Assembly: GCF_013128195.2 (NCBI RefSeq) | Contig: NZ_CP053452.2 | Location: 9,424,001-9,488,000, forward strand | Direction of reading: 5' to 3' | Length of the DNA: 64,000 nucleotides | Origin: Frigoriglobus tundricola | GTDB taxonomy: Bacteria > Planctomycetota > Planctomycetia > Gemmatales > Gemmataceae | In this document: positions 1 through 64,000 of the stretch, in pieces | Layout: each line of letters opens with the position of its first letter | Position numbering within the stretch: position 1 is the first letter of the stretch | Notes under the pieces: generated by a model | Told to the model about the DNA's origin: nothing | Seen by the model: the letters and a program-made list of their open reading frames with translations, nothing else | Database searches by the model: none | Position numbers and translations under genes: made by a program

Positions 1-788
1 TCCGCGATGTCGCCGACCCGGAACACCCTCCCGCCGGCATGAACCGGCACGGCCTTCACCTTATCCGCGGCGGCGAACGGCCCCTCCACCCGCACGTACA
101 CGCGGTCGGTCGGCGTTTCGACGCTCCCGGCCGGGCTGACCACGTTCTGCCGCCCCAGGCTGTCGAACACCTGTTGCGGGGTGACACCCAGGGTCGCGAG
201 CTTCTTGTGCGAGAACTCGACGAACACCTTCTCCGGGCGGTCCCCGACGAGGATCACCTTGTTCACGTCCTTCACCCGGAGGAGCCGCTGACGGGCGGCC
301 CGTGCGAGCTTCTTGAGTTCGGCCGGTGTGAAGTCGGTCCCGGTGAAGGCGTACACGGCGACGTACACGTCGCCGTACTCGTCGTCGAGCTGCGGTCCGA
401 TGACGCCTTCCGGCAACGTGTGTTTGATGTCCCCGACCTTCTTGCGCACCTGGTACCAGATGTCCGGAACGGCTTTCGGCGGCGTGTCGTTGCGGAGCTG
501 GACCGTGATCACCGCCCGGCCCGGGAGCGTGTAGGTCCGCAGGTAGTCGAGGTACGGCGTCTCCTGGAGCTTCTCCTCGATCTTGTCGGCCACCTGGCGT
601 TGAACCTCGTCGCTCGTCGCACCCGGCCAGTCCGCCGATACGACCATCGTCTTGATTGTGAACGACGGGTCTTCCGCCCGGCCCATTCCGAGGTAGGCGT
701 ACAGGCCCGCTGCAGCGGCCGCACAAATGAGGTACAGAACGAGGGCCGGGTGCTTGACGGCCCACGCCGACAGGTTGAACGTGCTCAC
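1..788 (-). CDS. RND multidrug efflux permease, N-terminal part (cut by window edge)
   Basis: Inner-membrane proton-driven pump of the AcrB/MexB (HAE1) type. The GTG start at 788 overlaps the stop of the adaptor gene (GTGA). About 262 residues are visible. They begin STFNLSAWAVKHP, followed by a first membrane helix (about residues 13-31, ALVLYLICAAAAAGLYAYL). Next comes the periplasmic porter region with the family-typical segments EDPSFTIKTMVV, WPGATSDEV and KIEEKLQETPYLDYLRTY. A full permease has about 1,030 residues, so roughly three quarters lies outside the window. It is co-transcribed with the upstream membrane fusion protein and probably controlled by the MarR-type repressor. No outer-membrane channel gene is visible. 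The family is secure; the substrate is unknown. Confidence 0.9.
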   Translation of the reverse strand, partial: MSTFNLSAWAVKHPALVLYLICAAAAAGLYAYLGMGRAEDPSFTIKTMVVSADWPGATSDEVQRQVADKIEEKLQETPYLDYLRTYTLPGRAVITVQLRNDTPPKAVPDIWYQVRKKVGDIKHTLPEGVIGPQLDDEYGDVYVAVYAFTGTDFTPAELKKLARAARQRLLRVKDVNKVILVGDRPEKVFVEFSHKKLATLGVTPQQVFDSLGRQNVVSPAGSVETPTDRVYVRVEGPFAAADKVKAVPVHAGGRVFRVGDIA

Positions 789-1909
789 GGCGTTTCCTCC
801 CATCCACGCACGGTGACGGCCGGGTCGAGCTTCTGCACTCCGGCTGTGACCACCCATTGCCCGGGCTTCACGCCACTCGAGAGGACCACGGTTTCGTGTC
901 GGTACTCCCGGACTTCGACTGCCGTGAGGGTCAGTCCTCCGGTCCGGCGGTCCACCACCCAGACGGCCGGCCGGCCGGACGTGCGGAGTAGCGACGAGAG
1001 CGGAAGGACGTATCCAGGAGCGGAACCGCCCGGCGTGAGGTGAACGGTCGCGGTCATTCCCAACGCCACCTTGAGATCAGGATTCAGGATCGTGAACCGG
1101 GCCTGATACGTACGGGTGACAGGGTCAGCGATCGGAGACAGTTCACGCAGCACGGCCGTGTAGGACTGGTTCGGGGCCGACCAGAGGGAAACCGTCGCTC
1201 GGGCCGACTGTGCGGCCATCGCCTGGTTCTCGGGGAGGCTCACCACGGCCTCCCGCTCGCCGTTCCGGGCGAGCCGTGCGACGACCTGCCCCTCGGCCAC
1301 CACCTGCCCGGCCTCAGCCGGGAGCGCCGTGATCACGCCGTCGGCGTCGGCCGTGAGGTCGCAATACGAGAGGCGGTTCCGCGCGATGGTGAGCGACTCC
1401 CTCGCGCGGTCCCGCCTACCACCGGCGCTGTCTTGACTCGAGCGGGCCTTGTCGAGGTCCGTCACGCTCCCGCCCCCACTCCGGTAGGTTCGGAGCTGCC
1501 GATCGTATTCGGCCGTTGCCTGAAGAACCTCGGCCTCGGCCGCACTCAGATCCGCTTCGGCGACCTTCACCGCGAGTCGATAGTCCGTCGGATCGAGCCG
1601 AAACAGCGTCGCGCCGGCCGCGACCCGCTGCCCGACTTCGACGTGCCGGGAGAGAATCTTGGCACCGACCCGGAACGCGAGATCGGTTTCGTACCGGGCA
1701 CGAACGATGCCGGTGTAGGTCTGCTCGCTGGAGACCGCGTCGGACGTGATTTCCTGCAACCGGACGACCTGAGGCGGGACGGTCGCCTCTCGGTGAGCGG
1801 ACGGAGCCTTCGCCAACGCGCTGCCGCTCGAGTTGAGCGCGACGGCACCACTGCCGGCCGCAAGCCCCACTGTACAGATCGCCAATAAAAGTCGCGTGCG
1901 CCGTGTCAT
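785..1909 (-). CDS. RND efflux periplasmic adaptor subunit (membrane fusion protein)
   Basis: The 374-residue HlyD/AcrA-family adaptor links the RND pump to an outer-membrane channel. The start at 1909 is chosen because a good ribosome site (GGGGAG) lies just upstream and a signal-peptide-like helix follows at once (MTRRTRLLLAICTVGLAAG). The open frame extends further upstream, but through the operator region. Barrel, lipoyl-like and alpha-hairpin parts can be seen: LAFRVGAKILSRHVEVGQRV (half-motif), RLDPTDYRLAVKVAEADLSAAEAEVLQ (hairpin), then DGVITALPAEAGQVVAEGQ. It overlaps the permease start by 4 nt. A MarR-type palindrome lies 62-77 nt upstream of the start. Confidence 0.9.
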   Translation of the reverse strand: MTRRTRLLLAICTVGLAAGSGAVALNSSGSALAKAPSAHREATVPPQVVRLQEITSDAVSSEQTYTGIVRARYETDLAFRVGAKILSRHVEVGQRVAAGATLFRLDPTDYRLAVKVAEADLSAAEAEVLQATAEYDRQLRTYRSGGGSVTDLDKARSSQDSAGGRRDRARESLTIARNRLSYCDLTADADGVITALPAEAGQVVAEGQVVARLARNGEREAVVSLPENQAMAAQSARATVSLWSAPNQSYTAVLRELSPIADPVTRTYQARFTILNPDLKVALGMTATVHLTPGGSAPGYVLPLSSLLRTSGRPAVWVVDRRTGGLTLTAVEVREYRHETVVLSSGVKPGQWVVTAGVQKLDPAVTVRGWEETP

Positions 1910-1970
1910 CTCTCCCCCTGTGTGTCGGTACAAACCGAGTCCATTCGAGTCACACCCAAGGTGCCCATTT

Positions 1971-1986
1971 AGTTGCATATACAACT
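1971..1986. promoter_or_regulatory. Putative MarR-type operator upstream of the RND efflux operon
   Basis: The inverted repeat AGTTG-N6-CAACT (AGTTGCATATACAACT) lies 62 nt upstream of the adaptor start. The same half-sites, with identical outer T and C flanks, recur at 2575-2590 in front of the MarR gene. Spaced half-sites of this form are typical of MarR-family operators. Binding by the neighbouring regulator is inferred. Confidence 0.75.
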
Positions 1987-2119
1987 CACTCGCGATACTG
2001 TACCGCTGCTCGACGTGTGCCTTACACTCCGACACGCGGGTCGATTTCGAAGCCCGACCTGCTCCGACTTCCGGCATGAACCCAGTAATGCGAACGGTGT
2101 GAAATTCGAATTGTACGGC

Positions 2120-2569
2120 TCAAGTGTCATCCCGATCACTCGACCGCAAACGGTCTGTGGTTTTGTAAATTTCCTTCGTCAGTGTGGCGCCAAGCACCTC
2201 GCGCACTCGCTCCTGAGCCACCTCCCAGACAGGCAAGAGCGTCTCGATCAAAGCCCGACCCGCTTCGGTTGCCTCCAGCACTTGAGCGCGGCCCCCGTTG
2301 GAGGTCGCCAGAACCCAACCTCGTTCAATGAGGCGGTCCAGATCGCGGCTGAGAGTCGATTTCTCGAGCTTCAGGCGGTGACAGATGTCGGCAGCACGGG
2401 CCTTCCCCATCGCCGCGATGGCGACCAGGACGTTCATCTGAGTCGTTCGCACCTGGTAGGGACGAAGCGACTCGTCGTAGATCGCCGTGACCACTCGATT
2501 CAGAGCGCGTACCCGTCCGGCCAGACATTCGCCCGCGATCCGGCTTTCGGGTGTGGTGTTGGAGTTCAT
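2120..2569 (-). CDS. MarR family winged-helix transcriptional regulator
   Basis: The 149-residue protein has the usual MarR length and layout. N-terminal dimerisation helices (residues 15-35) lead to the winged helix: a scaffold helix (MNVLVAIAAMGKARAADICHRL), a recognition helix (LEKSTLSRDLDRLIERGW), a wing (TSNGGRAQVLEATEAGRALIE) and a C-terminal dimerisation helix. It is transcribed in the same direction as the efflux genes but is separated from them by about 210 nt that hold their operator. Its own start is preceded within 6-21 nt by a second copy of the palindrome and no clear ribosome site, so autorepression and possibly a leaderless transcript are likely. It most likely represses the RND pump in response to a small aromatic or lipophilic ligand (inference). 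Confidence 0.88.
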   Translation of the reverse strand: MNSNTTPESRIAGECLAGRVRALNRVVTAIYDESLRPYQVRTTQMNVLVAIAAMGKARAADICHRLKLEKSTLSRDLDRLIERGWVLATSNGGRAQVLEATEAGRALIETLLPVWEVAQERVREVLGATLTKEIYKTTDRLRSSDRDDT

Positions 2570-2574
2570 AGATT

Positions 2575-2590
2575 AGTTGTATGTGCAACT
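2575..2590. promoter_or_regulatory. Putative MarR-type operator at the marR promoter
   Basis: The sequence AGTTGTATGTGCAACT has the same AGTTG-N6-CAACT half-sites as the element at 1971-1986. It sits 5 nt before the MarR start codon, so bound protein would block initiation of its own gene. Confidence 0.75.
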
Positions 2591-2868
2591 CGATTGCCGG
2601 TCAAGGCTCGTTCTTCGAAAAGCTCCTTCGCGGTGCCAGAAGTTCTTGGAAGCGGGCCACACCGCCAGATCGTCAGATCAAATAATACTAAACATGTAAT
2701 ATAGATTGATTATTCCTCACGCTTCTGGTCCTTTTGGACTTTGTGCGGAGAAGTATGCAGTTCAACAGAGAACTCGCGAGGTGGTCACCAACAGCGCTTG
2801 GATTCATGCGCCAGCGCAATTTATTAGTGGTATGCGAAATGCTGCCAGTGGGACCGGCTACTGTCACC

Positions 2869-3282
2869 ATGAACCCGGACGTGAACGCGATGACGGATTG
2901 CCCTCGCCCCCGTGTCCTCGTTGTAGACGATTGGTCCGATGTCGGTGCCGCAGTTGCCGACCTCCTCGTTCATCTGGGGTACACTCCTCGCGTCGTCTCA
3001 ACTGGTGCAGCAGCGGTGGACGCGGTTCGCCGTGAACCGGCCACATTCGCGTTGGTCCTTCTGGACGTTCAGATGTCGGGCATGGACGGCCCGGCCACGC
3101 TCGACGCGGTCCGCGCGATTGCTCCGAGTCTCCCGTGCGTGTTCATGTGCGCGGGCTCGTGCGAATACACCGTGGACGACCTGGTTTCCCGTGGGGGCCG
3201 TGCGGTGTTGCGAAAGCCGCTCACGCTCCACCAGCTCGGCGAAGCGGTTGCAAAGGCGATCGGGACGCCACCCAGGGAATGA
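2869..3282 (+). CDS. Stand-alone response-regulator receiver domain protein
   Basis: The 137-residue protein is a single CheY-like receiver with no output domain. It shows PRVLVVDDW with the acidic pair (D20, D21), the phospho-acceptor in LVLLDVQMSGMDG (D66), the Ser/Thr-position stretch FMCAGS, and KPLT carrying the conserved Lys. The frame is open upstream to 2734, but that stretch is AT-richer than the surroundings and does not look like a receiver, so the ATG at 2869 is preferred; 2890 is also possible. No ribosome site is obvious for either. No sensor kinase is adjacent, so the partner is unknown. Confidence 0.75.
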   Translation: MNPDVNAMTDCPRPRVLVVDDWSDVGAAVADLLVHLGYTPRVVSTGAAAVDAVRREPATFALVLLDVQMSGMDGPATLDAVRAIAPSLPCVFMCAGSCEYTVDDLVSRGGRAVLRKPLTLHQLGEAVAKAIGTPPRE

Positions 3283-3441
3283 AGTCCCCGAGCAGAACCT
3301 GCCGCCGCAGCGCCGCGGCCGCGCCCTCACATAAGACAGCCACTCCTCAATGGCCGTTCGAATCGTCTTCGCCGACAACGTCTAAGCCCGTCGCAGCGGG
3401 CGGGTATCCCTCATAACCCTTGCGCGGGAGACTCGGTTACA

Positions 3442-3474
3442 CCTGACGAGTCCTTGAGGATCGGTCTCGTCAGG
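3442..3474. terminator. Stem-loop downstream of the receiver gene
   Basis: A perfect 9-bp stem (CCTGACGAG / CTCGTCAGG) encloses a 15-nt loop between the receiver gene and the desaturase. There is no U-run after it, so it may be a weak terminator or a leader structure of the downstream gene. Confidence 0.35.
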
Positions 3475-3544
3475 AGACCGCTGGGAGCGCTCGTCGAGCC
3501 TCCTATGCGAGGACGAGTTTCGCGTGCGTTTGAATAGAGGAGTC

Positions 3545-4660
3545 ATGATGACACCCAAAGCGACCGAGCTGTTCGACCTCATACCCGACCAGGCCCGGCA
3601 CCGCCGGTACCTGCCCGCGCTGGCGGTGTTCGGGGTCGAATACGTGGGCTATCTCGTCTGCGTGGCGGGTGCGGTTGTGCTGCCCGGCTGGGGCTTGAAG
3701 GCCGCCAGCGCGTGCCTCGCGGCGCTGTGGCTCAGCGGCCTCTACATCATCGGCCACGACGCCGGGCACAGCACGTTCGTTCCGGGGCCGGCGGCCAACC
3801 GGTGGATCGCCCGGTTCGCGTTCTTCCCGTCCTTCACCCCGCTCGCTGCGTGGTTCCGGGCGCACGTGCTCCTCCACCACAACTTCCTAAGAGTACGCGG
3901 GCGGGACATGGTGTGGATGCCGTGGTCGCTCGACGAATACCGAGCGGCCCCGCGGTGGCGGCGCGCGTGGTACCGGTTCCTCCGCACCCCGGTCGGGCTC
4001 GCCGTGTACTGGACCGTCGGGAACTGGATACCCTACCTGCTGTTCCCGCCGGGTGCGGAAATGGGATCGCGACGGCGGCAGAACCACTTCGACCGGCTTC
4101 TGGTGGGCGGATTCGCCGTCGCGCTCTTTGGTGCCCTTTACGGGCTCACGGTCCGGGCCGCCGAGTGGCCGTGGGCGGACCCGGCTGGGCCAGCCGGGGT
4201 GTTCTTGTTCGGGCTGGTGCTGCCGTACCTCGTCTGGGCGTACCTAACCGCGGTGGTCGATCTGATCCACCACACCCACCCGCGCGCGGTCTGGTTCGCC
4301 AACCGGCGCGAGTGGGACTACTTCACGGCGAACGTACGGAGCACGGTCCACATCGTACTACCGTTCGGCCTGAACCGGATCGCTCTGAACATCTTCGAAC
4401 ACACCGCGCACCACGTGGACCCGCGTGTCCCCCTGTTCCACCTGCCGGCGGCCCAGGCCGGACTGGCGGGGGCGTACCCGACCGATGTGCTGGTCGAGAA
4501 ATTCTCCCCCGGTTACGTGCTCCGACTATTGCGAACGTGCCGGCTCTACGACTTCGAGCGGCGCCAGTGGCTCGATTACGACGGAACTCCCACGGCGCCC
4601 CCACAACGATCCGCGCGTCGGGGATCACTTGCACAAGCGGCCGGGGCAAGCCACCAATGA
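3545..4660 (+). CDS. Membrane fatty acid desaturase (FADS family)
   Basis: The 371-residue di-iron membrane desaturase/hydroxylase should introduce a double bond into an acyl chain or a related lipid substrate. Three histidine boxes are present: HDAGHS (H71, H75), HVLLHHNF (H107, H111, H112) and HTAHH (H286, H289, H290). A further HHTH lies at 242-245. Hydrophobic pairs flank the boxes (about residues 25-50, 55-72, 153-168, 186-203, 217-240). The start was placed at the first ATG of a tandem ATGATG following GAGGAG; the second ATG has better spacing. The N-terminal region lacks a cytochrome b5 domain, so an external electron donor is needed. Substrate position cannot be told from sequence. 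Confidence 0.88.
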   Translation: MMTPKATELFDLIPDQARHRRYLPALAVFGVEYVGYLVCVAGAVVLPGWGLKAASACLAALWLSGLYIIGHDAGHSTFVPGPAANRWIARFAFFPSFTPLAAWFRAHVLLHHNFLRVRGRDMVWMPWSLDEYRAAPRWRRAWYRFLRTPVGLAVYWTVGNWIPYLLFPPGAEMGSRRRQNHFDRLLVGGFAVALFGALYGLTVRAAEWPWADPAGPAGVFLFGLVLPYLVWAYLTAVVDLIHHTHPRAVWFANRREWDYFTANVRSTVHIVLPFGLNRIALNIFEHTAHHVDPRVPLFHLPAAQAGLAGAYPTDVLVEKFSPGYVLRLLRTCRLYDFERRQWLDYDGTPTAPPQRSARRGSLAQAAGASHQ

Positions 4661-4733
4661 GTGCCGTCATTCCGTTTGAAACGGGAACGGACCTCATCCT
4701 CCTTTTCTGCCGTCGCCCGAGTAGATTGAGCTT

Positions 4734-5387
4734 ATGGTTCGCATCAAGATCTGTGGCGTCACGTCAAGCGAAGACGCCCGGCGCGCCGCCGACGCCGGGG
4801 CCGATGCCATCGGGCTGAATTTTTACAACAAGTCGTCGCGATGCGTGACCCCGCAGCAGGCCGCGGCCGTCGTGCGAGCGTTGCCGGCTTTCACGGTCGC
4901 GGTCGGCGTGTTCGTCGGGACGCCGCTCCGACAGGTGTGTGCGGTTGCCTATCAGCTCGGACTTCGCGGCGTGCAGACGTACGACGATCAGCCGCCGGGC
5001 GAGGACACGTTCCCGTTCGCTCACGTCCCATCGTTCCGCGTGAAGGACGCGACCGGGTTGGAACACGTGCGCCGCTTCGTGGACGCGGCGACCGCCCTGG
5101 GACGCGCCCCGACCGCGGTCCTGATCGACTCATATGTTGAGGGGCAGATGGGGGGCACCGGGCACCGCGCGCCTTGGGAACTGCTGCGCGGATTCGACCC
5201 CGGCGTGCCGGTCGTGCTGGCCGGTGGGCTGACCCCTGAAAACGTTGCCGAAGCGATCGCCACTGTGCGCCCGTGGGCCGTGGATGTGGCGAGCGGCGTC
5301 GAGCGTGCCCCCGGCGTGAAAGACCCCGAACGAATGCTCCGATTCGTTCAGAACGCGCGGTCGGCGCCGGCGCCGCCCGCCACTTGA
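4734..5387 (+). CDS. trpF: Phosphoribosylanthranilate isomerase
   Basis: The enzyme catalyses the Amadori rearrangement of N-(5-phosphoribosyl)anthranilate to CdRP, the third step of tryptophan synthesis. At 217 residues it has the usual length of a single TIM barrel. It carries KICGVTSSEDA with the catalytic Cys at residue 7, GLNFYNKSSR, the catalytic Asp in LIDSYVEGQMGGTGH, and the phosphate-binding loops LAGGLTPENV and DVASGVERAPGVKD. No other trp gene is nearby, so the pathway is scattered. It follows the desaturase by 73 nt. Confidence 0.96.
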   Translation: MVRIKICGVTSSEDARRAADAGADAIGLNFYNKSSRCVTPQQAAAVVRALPAFTVAVGVFVGTPLRQVCAVAYQLGLRGVQTYDDQPPGEDTFPFAHVPSFRVKDATGLEHVRRFVDAATALGRAPTAVLIDSYVEGQMGGTGHRAPWELLRGFDPGVPVVLAGGLTPENVAEAIATVRPWAVDVASGVERAPGVKDPERMLRFVQNARSAPAPPAT

Positions 5388-5495
5388 CGTTCGGCGCCTT
5401 TCTCGTTGTGTAAGTGCTTTCCGGTCTTACAATAGCCTCCGCCAGGACGGCCCACTGTTGGCAACCGGATACTTCTCTACCCTCGGAAGCCCGGC

Positions 5496-6464
5496 ATGAG
5501 TACCGGTTACTGGCTCGGCGTCGACCTCGGCGGGACCAAAATCCTGTCCGGTCTCTTCGACGACGACCTGAAGTTACTGGCCCGTTCGAAGAACCCGACG
5601 TCCGCGGAAAGTGGGCCGTCGGGAGTGTTTGCGCGCGTCGTGCAGGGCGTCGAGGCGGTCATCCGCGAGTCAAACGTCGATCCGTCCCAGATCCTCGGCA
5701 TGGGCATCGGTATTCCCGGCCAGATCGAACTCGGTACCACCCGCGTCAAGTTCGCACCGAACCTCGACTGGCGCGACGTGGACCTGAAGCCCCTGATGCC
5801 GGCCACGTGGCGCTGGCCGCTCGTCGTCGAAAACGATGTGCGGATGGGCACTTATGGTGAATTTTCTCACGGCTCAGCGAAGGGCGCGAAGAACGTTTTG
5901 GGCGTGTTTGTCGGAACCGGCGTGGGTGGCGGGATCATCCTCAACGGCGAACTGTACACTGGCTTCAACGGCAACGCCGGCGAGATCGGCCACCTGATCC
6001 TTCACTGGCGCCAGGGCACGCACCTGGAAGGTGTCGCGGGCCGCAAACACATGATGAAGAAGGCCCGGGAAATCCTCGACGATGCCCCGAAACGGGTGCG
6101 CAAAGAGTGGAAGGGTGTCGATCTGGCGGCCGTCCGGAGTTCGCAACTGGCCGAGTATTACCAGAAAGACGACCCGGTCGCGGTTCAGCTGGTGGACGAT
6201 GCGGCCCGCGCGCTCGGTGCCGCACTCGGCGGGCTGGTCAACTTCATGAGTCCCGAGGTCATTGTGATCGGTGGCGGCGTGACCGGTGCCCTGGGCGACA
6301 CGTTCATTGAACGCATCTGGGAGATCGCGCAACGGTACGCGCTCCCCGGTGCCGCGACGGGCGTCCGCTGTGTTTCCGCGGCACTGGGCGACGACTCCGG
6401 CATTGTCGGCTGTGCGGCGTATGCGAAGGGCCGCCCCATCACCGCGACCGCCTCTGTGGCGTAG
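5496..6464 (+). CDS. ROK family sugar kinase / glucokinase-like protein
   Basis: The 322-residue ASKHA-fold kinase has an N-terminal phosphate loop (LGVDLGGTKI), catalytic-region ENDV, GVFVGTGVGGGIILNGELY and GNAGEIGHL, and a C-terminal adenosine motif (VIVIGGGV). In canonical ROK sugar kinases the EIGH motif is followed by a CxCGxxGCxE zinc motif. Here that stretch reads HWRQGTHLEGVAGR and has no cysteine, so the structural zinc site is absent. Substrate could be glucose or another hexose; the sequence does not decide. It is followed 115 nt later by a HisN-like phosphatase in the same direction. Confidence 0.87.
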   Translation: MSTGYWLGVDLGGTKILSGLFDDDLKLLARSKNPTSAESGPSGVFARVVQGVEAVIRESNVDPSQILGMGIGIPGQIELGTTRVKFAPNLDWRDVDLKPLMPATWRWPLVVENDVRMGTYGEFSHGSAKGAKNVLGVFVGTGVGGGIILNGELYTGFNGNAGEIGHLILHWRQGTHLEGVAGRKHMMKKAREILDDAPKRVRKEWKGVDLAAVRSSQLAEYYQKDDPVAVQLVDDAARALGAALGGLVNFMSPEVIVIGGGVTGALGDTFIERIWEIAQRYALPGAATGVRCVSAALGDDSGIVGCAAYAKGRPITATASVA

Positions 6465-6579
6465 GGGTCGGAAGACCTCCTTTCGTTCTCCTTCTTCGCT
6501 CGGAAACGGGAAACACTACGACCAGGGTGCTGACCCCCCTTCTTCTTTGTGGAAGGGACTTGAGGGATAGGTTCTTCAC

Positions 6580-7350
6580 ATGCAAGCCGACTGGCGCAAC
6601 CGCTACGATCTGGCCGTAAGCGCGGCCCACAAAGCAGGCGACCTCGCCCGAACGTACTACGAAACCACCTTTGCGGTCGAACACAAGGCCGACAACAGTC
6701 CGGTCACGATCGCGGACCAGTCGGCCGAGCGGCTCATCCGTGAGACGGTGAGCGCGGCGTTTCCGCAGGACGGGTTCCTGGGTGAGGAGTACGGCAACCA
6801 GCCCGGTACGAGCGGGTTCCGTTGGATCATCGACCCCATCGACGGCACCAAGTCCTTTATCCGGCACGTGCCCATCTGGGCCACCCTCATCGGGCTCGAG
6901 TACCGCGGCGAGCAGATCGCGGGCGTCGCGTACATCCCGGTGTTCGGCATGACGTACCGTGCCCTCCGCGGCGACGGCGCGTACCACAACGAGCGCCGGA
7001 TCCGTGTGTCGGACGTGGACACGCTCACAGAGTCGTCACTGTGCTATTCGAGCATGGGGTGGTTCACCCGGGCCGGCCGCGAGGCCGCGTTCCACGACCT
7101 CTACAAGAAGACGAAACGGCAGCGCGGGCACGGCGACTTCTACGGCTTCGTGCTGGTGGCCGAGGGCGCGGCGGACATCATGATCGAACACGGCGTCAAC
7201 CCCTGGGACGTGGCCGCGACGAAGGCCATCGTGGAAGAAGCGGGCGGCTCCTTCACCGACTGGACCGGCACCCCCACGATCCACACGCCGGACGTACTTG
7301 CCACCAACGGGAAATTGCACGCCGAAGTGTTGGCGATCCTCGCGAAGTAG
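6580..7350 (+). CDS. Inositol-monophosphatase-family phosphatase, probably histidinol-phosphatase (HisN type)
   Basis: The 256-residue Mg-dependent phosphatase has the family metal motifs: FLGEE (residues 67-70), WIIDPIDGTKSF (82-93, with D85 and D88) and HGVNPWDVAA near residue 208. The sequence around IDPIDGTKSFIRHVPIW and the length fit the HisN branch (histidinol-phosphate to histidinol) better than classical inositol monophosphatase, but related family members differ little in sequence. It ends just before a strong bidirectional stem that separates it from convergent pepA. Confidence 0.85.
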   Translation: MQADWRNRYDLAVSAAHKAGDLARTYYETTFAVEHKADNSPVTIADQSAERLIRETVSAAFPQDGFLGEEYGNQPGTSGFRWIIDPIDGTKSFIRHVPIWATLIGLEYRGEQIAGVAYIPVFGMTYRALRGDGAYHNERRIRVSDVDTLTESSLCYSSMGWFTRAGREAAFHDLYKKTKRQRGHGDFYGFVLVAEGAADIMIEHGVNPWDVAATKAIVEEAGGSFTDWTGTPTIHTPDVLATNGKLHAEVLAILAK

Positions 7351-7370
7351 GCGGCGTGAGTCGGTCCGCT

Positions 7371-7417
7371 CCGGCCGATGGGACCGCTTCCTTGCGGGGA
7401 GCGGTCCCATCGGCCGG
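7371..7417. terminator. Perfect 18-bp stem-loop between convergent hisN-like gene and pepA
   Basis: An uninterrupted 18-bp inverted repeat (7371-7388 with 7400-7417, starting CCGGCCGATGGG) with an 11-nt loop fills the gap between two convergent genes. It ends 2 nt before the pepA stop. It has no U-tract but is ideally placed as a bidirectional terminator. Confidence 0.7.
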
Positions 7418-7418
7418 C

Positions 7419-8873
7419 TCACCCCGACCGTTCGCCGGAAAAGGTCCTCGCCATCTCGACGATGCTCCGCACCATGCACCCGGTGCCGCCGGCGTCGAGG
7501 GCGGCGGATTCGGACTCCGCGAACGCCGGGCCGGCGATGTCGAGGTGAACCCACTTCGCTTGGCCAACGAACTGTTCGAGGAACTTGCCGCCGGCGATGG
7601 CCCCGCCCCAGCGCCCGCCCCCGGTGTTCCGCATGTCGGCGACCTTGCTCTTGATCAGCCCGTCGTAGCTCGCGTCCAGGGGCAACTTCCACGCCCGCTC
7701 GCCCGCCCGCGTCACCGCGCCGAGCACCGTCTCGCCCCATTCGCCGTCGTTCGTCATGAGCCCCGCCGTCTCGGTCCCGAGTGCGACCATGCACGCACCG
7801 GTGAGCGTCGCGAAGTCCACCAGGCGGTCCGTGTGCTCGGCGGCGAAGCTCAAGGCGTCGGCCAGAATGAGCCGCCCTTCCGCGTCGGTGTTGAGCACCT
7901 CGATGGTCTTGCCGTTCCGCGCTTTGAGGACGTCACCGAGCATCATCGCTTTGCCGCCCGGCATGTTCTCAACGAGCGCGAGAACGCCCAGCACGTTCAC
8001 CGGCAGTTTCAGTTCCGCGACCGCCTGCGTGCCGGCCAGCACCGCCGCGGCCCCGGCCATGTCACACTTCATGTCCACCATGCCGTCGGTGGGCTTGAGC
8101 GACAGCCCGCCGCTGTCGAAGGTGACGCCCTTCCCCACCAGCCCCAGGACCGGCCCCCCGGGATCGCCGGTGTACCGCAAGAGGGCGAGCCGCGCGGGCC
8201 GCGCCGACCCGCGCGCCACGGCGAGGAGCGAGCCCATCCGCTCGGCCGCCAGGCGCGACTCGTCCCACACCTCGACGTCGAACCCGGTGGCGCGCCCGGC
8301 GTCGGCCGCCACCACCGCGAACGTCTCGGGGTACAGGTCGCACGGCGGGGCGTTCACCAGTTCGCGGGCCAACCACAGCGCGCGGGCCTCGGCGCGCACG
8401 CGGGGCAGGTCGGCCGCGTTGCCGCCGAGCAGCAGGACGTGGCCCGGCGCGAACCGCGTCGGGCTCGTCTTCCGAACGCCCGGCCCCTGGCAGCCCTGGG
8501 CGAAACCGACCCCCACGGCGAGCGTGAACTCCGGTGCCGGAACGGAGAACGCGACGGTTCCGACCTTCTTACCCGTCACGTGCCGTGCGGCTGCGGCCGC
8601 GGCGGCATGGAGCGCCGCGCGGTTCGCACCCGCTCGCTGTCCCAAACCCACCAGGAGCAGGCGCTGCGCCGCGACGCCGGCGGGGTTGAAAATGGGCACG
8701 AGTTCGAGGTGCTTGGCGCTGAAGTCGCCGCGCTCCCGGAGTTCACTGACGAGGCCCGCAACGGGACCGGTGTCCGGTTCGTCCGCCCACACACCGAGCG
8801 CGAGCCAGTCGGCGGGAACGGTCGCAGGCGCTTCGATGGAAGTATTGAACTGCGTCGAAGGGATGTTGAGCAT
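7419..8873 (-). CDS. pepA: Cytosol (leucyl) aminopeptidase, M17 family
   Basis: The 484-residue dizinc aminopeptidase releases N-terminal residues from peptides. The C-terminal catalytic domain is complete: GKGVTFDSGGLSLKP with the catalytic Lys and metal ligands, DMKCDMAGAA, NMPGGKAMMLGDV and the signature NTDAEGRLILADAL, followed by the end segment HLDIAGPAF. The N-terminal macro-like domain is variable, as usual. The length matches the family (about 480-500). Confidence 0.95.
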   Translation of the reverse strand: MLNIPSTQFNTSIEAPATVPADWLALGVWADEPDTGPVAGLVSELRERGDFSAKHLELVPIFNPAGVAAQRLLLVGLGQRAGANRAALHAAAAAAARHVTGKKVGTVAFSVPAPEFTLAVGVGFAQGCQGPGVRKTSPTRFAPGHVLLLGGNAADLPRVRAEARALWLARELVNAPPCDLYPETFAVVAADAGRATGFDVEVWDESRLAAERMGSLLAVARGSARPARLALLRYTGDPGGPVLGLVGKGVTFDSGGLSLKPTDGMVDMKCDMAGAAAVLAGTQAVAELKLPVNVLGVLALVENMPGGKAMMLGDVLKARNGKTIEVLNTDAEGRLILADALSFAAEHTDRLVDFATLTGACMVALGTETAGLMTNDGEWGETVLGAVTRAGERAWKLPLDASYDGLIKSKVADMRNTGGGRWGGAIAGGKFLEQFVGQAKWVHLDIAGPAFAESESAALDAGGTGCMVRSIVEMARTFSGERSG

Positions 8874-9071
8874 GCGGCGTGTGGGGCGAGAAGGTTTGTG
8901 GTGAACGACATGATATGGTCACGGCGAACGGCGACCCGCTGTGAAGCGGTTCCCCGATCCCGCATTTGCGCCGAGCACGTGCGTCGTGACCGATAATCTC
9001 GCCCGTGCGGGGGAATCGCTACCCGTCACGGTGCGGCTCGATCCCGAGGGTTTGCTCGGTGTCTTCAAAAA

Positions 9072-10220
9072 CTACTTCGGAGCTTCGAACAGCTTGAGCA
9101 TCTCTTCCACCGCGTCCACCAACTTGGGATCGGCCTGCCGCACGGCCGCGAGGAACCGCTTCGCGTCGTCGTTCGGGCAGCTCAGCGCGTAGCGGACAAT
9201 ACACCGCCGGACGATCGGGGCCGTGTGTGTCGGTTTTCCGAATTGCGCGAACACGTCCGCGCTCAGGTCCCAGTAGCCCCACCGGCGCAGGTCCTCAATG
9301 GCCTGGTCCGCGAAGTCCCCGTTCGGCAACAGAGCGGCGCAGCACTTCAGAACGTCCGCTTTGCACGCGGCGCCGCGGGTCGCCTGAAAAAACCGCACCG
9401 TGTTGATACTGGACAGGCGCACCGAGAAGGACTGCTTGTCGTCACCGAGAACCGCCGCGGTGAGCGCCCAACCGTCTTTCGGTGCGAGGAGGACGTAACC
9501 GGCGAGCAACCCGCCGAAAGAGTCGCGGACGCGGTCGGGCAGCGGGGACTGTTTGAGCATGGCGCCGAGAAACGCCGCATCGGTCGGCCCACCACACACG
9601 CCGAGGAGGTACGAGAAGACGCCCAGGCGCTCGCCCGGCGTCTTCTCGTCCGCGAGCAGTTTCCGGAGAACGGCCGGATCGAAGTGCTTCGCGCTCCTGG
9701 CGATGTCGGCATCGGAGGCGCGGGCGAATTCCACGAAGGCGTCGGCCGCGACCGTCGGATCGGCGGACCCGAGGTGCTTGAAGAAGAACCCGAGACACGC
9801 GGCCGAGTCGGCCGGGTCGAGTTTGGCCGATCCTTTGAGGTACGCGACCACAGCGGGCGTTGAGGGAATGCCAAAAGTCGTGTCGAGCTTGCCGTTGGCG
9901 GTGCCGCAGAACGCGAGGTATTCGGTCGGAGTGTCACCGATGACGGGAATGTACGCCCGGAGCACGACCACGTTCTGACCGCCGCGGGCCGCGTCGTCCT
10001 TGAGTGCGGCGACGACCTTAAGGTCCGTAAACCCCTCGTCCGTTTTCGGATCGACGCGCGGGTTCTTGAGCGTGCCGAACAGCACCGCCTTCGCCGCGGT
10101 GAACTGCATCCGGAGCGTCGGTTTCGCCCGGATGTTATCGCCGCAGAAGGTGCAGGCATCGACCCGCGGGGCGGCGAGGACGAGGACAGCAGCGGCGAGA
10201 GCGGCGACAAAGCGGATCAT
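9072..10220 (-). CDS. Secreted CxxC/HEAT-like protein (tandem paralog A), unknown function
   Basis: The 382-residue protein starts at 10220, where a signal peptide begins (MIRFVAALAAAVLVLAAPRVDA). Right after the predicted cleavage comes CTFCG, then about 110 residues with an AKAVLFGTLKNPRVDP...DLKVVAALK pattern. This recalls the netrin/TIMP-like fold (Cys near the N-terminus, then F-x-G-x-V strands) but is not diagnostic. The remaining 250 residues are helical repeats resembling HEAT units. It aligns along its length with the upstream gene at 10493-11701, for example AACLGFFFKHL against AARLKYFFNYL. Extra cysteines (AFCGTANG, KADVLKCCAAL) suggest disulfides in the exported protein. Confidence 0.65.
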   Translation of the reverse strand: MIRFVAALAAAVLVLAAPRVDACTFCGDNIRAKPTLRMQFTAAKAVLFGTLKNPRVDPKTDEGFTDLKVVAALKDDAARGGQNVVVLRAYIPVIGDTPTEYLAFCGTANGKLDTTFGIPSTPAVVAYLKGSAKLDPADSAACLGFFFKHLGSADPTVAADAFVEFARASDADIARSAKHFDPAVLRKLLADEKTPGERLGVFSYLLGVCGGPTDAAFLGAMLKQSPLPDRVRDSFGGLLAGYVLLAPKDGWALTAAVLGDDKQSFSVRLSSINTVRFFQATRGAACKADVLKCCAALLPNGDFADQAIEDLRRWGYWDLSADVFAQFGKPTHTAPIVRRCIVRYALSCPNDDAKRFLAAVRQADPKLVDAVEEMLKLFEAPK

Positions 10221-10329
10221 GCGCGGCCTCGGAGCGGGAGGTGACCGGCTGCCGTGATACACCGAGTCCCGCGCGGAGGGAAAGGCGAGTTCTCAGGAGC
10301 CCATTACCCCAGGGCGCTGCTGGTCAAGG

Positions 10330-10460
10330 CAGAACCGAACCCCCGGCCCCCTCCCTGAAGAGAAGGGGGAGAAAAACCTTTGGGACTCGGATACGTGGGT
10401 GGAGTGGGAGGAGACCTCCTGCGCGGGCGGCCCGCTCCCTTCAAGGAGGGAGGTCGGATC
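10330..10460. repeat. GC-rich palindromic repeat cluster (ACCTACCCC-type family)
   Basis: The gap between the two paralogs holds a GAACCCCCGGCCCCCTCCCT...AAGGGGGAG element around 10338-10372 and an opposed fragment, GCTCCCTTCAAGGAGGGAGG, around 10436-10455. Related sequences recur at about 32495, 41621 and 54885. Only the hairpin core is shared here; the ACCTAC edge is missing. Confidence 0.55.
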
Positions 10461-10492
10461 TGCCTTGATCGATGGCCTGTTTTCTCTGTCCC

Positions 10493-11701
10493 CTATGGCT
10501 TCTTCGCCGGCTCGGCCGACTTGGGGGTCACCTTCATTTCGTCCTTGAGGAGGTCTTCGATCAGCTTGACGCGCTCGGGATCGTCCTTTCGCGCCTGCTC
10601 CACGAACGCGGCCGCCGCGGTGTTCTTCGGGTCGGCCCAACTCGCCGACATCGCGAATTTCAGGATCGCCCGGCGGTTGATCGGCAGCGTGTTGTGGGAC
10701 TCGATTTTCGAGTACTTCAGCACGCCCTCGGTCATCTCCCACGCCTTCCACTTCCGCAGGTCGTCGATCGGCATGTCGGCGATGTCCGGGTGGGCCAGCA
10801 GCGCGGACATGCAGTCGAGAACCTCCTGGCGGTTCAACACGTCCGGCCGGTACTCCCAGAAGAAGCGGAGCGTCTTCAGGCAGGCGTGCTTCACGAGGAA
10901 CTCACTGTCCGACGCGGACACCAACTTTCTCAGGTACTCGTACCCGGCCTTTTTGTCGAGCAGCGTGTAGCCCATCAGCATACCGTCGAGTCCGCTGCTG
11001 AACTTGCGCTCGGGGTCGTCGAGGAGGGCGCGGAGCGCTTTCGCGTGTTCGGGGTTGTTGCTGTGTCCGAGGATGAGGCCGTACAGACCGTACCGGGACG
11101 CCCGCGTGTTCGGGTCTTTCAGCCACTTCAGCACCGTTTCGGCCGGCAGTTTCGGCGCGATCTCGGCGACCTCCTTGTAGTCCGCCACGGCGAACTCGTT
11201 GTACGCGTCGGCGCTGATCTCGATCTCGTTCGATTCGAGATAGTTGAAGAAGTATTTCAACCGCGCGGCCGAGTTCTTCGTGCGGACTTCGAGAGCGCCC
11301 TTCACGTACTCCGGCAGCTTGCTGTCGGCAGAAACCGCGACCCCGCGGTACGGGTCGACGTCCCCGTTCACCACGTTGAAGAACACCATGTACTTGAGCG
11401 GTTTCGGGTCCGGCGGCACGAACCGCGGGATGGTGAACACCTTCTTGTCCTTCACCAGCGCGTGCGACTTCACCACCGAGTCGATGGTCATGTCGGTCGT
11501 GCCCTTGGTCGATCCCGGTTCCTTCGGGTCGGGCTTCTGGTTACCGAGCGTGCCGAAGAGGATGAAGTCGGCCTGTGCGACCTCGCTCGTGAGTGTCTGG
11601 CCGGACGGCGGCCCGCAGGCGGGGCAGGCAGCAGCAGGCGGCGTGTAATCGAGTAAGACGACCGCGAGGAGCGCGGCCGGCAGCAGCGTACGGTGAAACA
11701 T
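10493..11701 (-). CDS. Secreted CxxC/HEAT-like protein (tandem paralog B), unknown function
   Basis: The 402-residue paralog of the gene at 9072-10220. The start at 11701 gives a signal peptide (MFHRTLLPAALLAVVLLDY...AAA) followed directly by CPACG, again a CxxC at the mature N-terminus. The next part (ADFILFGTLGN...DMTIDSVVK) keeps the same strand pattern as paralog A. A helical-repeat C-terminal region follows (SRYGLYGLILGHSNN, KHACLKTLRFFWEY, DMPIDDLRKWKAWEM), ending in a Lys/Pro-rich tail. Unlike paralog A it has almost no other cysteines. The two genes are co-oriented, 270 nt apart, with a repeat cluster between. Confidence 0.65.
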   Translation of the reverse strand: MFHRTLLPAALLAVVLLDYTPPAAACPACGPPSGQTLTSEVAQADFILFGTLGNQKPDPKEPGSTKGTTDMTIDSVVKSHALVKDKKVFTIPRFVPPDPKPLKYMVFFNVVNGDVDPYRGVAVSADSKLPEYVKGALEVRTKNSAARLKYFFNYLESNEIEISADAYNEFAVADYKEVAEIAPKLPAETVLKWLKDPNTRASRYGLYGLILGHSNNPEHAKALRALLDDPERKFSSGLDGMLMGYTLLDKKAGYEYLRKLVSASDSEFLVKHACLKTLRFFWEYRPDVLNRQEVLDCMSALLAHPDIADMPIDDLRKWKAWEMTEGVLKYSKIESHNTLPINRRAILKFAMSASWADPKNTAAAAFVEQARKDDPERVKLIEDLLKDEMKVTPKSAEPAKKP

Positions 11702-11788
11702 GCCGAAGTCTCCACGGAGCGGGACACCGACATTATTCCGATTCCGGGTCCGCCACCAAAGGCTCAAACACGCGCAAGGTGCGAATTA

Positions 11789-12340
11789 TCACGATGTTAA
11801 ACACGATTCAAGTTCCGACAACCTCTGTTCCACGAGCCGCAGAGCGGCCCCGATCGACTCGGGCAGGCCGATCCGTATGGCATCGAGATAGAACCGCGCC
11901 TTCGTGGCGGTGCTCCGGCGCGCACCGGGAGAGAGGTGTTTCGAATCGCCGAGGTTGTCGTACAGGTCCGCGAGCTTGAGCGCCTTCACCTGCCAGTCGG
12001 ATTCTGCCAGCACCTTCACGTACGCGGCTTCGCGCTCGTCGTGCGGGAGGCGCATGTCTTTTGTCTGTGCCGCGACCCACCGCGCCACCTCCGGGCCGAA
12101 CCGTTCGATGATGTCGTCACAGTCCGTGGCCGTGTCTTCGATGGTGTCGTGTAGTAGCGCCGCCGCGAGCATTCTGGGGTCGTCGAAGCCGAACGTGTGG
12201 CGCACGACCAGACACACGCGGAACACGTGGCTCACGTAAGGCGTCTGCCCGTCCTTGCGCTTCTGGTGCTGATGGGCACGGGCCGCGAACGCAGCCGCTT
12301 CAAAGGGCATTTCTAACGGATCGTGATGAGCTGTTGACAT
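11789..12340 (-). CDS. Small HD-domain hydrolase, MESH1/SpoT-hydrolase-like
   Basis: The 183-residue protein consists almost entirely of a RelA/SpoT-type HD domain: HQKRKDGQTPYVSHVFRV (metal His and RK), AALLHDTIEDT (H64, D65 and the ED pair), FGPEVARWVAAQTKD, and the distal LKLADLYDNL Asp. There is no synthetase, TGS or ACT domain, so it resembles stand-alone MESH1-type enzymes that hydrolyse (p)ppGpp or NADPH. The ATG at 12340 is preferred because the domain begins directly after it; the frame stays open upstream but codes on the opposite strand there. It is divergent from the phosphoesterase gene. The substrate is inferred. Confidence 0.8.
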   Translation of the reverse strand: MSTAHHDPLEMPFEAAAFAARAHQHQKRKDGQTPYVSHVFRVCLVVRHTFGFDDPRMLAAALLHDTIEDTATDCDDIIERFGPEVARWVAAQTKDMRLPHDEREAAYVKVLAESDWQVKALKLADLYDNLGDSKHLSPGARRSTATKARFYLDAIRIGLPESIGAALRLVEQRLSELESCLTS

Positions 12341-12503
12341 GAACGAAATTATAAACACTAAGGCAGCTCTGATCCAGGAGGCCCCGCGGCCTGAGATTCC
12401 ATCGAACCGACTGCGTGCGTTCCGCTTCACGGCTTCTTCGCGCCGAACGCCCCTCCGATTCCCAGAATACCGCCACCTTCTTTCTCTTCGCGGAGGAGCA
12501 CAC

Positions 12504-15164
12504 ATGCGCGGGCAATCGCTGTGGGCCATCGGGCTCTTGATCGTCGCTGGTGTCGGACTGTACGCGATCACCGCGCCGGCCCAGCCACCGAAGGAAGAAC
12601 CGGCGAAGGTCGAATCGAAACCGCTCGAACGGGTGCTGCCCGGTCTGCGACCAGACGGTTCCGTTCTGTTGCCGAACCAGTGGTCGCTCAAGCCCGCCGG
12701 CCGGCACCTTGAGGCCGGGGACTTCCCGGTCAACATTGCCCTGCACCCGACCGGCGAGTTCGCGGCGGTCCTCTGTGCCGGCTTCGGCCCGCACGAGATC
12801 CTGATCGTCGATCTCAACCCCGAACGCACGCGGGTGCTGTCGCGGGTCCAGGTTCCCCAGGCATTTTACGGCCTCACCTGGAGCAACGACGGACGGCAAA
12901 TCTACGCCAGCGGCGGTGAGGACGAGGTCGTTCACGTGTTCGACTTCGACAAGGGCTACCTGGTGAAAGGCAAGACCGTCGATGTGAGCGTGCCGAAGCG
13001 AAAAGGCGTCGTCGGCGGGCTCGCGTTCGACCCCGCGGGACGAGACCTGTTCGCCGCGGTGCCGTGGGCGGACGCGGTCGTTCGTGTGCCCCTGGTGAAC
13101 CCCGATAACAAGAAGGTGATTGCCTTCGTCCCCGAACAGATCAATAAGCAACCCGGAACGGGCGAGCCGCCCAGCCCGCCGGACGGCCGCAAGGAGGACA
13201 AAGGCGACAAGGCCAAGAAGGACGACCCGGAGAAGCCGAAAGAGCCGCAAGTCTATCCGTACACGTGTCTCGTCGAACCCGGTGGCAAGCGGTGCTTTGT
13301 GAGCCTGTGGGCGCGGGCCGCCGTCGCCGTGATCGATCTGGAGACGAACGCCGTCGTCACGACGTGGCCGACCGCAGAACACCCGACGGAAATGCTTCTG
13401 GCGCCCAAGGGCGATGCCCTTTACGTGGCGTGTGCGAACTCCACGAAGGTGAGCGTCATCGACCCCGCCACCGGCAAGGGGCTCCAAACGATCCACTGCG
13501 CGCTGTACCCCGACGCGCCGGTCGGCAACACGCCGAACAGCCTCGCCATGACGCCGGACGGCGAATTCCTCTTCGTCGCCAACGCCGACGCCAACAACCT
13601 GAATGTGTTCACCGTCACCGATCGCACGAAGGCCCTGCCCCTCGGCTTCATCCCGACGGGCTGGTACCCGACGAGCGTGCGCTACAACGCCGCCGACAAG
13701 CAGCTCTACGTCGCCAACGGCAAGGGCCTGATTTCCAAGGCCAATCGCGGCGGACCGAACCCGCTGGTTCCGCAGGCCCGGAACCTGAACGAGTACATCG
13801 GCCAGTTGCTCAAGGGGACGCTGAGCGTCATGAAGGTGCCCACGCCGGCGCAGATGGTCGCCCACACGAGGACCGCGCACGCGTGCAGCCCGCTCCGGGC
13901 CGGGAACGCCGTGCGGGCCGAGTCCGTCGAGCCGGGTAATCCCATCCCGACCAAGGTCGGCGACGCGAGTCCGATCAAACACTGCATCTACATCGTGAAG
14001 GAAAACCGCACCTACGATCAGGTGTTCGGCGACATCAAGGAGGGCAACGGCGAGGCCGGTCTGTGCCTGTTCCCGGAGCCGGTCACGCCGAACCACCACA
14101 AACTCGCGAAGCAGTTCGTGTTGCTCGACAATTTCTATGTCGACGGCGAGGTCTCCGCGGACGGGCACGAGTGGACGATGGGCGCCTACGCGAGCGACTT
14201 CGTGGAGAAGGTCTGGCCGCTCTCCTACCGCGGCGGGAAGATCTTCGGCTACCCCAGTGAGGGGGAACAGGACCTCCCGGCCCGCTCGGGCGGCGGGTAC
14301 TTGTGGGACAAGTGCAACGAGGCGAAGGTCAGCTTCCGGACCTACGGCGAGTGGGTGACGAACGGAAAGACCCGGCCGGACGGCTCGTTTGAGGACGGCA
14401 CGCCGACGGTGAAAGCGCTCGAGGGCAAGATCGACCCGAAGTTCCGCGGGTACGACCTCGACCACACGGACGTCAAACGGGCGGAACGCTTCATCGCCGA
14501 ACTGAAGCGGTTCGAAGCGGCCGGCGAGATGCCCAAGATGCAGGTGATCCGGCTCCCGAACGATCACACCGCCGGAACGAAGGTCGGCGCACCGACCGTC
14601 ACCGCGATGGTCGCCGACAACGACCTCGCGCTCGGGATGGTGGTCGAAGCCGTGACCAAGAGCAAGTTCTGGAAGGACACGGCCATCTTCGTCATCGAGG
14701 ACGACACCCAGAACGGCCCGGACCATGTGGACGCACACCGGTCCGTGGCACTGGTCGTTTCGCCGTACACGAAGCGAAAGTACGTGGACAGCACCCCGTA
14801 TTCCACAACGAGCATGCTGCGGACGATGGAACTGATCCTCGGTTTGCAAACCATGAGCCAGTTCGACTCGGCGGCGCGGCCGATGTACGCCTCGTTCACG
14901 GCGAAACCGGACCTGACCGGCTACTCGCACGAGGTGCCGAAAGTCGATCTCACCGAGAAGAACAAGCCGGGCGGGTTCGGGGCGCTATGGATGGAGAAAC
15001 AGGACCTGTCGAAGGAAGACACACTCGACGACCTGCTGTTCAACGAGATCATCTGGAAGGCCGTTCGGGGCGAGCGGAGCCCGGTGCCCCCGCCGGTGCG
15101 GGCGGCGTTCTATCTGCCGCTGAAGACAAAGAAGGACGATGATGACGACGATGACGACGATTGA
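12504..15164 (+). CDS. Secreted beta-propeller / phosphoesterase-family fusion protein
   Basis: The 886-residue exported protein starts after a strong ribosome site (GGAGGAG) with an N-terminal signal helix (MRGQSLWAIGLLIVAGVGLYA). Residues about 80-450 form a YncE/lactonase-like seven-bladed propeller (repeated pattern such as NSLAMTPDGEFLFVANADANNLNVF). From about 490 a phosphoesterase domain of the phospholipase-C/acid-phosphatase superfamily follows (CIYIVKENRTYDQVFGD, NFYVDGEVSADGHEW, FVIEDDTQNGPDHVDAHRS). A short Lys-Pro/Glu-rich insertion lies near residues 215-245. The protein ends in KKD followed by eight more Asp residues. The paired architecture is widespread in planctomycetes; the phosphoester substrate is unknown. 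Confidence 0.85.
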   Translation: MRGQSLWAIGLLIVAGVGLYAITAPAQPPKEEPAKVESKPLERVLPGLRPDGSVLLPNQWSLKPAGRHLEAGDFPVNIALHPTGEFAAVLCAGFGPHEILIVDLNPERTRVLSRVQVPQAFYGLTWSNDGRQIYASGGEDEVVHVFDFDKGYLVKGKTVDVSVPKRKGVVGGLAFDPAGRDLFAAVPWADAVVRVPLVNPDNKKVIAFVPEQINKQPGTGEPPSPPDGRKEDKGDKAKKDDPEKPKEPQVYPYTCLVEPGGKRCFVSLWARAAVAVIDLETNAVVTTWPTAEHPTEMLLAPKGDALYVACANSTKVSVIDPATGKGLQTIHCALYPDAPVGNTPNSLAMTPDGEFLFVANADANNLNVFTVTDRTKALPLGFIPTGWYPTSVRYNAADKQLYVANGKGLISKANRGGPNPLVPQARNLNEYIGQLLKGTLSVMKVPTPAQMVAHTRTAHACSPLRAGNAVRAESVEPGNPIPTKVGDASPIKHCIYIVKENRTYDQVFGDIKEGNGEAGLCLFPEPVTPNHHKLAKQFVLLDNFYVDGEVSADGHEWTMGAYASDFVEKVWPLSYRGGKIFGYPSEGEQDLPARSGGGYLWDKCNEAKVSFRTYGEWVTNGKTRPDGSFEDGTPTVKALEGKIDPKFRGYDLDHTDVKRAERFIAELKRFEAAGEMPKMQVIRLPNDHTAGTKVGAPTVTAMVADNDLALGMVVEAVTKSKFWKDTAIFVIEDDTQNGPDHVDAHRSVALVVSPYTKRKYVDSTPYSTTSMLRTMELILGLQTMSQFDSAARPMYASFTAKPDLTGYSHEVPKVDLTEKNKPGGFGALWMEKQDLSKEDTLDDLLFNEIIWKAVRGERSPVPPPVRAAFYLPLKTKKDDDDDDDDD

Positions 15165-15199
15165 GCCCCGCTCGCTGTCGGAATTGTAGGTCAAGGTCA

Positions 15200-17062
15200 T
15201 TACTGGATCACGGGCACGGGGTCGGCCACGTCCCAGACTGCGACCGGCGCGTTGTTCGCGACAGTTACGAGTTGCTTGCCGTTGGGGCTGAACGCGATCG
15301 ATCGGACCCCACGGCCCCCCGATTCGATCAGTTGCGTCTGCCGGCCGGTGGTCACGTCCCACACCCAGACGTTCCCGTCCTGTGTGCCGGCGGCGAGTTT
15401 CTGACCGTCGGGAGCGAAGGCGAGGCACCCGAGCGCCCGCTCGAAGCCGGCAATCGTCCGGACCAGTTCCAGCGTCCGCAGGTCCCACAACTGAACTGTC
15501 CCGTTGAACCCGACCGCGAGGAACCGGCCGTCGGCCGAGAACGTCATCGCCGTGACCGGCTTCTTGAGAACGGACAGAGCGAGTAGCCGATCGCTCGTGA
15601 GCGCATCGACCAGAACCACCTTGTTGCCCGCCCCCCGCGCCGTCGCGTTCGTGGCGACGGCGAGTGCGGTGCCGTCCGGGTCCGCCGCGACACACGTAAT
15701 CAGGTCGTCGAATTCGCGCTCGAACCGCTCCTCGCCGCTTCCGCCCTCGTAGACCCGCACGCGCTTCGGGCTCGGTTTCGCATCGACCACGGCCAGCCAG
15801 GCCGCGTCCGGCGCGACGGCCCACATCCGGGCGTCACCGGGCCGGGCGTTGATCGAGGCGTGTTCTCCGCAGTCCGGAAGCGTTCGAACGAGCACGCGGT
15901 CGTCCCGGTCGCCGCGGCAGGTCAACAGGAACCGTTTGTCGCGCGTGAAGCCCGCCACCCCGTCTCCCCTGCGGGGGAAGAAGCCGATTTCCGTGAGCGT
16001 GCCCGAGGTGGACCAGCGGCCGAACGCCTTCGCCGTCGCGACCCAGACTTCCGTGCCATCGGCCGAGAAGATCGCGTCGCGCGTTCCGGCCGCGGCGAGC
16101 TGCCGCCGCGGCGTGCGGTCGATGCTCACGGTGCGTTCGACGTCCATGCGGTCGACGCCGGCGAGAAAGACCGCCGATCCGCCGGCGCCGACCGGGACCG
16201 GCTTCGGCGCGGCGGCCCGGACCAGTTCCACGCGCCCGTGCTTGATGTCCACGCGGGCGGTGTCCGGGGCCGCGGACGAGACGACGAACGTGCCCCCGCG
16301 GGCGAACACCTCGGTCACGGACGTGCCAACGACGAGGGGGCGGTCGTCCGGGCGCTGCGTGACAGCGGCCGTCAGTTGGCCGGCGGCGAGGAACATGCGC
16401 GGTTTCCCGGCATCGGTCGGGGCGTTGCCGGCGAACCGCACCAGGGAATCCGATTCGATCTCGACACGGGTTTTGTCGTGAAGGAGTTCGACCACCGCGA
16501 GGCTCTCGTCCCCGCCCGTGCGCAGCGTGAAGCCGGCCGGCAGGTCGCTCCCCTCCTCGATGACGATCGGATCGCCGCTGAGGGTCAGCAACTCGACGGC
16601 CCCGGTCTTCCGCGCCAGCCGCGCGAACGCCGCCGGCACGATGTGGTCGCCGGGGTCCGGAACGGGAGTGTCCGCGGTGTTCCCACCGAGCCACAACCCG
16701 ATGAGAAGTGCCGCGGCGGCGGTGAACAGTGCGGCGCCGATCCGCCACCGATGGCGTGGGCGGTGCGCGAGCGGCGGGGCTGCGAGCGGGGCCGCCCAGG
16801 CCGGAGCCGGACCGTGCGCGATCTCGTCCATGACCGACGAGACGGTCCGCTCGGTCTGCTCGTCCCGCACCGCGGCGAGGGTCCGGTCGGTGAGATCGAA
16901 GCCGGTGCGCAGTCCCCGTAACTCGGCTTCCACCTCCAGTAGTGAAAGGTGTTCGCTCTCGGCGCGGGGGTGCGAGGACACGAGGGCGTCCAGTTCGGCC
17001 CACTCGGCGTCGGTGAGTGAACCGTCGAGCAGTTTCGTGGTGAGTTCGGCAGACCGGGTCAT
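15200..17062 (-). CDS. Membrane FecR/WD40 protein, probable anti-sigma partner of the adjacent ECF factor
   Basis: The 620-residue protein starts at 17062 and overlaps the sigma gene stop by ATGA. Residues 1-100 are a cytoplasmic helical region (KLLDGSLTDAEWAELDALV) typical of FecR-type anti-sigma N-termini, without a zinc HxxxCxxC motif. One transmembrane helix follows at about 108-127. Residues about 170-300 look like a FecR periplasmic domain (GFTLRTGGDESLAVVELLHD, RVDIKHGRVELV). The rest is a WD40-type propeller with LWDLRTLELVRTI, VWVWDVTTGR and the terminal VAVWDVADP. So the sensing part probably sits outside the cytoplasm and the sigma-binding part inside. Function is inferred from coupling to the sigma factor. 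Confidence 0.82.
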   Translation of the reverse strand: MTRSAELTTKLLDGSLTDAEWAELDALVSSHPRAESEHLSLLEVEAELRGLRTGFDLTDRTLAAVRDEQTERTVSSVMDEIAHGPAPAWAAPLAAPPLAHRPRHRWRIGAALFTAAAALLIGLWLGGNTADTPVPDPGDHIVPAAFARLARKTGAVELLTLSGDPIVIEEGSDLPAGFTLRTGGDESLAVVELLHDKTRVEIESDSLVRFAGNAPTDAGKPRMFLAAGQLTAAVTQRPDDRPLVVGTSVTEVFARGGTFVVSSAAPDTARVDIKHGRVELVRAAAPKPVPVGAGGSAVFLAGVDRMDVERTVSIDRTPRRQLAAAGTRDAIFSADGTEVWVATAKAFGRWSTSGTLTEIGFFPRRGDGVAGFTRDKRFLLTCRGDRDDRVLVRTLPDCGEHASINARPGDARMWAVAPDAAWLAVVDAKPSPKRVRVYEGGSGEERFEREFDDLITCVAADPDGTALAVATNATARGAGNKVVLVDALTSDRLLALSVLKKPVTAMTFSADGRFLAVGFNGTVQLWDLRTLELVRTIAGFERALGCLAFAPDGQKLAAGTQDGNVWVWDVTTGRQTQLIESGGRGVRSIAFSPNGKQLVTVANNAPVAVWDVADPVPVIQ

Positions 17063-17685
17063 GTGGTGTTCAACTTGCTCCGAATGCAGTCGCGAAGGCG
17101 GAACCGGATGCGGGAGAGCATCCGTTGTACGGCGTCCGCCGATTGGCCCTGTGCCTGGGCGATGGTGTCGAACGAGAGCCCCTTTTCGTACCGCATCCGG
17201 ATCAGAGCGGCGTCGCGCGGCGGCAACGACTCCCGACAGCCGCGGAGGGCCGCCACGTATTCGTCCGCGGCGTCCTGGGGACCGGCCGCCTCGGCCCTGA
17301 GCCGCTCGGCCAGACGCTCCCGGTAGCCGGCGAGGCGCCGGTCCTCGCGGCCCGCGCTGCGCAGTTCCTTCCGCAGCCGGTTCCGGGCCACGGTCCTGAT
17401 CCACGCCCCGAAGTCCGTGTCGAGCGCGTACTGGTCGAGGTGAAAGTACGCGTCCACGAACACCTGCTGAACGAGGTTTTCGGTGGCGTCGCGGTCGCGC
17501 AGGAGGGCGGCGGCGATGCGCCAAACGGTCTCCTGGTACAGGCGCACGAGCCCCGCGAACGCCTGAGTGTCCCCGGCGAGTACCTCCGCCACGATCCGAT
17601 CCGCCTCCGGTGTGGCCGGATCGGTCTGTGAGTCGTTGCGCTCCACGTTCATCACCAGAACCCCGCTCGGGACCGGCGCAGACAT
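17059..17685 (-). CDS. ECF-type RNA polymerase sigma-70 factor
   Basis: The 208-residue protein has sigma region 2 (FAGLVRLYQETVWRIAAALL, DATENLVQQVFVDAYFHL, then DFGAWIRTVARNRLRKELR) and region 4 (LPPRDAALIRMRYEKGLSFDTIAQAQGQSADAVQRMLSRIRFRLRD). The start at 17685 follows GGAGG at workable spacing; the ATG at 17652 would also leave both domains intact. The gene is translationally coupled to the membrane FecR/WD40 gene, the usual arrangement of a cognate anti-sigma. It lies 181 nt downstream of the DUF4175-like coiled-coil gene on the same strand. Confidence 0.92.
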   Translation of the reverse strand: MSAPVPSGVLVMNVERNDSQTDPATPEADRIVAEVLAGDTQAFAGLVRLYQETVWRIAAALLRDRDATENLVQQVFVDAYFHLDQYALDTDFGAWIRTVARNRLRKELRSAGREDRRLAGYRERLAERLRAEAAGPQDAADEYVAALRGCRESLPPRDAALIRMRYEKGLSFDTIAQAQGQSADAVQRMLSRIRFRLRDCIRSKLNTT

Positions 17686-17866
17686 CCGCGTCGTCCCCTC
17701 CGCGGTTTCTCTGGGTTCGAACGCAATGAAAAAGTGACAAGAAACGATTCGTGGGATGAACGTCGAAGTCCGGTTCACAGCCCGGGCGGGGGTGCAAGGA
17801 ACACGTGACACGCACTTTGAACAGGGGTTCAGATTGCAGTCTGAACAGCGATCGGTTCGGGCCTTT

Positions 17867-20338
17867 TTACCTGCCGACATCGTTCGCGGCGTCGCGGAGC
17901 GCGGCGGCCGCCTCGCGCATCAACTTTCGCGCACCAACCGTGTCGCCGTGGTCGAGTGAATCGATCGCGGCCCGCATGAGCCGCTCGGCTGTCCGAAGGG
18001 CGAGTCCGGGCGGGGCGCTCGCGCCGGCGGGGACCAGCGGCGCGACCTTCTGGGCCGCCGCCCGAAGCAGGGTCGCCGCCGCACCGCGGCGCTGATCGGC
18101 CTCGCGGCCGGAACCCGCGGTTGCCCTTTTCGAGGATTCGGACAGGTGCTTCCCGGCGGCAACCAGCGTTTCGGCGGCTGCGGTCAAGGCGTCGTGGCAC
18201 GGATCGGCCGGGTCAAACACTTGGGCCGTGCGGGCGAGCCGCGCCGCAAGCTCGCTCGAAATGCACGCGAGATCGGCCCCGCGCGCGACGTACTGTGCGG
18301 CCGCCGCGTTCGAGGCGCCGAGCAGTTGGGACATTTCGGTGATCAGTGCGTCTTGCCGCGTGACGAGCTCGGCGGCGAGTGGCCCCCACGCTTTGTCGGC
18401 CCCCACCGTTGCCATTTGACGCAAGAAGTTGGCCGCGTGTTCGGCCGCTTCTTTCGCCCCGGGAACCCGTGCCACGAGCAACTGATCGGCCGCCCGGTGC
18501 GCGGCCGCCGCCGCATTCGTCGCTGACGCAAGGGAGAGCCGTTTCGCCAGCGCGAACGCGTCCGCGGCCAGCGCGCGCTGCTTCGCTCCGAGGGCCGCGA
18601 ACGGGTTGGCTTCGGCCGGAAGGAGCCGGGCCGCGAGGTCGGCTTCGAGTTTCGCCACCCGGGCATGGATGGCGCGGTGCGGCTCGGCCAACTCGCGGAC
18701 CGCATCGGCCAGTACCTTCGACGGCAGGTATTGCTCGGAAGCGGGCGCCGCGGCCGGTACCACGCGGCCCACGCCCGACGAGAGTTCGGCAACGCCGGCC
18801 ATCTTTCCCGCGAGGTCTTCCAGTGCGATCGCAAGCGATTTGAGATCGCTCCCGGCCCGGTCGAGGTCGGCTTTGCTGCGGAGCCTGGCGTACAGGTCGA
18901 GCGCCCGGCGCTTCAACACCTGCCCGGCCGCGCCGACGCGCGTGGCCGCGAGTTCATCGGCCTCGCGGCCCAACTGGCGGTACGTTTCTTCCGCAGAGAG
19001 TAGCTCCTTGAGTTTGTCGGCCGCGAGCTTCGTGGGTTGGCGCCGGGCGGCAGCGAGTCGGCGGACGCGGTCCAGGTCCGACTCGCTCCCCTCGAGGCGG
19101 TCGCCGAGGCGACCGAGCGCGTCCGCCGCGGCGCACACGCGGAGGCGAATCGCGTCCGGGTGCGCGTCGCGGAACGCGGCCTCCGCGCTCTGCACCGCGT
19201 TGCGGGCGTCGTTCACGAGTGCCGCCGCCTCCGGCGCGGCGACGAGCACGAGCTGGCGCTGCACGTCCTGAAGCGTCGGGAGCGCCGGCTCGGTCTGCAC
19301 TTTCGTAATCATCGGGCCGAACGCGTCGAGCGCATCGGCGGCGGCGAGTGTCTTGCGGAACAACTCTTCGACCTTGGCGTCCGGCGGCGGGTAGCCTTCC
19401 AAAACGAGTTTGAGCCGTTCGATCTCACGCCGCGCCCAACCCTGCGACGCCTGGATGTCGAGCGGCGCCCCCTCTTGCAAATCGGTCACCGCGGTCTTCA
19501 GCGCCAGCCCCAGGCGGAGCTGTCGCGCGCCGAGACCGGGCAGGTCCAGACCCAGCGCTGCGGCAATCAGCGGGCGCTGTTTGTCGATCTGCTGAGCGAG
19601 TTTCCTGGCGTCGGGCGGGCGGTCGGGGCTCTTCAACGCGCTCTCGATCGCGTTCCCCGTTGCCTCCCATTCGAGGCGCAGCTTCTCCAACTCGCGCAGG
19701 CTCCTGGTCAGCCGTTCGGCAACGGGCGGGGTGCGATCGGAGAGCTGCGTCAGCACGTCGGAGACAAGACTCATCGACTCGTCCGCGCGGAACCCGTCAC
19801 GGGCGAGGGACTTGCTGGCCTGCTCGGCGTGCCGGGCGGCATTGTACCGGATCACCTTCGTGGCCTCTTCGGGCGGAACGGCGAGCGCCAGTACGGCCGC
19901 GTGGAGCGCGGTTTGCTCGGCCCGAAGTGCCGCTTTCGCCTCGTCCGCGAGCCTCGCGAACCCGCCCGCTTTGACGGCGGCCAAATAGCGGGCCTGAATG
20001 TCGTCCTGCCAGCGGACCAGTTGTTTGGCGGCGAATTTCGCGTCGGCCCGCTCGGCCTGCCAACTGTCGAAGGTCGTCGCGAGACGATCGATCGTCCGCG
20101 CCTGCTTCTCCAGCTCCGTGAGCGCGTCCACGGTCCGCCCGGCGGCGGCGCGGTCGGCGATCCGGCGGAAGTCGGCCGGGGCCGGGGGCGCGATACCGGC
20201 CAGCCGGGCCGCCGTTTCCGCACGGCCGAACAGCGGCCCGGCCCGATCGGTAAAGGCGTCCAGATCGCGCGCGAGCGCCGCGACGAGCCCGGCGCGGGCG
20301 TCCGCCGCGGTCTGTTTCGCGGCGGCGTCCAGATCGCG
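17867..20338 (-). CDS. C-terminal part of a frameshifted DUF4175-like coiled-coil membrane protein
   Basis: This is the second half of the protein that begins at 22539, in a different frame. It gives about 820 residues of almost unbroken helix, Ala/Glu/Arg/Leu-rich and strongly coiled-coil in character (for example KAALRAEQTALHAAVLAL, LSDRTPPVAERLTRSLRELEKLRLE, ALIQ-type repeats), ending at RDAANDVGR. It has no plausible start or ribosome site of its own at the junction. The text resumes as RDLDAAAKQTAADARAGL, matching the helical composition of the first half. It is best read as the remainder of one 1,556-residue protein. Confidence 0.7.
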   Translation of the reverse strand, partial: RDLDAAAKQTAADARAGLVAALARDLDAFTDRAGPLFGRAETAARLAGIAPPAPADFRRIADRAAAGRTVDALTELEKQARTIDRLATTFDSWQAERADAKFAAKQLVRWQDDIQARYLAAVKAGGFARLADEAKAALRAEQTALHAAVLALAVPPEEATKVIRYNAARHAEQASKSLARDGFRADESMSLVSDVLTQLSDRTPPVAERLTRSLRELEKLRLEWEATGNAIESALKSPDRPPDARKLAQQIDKQRPLIAAALGLDLPGLGARQLRLGLALKTAVTDLQEGAPLDIQASQGWARREIERLKLVLEGYPPPDAKVEELFRKTLAAADALDAFGPMITKVQTEPALPTLQDVQRQLVLVAAPEAAALVNDARNAVQSAEAAFRDAHPDAIRLRVCAAADALGRLGDRLEGSESDLDRVRRLAAARRQPTKLAADKLKELLSAEETYRQLGREADELAATRVGAAGQVLKRRALDLYARLRSKADLDRAGSDLKSLAIALEDLAGKMAGVAELSSGVGRVVPAAAPASEQYLPSKVLADAVRELAEPHRAIHARVAKLEADLAARLLPAEANPFAALGAKQRALAADAFALAKRLSLASATNAAAAAHRAADQLLVARVPGAKEAAEHAANFLRQMATVGADKAWGPLAAELVTRQDALITEMSQLLGASNAAAAQYVARGADLACISSELAARLARTAQVFDPADPCHDALTAAAETLVAAGKHLSESSKRATAGSGREADQRRGAAATLLRAAAQKVAPLVPAGASAPPGLALRTAERLMRAAIDSLDHGDTVGARKLMREAAAALRDAANDVGR

Positions 20339-22539
20339 GGCGCGCCGCGAGTTCGAAGAGTTCGGCCGCGAGAGCCGCGCACCTCCTCGCCCTTCGCACC
20401 GGCCACAGCGTGCTCGAGAGTGTCGCTGTCCGCCACCACGGCCCCCAGCCGCGCGAGCAGGTCCCGTTGGCGGGTGAGCGCCGCGGCCACTTCGGTACTC
20501 GCTTCCGCGAGTTTCGCCTGCTCCGCGGCGAGCGCGGCGAGCTTCGCGCGGTCGAGACGGTCGCGCCCGAGCCGGGCGTTGCTCGCGATCAGATTTTTCA
20601 GCCGCGCGCCCGCCTCGGACAGCGACGACGATGCCGCGGCGAGGGCGTCTTTGCGCGCCGTCGGGTCGTCCGTTTCGGCCCGGCGGACGGCGTCTTCGGC
20701 CAGGAGCAGGTGGCGCTCGGCGGTCGCGCGCATCCCGTCCGCGAGCGCCCGGAGTTCCGGGGTGAGCGCCACGTCCCGGGCGGCGGCGGCGAGGCGCCCG
20801 GCACCGGCCCGGACCGTCTCGCGGGCACCGTTCAGCCGCACGGTTTGGTCGCCGGCGAGGGCCGGGCGGCCGGCGGTTTCGGTGCGAAGCGCCTCGATCT
20901 CGGCGGCGAGTTCGGTCACCTCCCCGAGCGCGGTCGCGAGGGCCTCGTGCGTCGCGTCCCGTTGGCAGCCGATGTCTTGCTCGTCCAGTGGCGGCGCGGT
21001 CGCCTGGACCCGCACCTCGCTCCAACCGATCGGCGGGTAGTACGCCTCTTGCGGTGCGAGCCTCAGAGCCTCGACGGTCCGGTTGTCCGTCAACCGGAGG
21101 CGGAAGCGGACCACGTCCCCCTCACGGACCGTGCCCGCGAGATCGAAGTCGAGGTGTCCGACCGCGCGCGGCGCACCGGCCCCCGTCAGAGGCACCGGCA
21201 CCGCTGTCCCGTTCCGTTCGCCCGGGCCGACGATGTATTGGAGTTCGGCCCCGGTCACCGTCATGTCGTCGCGGGCGACGAACCGGACGGGGACGCGCGC
21301 GCCGGGTCGAACCGTGCGCGGCCGGGTCGTGACGCCGCTCAGCTCCTCGAACCACGGCGGTTCGTCCTGCGCCACTCGCACCGTAAGGGCCGTTTCGGTC
21401 CGGAGCTTCTTTCCGTCGGCTTCGCGCACGAGAACGAGCCGCAACGTTCCGCTCGCACCGAACGGGAAGGTGCCGGTCGCGCCGCAGCGGTCCGGGGCGA
21501 GTGCGAGCGGCACCAGGTCGGATTTCCCGGCCCCGTTCGCCCGCCAGTCGAAGTGCGCGGCCGCGACCGGGAGCGTGAACGCGAGCCGGAACGTGGCGGT
21601 CCCGAACTGGAGCCCGTCGAAGTCCGCGAGTCCCGCGATCACCCGTTTCGGCCGCCTGGCATAATCCGGGGCGGCGATCTCGGTGCGCGTGCCCTCGGCC
21701 AGCTCCGCCGCGTCGATCACCGAAACGTGGAACCATTGGCTCCGGGCCGGCCCGATCTCGACGCAGTACTCGAAGTCCGCGGCGGCGCGCGGCACGGTGG
21801 CGTGGAAGCCGCTCCCGTCGCCGGTCATCGTGTGCCGGGTCTCGGGCGCGTCGGGGGAGTCGCGGGTAACGAGGACCGCGTCCGATGCGCCCGCTCCCGT
21901 GCGCTCGGGGTACGCGGACAGGGTGACGGGACCGCCGCGCTTCACGATCGGTTCGCCCGACGTGACGACCACGCGGAACGCGGCCGTTCCCGTTCGGTGC
22001 CACGGCAGGGCCACCCGGCGGAGGCGGTCGCTACTGCCCGGGACCAGAGTCACGGTGAGCGCCACCGCGAGGACGGTCGCGGTCGCGACCGCCGCGTGCC
22101 GCACGACCTCGCCCCACGGCAGCGCCCGCGCCAGATCGACCACCTTCGTCCGGCGGGCCGTGTCCTCGGCCACGGCGGCGCGGACGGCACTGGGGGCCGC
22201 GGTCGGGTCGTCGGTGACGACCGCGTGCAACCGCTCGCCGAGTTCCGGGAGGTGTTTGCCCAGCTCGCGCGCGACCTCGGACAGCGGGATCGGCCCGCGC
22301 CACGGCACCAGCACCCAGCGCCACGCTAGCACGCCGACGGCGGTCAGCCAGCACGAAAGGAACAGACCGCGCACCTGGGCGGGCAGTGGGAACCCGGCGT
22401 CCACCAGCAGAACCGCGGACGTCGTCCCGAGCGCGGCGACGACCACCCGGCACGCGCCCCGCGTCACCCGCAGGGCGCGCACGCGAGGGACCAGCGCGGA
22501 TAATCGCTGCTCGATGGCCGCTGGGGGTGCGACGGACAT
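19852..22539 (-). CDS. N-terminal part of a frameshifted DUF4175-like coiled-coil membrane protein
   Basis: The start at 22539 is followed by two closely spaced membrane helices (about residues 29-47 and 56-77) and a third at about 147-167. Periplasmic Ig-like beta regions follow (GEPIVKRGGPVTLSAYP; DEPPWFEELSGVTTRP; RFRLRLTDNRTVEALRLAPQ), then coiled coil. This is the plan of DUF4175-type proteins. The native frame appears to end near 20376; beyond it the frame reads Arg/Pro-rich low-quality sequence to a stop at 19852. Two extra bases, one in the CC at 20375-20376 and one in the GGG at 20338-20340, would restore a continuous 1,556-residue protein with the junction ALAAELFELAARRDLDAAAK. It is either a real pseudogene or a base-calling artefact in GC-rich DNA. 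Confidence 0.7.
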   Translation of the reverse strand: MSVAPPAAIEQRLSALVPRVRALRVTRGACRVVVAALGTTSAVLLVDAGFPLPAQVRGLFLSCWLTAVGVLAWRWVLVPWRGPIPLSEVARELGKHLPELGERLHAVVTDDPTAAPSAVRAAVAEDTARRTKVVDLARALPWGEVVRHAAVATATVLAVALTVTLVPGSSDRLRRVALPWHRTGTAAFRVVVTSGEPIVKRGGPVTLSAYPERTGAGASDAVLVTRDSPDAPETRHTMTGDGSGFHATVPRAAADFEYCVEIGPARSQWFHVSVIDAAELAEGTRTEIAAPDYARRPKRVIAGLADFDGLQFGTATFRLAFTLPVAAAHFDWRANGAGKSDLVPLALAPDRCGATGTFPFGASGTLRLVLVREADGKKLRTETALTVRVAQDEPPWFEELSGVTTRPRTVRPGARVPVRFVARDDMTVTGAELQYIVGPGERNGTAVPVPLTGAGAPRAVGHLDFDLAGTVREGDVVRFRLRLTDNRTVEALRLAPQEAYYPPIGWSEVRVQATAPPLDEQDIGCQRDATHEALATALGEVTELAAEIEALRTETAGRPALAGDQTVRLNGARETVRAGAGRLAAAARDVALTPELRALADGMRATAERHLLLAEDAVRRAETDDPTARKDALAAASSSLSEAGARLKNLIASNARLGRDRLDRAKLAALAAEQAKLAEASTEVAAALTRQRDLLARLGAVVADSDTLEHAVAGAKGEEVRGSRGRTLRTRGAPAIWTPPRNRPRRTPAPGSSRRSRAIWTPLPIGPGRCSAVRKRRPGWPVSRPRPRPTSAGSPTAPPPGGPWTRSRSWRSRRGRSIVSRRPSTVGRPSGPTRNSPPNNWSAGRTTFRPAIWPPSKRAGSRGSRTRRKRHFGPSKPRSTRPYWRSPFRPKRPRR

Positions 22540-22671
22540 GAACGCTCCGGCGGAACGGGCACACGCACCAGAAAAAGACGCGCACTCGACAGGTGAGTAA
22601 ACTATACCCGCAAGCGGGCGCTCCCGGCAAGCGCGCGGCTCGTCTTCGGCCTTCACAGGGGTCTCGCCCTC

Positions 22672-23340
22672 ATGGTTTCACCCGAGCGACTGGAGTCGAT
22701 GCAAAAAGCGTGGCTGCACGTGCTGGAAGCGTACCGCGTCGCACCGGCGGACGCGTTCCCCGTGTTCGACGTCCTGGTCGCCGCTTATACGGCCCGGGAA
22801 CGGCACTACCACAACCTCGAACACCTGGGCGAGATGTTCAAGGTGGTGGAGCGCCTCGCCGGAATCGTCGAGGACCCCAACGCGCTGCGCCTGGCGATCT
22901 GGTTCCATGACGCGGTCTACGACGCGCGGGCGAAGGACAACGAGCGGCGGAGCGGCGAACTGGCCGTCGATCTGCTCGGCCCGATCGGCGTCCCGGCGTC
23001 GACCATCGACCGCATCGTGGGAATGATCTGGGCGACCGCCCACACCGCCGACGCCCCGGCCGGTCGCGACACGCAGGTGCTCCTCGACGCCGACCTTGCG
23101 ATTCTGGGCGCGGCCGAGGAGCGCTACGCCCGCTACGCGGCCGATATCCGCAAGGAGTACGACTGGGTGCCGGACGCGGACTACCGTGCCGGCCGCGCCG
23201 CGGTGCTGAACCGGTTCCTCGCCGCACCGCGCATCTACAACACCGGCATCATGTTCGAAGAAGGGGAACAGCGGGCGCGGGCGAACTTGCGGGGGGAACT
23301 GGCACAACTTCAGAGCCCGCGAGGGACGTCGGCGAACTGA
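22672..23340 (+). CDS. HD-superfamily predicted metal-dependent phosphohydrolase
   Basis: The 222-residue protein belongs to the HD-like family with N-terminal HYHNLEHL (residues about 44-51), WFHDAVYD (metal HD pair, about 82-89), NERRSGELA and LLDADLAILG with the distal Asp. These replace the canonical H...HD...D ligands of the HD fold and occur in many bacteria as an uncharacterised protein. The C-terminal part (IRKEYDWVPDADYRAGRAAVLNRFL) is also characteristic. It is divergent from the DUF4175-like gene with 132 nt between starts. The substrate is unknown. Confidence 0.82.
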   Translation: MVSPERLESMQKAWLHVLEAYRVAPADAFPVFDVLVAAYTARERHYHNLEHLGEMFKVVERLAGIVEDPNALRLAIWFHDAVYDARAKDNERRSGELAVDLLGPIGVPASTIDRIVGMIWATAHTADAPAGRDTQVLLDADLAILGAAEERYARYAADIRKEYDWVPDADYRAGRAAVLNRFLAAPRIYNTGIMFEEGEQRARANLRGELAQLQSPRGTSAN

Positions 23341-23436
23341 TTCGGACACGTTCGGAATCGGATTCCTCGTTCGCCCCTCTAATGTGCGACGCCCGCCTCC
23401 ACCCAATTGTCCGGAGGCCGGGAAGGAGGAACAAAC

Positions 23437-26049
23437 ATGGATTTGAATCAATTTACCGAAAAGGCCCGTGAAGCACTCGCCGGGGCGCAAAAGATTGCGG
23501 CCCGGCTCAACCAGCAACAGGTGGACGTTGAACACGCGCTCATGGCACTTCTGGATCAGGAAAAGGGGCTCGCACCCGCGGTCCTTCAGAAGGCCGGGGT
23601 GTCGGTCGATGCGGTCACCGTCAAGCTCCAGCGCGAACTGGACAAGCTGCCGCGCGTGACCGGAGAAAATGTCGAACCCCGGCTCACGCAGCGGCTCGTT
23701 CGGCTCATCGACTCGGCCGAGCGCGAGGCGAAGAAACTCAGCGACGAGTACGTGTCCGTCGAACACTTACTGCTCGCCGCGACCGACGATTCTGGAACCG
23801 CCGGAAAAACGCTCCGGGAGTTCGGTCTCACCCGCGACCGGTTGCTCACGGCACTGAAAGAGGTGCGCGGCAACCAGCGGGTGACCTCGCAGAACCCGGA
23901 AGAGACCTATCAGTCGCTCGAAAAGTACGGCCGCGATCTCACGCAGTTCGCCCGTGCGGGGAAGCTCGACCCGGTCATCGGCCGGGACGAAGAGATCCGC
24001 CGCGTGATGCAGGTGCTCTCCCGCCGGACCAAGAACAACCCGGTCCTCATCGGCGAACCCGGCGTCGGCAAGACGGCTGTGGTGGAAGGGCTGGCGCAGC
24101 GGATCGTCCGGGGCGACGTGCCCGAGGGGCTGAAGGACAAGATGATCGTCGCGCTCGACATGGGCGCGCTCATCGCCGGGGCGAAGTACCGGGGCGAGTT
24201 CGAGGAACGGCTCAAAGCGGTGCTCAAGGAGGTCACGTCGTCCGAGGGCCGGATCATCCTGTTCATCGACGAAATGCACACGATCGTCGGGGCCGGCAAG
24301 TCCGAGGGCGCGATGGACGCCGGCAACTTGCTGAAACCGCTCCTCGCGCGGGGCGAGTTGCACTGCATCGGTGCGACCACGCTCGACGAGTACCGGCAGC
24401 ACGTCGAGAAGGACGCGGCGCTCGAGCGCCGGTTCCAGCCGGTGTTCGTCGGCGAGCCGTCGGTGGAGGACACGATTTCGATCCTCCGCGGCCTGAAGGA
24501 GCGGTACGAGGTCCACCACGGCGTCCGCATCAAGGACGCGGCGCTGGTGTCCGCGGCCGTGCTCTCGCACCGGTACATCGCGGACCGGTTCCTGCCGGAC
24601 AAGGCCATCGACCTGATGGACGAGGCCGCCGCTAAGCTGCGGACCGAGATCGACAGCATGCCGGCGGAACTGGACGAGTTGAGCCGCCGCGTGATGCAGT
24701 TGGAGATCGAGCGCGAGGCGCTCAAGAAGGAGACCGACCGGGCCTCGAAGGACCGGCTCGAAAAGTTGGAACACGAACTCGGCAACCTGAAGGCCGATGC
24801 GGACGCGATGCGCGCCCGGTGGCAGGCCGAGAAACAATCGGTCCAGCAGGTGCAGACGATCCGCGAGCAGATCGAACAGACGAAACTCGCGATCGAGCAG
24901 GCGCAGCGGGCCGCCGACTTCACCCGCGCCGCGGAACTCCAGTACGGCAAGCTGCCCGAGCTGGAAAAGAAGCTCGCGGGCGCCGAAACGACCTCGGCCC
25001 GTGACAAGACGAACAAGCTCATCAAGGAGGAAGTGGGCGAGGAAGAGATCGCCGCCGTTGTGAGCCGGTGGACCGGGGTGCCGGTCACCCGGCTGCTGGA
25101 GGGGGAGAAGCAAAAGCTCCTCCACCTCGGCGACGAACTGCACAAGCGTGTGATCGGCCAGGACGAGGCGGTCGAAGCCGTCGCGGAGGCGGTGATCCGT
25201 GCCCGGAGCGGGCTGAAGGACCCGAACCGGCCGATCGGGTCGTTCATCTTCCTCGGCCCGACCGGGGTCGGCAAAACGGAACTGGCCCGCGCGCTCGCGG
25301 AGTTCCTGTTCGACGACGAAAAGGCGATGATCCGCATCGACATGAGCGAGTACCAGGAGAAGCACACGGTGTCGCGGCTGGTCGGCGCGCCGCCGGGCTA
25401 CGTCGGGTACGACGAGGGCGGCCAGCTCACCGAAGCGGTGCGCCGGCGGCCGTACTCGGTGGTGCTGTTCGACGAGATCGAGAAGGCCCACCCCGACATG
25501 TTCAACACGCTGCTCCAGGTCCTCGATGACGGGCGGCTGACGGACGGACAGGGCCGCACGGTGGACTTCAAGAACACGATCGTCGTGATGACCTCGAACG
25601 TCGGCAGCCAGCGCATCCTCCAGTACCGGGGGACGCACATCGGCGAGGTGTACGACCGGATGAAGTCGGCGGTGCTGGAGGAGCTGCGCAAGCAGTTCCG
25701 GCCGGAGTTCCTCAACCGGATCGATGACATCGTGGTGTTCCACGCGCTGACCGAGGCGGACCTGACGAAGATCGTGGAGATCCAGTTGGGCAACCTGCGG
25801 AAGCGGCTGTCCGAGCGGAAGATCACGCTGACCCTGACGGACGCGGCCAAGCACCACATCGTGCAGGTGGGGCACGAGCCGGCGTACGGCGCCCGGCCGC
25901 TCAAGCGGGCGATCCAGAAGGAAGTGGAAACGCCCCTGGCGCGCCTGCTGCTCAAGGGCGAAGTGCCCGACGGCGGAACGGTGACGGTGGACCTCGACGC
26001 CGGCAAGGACGCGCTCACGTTCCTGGCGAAACCCGTCGAGGCGACGTAG
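23437..26049 (+). CDS. clpB: ATP-dependent disaggregase chaperone ClpB
   Basis: The 870-residue AAA+ protein works with the DnaK system to extract proteins from aggregates. The ATG at 23437 follows AAGGAGGA. Domains: Clp N-domain (1-145, [18 protein letters not shown]), first AAA module with Walker A GEPGVGKT at about 206 and Walker B ILFIDEMH, the long ClpB middle-domain coiled coil (about 405-525, [18 protein letters not shown]), and the second AAA module with [12 protein letters not shown] at about 607 and [13 protein letters not shown]. The length fits ClpB, and the middle domain excludes ClpA/ClpX. A strong intrinsic terminator follows. No CIRCE element was recognised in the 96-nt upstream gap. 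Confidence 0.97.
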
Positions 26050-26077
26050 TACGCCTTGGTTACCGAAAATCGACATC

Positions 26078-26115
26078 GAGCTGCCACGGACGAGTCCGTG
26101 GCGGCTCCATTTTTC
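26078..26115 (+). terminator. Intrinsic terminator of clpB
   Basis: A 14-nt arm pair (26078-26091 with 26094-26107; one mismatch, GAGCTGCCACGGAC / GTCCGTGGCGGCTC) with a minimal loop is followed by CATTTTTC. It lies 28 nt after the clpB stop. Confidence 0.82.
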
Positions 26116-26234
26116 GGCCCGTGGGGGCGCCACCGGTGACTGCGTGTTCGGGCCGCCCTGGGCCGACCCGGGTTGCTCGGAACCTCACTTCACCTAGCAT
26201 ACCCTCAACACCGCCACGCACCCGGAGTCTAGCC

Positions 26235-27698
26235 ATGTCCGCTGCACTGCCCGTCAAGAACCGTCAACTGTTCATCAACGGCGCCTGGTGCGAGGCCGCC
26301 AGCGGTCAGAAACACCCCGTTACGAATCCGGCGACGGAAGAGACCATCGCGGAAATCAGTTGGGGCGCCCGGGCCGACACCGCGAAGGCCGTAGCGGCGG
26401 CCGCCGCCGCCATGCCGGCGTGGATGAAGCTCACCGCCTACGACCGGGCCAAAGTGCTGAAGAAGACCGCCGATCTCATGCGCGAGCGGGCCGACCCGCT
26501 GGCCCGCGTGATGACGATCGAGCAGGGCAAGCCGCTCCTCGAAGCGCGCGGCGAGGTGATGCACTCCGCCGACACCTTCGAGTGGTTCGCCGAAGAGGGG
26601 AAGCGGGCCTACGGGCAGGTGATCCCGCAGGCGGTCGCCGCCAAGCGGCACATGACCATCAAGCACCCCGTCGGCGTGGTCGGCGCCATCAGCCCCTGGA
26701 ACTTCCCCATCACGCTGCTGACGCGGAAGATCGCCGCCGCCCTCGCCGCCGGCTGCACCATCGTCGCGAAGCCGTCCGAACTCACGCCCCTCTGTGGGAT
26801 CGCGCTGTTCGAGTGCCTCATCGATGCCGGCCTTCCGGCCGGTGTGGCGAACCTCGTGACCGGGCCGGGCGAAGAGGTCGCGGCCGAGTACATGGAGAAC
26901 CCGGCGGTCCGCAAAGTGAGCTTCACCGGCTCCACGCGGGTCGGCAAGATCCTGATGCGCCAGGCCGCGGACCAGGTGAAGCGCCTGAGCCTCGAACTCG
27001 GCGGGCACGCGCCCTTCATCGTGTTCCCGGACGCCGACCCGGAAGTCGTCGCCAAGGCCGCCGTGTTGGGCAAGTTCCGCAACAACGGACAGGTGTGCAT
27101 CAGCCCCAGCCGGTTCTTCGTCCACGCCGACATCGCCAAACGGTTCACCGAGGTCGCGGTGGAGGAGGCGAAGAAGCTGAAACTGGGCAACGGGCTCGAC
27201 GAGGGCGTGCTGGTCGGCCCGATGATCGAGCAGAAGCGCGTGGACGCGACCCGCGACCTCATCGCCGACGCCACCTCTAAGGGCGCGGCGTGCCTCACGG
27301 GCGGCAAGCGGCCGACGGGCTCCGCATTCGAGCACGGCTACTTCATCGAACCGACGGTGCTGCGCGGGGTCACGCCGGACGCGAAAATCCTGACGGACGA
27401 GCCGTTCGCGCCGGTCATGCCGGTGCTGGATTTCAGCAAGCTCGACGAGGTCATCGCGGCGGCCAACAACACGAAGTACGGCCTCGCGGCGTACGTGTTT
27501 ACCAACGATCTCAGCATCGCGTGGCGGATGGCCGAGGGGCTGGAAGCGGGCATCATCGGCTTGAACGACCCGGTCCCCGCCGCACCGCAATGTCCGTTCG
27601 GCGGGATGAAAGAATCCGGCCTGGGCCGCGAACTCGCTCATGAGGGGTTGGAGGCGTACCTGGAAACGAAGTACGTCTCGATGGTGCTCCGGGGGTAA
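26235..27698 (+). CDS. gabD: NAD(P)+-dependent succinate-semialdehyde dehydrogenase
   Basis: The 487-residue aldehyde dehydrogenase of the GabD branch oxidises succinate semialdehyde to succinate. It shows GAISPWNFPITLLTRKIAAALAAGCT (cofactor site), KPSELTP, FTGSTRVGKIL, the general-base region LELGGHAPFIVF, the catalytic-Cys motif NNGQVCISPSRF near residue 288, and the end motif CPFGGMKESGLGRELAHEGLEAYLETKYV. The start at 26235 has only a weak GGAG upstream, but the frame before it lacks family similarity. A secreted hypothetical gene starts 6 nt after its stop, so the two may be co-transcribed. Confidence 0.93.
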   Translation: MSAALPVKNRQLFINGAWCEAASGQKHPVTNPATEETIAEISWGARADTAKAVAAAAAAMPAWMKLTAYDRAKVLKKTADLMRERADPLARVMTIEQGKPLLEARGEVMHSADTFEWFAEEGKRAYGQVIPQAVAAKRHMTIKHPVGVVGAISPWNFPITLLTRKIAAALAAGCTIVAKPSELTPLCGIALFECLIDAGLPAGVANLVTGPGEEVAAEYMENPAVRKVSFTGSTRVGKILMRQAADQVKRLSLELGGHAPFIVFPDADPEVVAKAAVLGKFRNNGQVCISPSRFFVHADIAKRFTEVAVEEAKKLKLGNGLDEGVLVGPMIEQKRVDATRDLIADATSKGAACLTGGKRPTGSAFEHGYFIEPTVLRGVTPDAKILTDEPFAPVMPVLDFSKLDEVIAAANNTKYGLAAYVFTNDLSIAWRMAEGLEAGIIGLNDPVPAAPQCPFGGMKESGLGRELAHEGLEAYLETKYVSMVLRG

Positions 27699-27703
27699 CG
27701 TTC

Positions 27704-28882
27704 ATGCGCGGCGTCGCCTTGGCTGTGGTGTGTCTTTCTGTTCCGGCCGCCGACGCGGCCGACCACCCGACGCCCAACGCGGCGCTACTATACTGGCATG
27801 CGTTCGCGGCGATGCCCGGCCCGAAGGGTTCGGGCGACAAACTCACGGAAGACGAGCAGAAGCGCGTTGACGAGTGGGAAACGGCGCCACTGGATGAGGC
27901 GACCGGCAGGGCACTCAAAAAGCACGCCGATGCGCTGGCCTACTTGCACCGCGGCGCCGCCATTGCGTACTGCCTCTGGGGTTCGCAGCTCGACCTTCGA
28001 CGCGACGGGATCGGAACCCGGTGCCCGCAGGTCGCAAGTGCCCACGGCCTCCGGCACGCGGCACTTCTGCGTGCCCGCTACCGGTTCGCGAACGGTCAGG
28101 CGCACCGAGCGGTCGATGATCTCTTCGCGCTCCTCCAGTTCGCCCGACACCTGGACGTCGGCAGTTCCCTGATCGGGGTACTGGTGGGTTTCGGGATCGA
28201 GCGCGACGTGATTCGCGTTCTTGCCTCGCACATGTGGGTCCTCGCGGCCGACGCCGACCTTCTCACCGCCACGAAAGCGAAGTGGGTCAGACTGCCTCCT
28301 GCGCGGCCAATGGTCGATGCGCTCCGGGAAGAACGGGACGGGTTCCTCGGCATGATCCGCCGTCACGCCGTACTCGACCCGAACGACCAACCGGATGACG
28401 AAATCGGGACCCCAATCGGCTTCATTCCCACACTCGGATTTCTTCTGGGCTCTGAAACCGTTCCGCAGTCGGTCGCGACCCTCTGCGACACGGTCGAGCG
28501 GCACACCGAGCGGTTGATTCAGGCCACCGCCGTGTCGCCAGAAAAAATCGCTGCCGCCGAGGAAGCGTTTTACGCCAATTGGGACAAGGACACGGCGGGC
28601 GACGATCTGATTGCCGCCGTCGTCGCGAGAACATTTCTCCCAGCTGTGGGAAACCTGCGCCGGACCGAAGCCGAAATGCAGACGCGGAGGGCCATGCTGT
28701 GTGCGGCACTGGCCGTCGCAGAAGGGGGAAGTGAGACGCTGAAAGCGAACCCCGACCCCTTCGGGAATACTCCGTTCAAGACGAGGCCAATCGGAAGCGG
28801 GTACGAAATGACTTCCGCGCTCGGGACCGTGATCGACAAACCGCTGGTGCTGCTCGTTCGAACCGCTAAATCCGGAAAGTGA
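27704..28882 (+). CDS. Secreted hypothetical protein, helical, planctomycete type
   Basis: The 392-residue protein is not recognised as a named family. It begins with a short signal peptide (MRGVALAVVCLSVPAADAA) and continues as mostly alpha-helical sequence with repeated Leu-rich helices (HGLRHAALLRARYRFANGQA, AVDDLFALLQFARHLD). This resembles secreted planctomycete proteins that carry no enzymatic signature. No catalytic motif or lipobox is evident. It starts 6 nt after the aldehyde dehydrogenase stop, with no separate promoter space. Confidence 0.7.
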   Translation: MRGVALAVVCLSVPAADAADHPTPNAALLYWHAFAAMPGPKGSGDKLTEDEQKRVDEWETAPLDEATGRALKKHADALAYLHRGAAIAYCLWGSQLDLRRDGIGTRCPQVASAHGLRHAALLRARYRFANGQAHRAVDDLFALLQFARHLDVGSSLIGVLVGFGIERDVIRVLASHMWVLAADADLLTATKAKWVRLPPARPMVDALREERDGFLGMIRRHAVLDPNDQPDDEIGTPIGFIPTLGFLLGSETVPQSVATLCDTVERHTERLIQATAVSPEKIAAAEEAFYANWDKDTAGDDLIAAVVARTFLPAVGNLRRTEAEMQTRRAMLCAALAVAEGGSETLKANPDPFGNTPFKTRPIGSGYEMTSALGTVIDKPLVLLVRTAKSGK

Positions 28883-29026
28883 ACCCACGCCCTATTCCCG
28901 GTATCGTGTGCAGAGTTTGAGAAAAACTCTACCCAACCGCGGGCGGGCGTGTTAAAGAATTAAGGTGGTGATAACGAACACTCCGATATCGCCCACTGTA
29001 GGGGCCGAAGTCTCAAGGGGCTCACC

Positions 29027-29317
29027 ATGACCCGTATGACGCGCGAACTCTCGCTCGTACTGCTCGGCTCCGGCGCGTTGACCCTGGGCTATTTCGCCTG
29101 GGACAACGAAGAGAAGATCGCCGCGGACGTCGAAAAGCAGGCCCAGAAGCGCGTCGGCGGGAACGGCACTACCCATCACGGTGGGATGCTTTTCCTCTAT
29201 CACGGCGGCGTCGGTTCGACGTCCGTGAGCGGCGGGCGCTCCCCGGCGATGGCGAGCGTCACCAAGGGCGGCTTCGGCTCCATCGGTAGCCGCGTGGGCG
29301 GCGGCTTGGGCGGCTGA
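29027..29317 (+). CDS. Small membrane-anchored Gly/Ser-rich protein
   Basis: The 96-residue protein has an N-terminal hydrophobic segment (LSLVLLGSGALTLGYFAW, residues 8-25). A short charged linker (DNEEKIAADVEKQAQKR) and a Gly/Ser-rich tail ending FGSIGSRVGGGLGG follow. The ATG at 29027 follows AAGGGG; a second ATG at 29036 is possible. It precedes the glutathionylspermidine-synthase-like gene by 128 nt. In E. coli the related ygiC gene is preceded by ygiB, whose product is also a small low-complexity membrane protein. So this may be a functional counterpart, although no homology can be claimed from sequence reading alone. Confidence 0.65.
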   Translation: MTRMTRELSLVLLGSGALTLGYFAWDNEEKIAADVEKQAQKRVGGNGTTHHGGMLFLYHGGVGSTSVSGGRSPAMASVTKGGFGSIGSRVGGGLGG

Positions 29318-29326
29318 CCTTTTTTG

Positions 29327-29408
29327 AATGACAAGTCGGAACTTCTAAGGGAAAAATGGAAGACGGCACCGCTCCCGGTGCGTGGCGTCTGTCCATTTTT
29401 CCCTTTGT
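29327..29408. repeat. Long stem-loop element before the ATP-grasp gene
   Basis: A perfect 14-bp stem (29347-29360 with 29392-29405, AAGGGAAAAATGGA and its complement) encloses a smaller GC-rich hairpin. Outer arms AATGACAA / TTGTCATT extend it with a 12-nt bulge. The AT-rich arms differ from local composition. The element ends about 40 nt before the ATP-grasp start codon, so it may be a leader structure or a mobile palindrome. Confidence 0.6.
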
Positions 29409-29445
29409 CATTTTTCTCTGTGCATTTCTTCCGATAGGGGCTGCC

Positions 29446-30588
29446 ATGCGCCGGCTCACCGTCGACCCCCGCCCCAACTGGCAGAAGCGGGTCGAGGAAC
29501 ACGGGCTCTACTACCACACCGTTCGCGACGAGCCGTACTGGGACGAGTCCGCCTGTTACCAGTTCACCAACTACGAGGTGGACCGGATCGAGGAGGCCAC
29601 ACAGGCGCTACACGACATGTGCATGGCGCTGGTCGAAGAGGTGATCGATAAGCGCATGTTCGGGCTGTTCTTCATCCCCAAGGACTTCGAAGAGTACGTC
29701 ATCCGGTCGTGGGAGTCGCGCGAGCCCTCCGTGTACGGGCGGTTCGATCTCGTGTTCGACGGGGTCGGCCCGCCCAAGATGCTGGAGTACAACGCCGACA
29801 CCCCCACGGCGCTCGTCGAGGCCGCCGTCGCCCAGTGGGTGTGGCTGAAGGACATGGACGAGCGCGGGGACCAGTTCAACAGCATCCACGAGCACCTGAT
29901 CGACGCGTGGAAGGCCCTGCTCACCCGCGACCCGGGGCCGATCCACTTCGCCGCCCTGTCCAAACAGGACTCGCCCGAGGACTACATCACCGCCCAGTAC
30001 ATGCGGGACACCGCCATCCAGGCCGGCGCGAAGACCGATTTCATCGACATCACCGACATCGGCTGGGACAAGCCGCGCCGCTGCTTCGTGGACCGGACCG
30101 GCTTCCCGATCCACCGCTGCTTCAAACTCTACCCCTGGGAGTGGATGGTGAACCCGGAGGAGGAGTTCAGCCGGTACATCCGCGGCGCCGCGGTCAAGTG
30201 GGTCGAGCCCGCGTGGAAGATGATCCTGAGTTGCAAAAGCATTCTCCCGCTCCTATATGAAAGGCACCCGAACAGCCCCTTCCTGCTCCCGGCGTCGTTC
30301 GACCCGATCCCGGACGGCAGCTACGTTAAGAAGCCGATTCACGCGCGGGAGGGGGCGAACATCGAGGTCGTGATCAACGGCCGACTCGCACTCAGCACCG
30401 ACGGGCCGTACAAGGGACCGTGCGTGTACCAGTCGCTGGCCCCGCAGCTCAAACCGCACGACGGCCGCTACCCGGTGATCGGGAGCTGGGTCGTCAACGG
30501 CGAGGCGTGCGGCATGGGCATCCGCGAGGACACCTCGCTGGTGACCGGGAACACGAGCCGGTTCGTCCCGCACCAGATGGTGGGCTGA
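29446..30588 (+). CDS. Glutathionylspermidine-synthase-family ATP-grasp ligase (YgiC/YjfC-like)
   Basis: The 380-residue protein starts at 29446 (AGGGG 6 nt upstream); the open frame before it runs through the hairpin element. It matches the C-terminal synthetase domain of glutathionylspermidine synthase. Visible segments are NWQKRVEEHGLYYHT, WDESACYQFTNYEVD, the acidic FDLVFDGVGPPKMLEYNADTPTALVEAA, DYITAQYMRD, YPWEWMVNPEEEF, the ATP-grasp lysine region YVKKPIHAREGANI and the C-terminal GSWVVNGEACGMGIREDTSLVT. The amidase domain is absent. Homologs of this length are ATP-grasp peptide ligases of uncertain substrate, so true glutathionylspermidine synthesis is not implied. Confidence 0.87.
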   Translation: MRRLTVDPRPNWQKRVEEHGLYYHTVRDEPYWDESACYQFTNYEVDRIEEATQALHDMCMALVEEVIDKRMFGLFFIPKDFEEYVIRSWESREPSVYGRFDLVFDGVGPPKMLEYNADTPTALVEAAVAQWVWLKDMDERGDQFNSIHEHLIDAWKALLTRDPGPIHFAALSKQDSPEDYITAQYMRDTAIQAGAKTDFIDITDIGWDKPRRCFVDRTGFPIHRCFKLYPWEWMVNPEEEFSRYIRGAAVKWVEPAWKMILSCKSILPLLYERHPNSPFLLPASFDPIPDGSYVKKPIHAREGANIEVVINGRLALSTDGPYKGPCVYQSLAPQLKPHDGRYPVIGSWVVNGEACGMGIREDTSLVTGNTSRFVPHQMVG

Positions 30589-30918
30589 TTCTGCGGTGGC
30601 GGCCCGGAGCGTGGTCCGCGAGCGGTGCATCGCGGCGCGTGGCGCACCGGAACCACCGCGGCACCACCGCCGGGGCGCCGCAACCGCTCGCGGCGCGAGC
30701 GCACCACACCCCGGGCCGCCACCGCTTTTCCAGAGCCGAAAGGCACCAGCCGGTCGCGAAGCCGCAAAGTCCAACAGTCGGGGGTCGAAAATTGAAAGGC
30801 GGGGAGCCCGGACGCTGCCACGGGCGGTCGGAAGGTTGTAAACTCGTCATCGTCAGTCTTCCGACTTTACGACTTTCGACTTTATGACTTTGAACTGAAA
30901 AATCAGTGGAGCCCGTCG
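30589..30918. other. 330-nt intergenic region with short tandem repeats
   Basis: No gene is apparent. The last 60 nt contain four ACTTT-cored units about 8-9 nt apart at 30862-30892 (CGACTTTACGACTTTCGACT and onward), just before the next start codon. The rest is GC-rich and featureless. Confidence 0.5.
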
Positions 30919-32454
30919 ATGTCCACCACGTTCAACTTTGAGGAACTCGACGAGGCGACTCACGACTACCTGGTCGCGGTGCGGACCCGGGACGGGCGGG
31001 GGGCGCCCGGCGTGTTCGTGGCGTCGAAGGACTCGTTGCCGGGGTGCGGCCTCATTGCCGGTCCGATCATCATCATCGGCACCCTGCTCGCGACGCTCAC
31101 GACCATGTTCGACATCGTCTACAGCGATCCGGTCCGGGTCGCGGTGCTCCAAACGGCCGGGCTGCTCCTCGGCGGGTGGCTCCTGGCCGCCGGGTTCCGC
31201 GGCTGCAAGGGGAACCGGCGGATCGCCGGCACGTGGGCGTACGTCGATCCGCTGTTCCTCTACCAGGCGTACCGCGAGCAGATCACCGTCACCGCGATCG
31301 ACGAGGTGATCGAGGCCAACTTCACGCACAACTACAACAACAACGCGTACCAGAACAGCACGGTCCTCATCCGCATGAGCGGCCACCAGGTCGCGACCGT
31401 GAGCGTCGCCAACGAGGGCCGGGCCGAGCGGATGGTGGTGTTCCTGAACTACCTCGCGTGGGCGCGCGGGCCGGAGGGCGGGGCGCGGGCCGACCTCGCC
31501 CCCGCCACCCTCGGCGGGCTGGCGCGGTACGTCGCGAAGAACGATCACGAGCCGCTCGACGCCGACAACAACATCAACTTCAACCTGATCGAGGTGGACA
31601 TCACCGCTGTGCCGGAGGAGCCGACGCGGGCGGGGCGGGCGCTGCCGTCGGTCCTCCCGTACGTGTTCATGCTCGTTTACTCCGTCGCGTGTTTCCTGTT
31701 CATGGCCTACGTCATCAACCCGCCGTTCCGCGACGACGCGGTGTATGAGGTCGTCACGAGGGAGCCGTACGTGGAGCCGCGGTTCCTCCGCGTCTACCTC
31801 GTGGACCCCCGCAACACGCGGCACCGCGACGAGGTCACCCGCCGGCTGTCGCAGTTCTATCAGGCCCCGATCGACTACGTGAGCCGAAACGCGAAGGACC
31901 CGGTGCTACGCGACGGGATGGTCAAGATCCTGGAATCGATCCGCACGGTGGACCAGCCGGTGGTGTCGATCCGGGTGACCGAGGTGAACACCCCGGCGGG
32001 CCGAGGGGCCAACAAGACGGACCGCGAACACAAGTTGCGTGCCGATTTCGCAACCGGCGTCGGTGACGAGTTCTCGAAACAACCTTGGGGCCAGCCGCTC
32101 CGGCCCCCCCAGGGGGCGGAGTTCACCGAACCGATGCCGCCACTGGGGCAGCAGATGATCGCGTTCGTCGAGCCGCCGGAGGGGGCCGAACAGGTTCACT
32201 TCGACATCACCTACACCATCGAGCCGGCCGGGACCGACGGCATGCTTCGCCTCTCGGTTGTCATGGAGATCCGCACGAGTATCGAGGACAAAAAGCCGAC
32301 CGCCAGGAGCGAGTTCACCATGTCGAACACGTTCGACGCCGAGAGCCTGGACGCTCAGGTGGCGTTGCTGAAACGGGATCTGCTGACCCGCACAGTTGGG
32401 GTCGTGAACGCTAACCCCCCTCCCGGGTTCGTGCTGCCCGGAGCGAAGTTTTAG
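30919..32454 (+). CDS. Hypothetical membrane protein with three predicted TM helices
   Basis: The 511-residue protein matches no family I recognise. A hydrophobic pair near the N-terminus (about residues 43-61 and 70-92, GLIAGPIIIIGTLLATLTTM and LQTAGLLLGGWLLAAGF) and a third helix at about 247-268 (YVFMLVYSVACFLFMAYVI) are visible. The first soluble part (about 95-240) contains a polar Asn-rich NYNNNAYQN loop. The C-terminal 230 residues are soluble and probably extracytoplasmic, with mixed alpha/beta character. It follows the ATP-grasp gene in the same direction after 330 nt. The N-terminal MSTTFNFEELDEATHDYLVAV reads well as a translated start. Confidence 0.68.
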   Translation: MSTTFNFEELDEATHDYLVAVRTRDGRGAPGVFVASKDSLPGCGLIAGPIIIIGTLLATLTTMFDIVYSDPVRVAVLQTAGLLLGGWLLAAGFRGCKGNRRIAGTWAYVDPLFLYQAYREQITVTAIDEVIEANFTHNYNNNAYQNSTVLIRMSGHQVATVSVANEGRAERMVVFLNYLAWARGPEGGARADLAPATLGGLARYVAKNDHEPLDADNNINFNLIEVDITAVPEEPTRAGRALPSVLPYVFMLVYSVACFLFMAYVINPPFRDDAVYEVVTREPYVEPRFLRVYLVDPRNTRHRDEVTRRLSQFYQAPIDYVSRNAKDPVLRDGMVKILESIRTVDQPVVSIRVTEVNTPAGRGANKTDREHKLRADFATGVGDEFSKQPWGQPLRPPQGAEFTEPMPPLGQQMIAFVEPPEGAEQVHFDITYTIEPAGTDGMLRLSVVMEIRTSIEDKKPTARSEFTMSNTFDAESLDAQVALLKRDLLTRTVGVVNANPPPGFVLPGAKF

Positions 32455-32494
32455 GAGGAGCGTCAGGGAAGGTGATCGGGATTGGGTCGCGAGG

Positions 32495-32660
32495 ACCTAC
32501 CCCCCCGGCCCCCCTCCCTAAAGGGAAGGGGGTGACGGTGCGCATGGCCTCCTCCCATTCCCCGGAGACAACGGCGTTCCGAAGGTCTCCCTCCCCTTAC
32601 CGGCCCGCGAGTCGTTCTGCTGAAAGCAACCGTGGAGAGAGCGAAGGGGGGCCGGGTATC
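32495..32660. repeat. ACCTACCCC-type GC-rich palindromic repeat
   Basis: The gap begins with ACCTACCCCCCCGG...CTCCCTAAAGGGAAGGGGGTG (32495-32533) and ends with an opposed GAAGGGGGGCCGGGTATCGGT stretch near 32643-32660. It is one of several copies in the window, here between a plus-strand and a convergent minus-strand gene. Confidence 0.6.
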
Positions 32661-32673
32661 GGTCTTCTGCTCC

Positions 32674-33390
32674 TCACCCCACGACCACGCCCACGAGTAC
32701 GTCGTACCCGGCGTGGGCGCCGACCGCGATGCCGAACCCGCGGGCCACGAACAGCACCGTGAAGTACAGCCCGGCGATGGTGCGGAACACGAAGTAGTCG
32801 GCCCGCATCGGCTCGCCGTACGGGCCGATGTGGTGGGCCGCGGCGAACGCGGCCGCGGCCGCGAACGCCGCCAGTGGGACCGAGACCGGCCAGGGGATGC
32901 GCACCGCTCCGAGCAGGAGCACCAGCCCGCCGAACAGGCCGAGCCGGAACAACACTTCTTCGTAGATGCCAGCCCCGATGAAGGTGAGTACCTGCGCCGC
33001 GGGTGCGGTCCGCACCGTGACCTGGAGCTTGATCCCCAGCCCGTCGATAATCGGCCCGAAATTGCGGCTGAACTGCCACAGGACGAGCGCGAAGATCGCG
33101 CTCTCGAACGCCATCCCGAACCACACCGTGACCGGGTCGTCCGGCCGGTCGGCCCAGCGCCACCAGCTCCAGGCGAGCATGACGCCGAGAACCACCGCGG
33201 GCGCGGCGAGCGCGTGCCCCGCTCCGAACACCTCGAACGCCCACCGCAGCCAGGCGTCGGCGCCGTTGCGCAGCCGGGCGGCCTGGTCCCCGCCCAGCCA
33301 GACCAGGCCGCCCTCGTAAGCGACCAGAAGCGGGAGCAGGAACAGGAACCCCGCCCACGGGTGTCGGGTCGAACGCAAGTACGTACTCAT
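32674..33390 (-). CDS. CPBP family intramembrane glutamic endopeptidase (CAAX-protease-like)
   Basis: The 238-residue integral membrane protein begins at 33390 (MSTYLRSTRHPWAG). Conserved motifs are GAGIYEEVLFRLGLFG (EExxxR, about residues 138-153), FAAAHHIG (about 183-190) and GFGIAVGAHAGYDVLVG (about 218-234), which form the intramembrane active site of CPBP/Rce1-type proteases. Six or so hydrophobic helices cover the chain. The substrate is unknown; relatives process peptides or prenylated proteins. It lies downstream of the catalase-like gene on the same strand, with 321 nt between. Confidence 0.87.
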   Translation of the reverse strand: MSTYLRSTRHPWAGFLFLLPLLVAYEGGLVWLGGDQAARLRNGADAWLRWAFEVFGAGHALAAPAVVLGVMLAWSWWRWADRPDDPVTVWFGMAFESAIFALVLWQFSRNFGPIIDGLGIKLQVTVRTAPAAQVLTFIGAGIYEEVLFRLGLFGGLVLLLGAVRIPWPVSVPLAAFAAAAAFAAAHHIGPYGEPMRADYFVFRTIAGLYFTVLFVARGFGIAVGAHAGYDVLVGVVVG

Positions 33391-33711
33391 GGTGAACCGG
33401 CGCCGCGTCGAGCGCTTTCGGGAAGGATGGCGCGCGCGGACCCGTTCCACATTCGATCGGGACCGCGCCGGGCACAGTTTCGGGGTAGCGTCTCACCCGC
33501 GAACCGGTTGCGGACCGACCTCATACCGCATCGTGTTACGACCAGCAAGAGCGAGGCGCGACCGGAGCGCCCCGGCACGCGCCTTCAGGTCGCCTGCGCG
33601 GTTCGAGAACGGGGTGGAGCGCGGAAGAGCGCGACTCGATCGTGATTCGTCTGGCCGTCACCTGGAGTGTGACGACCAGTCGGTGAGAACGGGACCCGCG
33701 GTCGAGACCGA
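33391..33711. other. 321-nt intergenic region without recognisable gene
   Basis: This stretch lies upstream of the CPBP gene and downstream of the catalase-like gene. It contains no coding sequence I can support, nor an obvious strong hairpin. It may hold the CPBP promoter. Confidence 0.4.
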
Positions 33712-34641
33712 TCACTTGACCGCTCGCCGCCGCCGGCCGCTCAGCAGATAGATTTCCGACCGCACCTCGGTCAACGGGTCACCGGCGGATTCGATTCCGG
33801 CCACGCGCGGAAGCGGATCGAAGATGATCTTGCGCGCCTCGGGTGCGAGTTCGTCGATCCGCTGCGTGATGGTGAGGGTTCCGAACTCGATCAGTTGGCG
33901 TGACTCCGGCCAGACGATGCTCGAATCGGTCACCTCGTCTCCCGGTTCCGCGAGTTGAACCAGAACCCGGAACCCGACGGGGCCGGTCGCCAAACGGTCC
34001 GAGAGTTCGACGGCCAGGAAGTCACTCGGCTTGGCCGCGGCCTGTTCCGGGGTCAGGAACTCGGTCCCCGCGTCGGGAAGCAGACGGAAGCGCCCGGTCC
34101 GGGTGGTTCCCGACGCGGACGTGAACCGAAACGCGGTGATGGCATAGAACGCCTGCCGCGCGAAACTGGTGGGGACCGGCTTCGGCGCCTCGACGAACGC
34201 CTTCGCCCGCGGGTGCGCGGCTAGAAACGCTGCAACGGGCGGCGGGTTCGGGGCGTCCGGTCCGCTGGCGGCCACGGCGCGGAGGAACGCCAGGAACTCC
34301 TCACCGGTGTGGACGGGGAAGCCGTTGTGCGAGTGCGCGACGATGTCCGTGTGGACGTGGTCGCCGAGGTGGAAGCGGACCGCCATCCCCTGCGGACTGG
34401 ACCCTCGCGGGTCGTTATCGGCTGCAGTGGGAACACCGGCCGAGAGCGAGAACCGCACGGTCACCGGTGTGGAGGGCCGGGTCGCGTGCGGCGCCGCCGT
34501 GAGGCCCGCGGCGGCCGGGGCCGGTGCGAACGTTCCGGAGTACATCACGCCCCGCGCGTGAGCGGGGCGGAAGCCGGGGTGAACACCACCCGACAGTTGA
34601 TCCAACACGCCGAGCAGGTCGGTAATGAGTTGCGAGGGCAT
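33712..34641 (-). CDS. Catalase-related heme peroxidase, SrpA type
   Basis: The 309-residue minimal catalase-like protein carries the heme-domain features PAHARGVMYSGTF (distal His region), VRFSLSAGVPTAADNDPRGSSPQGMAVRF, the Asn-type NGFPVHTGEEFLAFLRA, and a C-terminal R..IY proximal segment (EVRSEIYLL). This is about the size of SrpA and far shorter than classic catalases (about 480), so peroxidase activity is more likely than fast catalase turnover. No signal peptide is evident. It sits 88 nt downstream of the M28 peptidase gene on the same strand. Confidence 0.85.
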   Translation of the reverse strand: MPSQLITDLLGVLDQLSGGVHPGFRPAHARGVMYSGTFAPAPAAAGLTAAPHATRPSTPVTVRFSLSAGVPTAADNDPRGSSPQGMAVRFHLGDHVHTDIVAHSHNGFPVHTGEEFLAFLRAVAASGPDAPNPPPVAAFLAAHPRAKAFVEAPKPVPTSFARQAFYAITAFRFTSASGTTRTGRFRLLPDAGTEFLTPEQAAAKPSDFLAVELSDRLATGPVGFRVLVQLAEPGDEVTDSSIVWPESRQLIEFGTLTITQRIDELAPEARKIIFDPLPRVAGIESAGDPLTEVRSEIYLLSGRRRRAVK

Positions 34642-34729
34642 CAGGCACCCGTTGAAGAATGGAGAAACGACCCGCTCCGAGCACGAAGCGGCTCACCCGG
34701 AGCGGGAATCGGTCCCGGACGAGCCGGGG

Positions 34730-36373
34730 CTACTTCACGCCGCTCTTGACCCGCGCCGGCAGGAACTCGTCGCCGGGGTTCCACGTCGGCAGGCGGTCGG
34801 CGCCGGCCGCGGCGCGGGCCACGTCCAGGGCGAACCCGCCCAGCGTGACGAACCCCGAATAGTCCCACTCCGGGCGCACCTCGTCCTGTGGCGTGTGGTA
34901 CGCCTTGTCGTTGAACTCCTGCATGGCCTTGCGGGCGAAGTCCGCCGGCTTGCCCTTCAGTTTCATGCCGCCCCCAACGGAAAACGCCGGTACGCCCGCG
35001 CGGGCCAGTGAGAAGTGGTCCGACCGGTAGAAGATCCCCAGGTGCGCCCGTTGGTCGGGTTCGATCTCTAGGCGGTTCTTCTCCGCCGCGGCTTTGACCA
35101 GCGGCCAGGCGGTGGTCCGGTCCGCGCCGGTGACCACGACCGACTCCGGTACGCCCAGCGGCAGAATCATGTCGAAGTTGATGCCGAGCGCGGTCTTTCC
35201 CAGTGGGACGAGCGGGTGCTCCGAGTAATACTTCGACCCGAGGAGCCCCTTCTCTTCCGCGGTGACGGCCAGGAACAGCGCGGACCGCTTGGGTTTCGGC
35301 GTCTGGGCCGCCCACACGCGGGCGAGTTCGAGTAACATGGCACACCCGGTCGCGTTGTCCGCCGCCCCGTTGTAAATCGAATCCCCGACAACGGCCCGGC
35401 CCACGCCGAGGTGGTCCCAGTGGGCGGTGAACACCACCACTTCCGACTTGAGTACCGGATCGCTCCCTTCAACCGTCCCGACGACGTTGTTGCTGACGAT
35501 CTTCTCGACTTTCGTCGCGATCCGGCCCTTCAGGTTCACGCCCAGAGAGACCGCCTTGAACCCTCTCGTGTCGGCCGCCTTGAGGGCCTGATCCACGGTG
35601 AGACCGGCCCGGGCGAGCAACTTCTCGCCCCCCTTGCGCGACAGCCACCCGGCGAAGGCCAGCGCCGGCTGACCCGGATCGCGCTTGAGTTGCGCGCCGT
35701 CGAGCGGGCGGACGACGGAGTACGGGTAACCGGCCGTTTCGTTGGTGTGGATGATGAAGCACGCCTTGGCCCCGCGGCGCGTGGCCTCCTCGAACTTGAA
35801 GGTCCAGCGGCCGTAGTACGTGAGCGCCTTGCCGCCGAAGAACTTAGGGTCGTCCGAAGGCGGCTCGTTGGTGAACAGGACGACCACCTTGCCCCTCACG
35901 TCCACGCCCTTGTAGTCGTCCCAGTCGAACTCCGGGGCGGTGATGCCGTGGCCGACGAAAACGGCCTCGGCCTCGAACTCCTCGAGTTCGGTCTGCGTTT
36001 GGCTGGTGCCCGCGAACTCCTCCTCGCAGGCGATGTCGAGGACGTCCTTCCCCTTGACGACCTGGAGAGTGGATTTCGGGTCCGTGACGACCCGCACGAG
36101 CGGAACCGGTTGGAGGTAGGTGCCGCCCTTCCCGGCCGGTTTGAGGCCCGCCTTCTTGAACTCGCTCTCGAGATAGTCGATGGTGAGTTCTTCACCGCGG
36201 GTGCCGGGTCCACGCCCCTCGAGTCGGTCGCTGGCGAGGTGCGCGACGTGCGCCTTGATCCGATCGGCGGAAACCGACGGGGGCGGATCGGCCGCCCACC
36301 CCGTAACAGCGGCGCCGAGAAGCAAGGCGCCGAGTAGCGGTAAGAATCTGTAGGCCACGAGGCGTGCCCTCAT
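34730..36373 (-). CDS. Secreted M28 family zinc metallopeptidase with PA-like insert
   Basis: The 547-residue exported peptidase starts at 36373 with a signal peptide (MRARLVAYRFLPLLGALLLGAAVTGWA). Residues about 90-330 include a PA-type domain (FVGHGITAPEFDWDDYKGVDVRGKVVVLFTNEP). The catalytic M28 domain follows with the metal ligands in order: VFTAHWDHLGVG (His), YNGAADNATG (bridging Asp), LAVTAEEKGLLGS (Glu pair), GINFDMI (Asp) and AYHTPQDEV (His). It is probably an aminopeptidase acting in the periplasm or outside. Confidence 0.93.
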   Translation of the reverse strand: MRARLVAYRFLPLLGALLLGAAVTGWAADPPPSVSADRIKAHVAHLASDRLEGRGPGTRGEELTIDYLESEFKKAGLKPAGKGGTYLQPVPLVRVVTDPKSTLQVVKGKDVLDIACEEEFAGTSQTQTELEEFEAEAVFVGHGITAPEFDWDDYKGVDVRGKVVVLFTNEPPSDDPKFFGGKALTYYGRWTFKFEEATRRGAKACFIIHTNETAGYPYSVVRPLDGAQLKRDPGQPALAFAGWLSRKGGEKLLARAGLTVDQALKAADTRGFKAVSLGVNLKGRIATKVEKIVSNNVVGTVEGSDPVLKSEVVVFTAHWDHLGVGRAVVGDSIYNGAADNATGCAMLLELARVWAAQTPKPKRSALFLAVTAEEKGLLGSKYYSEHPLVPLGKTALGINFDMILPLGVPESVVVTGADRTTAWPLVKAAAEKNRLEIEPDQRAHLGIFYRSDHFSLARAGVPAFSVGGGMKLKGKPADFARKAMQEFNDKAYHTPQDEVRPEWDYSGFVTLGGFALDVARAAAGADRLPTWNPGDEFLPARVKSGVK

Positions 36374-36510
36374 CGCGTGTGTTGGGAGCGGAGAGGTCGC
36401 TCTCGGGTCCATTATGTAGAAATGCGGGCGACCGGCTCGACACCGGTACCCAGCGAGCGGCGCGGCGTGAGCCCGCCGGTGGTCGCTGATGAGAAGCAGC
36501 AGATGAAGAA

Positions 36511-36660
36511 AAGGCCGTCTTCACCACAGAGACACAGAGAGCACAGAGAAAAGAAAAGACGGGAGAAAACAGCTCTCATTGAACGGCATTTTCGACTTCG
36601 GTCTGCCTCGGTCTTGATCTTCTCTCTGTGCCCTCTGTGCCTCTGTGGTGAATTCGCCTT
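36511..36660. repeat. CACAGAG-type palindromic repeat, copy 1
   Basis: A 150-nt imperfect palindrome. The left arm TTCACCACAGAGACACAGAG and the right arm CCCTCTGTGCCTCTGTGGTG pair over about 35 nt. The central part (ACGGCATTTTCGACTTCGGT...) is closely matched by the second copy at 62326-62485. It lies between the M28 peptidase and the IS66-type transposase. Confidence 0.75.
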
Positions 36661-36756
36661 CTTCTTCGAGTTGCGCTCGATTGAGTTGTGGCACACCGGG
36701 TACTTGATTAGCGCGTCGTTCGGACTGCTCGACGCCCCGGTCACTACGATGTCGTC

Positions 36757-38133
36757 ATGGCCGAACCCGCGTGTCCTGGCTGTCGGGATCTCCTCCAGCG
36801 TGTCGCCGAACTCGAAGCCCAGGTCGCCGAGTTGACCCGGCGGCTCGACGAGGCAGTGCGCGCCGGCAAGCGACAGGCCGCCCCGTTCCGCAAGGGTCCG
36901 CCCAAGCCCGACCCGAAGACACCCGGTCGCAAGTCGGGCGACGCCCACGGCAAGCACGGGCGCCGCCCGCCCCCGCCTCACGATCAGGTTGCGGAGTGCC
37001 ACGAGGCGCACCTCCCCGACTCCTGTCCGCACTGCCGGGGCCGGCTGGTCGAGACCGGCACGGCGGAGCAGTTCCAGACCGAGATCCCACGCACCCCGCT
37101 GCTCCGCAAGTTCCGCGTCCACATCGGTCACTGCGAGTCGTGCGGGAAGCGGACCCAGGGCCGGCATCCGCTCCAGACGTCCGACGCCCTTGGCGCGGCT
37201 GCCAGCCAGATCGGCCCTGACGCCCAGGCCGCGGCCGCGGTCCTGCACACCCAGATGGGCCTGTCGCACGGCAAGGTCGCGTCGGTGTTCCGGACCCTGT
37301 TCGGCATCACCCTGACCCGCGGGGCCAGCGCCCAGATCGACCTCCGCACAGCGTCGCGACTGGAACCCGACTACCAACTGATCCTCGACGAGGTGCGGTC
37401 GTCCGAGCAGATCGCGGCCGACGAGACGGGGTGGCGGATCGGAGGGCATCCCGCCTGGCTCCATGCGTGGGTCGGTGACCGGGCCACCGCCTACGGTATC
37501 GACTCCCAACGCAGTGCCGCCGTCCTGGAGCGGGTGATCGGGGCGGACTGGTCCGGCATCCTGAGCCACGACGGGTTCGCCTCGTACGACCGGTTCGAGG
37601 CGGCGATCCACCAGCAGTGCCTGGCCCACGTGCTCCGCCGCGCGCGGGAGTTGCTGGAGCGCGCCACCCGCGGGGCCGTGCGGTTCCCACGGCAGGTGAT
37701 TGCGCTGCTCACCGAGGCGATCCACTGGCGGAACGGGTATGTGCCGGGGACGTGGACCGACGACCAACTCGACGCGCACCGGGGGCAGTTCGACGACCGC
37801 CTGCTGGAGTTGGTGACGCGACCGCGGGCGGTGCCGGAGTACGCGACCCTGGCGAGGCACCTGTGGAACCACTTCGAGCAGTGGTTCGCGTTCGTGTTCG
37901 ACCCGCGGATCGAGCCGACGAACTGGAAGGCCGAGCAGGCGATCCGCCCGGCGGTGGTAAATCGGAAGGTGTGGGGCGGCAACCGGACCGTCACGGGCGC
38001 GCGAGCGCAGGGCGTGTTGATGTCCGTGTTCGAGACGTGCCGCCGCCAGACGCTCTCGGTCGTGGATCACGTCAGCCGGACGTTGCGCTGGTTCGGTAAC
38101 CGGCTCCTGCCGCGCCCGCTGCTGTTAGGGTGA
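36757..38133 (+). CDS. IS66 family transposase (TnpC-like), solitary
   Basis: The 458-residue transposase has an N-terminal Leu-zipper-like helix (LLQRVAELEAQVAELTRRLDE), the basic linker, a zinc-finger region (CHEAHLPDSCPHCRGRLVETG; GHCESCGKRTQGRHP), and the DDE catalytic domain with IAADETGWRI, ILSHDGFASY and the acidic NWKAEQAIRPAVVNRKV. IS66 elements normally also carry tnpA and tnpB and encode a TnpC above 500 residues; none of these accessory genes is present. No terminal inverted repeat or target duplication could be found by eye. It may be a minimal single-gene IS66 relative or a remnant. Confidence 0.88.
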   Translation: MAEPACPGCRDLLQRVAELEAQVAELTRRLDEAVRAGKRQAAPFRKGPPKPDPKTPGRKSGDAHGKHGRRPPPPHDQVAECHEAHLPDSCPHCRGRLVETGTAEQFQTEIPRTPLLRKFRVHIGHCESCGKRTQGRHPLQTSDALGAAASQIGPDAQAAAAVLHTQMGLSHGKVASVFRTLFGITLTRGASAQIDLRTASRLEPDYQLILDEVRSSEQIAADETGWRIGGHPAWLHAWVGDRATAYGIDSQRSAAVLERVIGADWSGILSHDGFASYDRFEAAIHQQCLAHVLRRARELLERATRGAVRFPRQVIALLTEAIHWRNGYVPGTWTDDQLDAHRGQFDDRLLELVTRPRAVPEYATLARHLWNHFEQWFAFVFDPRIEPTNWKAEQAIRPAVVNRKVWGGNRTVTGARAQGVLMSVFETCRRQTLSVVDHVSRTLRWFGNRLLPRPLLLG

Positions 38134-38236
38134 TGAACGACTGCCGGAAAAGGAGGTCGGTCGGGGTGAGACCACCGGAGAAAGAATCCGATGAACGCCG
38201 GGGTTACTGTGGAAGGGAATGCCCGAGGGGTGACCG

Positions 38237-38953
38237 ATGACCGAAGCGGAATGGGAGACGTGCGTTGAACCACGCCAGATGTTAAGGTTCCTCGGTGATG
38301 GGGCGAGAGCGCGGAAGCTCCGACTGTTTGCTTGTTCTTGCTGCCGTCGCGTGTGGCCGCTTCTCACTGATGCGCGGAGTCGCACTGCGGTCGAAGTCGC
38401 TGAGCGCTACGCGGACGACCTCGCAACGGACCAAGAGCGGGAGGCTGCGCGTACCGCGACCATCGAACTCGACTGGCAGATTACGCGGGTGGATGGAGAG
38501 CGCGATTCAGCGCGCGAGATGAGCAACTGCGCTTCGATGTCGGCGGCGGATGATGATCGAGCATTTCTCCCACGCGAGAGTGACGAGGACGACTATCGAG
38601 CGGCTGAAGACAGTTCGCAGTGTGCAGCCCAGGCAACAGTTTACAAGCGGCTCAACAAGAAGTCCGAGCGAGCAGCCAGAGGCAAAGAGTTGGCAGCGCA
38701 GACGGGACTCATCCGCGACATCTTCGGGAACCCCTTCCGCCCGGTCGCCTTCTCTCCGTCGTGGCGGACTGACACCGCCGTTGCCCTCGCGCGACAGATG
38801 TACGAGTCACGCGACTTCGGCGCGATGCCGATCCTCGCCGACGCGCTACAGGACGCGGGCTGCGAGAACACGGACATTCTGGCCCACTGCCGCATCCCCG
38901 GCCTTCACGTCCGAGGATGCTGGGTGTTGGATGCCGTGCTCAACAAACAGTGA
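38237..38953 (+). CDS. Planctomycete-expanded hypothetical family protein
   Basis: The 238-residue protein starts MTEAEWETCVEPRQMLRFL and has the paired-cysteine helix RLFACSCCRRVWPLLTDARS, a charged middle, then FGNPFRPVAFSPSW, LARQMYESRDFGAMPILADALQDAGC and the end signature ILAHCRIPGLHVRGCWVLDAVL. Proteins with this start and end occur in many copies in Gemmata-type genomes, as far as I recall; no function is known. The codon composition is less GC-rich than in neighbours. It begins 103 nt after the transposase, so it may have arrived with or been exposed by the element. Confidence 0.78.
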   Translation: MTEAEWETCVEPRQMLRFLGDGARARKLRLFACSCCRRVWPLLTDARSRTAVEVAERYADDLATDQEREAARTATIELDWQITRVDGERDSAREMSNCASMSAADDDRAFLPRESDEDDYRAAEDSSQCAAQATVYKRLNKKSERAARGKELAAQTGLIRDIFGNPFRPVAFSPSWRTDTAVALARQMYESRDFGAMPILADALQDAGCENTDILAHCRIPGLHVRGCWVLDAVLNKQ

Positions 38954-39061
38954 TCGGCGACTTAGCGGGTTAACGGCTTGGTGATCGAGGCGCGGCAGAG
39001 ATCGACGCGCTAAACAAGTACTCACACCGGCGGGCACGCGCCGCGCCGCTCGCTGAAGGCG

Positions 39062-41587
39062 CTACCGCTTGAGCGAGTACAGCACCACGGCGCTCGCGAT
39101 CTTGAGCGCGCTCTCCTTGTCGTGGCCGAGGCAGTCGGCGGCCTTGTGGCCCTCGATCGCACAGCCGATGTCGTAGCGGCTGTACACCACCACCCACCGC
39201 CCGTCGATCTTGATGCCCTCGAGGAGCACCGGGTAGGACCGCAGTTCCGCCTCCGGGCCGCTGCCGTCGGGTTTCTCGCGGCGGCACTTGACGGTCCGCA
39301 AGTCGATCCCGGCCTCGCGGGCGATCTCGAAGAACCGGTCGTTCGGCGGGATCGTGACCAGCTTCTGACCCCACATCTTCTCCATCGCGTCGCGGAACGA
39401 CTTGTCGAACTCCTTCCACAGCTTGATCTCGTTGCACGCGGCGTCCGCGAGCAGGAGCCCGCCGGTCTGGAGGTTCGCCTTCACGTTGTCCGCCGAGTCC
39501 CCGTCGAACACGACGGGCCGGCGCCCGTGCAGGTACATGAACTTATACTTTGCCAGCCGGGTGTCACCGGGGGCCAGCACTTCCGTCGTTTTCGCCACGT
39601 CGAGCTTGGCGTTTTGGGCGAGATAGCCCATCAGGTTGCGAAGCGCGTCGGCCGCGGGCGGCGGTTGGGCGCCCTCGTCGCTGACATACTTGAGTTGCAG
39701 CGCCCGGAACTTGCTCCGCGCGATCCCGGTCTCGGCGCCGTTCACGAGGATCGTCTTGGTCAGTTTCGGCTTCGGCAGTTCCAACCCGGTCGCGTAGGCG
39801 ATGATGTTGCGGGCGAGGCAAAACGCCTTTTGTCCGCGGTTCTTCGGGTCGCGGCCGTCGGCCGGCATGAACCGCCGCTCTTCCCAATACCCGGCGAGTG
39901 GGCTGGGGCTGAACACCGCGACCGTGCGGCACCCGCGGTCCAGGTACATGAGGTCCGGGAAGTCGGCCGGGCTGACGCCGGGGAACGTGCGCCAGATGGC
40001 GTGTTCGGGCGGCATCTTCCGCAACGTGTTGCCCGGGAACAGCCGCGCGAGCAGTTTCTCGAACGAGGCGGCGAACTCCTTGTCCCCGCAGCACGCCTCG
40101 CCGATGAGGAACCCGCCCTCCTCCACGTACCGCTTGAGGATCCGCTCCTCCGCCGAGAGCAGTTCCGTGCCGCGGCCGACGAACGGCATCGCCCCGTGGC
40201 CGTTCAGATACACGACCGGCGACTGGAGCAAAAGGCCCACCTCGGAATCGATCCGCGTGTTGTCATCGGCCAGCCCCTGGAGCCGCGGGTCGTACACCTG
40301 CCACGACAACGGGACGTTGTCGAACAGCTCGCGTGCGGCGAACTCAACAATGTTTCGGCAGTCGTTGTGCTTCCGGTTCCAGTCGGGCCGGGCGGTCTGG
40401 ACCCCGTTTTCGTCCAACTCCTGAAGGACGGTGCGGTCATTGGCCGCGCCCGGCCGGAAGCGGCCCCAGGCGAATTTGGTGACGAGCACCGGGGTCCGGC
40501 CCTTCGACAGGAAGAGGACCGCGAACGACGTGGTGATGACCGGCTGGCCGGCGTCGAGCCCGCCCCGCTTCTCTCCGTCGCGGTAAACGAACGAGCCGTC
40601 GCCGTCCTGCATGCGGATGAGCCGCTCGCACCCCTCGCGGTACCAGTCGATCCGGCCGATGAACCGCTGGCCGGAGAGGCGCCCGAGCCGCTCGATGCCG
40701 TAGTAGTTGTAGAAGTACGATTTGCCGTCCAGGAAGTTGAAGTTCGCCCCGACCCACAGCATCCCCCGGGCGAGCGCCGAGTTCTCCGTGTACACGCCGC
40801 AGTTGGCGGCCACCCCGGTGGCGTCGTTGAGCCCCTGTTCGCTCTTGTCCAGCCCCATACCGGCGATGATTAGTCCGCACGCCCCGCCGACCGTCATGGT
40901 GAAGCTCGGGTTCCGATCGCCCGCGTTGTGGTACGTCCAGAACCCGGCCTTGTTGTTGGCCGGGTCCTGGTGCTGGGTGCGGTTATAGTAATCGAGGATG
41001 TCGGACCAGAGCTGGTCGTCCACCTTCACGCCGGCGGTCTTGGCCGCGTACAGGCCGAGCAGCGCGTACTGCGTGTTGGAGTTGTCGGCGATCGCGTTGG
41101 CCGGGTAGCTCCAGCCGTCGAGCTGTCCGCTCCTGCGGATCACGTTCTTTTTGAACCACTCCACGTTTTCGGCGATCTTGGGCAGGTCCTTCGGTTGTCG
41201 GGCCTCGGCGAACACCATCGTCTGGAGCGCGACGACGTACGTCTTGTCGGGTTTGACGGCCCGCAGGTAGTCCAACGCCTTCGCGACGGCCGGGTCGTCG
41301 GGCTTCAGGCCGGCGTTGAGTAGCGCGAGGGTGGCGAGCGCCGTGACCCCGCCCTTCAGCCCCGCGATCTCGCCGAGGACGATGCCCTCCCAGTCGCCGT
41401 CCCGCTTCTGGGTCTTCTTGAGGTACCGCACGCCCTTGTCGATGGAGTTCTTCACCTTCTCCACCAGCTCGGCGTCCTGCGTGCCCTTGGGCGGCGCGCC
41501 CGCTGGCTGCGCGGCGGTCGGCGTGCCGGACAGGAGCGTCAGCCCGACACCCAGCGCCAGAGCGGCGGCCAGCAGAGAGCGGATCAC
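39062..41587 (-). CDS. Secreted prenyltransferase-like barrel / DUF4159 protein
   Basis: The 841-residue protein starts at a GTG (41587) with GGAGG correctly spaced; an upstream ATG would translate the repeat array. The N-terminus is a signal peptide (MIRSLLAAALALGVGLTLLSG). Residues about 40-400 match the alpha/alpha barrel of terpenoid cyclases/prenyltransferases (KGVRYLKKTQKRDGDWEG, GGVTALATLALLNAGLKPDDPAVAKAL). Two DUF4159-type domains follow: VVYLNGHGAMPFV...RYVEEGGFLIGEACCG and YMYLHGRRPVVFD-like ...NLQTGGLLLADAACN. It ends VVLYSLKR. No isoprenoid-cyclase DxDD motif was seen, so the barrel may act as a binding scaffold. Confidence 0.87.
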   Translation of the reverse strand: MIRSLLAAALALGVGLTLLSGTPTAAQPAGAPPKGTQDAELVEKVKNSIDKGVRYLKKTQKRDGDWEGIVLGEIAGLKGGVTALATLALLNAGLKPDDPAVAKALDYLRAVKPDKTYVVALQTMVFAEARQPKDLPKIAENVEWFKKNVIRRSGQLDGWSYPANAIADNSNTQYALLGLYAAKTAGVKVDDQLWSDILDYYNRTQHQDPANNKAGFWTYHNAGDRNPSFTMTVGGACGLIIAGMGLDKSEQGLNDATGVAANCGVYTENSALARGMLWVGANFNFLDGKSYFYNYYGIERLGRLSGQRFIGRIDWYREGCERLIRMQDGDGSFVYRDGEKRGGLDAGQPVITTSFAVLFLSKGRTPVLVTKFAWGRFRPGAANDRTVLQELDENGVQTARPDWNRKHNDCRNIVEFAARELFDNVPLSWQVYDPRLQGLADDNTRIDSEVGLLLQSPVVYLNGHGAMPFVGRGTELLSAEERILKRYVEEGGFLIGEACCGDKEFAASFEKLLARLFPGNTLRKMPPEHAIWRTFPGVSPADFPDLMYLDRGCRTVAVFSPSPLAGYWEERRFMPADGRDPKNRGQKAFCLARNIIAYATGLELPKPKLTKTILVNGAETGIARSKFRALQLKYVSDEGAQPPPAADALRNLMGYLAQNAKLDVAKTTEVLAPGDTRLAKYKFMYLHGRRPVVFDGDSADNVKANLQTGGLLLADAACNEIKLWKEFDKSFRDAMEKMWGQKLVTIPPNDRFFEIAREAGIDLRTVKCRREKPDGSGPEAELRSYPVLLEGIKIDGRWVVVYSRYDIGCAIEGHKAADCLGHDKESALKIASAVVLYSLKR

Positions 41588-41620
41588 GTGGAACCTCCGG
41601 GTGAAGAAGCGAGCCCCAGA

Positions 41621-41848
41621 ACCTACCCCCCGCCCCCCAGCCCTGAAGGGAAGGGGGAGGAAGACGAAGAACCCACCCCCCGGCCCTCTCCCTTCAGAGA
41701 GGGGGAGGAAGACCCCCCGGAGTTCCGTCACTTCCGGAGAGTCGGAGGAGGCAGCACGCGCGTTAACCCCCTCCCTTCAGGGAGGGGGCCGGGGGGGGGT
41801 TCTTCACGACGCAGCCCGGTCCCTTGGGAAAGGGGTTGGGGAGGGTCA
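41621..41848. repeat. Array of ACCTACCCC-type GC-rich palindromes
   Basis: Four hairpin units of C-rich/G-rich arms around CTGAAGGG or CTTCAG cores (about 41621-41661, 41670-41710, 41764-41801 and 41815-41845). The first starts with the family edge ACCTACCCCCC; the third is in the opposite orientation. It fills the 274-nt gap between the DUF4159 gene start and the purL stop. Confidence 0.65.
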
Positions 41849-41861
41849 ACCGATTATACAC

Positions 41862-44747
41862 TCACCACCGCAGCGGTTTCTGCCACGCCTCTTTGAGTGT
41901 TGCCAGCTTAACCCAGACCAGCCACTCGCCGTTGGCGCCGGCGATCCGCAAACGGGTGTCGGAGAGGGTGACGCCCACTCGCGCAACCGGCAAACCCGCA
42001 AATGTCGCTTCAAACGCCGATGCGTCCGCCGGCTTCACTTCGACAAGGAACCGTGTTGGCGACTCGCTGAACAGCTTCGCTTCATCGGACAGCTCGCCCG
42101 GTAGCCCCGTGATGTCGGCGCCGATCCCGCCGGCAAAGCACATCTCGGCCGCGGCAACCGCGAGGCCGCCCTCACTCAGGTCGTGGCACGCCCGCACCAG
42201 GCCCCCCGAGATCGCCTTGTGGACCGCCGCGAACAGCTTCGGGGCGGTGGCGAGATCGACCCGCGGCACGTGTCCCCCCGTCCGGCCGGTGACGAGGTGG
42301 AAGTGCGAGCCGCCGAGTTCGTCCTTGGTGGTGCCGACCAGGTACAGCGCGTTGCCCGGCTCCTTCAGATCCATCGTGACGCAGCGGCGCACATCGGGCA
42401 CGCGGCCGAGCGCGGTGACCAACAGCGTGTGAGGGATGTTCAGCCGCTCGCCGCCCTGCGTCGCATAAGTGTTGTTCAGGCTGTCCTTGCCGCTGATGAA
42501 CGGCGTGCCGAACGCGACCGCCACGTCCCGACACGCCTCCGCGGTGCGGACCAGCGCGCCGAGAACCTGGGGGTCGTGAATGTTGCCCCAGCAGAAGTTG
42601 TCGAGGATCGCGACCCGCTTCGGATCGGCGCCGACCGCGACCACGTTTCGAACGGCTTCGTCGATGGCCGCGGCGGCCATCCAGTAGGGATCGAGGTCCG
42701 CGTATTGGGGGTTGATCCCGCAGCCGACCGCGGCGCCGGTCCACGAGCCGAGGACCGGCATTACAACCGCGGCGTCGGACGGGCCGTCGTTCATGACGCC
42801 GACGAGCGGCTTCACCGCGCTGCCGCCCTGCACTTCGTGGTCGTACTGGCGGATCACCCATTCCTTGGAGCTGACGGAATAGTGGCCCAGGATCGCCAGG
42901 AGTGCGTCGTGGGCCGCCTCCGCCTCCAGTCCCCGCGCGGGGGCGTGCGGAGCGGGCGCCGGGGCGCGCCACTCGGCGCTCTTGATCACGGTGGGCCGCC
43001 CGTCGTGCAGGAAGTGCATGTCGAGGTCGGCAACGACGTTACCCTCGTAAGACAGCTTCAGCCGGCCCGAAGCCTCGAACGTGCCCAGCACGGCCGCTTC
43101 GACGTCTTCGGCCTCGCACAATTTCAGTAGGGCGGGCCACTTCGCCGGGGGGACCGAGAGCACCATGCGCTCTTGCGATTCGCTGATCCAGATTTCGGTA
43201 TAGCTCAGCCCCTCGTATTTGAGCGGCGCCTGATCGAGCATGACGGTCGCGCCGAGGTCCGCGGCCATCTCCCCGACGGCCGAGCTGAAGCCCCCGGCGC
43301 CGCAATCGGTGATCGCCGAGAACAGCCCGCGGTCGCGGGCCTGGATGATCACGTCCTGAACCTTCTTCTCGGTGATCGCGTTGCCGATCTGCACCGCGCC
43401 GCCGCTCACCGTTTCCGACTCGTGCGTGAGTTCGAGGCTGGAGAACGTGGCCCCGTGAATACCGTCGCGCCCGGTGCGCCCGCCGACCGCCACGATCAGG
43501 TCGCCGTCGTACACCTGCTTGAACGCCTTGTCCTTCGGGATGATCCCGACCGTACCGCAGAACACGAGCGGGTTCGCCAGGTAGCGCTCGTCGAACAGCA
43601 CGGCCCCGTTCACCGTGGGGATGCCCATGCGGTTGCCGTAGTCGCGGACGCCGGCCACGACCCCCTGCATCACCCGCCGCGGGTGCAGCACGCCGGCGGG
43701 CAGCTTGTTGGGGTCGTAGTCCGGCGGGGCGAAGCAGAACACGTCCGTGTTGCACACCGGCTTCGCGCCGAGGCCGGTCCCGAGCAGGTCGCGAATCACG
43801 CCGCCCAGACCCGTGTTCGCCCCGCCGTAGGGCTCGATGGCCGACGGGTGGTTGTGCGTCTCCACCTTGATGCAGATGTGAAAGTTGTCGTCGAACGTCA
43901 CGATGCCGGCGTTGTCGGCGAACACGCTCACGCACCAGTCGTTCGCGCCGAGGGCCGCGCGGATCGTTTGCGTCGCCCCGAACACGGTCTCCTTCAGCAG
44001 GTTCTTGTAGGTGCGGGTTTCACCGGTGCCGTGGTCGGTGAGGGTGATGGTCCCCTTGAGCGTCTTGTGGGAACAGTGTTCGGACCAGGTCTGCGCGACG
44101 GTTTCGAGCTCGGCGTCGGTCGGGTCGCGGCCCAGATCGCGGAAATGGGCCTGCACCTGCTGCATCTCGGCCAGCGACAGGGCGAGCGTGTTCTCCTTGC
44201 TCAGCCGCACCAGCCCGTCGTCGTTGAGTTCGCGGATCGGCACGCGGACCAGTTTAAACTGGTACGGTGAGCCGACCGCGAGGTGAGCCGCCTTGACCGG
44301 CCCGACGACGATCTGCTCGATGGCATCGTTCGCGAGGACCTTGCGGAACAGTACGTCGCGATCGAGCGAGGGGATTTCCGGCGGCCCGAAGTAGCGGCGG
44401 AAGGTGCGCACCGCGGTGGCGGGGGCGCCGAGCAGCCGGAGCGTGTCCAGAACGGTCTGCGCGACCGGGTCCATCACGCCGGGCTTTAACAGCACCGTGT
44501 ACGAGTGCGCCGCGCGCGTCCCGACCGGCGCGAAGGTGCCCGCGTCCACGAGCGGATCGAGGAGCACCTCACCCGTGAGGCGCTCGCGGTGCTCTTCGGT
44601 CAGGTCGCCCTCGATGAGGAACCCGCGGGCGCTGGCGGTGATGAGGTCCCCGCCGCGCTCGGCGTGCGTCAGCAAGTCGAACTCGTCGCACACCCGCTCC
44701 CGCTCGCCGTCCCGACCCAGCGGTTTGATCTCAAGTTCCCAGAGCAT
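41862..44747 (-). CDS. purL: Phosphoribosylformylglycinamidine synthase PurL with PurS-like N-terminal domain
   Basis: The 961-residue enzyme makes FGAM from FGAR in purine synthesis. The ATP-binding catalytic core is complete: TWSEHCSHKTLKG, NNAGIVTFDD-like, KVETHNHPSAIEPYGGANTGLGGVIRD, the second PurL repeat from about 570, FISGKDSLNN and LSEGGLAVAAAEM. Residues about 75-170 resemble PurS (SYTVLLKPGVMDPVAQTVLDTLRLLG), so the PurS function appears fused, as in some planctomycetes and archaea. No glutaminase (PurQ) domain is present. The gene overlaps the upstream tyrA stop by 17 nt, so the two are probably co-translated. Confidence 0.94.
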   Translation of the reverse strand: MLWELEIKPLGRDGERERVCDEFDLLTHAERGGDLITASARGFLIEGDLTEEHRERLTGEVLLDPLVDAGTFAPVGTRAAHSYTVLLKPGVMDPVAQTVLDTLRLLGAPATAVRTFRRYFGPPEIPSLDRDVLFRKVLANDAIEQIVVGPVKAAHLAVGSPYQFKLVRVPIRELNDDGLVRLSKENTLALSLAEMQQVQAHFRDLGRDPTDAELETVAQTWSEHCSHKTLKGTITLTDHGTGETRTYKNLLKETVFGATQTIRAALGANDWCVSVFADNAGIVTFDDNFHICIKVETHNHPSAIEPYGGANTGLGGVIRDLLGTGLGAKPVCNTDVFCFAPPDYDPNKLPAGVLHPRRVMQGVVAGVRDYGNRMGIPTVNGAVLFDERYLANPLVFCGTVGIIPKDKAFKQVYDGDLIVAVGGRTGRDGIHGATFSSLELTHESETVSGGAVQIGNAITEKKVQDVIIQARDRGLFSAITDCGAGGFSSAVGEMAADLGATVMLDQAPLKYEGLSYTEIWISESQERMVLSVPPAKWPALLKLCEAEDVEAAVLGTFEASGRLKLSYEGNVVADLDMHFLHDGRPTVIKSAEWRAPAPAPHAPARGLEAEAAHDALLAILGHYSVSSKEWVIRQYDHEVQGGSAVKPLVGVMNDGPSDAAVVMPVLGSWTGAAVGCGINPQYADLDPYWMAAAAIDEAVRNVVAVGADPKRVAILDNFCWGNIHDPQVLGALVRTAEACRDVAVAFGTPFISGKDSLNNTYATQGGERLNIPHTLLVTALGRVPDVRRCVTMDLKEPGNALYLVGTTKDELGGSHFHLVTGRTGGHVPRVDLATAPKLFAAVHKAISGGLVRACHDLSEGGLAVAAAEMCFAGGIGADITGLPGELSDEAKLFSESPTRFLVEVKPADASAFEATFAGLPVARVGVTLSDTRLRIAGANGEWLVWVKLATLKEAWQKPLRW

Positions 44748-45576
44748 CGCGCACCTGTTTCCCTTCGGTTAACCACCGCACGAGGCCGGCGCCGTCCCCG
44801 GCCGCCAGCAGCGTTCGGAATTCGGCGAGGCGGGCGCTGAACGCGTCCAGCGCGGCGAGTGTGGCACTGCGGTTCGCCTCGAATATTGCGGCCCACAACT
44901 GGGGGTCGCCGGCCGCGATGCGGGTCACATCGCGGAACCCGCCGCCGGTGATCCGGAGCCAGTCCGAGTGCGTCACGCCCGCGACCGCTGCCGCGACGGC
45001 GTGGGGCATGTGGCTGGTGAACGCCAGCGTCCGGTCGTGTTCCTCGGCGTTCATCAGCACCACGTGGGACCCGAGCGCCTCCCAGAACCGCCCGACCCGC
45101 ACCGTGCGCTCCCAGTCCGCCCCGAACGGGCTCATCACGACGGCCGTGGCGCGGTTCAGGAACAGATCGGCGCGGCCGTGCTCCGGCCCGGACTTCTCGG
45201 ACCCGGCCACCGGGTGCGCCGGCACGAACTCCACACGCGGGGGCAGTTTCCCGCGCACCTCGGCAACGATCCGGGCCTTCGTACTCCCGGCGTCCGTAAT
45301 CAGAGTGCCCGGTTGCACATGCGCCGCGGCCGCGACGACCACGCCCGCGACGTGATCGACCGGCGTACACACGACGACCAGCCCGGCCCCGGCCACTCCG
45401 GCCGCGAGGTCCGTACCGCCCGCGTCCAGCGCGCCGAGCCGGACGGCCGTCTCGATCGTGGCCGGGTCGCGGTCCACGCCGATCACACGGCCCGCCACGC
45501 CCCGCGCTTTCGCCGCGAGGCCGACCGAGCCGCCGATGAGGCCGACGCCGATGATGGTGATCTGGTCGAACAGCAT
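44731..45576 (-). CDS. tyrA: Prephenate dehydrogenase
   Basis: The 281-residue NAD-dependent enzyme converts prephenate to 4-hydroxyphenylpyruvate in tyrosine synthesis. It has the Rossmann motif IIGVGLIGGSVGLAAKARG, the cofactor discriminating Asp in VIGVDRDP, CTPVDHV, ITDAGSTKARI and the family signature FVPAHPVAGSEKSGPEHG, then HDRTLAFTSHMPHAVAAA. The start at 45576 is preferred because a further ATG 13 codons upstream has no matching sequence. It overlaps purL by 17 nt downstream, tying aromatic and purine synthesis genes into one transcript. Confidence 0.95.
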   Translation of the reverse strand: MLFDQITIIGVGLIGGSVGLAAKARGVAGRVIGVDRDPATIETAVRLGALDAGGTDLAAGVAGAGLVVVCTPVDHVAGVVVAAAAHVQPGTLITDAGSTKARIVAEVRGKLPPRVEFVPAHPVAGSEKSGPEHGRADLFLNRATAVVMSPFGADWERTVRVGRFWEALGSHVVLMNAEEHDRTLAFTSHMPHAVAAAVAGVTHSDWLRITGGGFRDVTRIAAGDPQLWAAIFEANRSATLAALDAFSARLAEFRTLLAAGDGAGLVRWLTEGKQVRDALGT

Positions 45577-45623
45577 TCCGAGATTATAAGGAGATTCCCC
45601 ACGGGCACAGGGCATCCCACAGG

Positions 45624-45650
45624 AAGCATGGGGCGGAAGCCCCGTGCTTT
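45624..45650 (+). terminator. GGAA-tetraloop hairpin with T-rich tail
   Basis: AAGCATGGGGC, a GGAA loop and GCCCCGTGCTT (one G-T pair), then TTTCTTCTT. It lies between divergent tyrA and the DUF1501 gene, upstream of the latter. It looks like a terminator on the plus strand but nothing transcribes into it from that side, so it may be a leader or a repeat. Confidence 0.4.
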
Positions 45651-45690
45651 CTTCTTGCCCACACCGGTCGCGCTCGCGGATAACAGATGC

Positions 45691-47181
45691 ATGTCTCGCG
45701 CTGCCGCTGCCCTCCTAAACTGCCCCTCGCGCCGCGACTGGCTCCGCATCGGCGTGCCCGCCGCGTTCGGTGCGGCGTTTCCGTGCGCCCGAGCCGACCC
45801 GGTGCCGGACGGCGCGGGTTTCGGACGGGCGAAGTCCGTCGTTGTGGTCTTCACGAGCGGCGGGCAGAGCCAACTCGACACCTGGGACCCGAAGCCGGAC
45901 GCTCCGGAAGAAGTGCGCGGCGCCTTCCGCAGCGTCCGGACGAGCAACCCGGCGCTGCGGGTTTGCGAACACCTGCCACGCATGGCGGCGCTCGCGAACC
46001 GCTTCGCGGTGCTCCGATCGGTGACACACGACGACCTCGATCACGGGTCGGCGTGCTACCTCGCGCTCACCGGTCAGCACCACCCGCGAAAGTCGTCCAA
46101 CCCGCCGCCGCGGCCGGCCGATTTCCCCGCGCTGGGCGCGGTCCTGAAGCGTGTGCGGCCGGCCAAACACTTTCCGCACACCGCGGTACACGTGAATGGT
46201 CCGCTGCTCGCGCCGGTTGAAGTGTCGCCGGGCCAGTACGGCGGGTTCCTCGGGCACGCCTACGAGCCGGCCGAACTCGGTAACGTCGCCACGACGGACC
46301 GGCTCGTCGCGGCGCTCGATCTACCCTCCGACGTGCCCCAGAGCCGGCTCCGGGGGCGCCGCGACTTACTCGCGCGGCTCGATCCCGGTGCGAGCGCCGA
46401 CCCGCTCAGCCAGAAGGCGTTCGAGTTGGTCAACGCGCCGCGTGTGCGGGCCGCGCTCGACCTTGATCGCGAGCCGGAAAAGCTCCGCGACCGCTACGGC
46501 CGCCACCGCTCGGGCCAAGCGTGCCTCATGGCCCGCCGACTGGTGGAAGCCGGGGTGCCCTGGGTCACGGTGTTCTTCAACCACGGGATTCGCGGACAAG
46601 ACGCCCACCCGGACGACACCGACGCTTACGGCTGGGACACGCACAACGACATCTTCGACGCGCTCAAACAGCACCTCTTGCCGCGGTTCGATCACAGCGT
46701 CTCGGCGCTGCTGGAAGACCTCGGCCACCGGGGGCTGCTCGAAAGCACGCTCGTGGTGGTGATGGGCGAGTTCGGCCGCGCGCCGCTCGTCGCGCGGGAG
46801 AAGAACTTCGCCGGCTCGTCGCCCGGTCGCAAGCACTGGGGGGCGTGCTACTCCGTGGTCCTGGCCGGTGCGGGCGTCGCGCCCGGAGCGGTGTACGGTC
46901 GGTCCGACCGGATCGCGGCCTACCCCCAAGCGGACCCGATTACGCCTGGTGATCTGGCGGCGACGATGTTCTACGCACTCGGCATCCCGCCAGACGCGCA
47001 CTACACAGACGCCACCGACCGGCCGTATCGGATCGTGACGGGCGCGCCGGTCACCAAACTTTTTCTTGAGACTTTGGCGTATGCATTTCCCTGGGACCGC
47101 GGCCGTCTCGGCCGCATCGCTAAGAGCGGCCGAGACGGCCGCGGTCCCGGGAACTCGTCCCGGCGATTCGCTCTAACCTGA
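45691..47181 (+). CDS. DUF1501 secreted protein (sulfatase-like fold)
   Basis: The 496-residue protein begins at 45691 with a Tat-like N-terminus (SRRDWLRIGVPAAFGAAF). Motifs of DUF1501 are VVVFTSGGQSQLDTWDPKPDAPEEVRGAF, HLPRMAALANRFAVLRSVTHDDLDHGSACY, GWDTHNDIF, VVVMGEFGRAPLV and DLAATMFYALGI. The family is alkaline-phosphatase-like and abundant in planctomycetes; its substrate is not known. The last about 25 residues (from WDRGRLGRIAKSGRDGRG) are read through a perfect palindrome of the GGGACCGCGG family, so the ancestral C-terminus has probably been replaced. Confidence 0.9.
   Translation: MSRAAAALLNCPSRRDWLRIGVPAAFGAAFPCARADPVPDGAGFGRAKSVVVVFTSGGQSQLDTWDPKPDAPEEVRGAFRSVRTSNPALRVCEHLPRMAALANRFAVLRSVTHDDLDHGSACYLALTGQHHPRKSSNPPPRPADFPALGAVLKRVRPAKHFPHTAVHVNGPLLAPVEVSPGQYGGFLGHAYEPAELGNVATTDRLVAALDLPSDVPQSRLRGRRDLLARLDPGASADPLSQKAFELVNAPRVRAALDLDREPEKLRDRYGRHRSGQACLMARRLVEAGVPWVTVFFNHGIRGQDAHPDDTDAYGWDTHNDIFDALKQHLLPRFDHSVSALLEDLGHRGLLESTLVVVMGEFGRAPLVAREKNFAGSSPGRKHWGACYSVVLAGAGVAPGAVYGRSDRIAAYPQADPITPGDLAATMFYALGIPPDAHYTDATDRPYRIVTGAPVTKLFLETLAYAFPWDRGRLGRIAKSGRDGRGPGNSSRRFALT
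47091..47150. repeat. GGGACCGCGG palindrome, copy A (inside the DUF1501 3-prime end)
   Basis: A perfect 23-bp inverted repeat (47093-47115 with 47126-47148; GGGACCGCGGCCGTCTCGGC...) with a 10-nt loop. It shares its first 25 positions with the arm at 61604-61632 except for three changes. It is translated within the DUF1501 reading frame. Confidence 0.85.
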
Positions 47182-47198
47182 TTCACCCGAGATTCTCG

Positions 47199-47864
47199 AT
47201 GCGCGTGCTCTTTTCCGTTGCCCTCTTCGCCATTGCCGCCCCCGCCCTTGCCGACGATACGGGCAGCTTCACGCCGTTGTTCGACGGCAAGACCCTCGAC
47301 GGCTGGACATTCATCGTGAAACCCGACAAGGACGGCAAGAAGGCCGATCCGAAGGGCACCTGGAGCGTCGCGGACGGGTACATCCGCTGCACGGGTAAGC
47401 CCAACGGCTGCATGGTGACCCGGGAAGAGTACGGCGACTACGTGCTGAAGGTGAAGTGGCGCTTTCCGGCTGATGGCAAGGGCGGCAACAGCGGGGTGCT
47501 GTTGCACGTCCAGGACGAGAAATATTGGCCGACGTCGATCGAAGCACAAATGCTGACCGGCCGGGCCGGCGACCTGTTTCTCACCAACCCGCCGGGCGCG
47601 AAGCTCGACGTGGACCCGTCGCGCCGGAACCCGAAGGTGGAGCGCCAGTTCTTCCGCCTGGAAACGAAAGAACCGGTGGAGAAGAAACTCGGCGAGTGGA
47701 ACGAGTACGAGATCACCTGCAAGGGCGGCGCCGTGAACTTGGTCATCAACGGCGTGAAGGTGAACGAGGGCACGAACGGCAACCTGTCGAAGGGCCGGAT
47801 CGCGCTCCAGTCCGAGGGCACCGAGATCCACTTCAAAGACGTTGTCATCAAAAAGCTAAAGTGA
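47199..47864 (+). CDS. Secreted DUF1080 protein (3-keto-disaccharide hydrolase-like)
   Basis: The 221-residue exported jelly-roll protein has a signal peptide (MRVLFSVALFAIAAPALA), then the DUF1080 start motif FTPLFDGKTLDGW. It also carries WSVADGYIRCTGKPNGCMVTREEYGDYVLKVKWRF, NSGVLLHVQ, and the end motif GRIALQSEGTEIHFKDVVIKKL. Structures of the family are concanavalin-like glucanases; several relatives act on 3-keto-glucosides. It follows DUF1501 by 17 nt, so the pair is probably one transcript. Confidence 0.9.
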   Translation: MRVLFSVALFAIAAPALADDTGSFTPLFDGKTLDGWTFIVKPDKDGKKADPKGTWSVADGYIRCTGKPNGCMVTREEYGDYVLKVKWRFPADGKGGNSGVLLHVQDEKYWPTSIEAQMLTGRAGDLFLTNPPGAKLDVDPSRRNPKVERQFFRLETKEPVEKKLGEWNEYEITCKGGAVNLVINGVKVNEGTNGNLSKGRIALQSEGTEIHFKDVVIKKLK

Positions 47865-47951
47865 CATTCTCGGAGAGGTGAGGCCACGCGAACTCGCTAC
47901 TCGCTGGCGGTGCTTTTGCACTTCCGGGGCACCGCCAGGAGCGGGACGGCG

Positions 47952-48704
47952 TCACTTCTTGCCGGGGAACCGCATCAGTTCGCGGCCCGTCGCCACATCG
48001 AACACGACCACCGTGCCGTCGGCCGACACCACCGCCGCCGTCTTCCCGTCCGCCGCCATCTTCAAGCTGGATGTCGCCTTCGCCGGCTCGCCCTGCCCGG
48101 GCAATATCGCCGCGATGACGACGTCCGCCGACCCGACCACGCGCGGCGGACCGCCCTTGCCGTCGGTTCCGAGAACGATGTCGATGACCTCCGCGCCCTT
48201 CTTACCGTCCCCGCCGGACAGAATTCCGAGGGGGAAACCGCCTTTGCCGTCCGCTTCGAAGTAGAGTTGGATCGCGCCCGATTTCTCCGCCTTCGGCCCT
48301 TTCGGGGCAGCGGGAGCCGGCGCGGCCAGACGCTCCAGCAGCTCCTTCGCCAGTGCCGCGACCTTCGGATCGGAGTGCTTCGCCAGCGCGCGAAGCGGGG
48401 CGTGGGCGTCCGCGGTGGGCGCGGCGGCCTTCGGCTGACTGGGGACGACGAACTGCCACGTCATCTCGGTGGGCTTCGACTCAGCGGCTTTCGTCTCCGC
48501 CGCTTTGGCCTCAGCGGCCTTGACGGCCGCGCGCTTGCGCTCCTCGGCTACGAGTAGAATGCGGCGCTTCTCCTCCAGGGCCTTGATCTCGTCCTGGATC
48601 TTTTGGAGTTCCTGAGGCGTCGTGGGGTGTTGTGCGCGGGCCGGCGCGAGCATCACGGTGCCCATGACGACAGCGACCAGGGCGAAACGAAGTGACGTGA
48701 ACAT
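47952..48704 (-). CDS. Secreted coiled-coil protein with WD-like C-terminal segment, unknown function
   Basis: The 250-residue protein starts at 48704 (signal MFTSLRFALVAVVMGTVMLAPARA). Residues 25-75 form a coiled coil (TPQELQKIQDEIKALEEKRRILLVAEERKR) followed by an Ala/Lys/Glu-rich low-complexity stretch. The C-terminal half contains SSLKMAADGKTAAVVSADGTVVVFDVATGRELMRF, which reads like one WD40/PQQ-type blade. The upstream ATG at 48773 would skip the signal peptide, so it was not chosen. Confidence 0.68.
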   Translation of the reverse strand: MFTSLRFALVAVVMGTVMLAPARAQHPTTPQELQKIQDEIKALEEKRRILLVAEERKRAAVKAAEAKAAETKAAESKPTEMTWQFVVPSQPKAAAPTADAHAPLRALAKHSDPKVAALAKELLERLAAPAPAAPKGPKAEKSGAIQLYFEADGKGGFPLGILSGGDGKKGAEVIDIVLGTDGKGGPPRVVGSADVVIAAILPGQGEPAKATSSLKMAADGKTAAVVSADGTVVVFDVATGRELMRFPGKK

Positions 48705-49105
48705 CTGGAACACACCTGTCGGGAGGGAACATTGAGGAGCAGCGCTGAAGGCGAGACGGGCGACGTGTTTCACACGCTCGCACCGTCCCTCGGTCGCCCC
48801 GACCGCGGGGGCACACCATTACCGCTCCGCGTGCGGCACCACACGCCGCCTGAACTAATTGCCCCGTCACCGGGTCCGCGCTCGGAGTGGCGGCCGAAAA
48901 TGCTGCGGCTTCATGACGCCTCCAGAGATGATCGAAGGGGCGTGCGGCAAGTACAGTTTTTCTGGTCGGATCCGCCGACGCACTTCCGACCCGTTCACGT
49001 ATTGCGAGGGTTCGCGCTTGTGTGGCCATCCTTCGGCAGTGGATCATTCATGGGACCGTGCCACTCGTGAGGCTCTTTGAGCAGCGACCGAACCATAGGA
49101 GCGCC
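48705..49105. other. 401-nt divergent intergenic region
   Basis: This lies between two divergent genes (secreted coiled-coil protein and hybrid kinase) and should hold both promoters. No open frame is convincing. A ribosome site (AGGAG) sits just before the kinase start. No palindrome of the repeat families was seen. Confidence 0.4.
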
Positions 49106-50950
49106 ATGTCGGACGCCCGCCCGCCCGGCCCGAGTCGGATCGACCGCCTCCTCGAAAAGCTCCTGTTCGCCCCGCTCGCCGGTGAGCCCCACGCCGAAAC
49201 GTGGCGCCGGAACGTCCTCGAGCTGGGCCTCACGGTCTGCGTCGTCCTGGGGTCGATCGTCTACGTACCGAGCGTCGGCCTCGCGCTGCGGCACGAGAAA
49301 TGGGTGGTGGCGGTCGCCGACACGGTCGCCGTTGTGGCGGTCGTCGCGCTCCGGTTCGCCCGCGCGCCCGGCTTCGCGCCCCGGGCGGTGGCCTTCTCGT
49401 TCGTGATGTACGGCCTGGGGGTCGCGCTCCTCATCGAAATCGGGCCGATCTGTCAGATCTACATGTTCGGCTTCTCCGTCATCACGACCCTCCTCCTGGG
49501 CGTCCGCGTCGGCGTGTGCGCGGTCGCGCTGAACGCGCTGACGCTGTTGGGCATCGGCCTCGCCGGGTTCGCCGCGCCCGAGATGGCCGTGAGCTGGCAC
49601 CCCCCGAGCGCGGCGGGCTGGGTCGTCACCGCGATGAACTTCGTCCTGGTCAACTTCGTCCTGGTCGTGACGATCGGGGTCGTGCTGGCGGCGCTCGAGC
49701 GCCTCGCCGAGCGCGAGCACGAGGCGCGGGCCCTGCTCGAACGCGAGCGGGCGGACCTGGTGGCGGCGAACGCCGCGCTCGACCAACAGGTGCGCGAGCG
49801 GCGGGAACTCGAAAGCCAGCTCGTCCACGCCCGCAAGATGGAAGCGGTGGGCCAGTTGGCCGGCGGCGTGGCGCACGACTTCAACAACCTGTTGACCGTC
49901 ATCAACGGGTGCAGCGACCTCGTCCTCGAAGCGCTCCCGCCCGCCGACGCGGGGCGGGTGATGCTCACCCAGATCCGCGACGCGGGGCAACGGGCCGCGG
50001 CGCTCACGCGCCAACTGCTCGCCTTCAGCCGGCGGCAGGTCCTCGCCCCCCAGGTCATAAGCCCCAACGCCGTCGTGGCCAACATCGAAAAGATGCTGGC
50101 CCGCCTCATCGGAGAGGACGTCCGGGTCGAGACGGTGCTGAGCCCCGACACCAGCCGGATCCGGGTCGATCCGGGCCAGTTCGAACAGGTCCTCCTGAAC
50201 CTGGCAACGAACGCCCGCGACGCGATGCCGACCGGCGGGCGCCTGACCATCGAAACCGAGAACCTCGTGCTCGCCCGCGGGGACGCCCTCAGCCGGTGGG
50301 GCGCCCGCCCCGGGGCGTACGTCGCGCTGCGGGTGTCGGACACGGGGTGCGGGATGGCCCCCGAGGTCAAGGCCCGCATGTTCGAGCCGTTCTTCACCAC
50401 GAAGGACCCCGGCAAGGGCACCGGGCTCGGGCTGGCGACGGTCTTTGGCATCGTCAAGCAGAGCGACGGCTTCATCGACGCCGAGAGCGAGGCGGGCCGC
50501 GGCACGTGCTTCCGCATCCTGTTCCCGGCCGTTACCGACGACGTGCGCCCCGCGTCCCAGCACGACGAGCCGGTGCGGAAGGGGTCGGAGACCGTGCTCC
50601 TCGTGGAGGACGAACCCGGGGTCCGCGGGCTCGCCAAACTGGCCCTGGAAACGCAGGGGTACCGGGTGCTGACGGCCGCCAACGGCAACGAGGCGGTGCG
50701 GGTGTTCGCGACGCACGGGGACGAGGTGCAGGTGGTCGTCACGGACGTGGTCATGCCCGAGATGGGCGGCCGTGAGCTGGTCGAGCAGATCCGCCGGCTC
50801 CGGGCGTCGGTGAAGGTGCTGTACATGAGCGGGTACACGGACGACGCCGTCGTGCGCCACGGCATCGTCGAGGCGGTCGAAGCCTTCTTACAGAAGCCGT
50901 TCTCCCCGCTCGCCCTGGCACGAAAGGTCCGCGCCGTGCTGGACGCGTAG
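49106..50950 (+). CDS. Membrane hybrid histidine kinase with C-terminal receiver
   Basis: The 614-residue protein starts at 49106 after AGGAG. Six hydrophobic helices fill residues about 36-198. A coiled coil (ALERLAEREHEARALLERERADLV) leads to the dimerisation domain with the phospho-acceptor His at 257 (LAGGVAHDFNNLLTVINGCSD) and the ATPase domain (NLATNARDAM, DTGCGMAPEVKARMFEPFFTTKD, GKGTGLGLATVFGIVKQS). The C-terminal receiver has LLVEDEPGVRGL and the acceptor Asp at about 547 (VVTDVVMPEMGG) with KPFS. It closely follows the HDFNNLL class whose receiver acts in a phosphorelay. No partner output gene is adjacent. Confidence 0.92.
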   Translation: MSDARPPGPSRIDRLLEKLLFAPLAGEPHAETWRRNVLELGLTVCVVLGSIVYVPSVGLALRHEKWVVAVADTVAVVAVVALRFARAPGFAPRAVAFSFVMYGLGVALLIEIGPICQIYMFGFSVITTLLLGVRVGVCAVALNALTLLGIGLAGFAAPEMAVSWHPPSAAGWVVTAMNFVLVNFVLVVTIGVVLAALERLAEREHEARALLERERADLVAANAALDQQVRERRELESQLVHARKMEAVGQLAGGVAHDFNNLLTVINGCSDLVLEALPPADAGRVMLTQIRDAGQRAAALTRQLLAFSRRQVLAPQVISPNAVVANIEKMLARLIGEDVRVETVLSPDTSRIRVDPGQFEQVLLNLATNARDAMPTGGRLTIETENLVLARGDALSRWGARPGAYVALRVSDTGCGMAPEVKARMFEPFFTTKDPGKGTGLGLATVFGIVKQSDGFIDAESEAGRGTCFRILFPAVTDDVRPASQHDEPVRKGSETVLLVEDEPGVRGLAKLALETQGYRVLTAANGNEAVRVFATHGDEVQVVVTDVVMPEMGGRELVEQIRRLRASVKVLYMSGYTDDAVVRHGIVEAVEAFLQKPFSPLALARKVRAVLDA

Positions 50951-51407
50951 CTCGATTGAGATCCACGCGGGGTTGGTCACCTCCGCTGGCTCGCCCAGCG
51001 CGAAACCGCCACGGGCCGCTCACGCACCCCCTATCGCCAACACCCGTCCGAACCGAGCAGCCCAGACCGGTGAATACTTGACGGGCTTCCAACGCCTTAT
51101 AACAATGACATCTGCCCTTCTCTCAATGTTTTGTGCCGCATGGAACTCGCTGCCCCGGCACTGAGTTGGCTCCCGGTCGGCGCTGGACGCGTGCGACGGA
51201 CACGTTCCCGAGTCGCGGGTCGAAAGGGCTGGCCGACCTTGAACGCGAGTCGGGATCGGGCGCGGGTCGGGCCATCGTCCCACACCGCTCGCCACGCCTG
51301 GGTCCCCCCGGCTCAAAAAAGAAGTGCGCGGAGTGTGGTAAGCCCGACACGGGCGTCCGGTAACATCGGTGGCGGCTCCAATTCGTCCCACGCTTGAGGG
51401 CTCTCCG
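50951..51407. other. 457-nt intergenic region without supported gene
   Basis: Composition becomes less GC-rich in parts. Open frames here overlap each other and show no family motif or ribosome site. No hairpin or repeat of the window families was seen. It could hide a small RNA or a remnant. Confidence 0.4.
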
Positions 51408-52649
51408 ATGTTCCGCTTCTTCGCGGCGGTCTCAGTCGCGTTCGCCACAACCGCGACCCTCCGCGCGGCCGACTGGCCGCAGTGGCTCGGCCTCAAACGG
51501 GACGGCGGGTCGTCCGAGACCGTCGAGCCGTGGACGGGCGAACCGAAGGTGCTGTGGAAGGTTAAGGTCGGGGTCGGGTTCAGCACGCCGGCGGTCGCGG
51601 GCGGCCGGGTGTTCGTTCACGCGCGGGTCAACGGGAAGGACCGCGAGGAGCTGATCGCGCTCGACGCGAAGACGGGCAAGGTGCAGTGGCGCACGGCCTA
51701 CGACCGCGGGCCGTACAACAGCGTGCTCAACACCGGGCCGCAAGCCACCCCGACGGTCGTGGGTACCCGCGTCTACGCTTACGGCATCACCGGCTATCTC
51801 ACCTGCTTCGAGGCCGACACCGGCAAACAGGTGTGGCAGGTGGACACCTTCCGGAAGCTCAAGGCCCCGCTGCCGCAGTTCGGCGTGTGCTGCTCACCGC
51901 TCGTGGTCGGAAACAAGGTGCTGGTCGCCGTGGGCGGCAAGGGGAGTTCGGTCGTCGCGTTCGAGACCGAGACGGGCGAGGTCGCGTGGCAGGCGCTCGA
52001 CGAACCGGCCGGAACGTCGTCGCCGGTGCTGGTGGTCGCGGGCGGGAAGGCGGGCCGACTGCCGGACGTGGCCGTGATGACCACGCTCCGCGTCGTCGGG
52101 CTGAACCCGCTCGACGGCGCGGTGAACTGGGAGTTCGCGCTGCCGTTCCAGCCGGGCGGCACGTCGCCCACGCCGCTCGTGATCGGCGACCGGGTCGTGA
52201 CCAGCACCATGACCAACGGTTCGACCGCGATCCGCGTGACGGCCGGCGAGACCGTGACCGCCGAGAAGGAGTGGCAGGCGAAGGGGCTGAGCGGCTACTT
52301 CTCGTCCGGGGTCGCGGGCGGCAAGGACCGGCTGTTCCTGGTGACGAACGTGACGAAGCCCGTCCCCCGCGCGGACCTCGTGTGCGTCGAGACCGCGACC
52401 GGCAAGGAGCTGTGGAAGAAGGAGGGCCTCGGCTACTTCCACTTCGGGCTCATCCGCACGGGCAACGGGAAGCTACTCGCCCTCGACGACGCCGGCACGC
52501 TGAAGCTGATCGACGCGACCGCGAAGGAGTTCAAGGAACTCTGTTCGGCGAAGGTGTGCGACGGCACCCTCGTCGCCCCGGCGCTGTCCAACGGCCGGCT
52601 CTATGCCCGCGACGCCACGGACGTCGTGTGCGTGCAGCTCGCCCCGTAA
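51408..52649 (+). CDS. Secreted PQQ-like beta-propeller repeat protein
   Basis: The 413-residue exported protein has a signal peptide (MFRFFAAVSVAFATTATLRA). It then opens with the characteristic ADWPQWLGLKRDGGSSET and contains propeller blades of the type GRVFVHARVNGKDREELIALDAKTGKVQWRTAY, ECFEADTGKQVWQ and DLVCVETATGKELWKKEG, ending LYARDATDVVCVQLAP. The blades match quinoprotein/outer-membrane-assembly propellers without the dehydrogenase residues, so it is probably a structural or binding propeller. It is followed 33 nt later by the DUF1559 pseudopilin. Confidence 0.88.
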   Translation: MFRFFAAVSVAFATTATLRAADWPQWLGLKRDGGSSETVEPWTGEPKVLWKVKVGVGFSTPAVAGGRVFVHARVNGKDREELIALDAKTGKVQWRTAYDRGPYNSVLNTGPQATPTVVGTRVYAYGITGYLTCFEADTGKQVWQVDTFRKLKAPLPQFGVCCSPLVVGNKVLVAVGGKGSSVVAFETETGEVAWQALDEPAGTSSPVLVVAGGKAGRLPDVAVMTTLRVVGLNPLDGAVNWEFALPFQPGGTSPTPLVIGDRVVTSTMTNGSTAIRVTAGETVTAEKEWQAKGLSGYFSSGVAGGKDRLFLVTNVTKPVPRADLVCVETATGKELWKKEGLGYFHFGLIRTGNGKLLALDDAGTLKLIDATAKEFKELCSAKVCDGTLVAPALSNGRLYARDATDVVCVQLAP

Positions 52650-52682
52650 TCCTTCCACGTCGGTCCCACCCGGAGTTTCGCC

Positions 52683-53633
52683 ATGCCGCGCTCGCGCCCG
52701 CAGGGGTTCACACTGATCGAGTTGCTGGTGGTGATCGCGATCATCGCGATCCTCATCGGCCTGCTGCTGCCGGCGGTTCAGAAGGTGCGGGAGGCCGCCG
52801 CCCGCATGTCGTGCCAGAACAACCTGAAGCAGATCACGCTGGGCTACTTCAACCAGGAGAGCGCGCTGGGCTACTTCCCGTACAGCGGCAGCAACGGCGG
52901 TCCCCCGAACGGTCCCGGCGTCAACCCCGCCCCCTTCGGGTGGGGGTTGAATATTCTCACGGCGATCGAACAGGACAACTTGTTCAAGCAGTACGACGCC
53001 ACCCAGCAGCCGTTCGCGCTCCTGGGCGGGCCGGCGAACAATCAGGCCGTCTCCGCCACGAGGATCAAGGTGTTCACGTGCCCGTCGAACCCGGACAGTA
53101 GCGGCCCGGCGGTCACGTACACGCTGCCGGGCTATGCGTCCTGGGTGGGGATGCCCGGCGACTACGGCCCGATCCAGAGCGTGAGCGCGAGTCTCGCGGG
53201 CAGCATCGGCGGGTTCCCGACGGGCAACCTCAAGGGCATGTTCCAGGTGGACGTGAAGACCCGGATCGCGGACGTGACCGACGGCCTCTCGAACACCATT
53301 ATGATGCCGGAGATCGCCGGTCGGCCGTACCTGTGGCTGGCCGGAAAGAAACAGCCCTACCCGTCATCCTTCACTTACTACAACGGCTCCGGACTGTGGA
53401 ACGACGCGACGTGTAGCAACGCCAGCCTGAGCGGCTCGGCGGCCGACGGCACCCCGTCCGCGCTCACCTGCGTCGTCAACTGCTCGAACGACCTCGGCCT
53501 GTACTCGTTCCACACCGGGGTGACCAACGTCGGGATGGGCGACGGGTCGGTGCGCGCGTTGACTTCGGGCACCAGTGTGTTTAATGTCGCGGCGCTGGTC
53601 ACGCGGGCGAACGGGGAAGTGATCAGTGAGTAG
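52683..53633 (+). CDS. DUF1559 pseudopilin-like protein with type IV N-terminal methylation motif
   Basis: The 316-residue protein begins with the prepilin motif [32 protein letters not shown] (residues 8-39, cleavage after Gly 8), followed by [18 protein letters not shown]. The C-terminal DUF1559 part ends in the H-x9-DG-type signature ([21 protein letters not shown]). This family is hugely expanded in planctomycetes and is linked to type II/IV secretion-like fibres. Its stop overlaps the MFS transporter start by 8 nt. Confidence 0.94.
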
Positions 53634-54912
53634 TCGCCTCGCACCGGCCGACGGCGCGCCCGTTCCGCGTGGCGCGTGGCCGGCGCGCCTGCCGTTCTAC
53701 TACGGCTGGGTGAACGTGGTCCTCGCGGCGGTCGCGATGTCGGCCACCCTCCCCGGCCGCACCTACGGGCTGGGGCTCATCAAAGAGCCGCTCCGCGCCG
53801 AACTCGGTATCACCGACCTGCGGTTCAACGTCCTCAATTTCTGGAGCGTCGTCATCGGCGCGGCCTGCGTGGTCCCGGTCGGCCGTCTGATCGACCGACT
53901 GGGCGCGCGGCGCGTGCTCGCGGGCGTCGGAGCGGCCCTCGGCGGGTGCGTGCTGCTGATGAGCCGAGCGGCGGACGAGGCGGCACTCGCGGTCACGCTC
54001 ACTCTGGTGCGCGGACTGGGCCAGGGCGCGCTCTCGGTGGTGGCGATCGCACTCGTGGTAAAGTGGTTCCGGCGACGCGCGGGCGTGGCGATAGGGGCGT
54101 TCGCGCTCCTGCTCGCCCCCGGGTTCGTCGTCCCCATCATTATGGTTGGCGAGGCCGTGACTGCCGTCGGCTGGCGGGCCGCGTGGGCGGGCATCGGTTC
54201 GGTGTTACTGTTCGGCCTCGTCCCCCTCGGCCTTGTGTTCGCCCGGAGTTCGCCGGAAGCGTGCGGGATCCCGCCGGACGAAAGCGACGACGCCGCGGAC
54301 CGGGCCGAACCGATGGCGCCGCGGGCGGTGCTCGCCACCCCGTCGTTCTGGGTGTTCACGGCCGCCGCGACCGTCTTCAACCTGGTGTTCTCCGCACTCA
54401 CTCTCGACAACGAGAGCTTGTTGGTGGAACATTGCTTGGACGGGAAACAGGCCAACGAGCTGATCCTGGGCACGCTGATGTTCAGCGGGTTGCCGGCGAA
54501 CGTGGTCGCGGGGTCACTCGCCCGGCGCCGGCCCCTGGGGAAGCTGCTCGGCGGGGGGGTCGCGATCCTGGCCGCGTCAGTGCTCCTGTTCCCGTTCGTG
54601 ACGACGCTCGGCCTGGCCGTGGTGTACGCGGTGTTGCTCGGCGTGTCGGGCGGGGTCGTCACGGTGATCTACTTCACCGTGTACGGCCACACCTACGGCC
54701 GCACGCACCTGGGTAGCATCCAGGCGACGGTTCAGGTGCTGTCAGTGTTTGCGTCAGCGTCCGGGCCGGTGTTACTGGCCGCCGTGCGTGAGCAGGGTAA
54801 CGGGACCGGACCGTTCTTTTACGGCTTCGCGGCCGTCGCACTCGTGATCGCGGTCGCCGCCTGGGTGGTGCGTCCGCCGGCAGGACCTACCCCACCCACC
54901 TCCCCTCCCTGA
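53626..54912 (+). CDS. MFS transporter (oxalate/formate-antiporter-like branch)
   Basis: The 428-residue transporter starts at a GTG (53626) that overlaps the pseudopilin stop. About twelve helices are visible. Conserved MFS signature segments include [12 protein letters not shown] (the loop 2-3 motif) and [22 protein letters not shown]-like. The N-terminal [17 protein letters not shown] fits the OFA type. The last residues ([11 protein letters not shown]) and the stop codon come from an ACCTACCCC-type repeat at 54885. The next gene begins 165 nt on and encodes an ArsI/CadI-like fusion, so the transporter could serve it. Substrate is inference. Confidence 0.85.
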
Positions 54913-55062
54913 AAGGAAGGGGGAGAAAGAGTAAGAGCGGCCCCAACCCCTTTCATGACTCAGGGAAAGGGATTACGACCGGCCAGCACTCTCAATTGGT
55001 GGAGGGTTCCTCTGCTCATTCCCACTTCCCTATTAGAGAGGGGGGCCAAGGGGGGTAGGTCT
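54885..55062. repeat. ACCTACCCC-bounded composite palindrome (overlaps the MFS 3-prime end)
   Basis: It starts ACCTACCCCACCCACC at 54885 and ends GGGGGGTAGGT at 55062. Two C/G-rich hairpins (54885-54924; 55022-55062) point toward each other, with a CCCCAACCCCTTTCATGACT fragment between. The first unit supplies the last codons and stop of the MFS gene. The second ends 15 nt before the next start codon. Confidence 0.7.
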
Positions 55063-55077
55063 TTGAGGAGGTGGCCG

Positions 55078-56148
55078 ATGTCGTCGCTGACAGTGCTCGA
55101 GGAGCCGGTGAAGTTCCACCTGTCGCTCAACGTGCCGGACCTGGCGCGGGCGGTGGAGTTCTACGCGCTCTTCTTCGGCCGCGCGCCGGCCAAAAGGCAC
55201 GACGACTACGCGAAGTTCGAACTGGACGACCCGCCGGTGGTGTTCTCCTTGGCGCCACACCCGCCCGGTCCCGGTGCGTCACTCAGCCACCTCGGTCTGC
55301 GCGTCGCCTCCGACGATACGATCCAAACGTTCCGCGCCCGCCTCGAAGCGGCCGGGGTTTGTACGCAGGCACAGGCCGGCACGACGTGCGGATACGCACT
55401 CCAAAACAAGCTGTGGGTGACCGACCCGTTCGGCAACTTCTGGGAAGTGTACCGGGTCGAGGAGGACGTGCGCCCCGAGGCGGTGCGCCGGAGCACCGAG
55501 GGCAAGGCCGCACGCACCGACGCCGAAAGTGGCACGAGTCCGCAAACGCAAGCCGTGTGGGAACACTTCGTGACGGCTCCCCCGCCGACCCGCATTCCGC
55601 ACCGGGACGCGGCGCTCGACGAGGTGCGGCTCGTGGGCACCTTCAACGCCGATCTCACCGACGCGCAGCGGACCCTACTGATTTCGGAAGCGGCCCGCGT
55701 GCTGAAGCCGGGCGGGAAGCTCGTGACTCACGGGCTGATGAGCGACCGGCCGTTTCCCGGCGCGCAGCCAGAGGTTCCCGGTCTCGCCGCGATGGTCGCG
55801 CGGGTACCGGTCCAGACGGAACCGATCGTGCAGTTCCGCCGGGCCGGGTTCGTCGGCGTGCAGGTGACCCAGTTCACCGAGAAAGCGTGGTTCACGATCA
55901 ACGGCGTCGAACTCCGTGAGGTGAAGCTGATCGCTTGGAAGCCGGCTCCTGCGCCCGCGACGACCGAAACGCGGCCGGTACTCTACAAGGGGCCGTTCGC
56001 CCGCGCGACCGTGGACGGCGGGCACACCTTCGAGCGCGGAAAGCGAATCGCAGTGCCGGTCGCCGTGTGGGAACAACTGCGGCTCGGCCCCGTTGCGGAA
56101 CAGTTTCTGTTCTTCGAGCCGGCCGCCGGTGCGCCGTGCGCGACGTGA
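55078..56148 (+). CDS. ArsI/CadI-like VOC domain fused to methyltransferase-like tail (paralog 1)
   Basis: The 356-residue protein starts after GAGGAGG. Residues 11-130 are a VOC (glyoxalase-fold) domain closest in wording to ArsI/CadI: KFHLSLNVPDLARAVEFYALFFG (H14), FELDDPPVVFSL, LSHLGLRV (H71), AGTTCGYA (single Cys, C104), KLWVTDPFGNFWEVY (E123). So the two-His-one-Glu metal site is intact, but the vicinal Cys pair typical of organoarsenical-binding ArsI has become Cys-Gly. From about 190 the tail resembles the second half of a class I methyltransferase (SEAARVLKPGGKLVTHGLMSDRPFPG) without the SAM-binding DxGxGxG motif. A last module, VLYKGPFARATVDGGHTFERGKRIAV, follows. It is 17 nt before its paralog. 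Confidence 0.75.
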   Translation: MSSLTVLEEPVKFHLSLNVPDLARAVEFYALFFGRAPAKRHDDYAKFELDDPPVVFSLAPHPPGPGASLSHLGLRVASDDTIQTFRARLEAAGVCTQAQAGTTCGYALQNKLWVTDPFGNFWEVYRVEEDVRPEAVRRSTEGKAARTDAESGTSPQTQAVWEHFVTAPPPTRIPHRDAALDEVRLVGTFNADLTDAQRTLLISEAARVLKPGGKLVTHGLMSDRPFPGAQPEVPGLAAMVARVPVQTEPIVQFRRAGFVGVQVTQFTEKAWFTINGVELREVKLIAWKPAPAPATTETRPVLYKGPFARATVDGGHTFERGKRIAVPVAVWEQLRLGPVAEQFLFFEPAAGAPCAT

Positions 56149-56165
56149 GTGGAGAGGAAACCCAG

Positions 56166-57179
56166 ATGCCGACCGTTATCGAACCCGTGGCCCCGACGAC
56201 CGCGACGCGCTTTCACGTCGGGCTGCACGTCGCGGACCTCGGACGGGCGGTGCGGTTCTACCGCACGCTGTTCGGCGTCTCGCCCGCCAAGCACTTCGAC
56301 GACTACGCGAAGTTTGACGTGGCCGTTCCGCCGCTCGTGCTGGCGCTGTACCCGGCCCCTCAGCAGGCGGGCGGGGCGCTCAATCACGTCGGGCTGCGGT
56401 TCCCGGACTCGGCGGCGCTGGTCGATGTCCAGCGCCGCCTGGAGGAAGCACGCGTCGCCACCCAGCGGCAGGAGGGCGTTGAGTGCTGTTACTCGCGACA
56501 GACGAAGTTTTGGGTGACGGACCCGGACCGGACGTTGTGGGAGATTTACACCCTCCACGAAGACATCGACCACTCGGGGTTCGACGCCCCGCCCGCGCCG
56601 CTGCCGCCGGCCGCCACGGCCGTTTGGCAGCACCGCATCACGGACCCGCTTCCGGACCGCGTTCCGCACGCCGACGCCACGCTCGACGAAGTGTTGCTCG
56701 AAGGCACTTTCAACGCGCTAAGTTCGCCGGAACGACTCGCGAAGTTGCTCGCTGATGCGCACCGCGCGCTCAAGCCCGGCGGGAAGGTCTCGGTCCACGG
56801 GCTGGTGGGCGACAAGCCGTTTCCGGGCACACCGAAGCTGCCGGGCATGGCGGCGCTGGTCCAGCGCGTTCCGGTGGAAACTGAACCGCTGTGCGCGCTC
56901 CTCCGGGCCGGCTTCGGCGGCCTGTTCTACGAAAAACTCGGTGACATCCACTGTTTCCGGGTGAACGGGGTCGATCTCCGCGAATTGCGACTTCACGGGT
57001 GGAAGGCACCTGCGGCGGCGCCCAGGTCCTGTGCGATCGTGTATAAGGGGCCGTTCGAGCAGGTATCTTGCGAGTGCGGCATGGTGTTTCGACGCGGCGA
57101 GAAGGTGACCGTGTCCGCCATGGTCGCGGGCTGGCTCCGCGCCGGCCCCGCGGGCGAACAGTTCGCGTTCCTTTCGTGA
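56166..57179 (+). CDS. ArsI/CadI-like VOC domain fused to methyltransferase-like tail (paralog 2)
   Basis: The 337-residue paralog of the preceding gene starts 17 nt after its stop (GAGAGGAAA site). The VOC domain keeps H17, H74 and E126 and, unlike paralog 1, has adjacent cysteines (GVECCYSRQTKFWVTDP, C107-C108). This is the arrangement that binds trivalent organoarsenicals in ArsI. The tail again reads DAHRALKPGGKVSVHGLVGDKPFPG, ELRLHGWKAP and ends with an AIVYKGPFEQVSCECGMVFRRGEKVTV module carrying a CEC motif. The two genes are probably co-expressed and act as a pair or heterodimer (inference). The DUF1549 gene follows 42 nt later. Confidence 0.75.
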   Translation: MPTVIEPVAPTTATRFHVGLHVADLGRAVRFYRTLFGVSPAKHFDDYAKFDVAVPPLVLALYPAPQQAGGALNHVGLRFPDSAALVDVQRRLEEARVATQRQEGVECCYSRQTKFWVTDPDRTLWEIYTLHEDIDHSGFDAPPAPLPPAATAVWQHRITDPLPDRVPHADATLDEVLLEGTFNALSSPERLAKLLADAHRALKPGGKVSVHGLVGDKPFPGTPKLPGMAALVQRVPVETEPLCALLRAGFGGLFYEKLGDIHCFRVNGVDLRELRLHGWKAPAAAPRSCAIVYKGPFEQVSCECGMVFRRGEKVTVSAMVAGWLRAGPAGEQFAFLS

Positions 57180-57221
57180 TCGAGTCGTCAGTCGTAACGC
57201 CGAAGACCACAGGAGAGCCTG

Positions 57222-58769
57222 ATGATGCGTTGGTACTTCGCGCTCGGCCTCCCGTTCGTCGTTATGAGCGCCGCATCTGCGGCGGCGCCGGATCCGGCCG
57301 TTCTTGCGAGGCGGATCGACGCGCACATTGAAGCCCGGTTGAACGCCGAGAAGGTCGAAGCCGCGCCGCGTGCCGACGACACTGAGTTCCTCCGCCGCGC
57401 GTACCTCGACATCACCGGCCGCATCCCGACCCCGCACGACGTTCACGAGTTCCTCGCAGACAAGGCCCCCGACAAGCGCGCGAAACTGATCGACGACCTC
57501 CTCGACGCCCCGCGCTACGCCACCCACTTCGCCGCCGTCTGGCGTGCGGCACTGCTGCCGGAGGCGGCAGCGGACGCCCAGGCCCGCGTGTTTCAGCCGG
57601 GGTTCGAGGCGTGGTTGCGGCTCAAGTTCCGCGCGAACGTGCCCTACGATGCGCTCGTCCGCGAACTGCTCACCGCCCCCATCACGACCGACCCACAAGC
57701 CCCGGAACCGGTCCTCCGCGACCCGTCCAAGCCGAACGCGCTCGCGTTCTACGCCGTGAAAGACGCGAAGGCCGAGAACCTCGCGGCGGCCACGGCCCGC
57801 GTGTTCCTGGGCGTGCAGATCGAGTGCGCCCAGTGCCACGACCACCCGTTCGGACGTTGGGAGCGGGACCAGTTCTGGCAGACGGCCGCGTTCTTCGCCG
57901 GTCTCGAACGCCAGGGGGACGACCTGTTCGCCCCGGTCTCCGACGCGCGGCGCCGCGAGATCACGATCCCGAACACCAAGCGGACCCAGCCGGCCACCTT
58001 CCTGGACGGCACCGAGCCGAAGTGGGCCGCCGGGGCGAACCCCCGCGCTGTTCTGGCGGAGTGGGTGACCGCGAAGAGCAACCCGTACTTCGCGCGGGCC
58101 ACGGCCAACCGCATCTGGGGGCACTTGTTCGGGCGCGGGATCGTGGACCCGGTGGACGACTTCAGCGAGGCGAACAAGCCGTCACACCCCGAGTTGCTCG
58201 ACGATCTGGCGAAGGCCCTGGCCGACGCCAACTTCGACCTGAAGTTCCTGATTCGCGCCGTGTGCCGCACGGACACCTACCAGCGCACCAGCGCGAAGAC
58301 GCACCCGTCGCAAACTGACCCGCGGCTGTTCGCCCGCGCGGCCGTTCGCGGCGTCACCGGCGAGCAACTGTTCGACAGCCTGGCGCTCGCCACCGGTTAC
58401 CGCGAACAGGCTGCCAGGACCACGGCCCGCGACCGGTTCCTCACGCAGTTCGCCCTGCGCGGACCCGCCGCCGAACCGGAGACGTCCATCACCCAGGCGC
58501 TCGCGCTCATGAACAGCCGGTTCCTGAATCAGGTCACGAGCGCCGAAGGCAGCCCGACGCTCGTCGCCGTGTGCGAGACACCGGGCCTGCCGACACCCGA
58601 ACGCATTGAGGCGCTGTACCTCGCGGCCCTGAGCCGAAAACCGACCACGAAAGAACTCGACCGGATGACGCGGTTCGTCGCGGACGCAGGTTCGGACCGA
58701 ACGGCCGAACGACTCGCGGACGTATTCTGGGTGCTGCTCAACTCGGCCGAGTTCCGATTGAATCACTAA
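57222..58769 (+). CDS. Secreted DUF1549/DUF1553 protein with c-type heme motif
   Basis: The 515-residue exported protein starts after AGGAG with a signal peptide (MMRWYFALGLPFVVMSAASAAA). DUF1549 follows (FLRRAYLDITGRIPTPHDVHEFLADKAPDKRAKLIDDLLDAPRYATHFAAVWR) with a CAQCH heme-binding motif near residue 202 (IECAQCHDHPFG). Then comes DUF1553 (NRIWGHLFGRGIVDPVDDFSEANKPSHPELLDDLAKAL, TDTYQRTS, AVRGVTGEQLFDSLALATGY). Many relatives also carry an N-terminal PSD1 cytochrome domain; it is missing here. It heads a run with DUF1501 and an EF-hand protein. Confidence 0.93.
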   Translation: MMRWYFALGLPFVVMSAASAAAPDPAVLARRIDAHIEARLNAEKVEAAPRADDTEFLRRAYLDITGRIPTPHDVHEFLADKAPDKRAKLIDDLLDAPRYATHFAAVWRAALLPEAAADAQARVFQPGFEAWLRLKFRANVPYDALVRELLTAPITTDPQAPEPVLRDPSKPNALAFYAVKDAKAENLAAATARVFLGVQIECAQCHDHPFGRWERDQFWQTAAFFAGLERQGDDLFAPVSDARRREITIPNTKRTQPATFLDGTEPKWAAGANPRAVLAEWVTAKSNPYFARATANRIWGHLFGRGIVDPVDDFSEANKPSHPELLDDLAKALADANFDLKFLIRAVCRTDTYQRTSAKTHPSQTDPRLFARAAVRGVTGEQLFDSLALATGYREQAARTTARDRFLTQFALRGPAAEPETSITQALALMNSRFLNQVTSAEGSPTLVAVCETPGLPTPERIEALYLAALSRKPTTKELDRMTRFVADAGSDRTAERLADVFWVLLNSAEFRLNH

Positions 58770-58772
58770 AGA

Positions 58773-58889
58773 AGAATCTCGCGCGCGGTCGCAAAGACAC
58801 GAAGAAAACAAAGTGACGGAACGTGATTCGTTTCAACCGCCTGGCTCTTTCCTTGGTCTCTTGGCGCCTTGCAGCGCTGTGTGAGATTC
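58773..58889. repeat. GAATCTC/GCAAAG-type palindromic element
   Basis: Outer arms GAATCTCGCGCGC and GCGCTGTGTGAGATTC, and inner arms GCAAAGACACGAAGAAAACA with CTTTCCTTGGTCTCTTGGCG, form an imperfect palindrome of about 115 nt. It occupies nearly the whole gap between the DUF1549 and DUF1501 genes, ending 22 nt before the next start codon. Confidence 0.6.
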
Positions 58890-58911
58890 CGTGCTTCCGG
58901 AGGAGCGTACC

Positions 58912-60201
58912 ATGCCGTCTCTCGATCGCCGCCGTTTTCTCCGCGCCTCTGCGGCGACCGCCGGCGCGAGCTGGCTCCCCGCACTCGCCGCCCGTGCGGC
59001 CGACGACCCCGCCCGCAAGCGGGCGTGCATCGTGCTGTGGATGGCCGGCGGCCCGACGCAGACGGACACCTTCGACCCCAAACCCGACCACCCGAACGGC
59101 GGCCCGTTCAAAGCCATCGCGACTGCGGCGCCCGGCGTGCAGGTCGCAGAACACCTCCCGCTCGTCGCGAAACAGATGAAACACCTCGCGATCGTGCGGT
59201 CGATGGCGACAAAGGAGGGCGACCACGGCCGCGCCACGCTCCAACTGCGGACCGGGAACTCGCCCCAGGCCGGAATCGATTTCCCGACGTTCGGCGCGCT
59301 CGTGTCGAACGAGCGGACGCGGCCCGACGGCGACCTGCCCGGCTACGTCAGCATCAGCCCCCGCGGGTTCGGCTCGGCGTCACTCTCGGCCGGGTTCCTC
59401 GGTTCGCGGCACTCGCCGCTTGTCGTGGGCGACAGCGGAAGTGAGTACGGCGCAGAAGAGAACGGCGGCCTGCGCGTCGAGAACCTCGGCCTGCCGCCGG
59501 GCATCAGCGCGCGCCGCGCGGACGAGCGCCGCTCGCTCCTCGAAGAGACGGAAGCCGAGTTCCTCACCAGCCGGCCGGGCGCCGCGAGCGAGAGCCACCT
59601 GAGCGCGTACCAGCGCGCCGTCCGGCTCATGAAGGAGTCCGCCGCGAAGGCCTTCGACCTCTCCGACGAAAAAAGCGAACTCCGCGACCGGTACGGCCGC
59701 AACCGCTTCGGTCAGGGCTGTCTGCTCGCGCGCCGGCTCGTGGAAAGGGGCGTACCGTTCGTCGAAGTCACGCTCGGCGGGTGGGACACGCACGACAACA
59801 ATTTCGCACAGGTGAAGGGACTGTGCGGGACGCTCGATCCCGCGTGGGCAACGCTCGTGACCGACCTCAAGGACAGGGGGCTGCTCGAAACGACGACCGT
59901 CGTGTGGATGGGCGAGTTCGGCCGCACTCCCGGCATCAACCCACGCAACGGCCGCGACCACTACCCGAACGCCTGGAGCGTGGTGCTGGGCGGCGGCGGG
60001 GTCGCGGGCGGGCGGGCCGTCGGCCGAACGAGCAAGGACGGGATGAGCGTCGAAGAGCGCCCCGTCGGCGTGACGGACCTGCTCGCGACCGTCTGCCACG
60101 CCATCGGTATCGATCCGACCAAACAGAACATGTCGAACGTGAACCGCCCCATCCGCGTCGTCGATCCGTCCGGCAAGCCGGTCAAAGAGGTGCTCGCGTG
60201 A
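58912..60201 (+). CDS. DUF1501 secreted protein, operon member
   Basis: The 429-residue Tat-exported DUF1501 protein starts at 58912 (GGAGGAG upstream). It has the twin-arginine signal SLDRRRFLRASAATAGASWLPALAARA. Motifs: RACIVLWMAGGPTQTDTFDPKPDHPNGGPFKAI, EHLPLVAKQMKHLAIVRSMATKEGDHGRA, VTLGGWDTHDNN, VVWMGEFGRTPGINPRNGRDHYPNAWS and GVTDLLATVCHAIGIDPTKQN. In contrast to the copy at 45691 its C-terminus is of family type. Its stop overlaps the EF-hand start by GTGA, so the two are translationally coupled. Confidence 0.93.
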   Translation: MPSLDRRRFLRASAATAGASWLPALAARAADDPARKRACIVLWMAGGPTQTDTFDPKPDHPNGGPFKAIATAAPGVQVAEHLPLVAKQMKHLAIVRSMATKEGDHGRATLQLRTGNSPQAGIDFPTFGALVSNERTRPDGDLPGYVSISPRGFGSASLSAGFLGSRHSPLVVGDSGSEYGAEENGGLRVENLGLPPGISARRADERRSLLEETEAEFLTSRPGAASESHLSAYQRAVRLMKESAAKAFDLSDEKSELRDRYGRNRFGQGCLLARRLVERGVPFVEVTLGGWDTHDNNFAQVKGLCGTLDPAWATLVTDLKDRGLLETTTVVWMGEFGRTPGINPRNGRDHYPNAWSVVLGGGGVAGGRAVGRTSKDGMSVEERPVGVTDLLATVCHAIGIDPTKQNMSNVNRPIRVVDPSGKPVKEVLA

Positions 60202-61574
60202 AGCGCTTCTTCGTGCTGCTGGCCGTGATCGCCACCACTGGCCTCGCTCGGGGCGCCGACGTTGACTTCGTGTTCCCGAACGGGGACACGCCCGCACGGC
60301 TGCGTCTCGAAGTCGCCGACGGAGACAAAAAGACGGAAGCGGCATGGGTCGCGTTTCTCGACCGGCTCTTCGCCCACTTCGACCGCGACGGGAACGGGGC
60401 ACTGTCCGAAGCCGAAGCGCAACGCGTGTTCCCTCTCCCGCTCACCAGTGGCGAGACGGTCGCACCCCATTTTGCCACGATGGACGCCGACCGAAACGGC
60501 ACGGTGACGCCGGCCGAGTTCCGTGCGTACTACCGCGCGCGGGGCTTCACCCCCGTGGCGGTCGACGTGCGGACGGCACCGGCGGAGGCGTTCGCGGTGA
60601 GTGAAGCACTATTCCGACACCTCGACCGCGACCGCGACGGGAAGCTCTCCGCCGGGGAACTGCGGCTGGCAGCAGGGCTCATGAAGCGCCTCGACGAGGA
60701 CGAAGACGAGGTGCTCACAGCAAAGGAGCTCCTGGGCAGCGATGCCGGGGCGTCCGGAGCGAAGCCGGCCGGGGTGAAATCGATCCCGGTCGGAACCCGC
60801 GCCCCCAACGCGACACTGCAACTCGCCCTCACGGGTCAGGCAGCGCTCGCGATCGAAGGCGGAGCGTTCCGGCTCTTCGCTGATGGCACGCGGCTCCAGG
60901 TGCCGGGCGGCGCCTGTTCCCTGACCGTCCCGAAAGACGATCCGGCGTCCGGGTTTCGCGCGGCGAAGGGCTTCTACCTCGCCCAGTTCAAGGCCGCGGC
61001 CGGGGCCAGGGCCGCGACGAAGGCGCTGTTCGAGGACGACCCGACCGCGCAGGTGCTGGCCGGCCTCTTCGATGCCGCCGACCGGAACGGCGACGGCAAG
61101 CTGACCCTCGCGGAACTGGAAGCGTTCTTTGACCTCGTCGAGACGGGAGTCGGGTGCCGAGTGATCGTGGCCGTTTCTGATCGCGGACGAACTCTGTTCG
61201 ATCTTTTCGATACCAACAGCGACGGCCGCCTCGATCTCGGCGAACTCCTCCGGGCCGGCCGCACCCTGCCCGGCGAACTGGCCCGCGACCGACCCATTGA
61301 ACGCGCCGACCTACCCGCTTCGTACCGAATCGTTGTGGGGCGCGGACCGGTGGGGGATTCGTTCGGACCGGTGCCGTTCGGTTCGGCCGCAATTCCCAAA
61401 CCGCCGGCGCTCCCCGCGCCACGCGGGCCGGCGTGGTTCCGGGCGATGGACAGAAACGGCGACGGTTTCGTTTCCGCTCGTGAGTTCATCGGACCGCCAG
61501 AGCTGTTCGCCAAACTCGACTCCGACCTCGACAACCGCATCAGCCCCGAAGAGGCCGAAGCCGCTAAACCGTGA
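60198..61574 (+). CDS. Secreted multi-EF-hand protein
   Basis: The 458-residue protein starts at a GTG coupled to DUF1501 (signal MKRFFVLLAVIATTGLARG). Calcium-binding loops include DRDGNGALSEAE, DADRNGTVTPAE, DRDRDGKLSAGE, DRNGDGKLTLAE, DTNSDGRLDLGE, DRNGDGFVSARE and DSDLDNRISPEE, plus one degenerate DEDEDEVLTAKE. That is seven good hands and one weak one, in three groups. A non-EF middle (about 210-290) may form a separate beta domain. The coupling with DUF1549/DUF1501 indicates a calcium-responsive exported partner. Confidence 0.92.
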   Translation: MKRFFVLLAVIATTGLARGADVDFVFPNGDTPARLRLEVADGDKKTEAAWVAFLDRLFAHFDRDGNGALSEAEAQRVFPLPLTSGETVAPHFATMDADRNGTVTPAEFRAYYRARGFTPVAVDVRTAPAEAFAVSEALFRHLDRDRDGKLSAGELRLAAGLMKRLDEDEDEVLTAKELLGSDAGASGAKPAGVKSIPVGTRAPNATLQLALTGQAALAIEGGAFRLFADGTRLQVPGGACSLTVPKDDPASGFRAAKGFYLAQFKAAAGARAATKALFEDDPTAQVLAGLFDAADRNGDGKLTLAELEAFFDLVETGVGCRVIVAVSDRGRTLFDLFDTNSDGRLDLGELLRAGRTLPGELARDRPIERADLPASYRIVVGRGPVGDSFGPVPFGSAAIPKPPALPAPRGPAWFRAMDRNGDGFVSAREFIGPPELFAKLDSDLDNRISPEEAEAAKP

Positions 61575-61603
61575 CCTCTCATACCCAGTCCTGTTGATTG
61601 CTC

Positions 61604-61718
61604 CCCCTGGGACCGCGGGCGTCCCGCCCGCTGCGTTGCGGATCATATCGCTATACGAGATACGCCCCCGCGATTTCGCGGGCTTAGCAAGCGGGCGGGA
61701 CGCCCGCGGTCCCAGGGG
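61604..61718. repeat. GGGACCGCGG palindrome, copy B
   Basis: A perfect 29-bp inverted repeat (61604-61632 with 61690-61718; CCCCTGGGACCGCGGGCGTC...) around a 57-nt loop that itself contains a CCCGCGATTTCGCGGG hairpin. Its arm differs from copy A at 3 of 25 compared positions. It lies 30 nt after the EF-hand stop. Confidence 0.85.
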
Positions 61719-62325
61719 CAGTAACCAACGCGATCCCGTATCACTCATCGCTGGCTGGGCTCGACCGCCCAACACATGTTCGCTTCGATTTCAATTCTTG
61801 GACCGGCACTTCACCCACCAGCGACCGGATACTCACGTTTGCGGTGAACCTCCTCATCGCGCCGCCCATGAATCGCCAGTTCCGTTAGGCCGGCTTCGCA
61901 TCTCGCGAATCTTGATTGAGAAGAGCTGACCCATCCCGGTTAGGAATTCGATCAGCAACCTCCAACAGTTCCTCTCGCAAGAGTGTGTTGCGCACAGAAT
62001 TTGCTGAGGCACTGAAACCTGAATTTCAGAAGGCAGAAACACACAGATGCCTGGCCCTCGAAAAGCCCGACCACGAAGGATCTGAGGTCCCGTGCTTTCC
62101 CCGAGCCGATTTCACTGTTTTTCGGCTCACACGGCGTGCGGCGCGGAGTCGGTCTACGAACCCACTGTCCGTCTCGCACCTGCGGACGACTGGCTCCCAG
62201 ACGACCAGACTGGCCCGGTCGCGATCTTGAATCCAGGTCTCTTCTGCGGGTTCTGATCCGCTCGCGGGTCATCGCGCCGTGAGTTGATTCGGGTGTAACC
62301 GGTCGGGTTCGCCTCGAAAAAAGAC
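61719..62325. other. 607-nt non-coding-looking region with lower GC
   Basis: The segment is clearly less GC-rich than the rest. No open frame shows a protein family, and the open stretches lack ribosome sites. It is bracketed by two palindromic elements, which suggests an insertion-prone area or an eroded gene. No tRNA-like fold was recognised. Confidence 0.45.
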
Positions 62326-62485
62326 AAGGGAAGGCGAATTCACCACGGAGTCACAGAGGGCACCGAGAGCAGAACAAGCCGAGAGCAAGAGGGCCTTTCC
62401 CACGGCATTCTCGGCTTCGATCTTCCTCAGTCTTGTTCTGCTCTCGGTGCCCTCTGTGACTCCGTGGTGAATCCGCCTTCCCTTC
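62326..62485. repeat. CACAGAG-type palindromic repeat, copy 2
   Basis: A palindrome of about 160 nt. Left arm: AAGGCGAATTCACCACGGAG then TCACAGAGGGCACCGAGAGC. Right arm: GCTCTCGGTGCCCTCTGTGA then CTCCGTGGTGAATCCGCCTT. Its centre (CACGGCATTCTCGGCTTCGA...) matches copy 1 at 36511-36660 over most positions, and its arms are better paired than in copy 1. It sits about 70 nt before the response-regulator start. Confidence 0.8.
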
Positions 62486-62556
62486 GGGCTTCCGATCAGA
62501 GCGCCCAGCCGGTTACGCCTATCTGATTCATTCGAGCGCGCCGAGGAGCTGTGCCG

Positions 62557-63228
62557 ATGCAACTGCTCGTGGTGGAAGACGACCCCGTGATCGGCCAGTC
62601 GCTGCGACAGGGGTTTCTAGAAACCGGCGACGGCTGCCTCTGGGCCACCGACGGGGAACGCGGGCTCGAACTCGCGCGGGGCCAGACGTTCGACGCTGTC
62701 GTCCTCGACATTTTGCTCCCGGCCCGAGACGGGCTCGCGGTGCTCCGTACGTTGCGGCACGAGGGGAACCAGACGCCCGTCGTGCTGCTGACCGCGCTGG
62801 GATCGGAGGAGGAACGGGTCGCCGGGCTGAGGGCCGGGGCGGACGATTACCTCGTCAAGCCGTTCGCGTTTGCCGAACTGAGGGCGCGCCTCGAGGCCGT
62901 CAACCGGCGGGCGACGGCGCACCCGACCGCGGTCCTGGCGGCCGGCGACCTCCAGATGGACCTCTCCGCCCGACGGGTCACGCGCGGCGGGCACGAGATC
63001 GAACTGACCCCGACCGAGTTCAGCCTCCTCGAGCTCCTGATGCGCCACGCCGGCCAGGTCGTCACGCGCAAGATGCTTTGTGAACACTTGTGGGAAACGG
63101 ACTGGGAGGGGTCCACCAACGTGATCGAGGTCCACATCACGCGCGTCCGCGGAAAGCTGAACCGCGGGCTCGAGCGGCCGGTCATCCACACGGTCCGGGG
63201 GCGGGGATATGTCGTTCGCGAAGCTTAG
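62557..63228 (+). CDS. OmpR-family two-component response regulator
   Basis: The 223-residue regulator starts at the ATG 62557, 8 nt after GAGGAG; a GTG 6 nt earlier is too close to that site. The receiver has LLVVEDDP, the acceptor Asp at 51 (AVVLDILLPARDG) and DDYLVKPFAF. The winged-helix DNA-binding domain follows with LTPTEFSLLELLMRHAGQVVTRKMLCEHLW, NVIEVHITRVRGKL and the end HTVRGRGYVVRE. Its sequence is of the CusR/QseB type. The sensor kinase gene overlaps its end by 20 nt. Confidence 0.95.
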   Translation: MQLLVVEDDPVIGQSLRQGFLETGDGCLWATDGERGLELARGQTFDAVVLDILLPARDGLAVLRTLRHEGNQTPVVLLTALGSEEERVAGLRAGADDYLVKPFAFAELRARLEAVNRRATAHPTAVLAAGDLQMDLSARRVTRGGHEIELTPTEFSLLELLMRHAGQVVTRKMLCEHLWETDWEGSTNVIEVHITRVRGKLNRGLERPVIHTVRGRGYVVREA

Positions 63229-64000
63229 GACCGTGTTCGGAACCCTCCGCGCCCGCCTCACGCTCTGGAACACGGCGGTCGTCCTGGTCCTGGTCGCGCT
63301 CCCGCTGGTCGGCGCCCGCGAGGGGCTCCGGCAGATCCTGGTCAGCGGCCTCGACGAGTTCCTCGAAGAAGAAATGGCGGACATCAAGGAAGAAGTGTAC
63401 GAGCGCTCGTCGAAGGGCGAGGACATCAGCACCTGGCTCAACACCAAGGCGCTCAACCACCCGCGCCGGCGCCTGTTCGTACAGCTCTTCTCGCCGTCGG
63501 GGGACCTCCTGTGGTCGAGCGCGCACACGCCCCGCGAGGAGTGGACCCAGCGGTTCCAGAGTGGCACCGCCGGCGCCCCGGTCGTGTGCGGGGAGTACCG
63601 GATGCTGCGGCAGCCGCTCGACGCGCCCCGGCTGGTGATCCGCATCGGCGTCTCCACCCAGCGGGCCTCGCGCGACCTGGCCGATTTCACCTACGCCGTA
63701 CTCGTCATCGGCGGCATCGTTCTGGTCCTCACCCCGGGCGCCGGCTACCTGCTCGCCGGCCGGGCGACGCACCCGGTTTCGCGGCTCATCGATACCGCGG
63801 CCCGGTTGCACCCGGCCCGCCTCGGCGAGCGGCTGCCCCTGAGCGGGACGAACGACGAACTGGACCGGCTCTCCGAAACGATCAACGGCCTCCTCGACCG
63901 CATCGCCCGGTACCTGGAACAGAACCGGAAGTTCAACGCGAACGCCGCCCACGAGCTGCGCACGCCGCTGGCCGCGATCCGGAGCGCGCTGGAGGTGCTG
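63209..64000 (+). CDS. Two-component sensor histidine kinase, N-terminal part (cut by window end)
   Basis: 264 residues are visible, starting MSFAKLRTVFGTLRARLTLWN at 63209. Two membrane helices (about 20-37 and 157-182) enclose a periplasmic sensor of about 120 residues. A HAMP segment follows (HPVSRLIDTAARLHPARLGERLPL), then the phospho-acceptor motif FNANAAHELRTPLAAIRSALEVL with His at about 248. The catalytic ATPase domain lies beyond the window. Translational overlap with the regulator shows they form one two-component system; the layout resembles CusS/QseC. Confidence 0.93.
   Translation, partial: MSFAKLRTVFGTLRARLTLWNTAVVLVLVALPLVGAREGLRQILVSGLDEFLEEEMADIKEEVYERSSKGEDISTWLNTKALNHPRRRLFVQLFSPSGDLLWSSAHTPREEWTQRFQSGTAGAPVVCGEYRMLRQPLDAPRLVIRIGVSTQRASRDLADFTYAVLVIGGIVLVLTPGAGYLLAGRATHPVSRLIDTAARLHPARLGERLPLSGTNDELDRLSETINGLLDRIARYLEQNRKFNANAAHELRTPLAAIRSALEVL

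What the first reader, a model, noticed from the sequence alone, without database searches (positions are those of the whole stretch)
47091..47181. Perfect 23-bp palindrome translated as the end of a DUF1501 protein
The GGGACCGCGG element lies inside the reading frame and codes for about 20 residues plus the following tail (WDRGRLGRIAKSGRDGRG). A second copy with a 29-bp stem lies at 61604-61718 in a gene gap. Such palindromes give little constraint on protein, suggesting recent capture as coding sequence.
Basis: seen in the sequence. Interest (0 to 1): 0.5.

Follow-up and report, generated by a model that had tools for sequence, protein, structure and literature searches.

The report
Mobile DNA hairpin read as protein tail
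A small mobile DNA hairpin lies just behind a gene in a Gemmata-like bacterium, and because that gene has lost its stop signal the hairpin can be read as a 38-residue protein tail; this is a neat example of a known kind of accident.

Summary
A perfect 23-bp inverted repeat lies in the last codons of a DUF1501 ORF, and a relative with 29-bp arms lies at 61604-61718. Each arm is a REP (GGGAC head plus a 7-bp hairpin with a 3-nt loop) and the inverted pair is a REPIN; I extracted 68 related elements from the genome pieces fetched. In Singulisphaera sp. GP187 and 5 of 19 genus genomes a REP-associated tyrosine transposase (RAYT) gene stands beside this REP; the window's genome has no RAYT of that clade. 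All 14 genus orthologs end at window residue 458-459 and none has the REP behind its stop. The window frame runs 38 codons further because a stop at codon 459-461 was lost by about one base, and the element in the spacer became readable. So "captured as coding sequence" is partly right: stop loss was the trigger, it may be an assembly error, and translation is not shown. Intragenic REPs and such C-terminal fusions are in print. Less expected: the RAYT partner, a near-identical core in several phyla, and a long subfamily flanked by TCA/TGA direct repeats.

The parts
45691..47181 (+). DUF1501 ORF, 496 aa as read; conserved part ends at residue 458 (47064)
   Evidence: PF07394 covers residues 47-456
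47067..47069 (+). TGA one base out of frame, probable former stop (alternative: TAG to GAG at 47068-47070)
   Evidence: sequence against ortholog ends TKLFx*; inference
47093..47115 (+). left REP: GGGAC head and GCGGCCG-TCT-CGGCCGC hairpin
47126..47148 (-). right REP, inverted copy of the left one
47149..47175 (-). right outer arm, related to outer arms of other short elements (end approximate)
   Evidence: z 6.3; the left outer arm 47070-47092 was not recognisable (z 0.2)
47070..47181 (.). inferred extent of inserted DNA, about 112 nt
   Evidence: spacer 129 nt from the TGA to the next gene against 17 nt from the present stop and 9-20 nt in 9 of 13 genus orthologs; inference
47199..47864 (+). 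downstream gene, PF06439 3-keto-disaccharide hydrolase
61582..61740 (.). second element, long class, 159 bp with outer arms; core 61609-61713
61579..61581 (.). left TCA direct repeat of the second element
61741..61743 (.). right TCA direct repeat of the second element

Best explanation
The palindrome is a REPIN-type miniature mobile element: two REPs in head-out inverted orientation, probably inside a decayed element of about 110 bp, lying in the short spacer behind a DUF1501 gene. Shown: it is one of many copies in this genome, copies lie mostly behind genes, the same spacer in relatives lacks it, and in relatives a RAYT gene stands beside the same REP. Inferred: a RAYT moved it as single-stranded DNA, cutting at the conserved CT next to the GGGAC head, and this genome has since lost that RAYT or never kept it. 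Inferred: the stop at codon 459-461 was then lost by about one base, so that ribosomes would read through the element to TGA 47179-47181 and add 38 residues outside the DUF1501 domain, most likely with neutral effect.
For: 105 exact half-sites against 1 control; 62 inverted pairs and 6 singles extracted; 44 tandem, 19 convergent, 1 divergent, 2 inside a predicted gene, 2 undetermined. RAYT beside the REP in L160 and in L190-L194; exact cores on both sides in 5 of these 6, the sixth cut by a contig end with one near-match; 0 of 18 more distant transposase loci have an exact core; four of the proteins are NF047646 above cut-off. 14 of 14 genus orthologs end at residue 458-459 and lack the REP behind the stop. 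The spacer excess of about 112 nt fits a short element with both outer arms, 113 nt (sum mine).
Against: No RAYT of this clade in the window's genome, best match 38% identity, and genus copy number does not follow RAYT presence (88 in G000 without it, 2 in G016 with it). The left outer arm of the window copy is unrecognisable. The head is GGGAC, not the GTAG or CGTC of published families. The long subfamily has 3-bp direct repeats, which fit a different kind of transposase. My gene caller is home-made.
Confidence: 0.75

Rival explanations
1. The read-through is an assembly error: one base missing in the T run at 47060-47064. The real gene would end KLFS and the element would be an ordinary extragenic REPIN.
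For: One more T gives the ending KLFS that orthologs L045, L046, L047 and L051 have; homopolymer runs are prone to error (general knowledge).
Against: Conserved neighbouring genes between 39068 and 47861 match relatives in single unbroken frames, so errors are not frequent here. A TAG to GAG substitution explains the loss as well.
Confidence: 0.25
2. The element is a TIR miniature element moved by a DDE-type transposase with a 3-bp target duplication, and the REP core is only its inner part; RAYT linkage in relatives would be a separate use of the core.
For: In the long class 9 of 34 copies have identical TCA or TGA 3-mers exactly 27 nt outside the core on both sides (permuted mean 2.2, maximum 7 in 2000), outer arms begin TAC.
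Against: The short class, to which the window copy belongs, shows 2 of 22, not above permutation. In 20 elements of G015 the flanks beyond the first bases are not conserved. HUH transposition beside a fixed target could leave similar direct repeats (recalled). No transposase gene with these ends was seen, but none was searched for.
Confidence: 0.2
3. The hairpin is kept by selection as a 3' mRNA stabiliser or translation brake of the DUF1501-DUF1080 pair.
For: Very stable RNA hairpin, placement behind genes; REPs within 15 nt of a stop stall ribosomes in E. coli (PMC12306157, passages).
Against: None of 13 syntenic orthologs with the next gene in view has the REP; distance from the former stop is 23 nt; copies lie behind unrelated genes.
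Confidence: 0.07
4. The long C-terminus is ancestral and was lost in relatives.
For: None found.
Against: All 14 genus orthologs and the 7 more distant ones printed end at or near the same place; Pfam DUF1501 ends at residue 456.
Confidence: 0.02

Closest known systems
REPINs and RAYTs (PMC3116915; passages read)
   Same: Two inverted REPs around a spacer, many copies, mostly extragenic, same REP beside a RAYT gene.
   Different: Here the RAYT is missing from the genome with the copies, the head is GGGAC, and a long subfamily has outer arms and 3-bp direct repeats.
Intragenic REPs and REPs that supply stop codons (PMC3733652; abstract and passages read)
   Same: REPs behind genes, some inside ORFs coding 20-30 residues, REP ends giving a stop codon.
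   Different: Those families are tagged GTAG or CGTC; this core ends in neither.
RU-1 fused to the 3' end of E. carotovora ECA3499 (PMC2759123; passages read)
   Same: A small mobile repeat removed the normal stop and lengthened the protein beyond its conserved domain.
   Different: Different repeat and host; here the stop was lost beside the repeat rather than clearly by the fusion.
Group 3 TnpA-REP systems (PMC8266576; passages read)
   Same: Perfect palindrome with a 3-nt loop directly behind the head in the S. maltophilia example; cutting at CT, and CT is conserved beside this head.
   Different: GTAG head there; no biochemistry exists for this clade in what I read.

Membership tests
REPIN / REP | short palindrome with a conserved head, repeated and mainly extragenic | tested here: met
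REPIN / REP | two REPs in inverted orientation as the common unit | tested here: met
   62 of 68 extracted elements are inverted pairs
REPIN / REP | same REP beside a RAYT gene | tested here: met
   met in Singulisphaera sp. GP187 and 5 genus genomes; not met in the window's own genome
REPIN / REP | mobilised by the RAYT | not testable with these tools
   needs biochemistry or excision reads
GTAG-tagged REP | unpaired GTAG at one end | tested here: not met
   head is GGGAC
CGTC-tagged REP | unpaired CGTC at one end | tested here: not met
   CGTC occurs inside the stem and loop, not as an unpaired end
TIR miniature element with target duplication | direct repeats flanking terminal inverted repeats | tested here: inconclusive
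   long class 9 of 34 including the copy at 61579-61743; short class, with the copy in question, 2 of 22, not above permutation

The most novel reading that the evidence does not exclude
A REP core shared nearly letter for letter by several phyla is moved by one RAYT clade. In this genome it has become the inner part of a larger element that inserts beside or into TGA/TCA, often the host stop codon, so that insertion leaves the protein intact and later loss of the stop makes the element a ready-made C-terminal tail.
Probability: 0.2. Interest if true: 0.5.

Novelty: new member of a known kind. Interest (0 to 1): 0.3.

Why it matters
It gives a likely transposase partner for a widespread REP core in Gemmata-like planctomycetes, and a case with syntenic sites without the element that shows how such a hairpin can come to be read as protein. 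The read-through itself has close precedents in print.

Tried and rejected
Own-genome transposases as mobiliser: seven PF01797 genes and three NF047646 matches, two above cut-off (two of the three are the same genes as). At up to 2 mismatches the only match to the 15-mer in the seven loci is a lone one about 1 kb from the L032 gene. The borders that I looked at carry other palindromes.

Loss scar of the RAYT in the window's genome: the gap that holds the RAYT in G015 (698 nt) and G002 (705 nt) is 138 nt of unrelated sequence in G000 and 12-66 nt in 7 others. In G016 a RAYT lies before the same gene but the contig begins too near to see the other neighbour. Five of 16 loci were not scored because my start pattern missed them. 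The names DUF1553 and DUF1501 for these two neighbours are recalled, not scanned.

Spread in the phylum: with the exact 15-mer 49 of 294 genomes match, but outside G000 only G056 exceeds 3 sites (9 against 1 for the control), and 27 genomes have a match of the reversed control (counted by eye).

Symmetry of flanks: columns 4-12 are more alike within a copy than between copies in four of five sets, but not in the short class of the window copy. Not pursued.

My gene caller is a home-made codon model; it starts the DUF1501 gene at 45754 rather than 45691. My RAYT query L160:1668-2309 began before the third REP, so its first residues are REP-coded.

Full report
Observation. The palindrome is real: perfect 23-bp arms at 47093-47115 and 47126-47148 around a 10-nt loop, and 29-bp arms at 61604-61632 and 61690-61718 around a 57-nt loop; in 20 dinucleotide shuffles of the window the longest arm was 14. 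The frame that ends at 47181 runs through the first one. As RNA, 47064-47184 folds at -75.8 kcal/mol, z -8.2.

The unit. Each arm has a hairpin of its own, GCGGCCG-TCT-CGGCCGC (elsewhere GCGGGCG-TCC-CGCCCGC), behind a GGGAC head, and CCCT stands directly before the head. That is REP architecture. In the window's genome G000 (9.86 Mb, 2 contigs) GGGACCGCGGSCGTC has 105 exact sites against 1 for the reversed pattern. From pieces around the listed sites and the window I extracted 68 elements, 62 inverted pairs and 6 singles. One search listed only the first places, so a few sites outside these pieces were not examined. Pairs fall into a short class (22 of 47-59 nt), a long class (34 of 91-109 nt) and 6 larger ones.

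Placement. By a home-made codon-model gene caller 44 lie between tandem genes, 19 between convergent genes, 1 between divergent genes, 2 inside a predicted gene (the window copy is one) and 2 are undetermined; the window's own gaps over 30 nt are 22 tandem, 5 convergent, 6 divergent. Of 83 gene ends that face an element, 11 have the stop codon exactly 27 nt from the core, with 2 each at 26 and 28; 9 of the 11 stops are TGA. This fits outer arms of about 27-30 nt, which in the long class begin with TGA or TCA and TAC. In the long class 9 of 34 copies have identical 3-mers (TCA or TGA) 27 nt outside the core on both sides, permuted mean 2.2, maximum 7 of 2000; the short class has 2 of 22 (11.75% of permutations reach that) and the 6 larger ones 0. 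Outer arms of the short class are more alike than shuffled ones in 20 of 44 cases against 3 of 44 for sequence further out; of the window copy the right arm is related (z 6.3), the left is not (z 0.2).

Transposase link. A screen of their ORFs with three own-genome transposases hit two stretches: L136, with an IS200-like gene far from its REPs, and L160 of Singulisphaera sp. GP187, where the gene has three direct REPs before it and one inverted REP after it. Relatives of that protein at 50-58% identity occur in 5 of 19 genus genomes. Of the six loci, L160, L190, L191, L192 and L193 have exact cores on both sides (in L192 the exact ones point the same way and inverted near-matches stand beside them), and L194, cut by a contig end, has a near-match on its open side; none of 18 more distant matches has an exact core. 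Four of the proteins scanned are NF047646, REP-associated tyrosine transposase, above cut-off. In G015 and G002 the unit fills the same gap between two genes (698 and 705 nt), in G016 it lies before the same downstream gene, and 8 genomes have 12-138 nt there, G000 138. G000 has no RAYT of this clade, best match 38% identity. Copies per genus genome, both strands: G015 217, G000 88, G014 49, G007 36, G006 31, G018 29, G011 23, G002 18, G003 17, G013 12, G008 11, G010 10, G001 4, G016 2, G004 1, four with 0; the reversed control is 0 in all 19. Copy number therefore does not follow RAYT presence. Twenty elements of G015 show the same two size classes and CCT before the head in most, but no conserved outer arms.

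Reach. Of 154 core hits in the 119 stretches 151 keep the two free G/C positions complementary, where about half would by chance. Several hits per genome, with inverted partners, occur in MAGs titled Thermoanaerobaculia, Pyrinomonadaceae, Blastocatellia and Verrucomicrobiales, in Reyranella and in a Thermoflexus MAG, besides planctomycetes; single hits elsewhere may be chance, and four hits in a Hyphomicrobiales MAG (2 of 4 complementary) look like it (placement in phyla is recalled). Within a sample of its own phylum the exact 15-mer is rare.

The protein end. Pfam DUF1501 covers residues 47-456. All 14 genus orthologs (G012, G014, G016 and G017 have only weaker paralogs) end TKLFx or alike at window residue 458-459, and the 7 more distant ones printed end alike. 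The window reads AAA CTT TTT CTT GAG, with a TGA one base out of frame at 47067-47069. One missing base, or TAG to GAG at 47068-47070, explains the lost stop. In 13 of the 14 the next gene is in view: the spacer is 9-20 nt in 9 and 58, 60, 114 and 896 nt in the rest; none of the 14 has this REP behind the stop, though the 114-nt spacer holds a different hairpin. In the window the next gene is 129 nt from the TGA and 17 nt from the present stop. The excess of 112 nt is close to a short element with both outer arms (113), so probably the whole tail is element DNA; this is inference, as the left arm is unrecognisable. Conserved neighbours from 39068 to 47861 are unbroken against five relatives, which speaks against, but does not exclude, an assembly error in the T run.

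Mechanism. Most likely a RAYT cut and moved single-stranded REPIN DNA, as published TnpA-REP enzymes cut at CT beside their REP (PMC8266576, passages); the element landed behind the gene without harm, the stop was lost later, and the frame now runs to TGA 47179-47181. Insertion by a RAYT, the order of events, translation and neutrality are inferred.

Known or new. REPINs with RAYTs (PMC3116915, passages), REPs behind and inside genes and supplying stops (PMC3733652, abstract and passages), REPs near stops as translation brakes (PMC12306157, passages) and a small mobile repeat that removed a stop at a 3' end (PMC2759123, passages) are in print. In the library searched, no paper holds GGGACCGCGGGCG, none holds Gemmata with 'repetitive extragenic palindromic'; 'REPIN' with 'Planctomycet' lists 7 papers and 'REP-associated tyrosine transposase' with 'Planctomycet' 2, of which I read only passages of PMC3733652. 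I file this as a new member of a known kind.

Noticed in passing
window 62338-62472: Longest inverted repeat of the window: 41-nt perfect arms (ATTCACCACGGAGTCACAGAGG...) with 53 nt between.
   Followed up: no
window 7371-7417: Perfect 18-nt inverted repeat CCGGCCGATGGGACCGCT with an 11-nt loop.
   Followed up: no
L187, L188, L036, L034, L035 (own genome): Y1 transposase genes bordered by other palindromic repeats, each of its own kind, which suggests several REP families with their own partners.
   Followed up: partly
L250, L244, L259, L015 (own genome): Elements whose middle holds a palindrome of another repeat family, like a REPIN inside a REPIN (sequences).
   Followed up: no
L046 (G003), spacer behind the orthologous DUF1501 gene: A different hairpin (CTTGGCGAACCCCGCCCGC...) lies in the same spacer of another species.
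   Followed up: no
G000 and G015 elements: Flanks next to the core are more symmetric within a copy than between copies in four of five sets, perhaps by palindrome correction.
   Followed up: partly
L218 (own genome), 138-nt gap before the DUF1501-like gene: The gap holds a repeat-like stretch ending ATCTGTGTAATCTGTGGATGA in place of the RAYT of G015 and G002.
   Followed up: no
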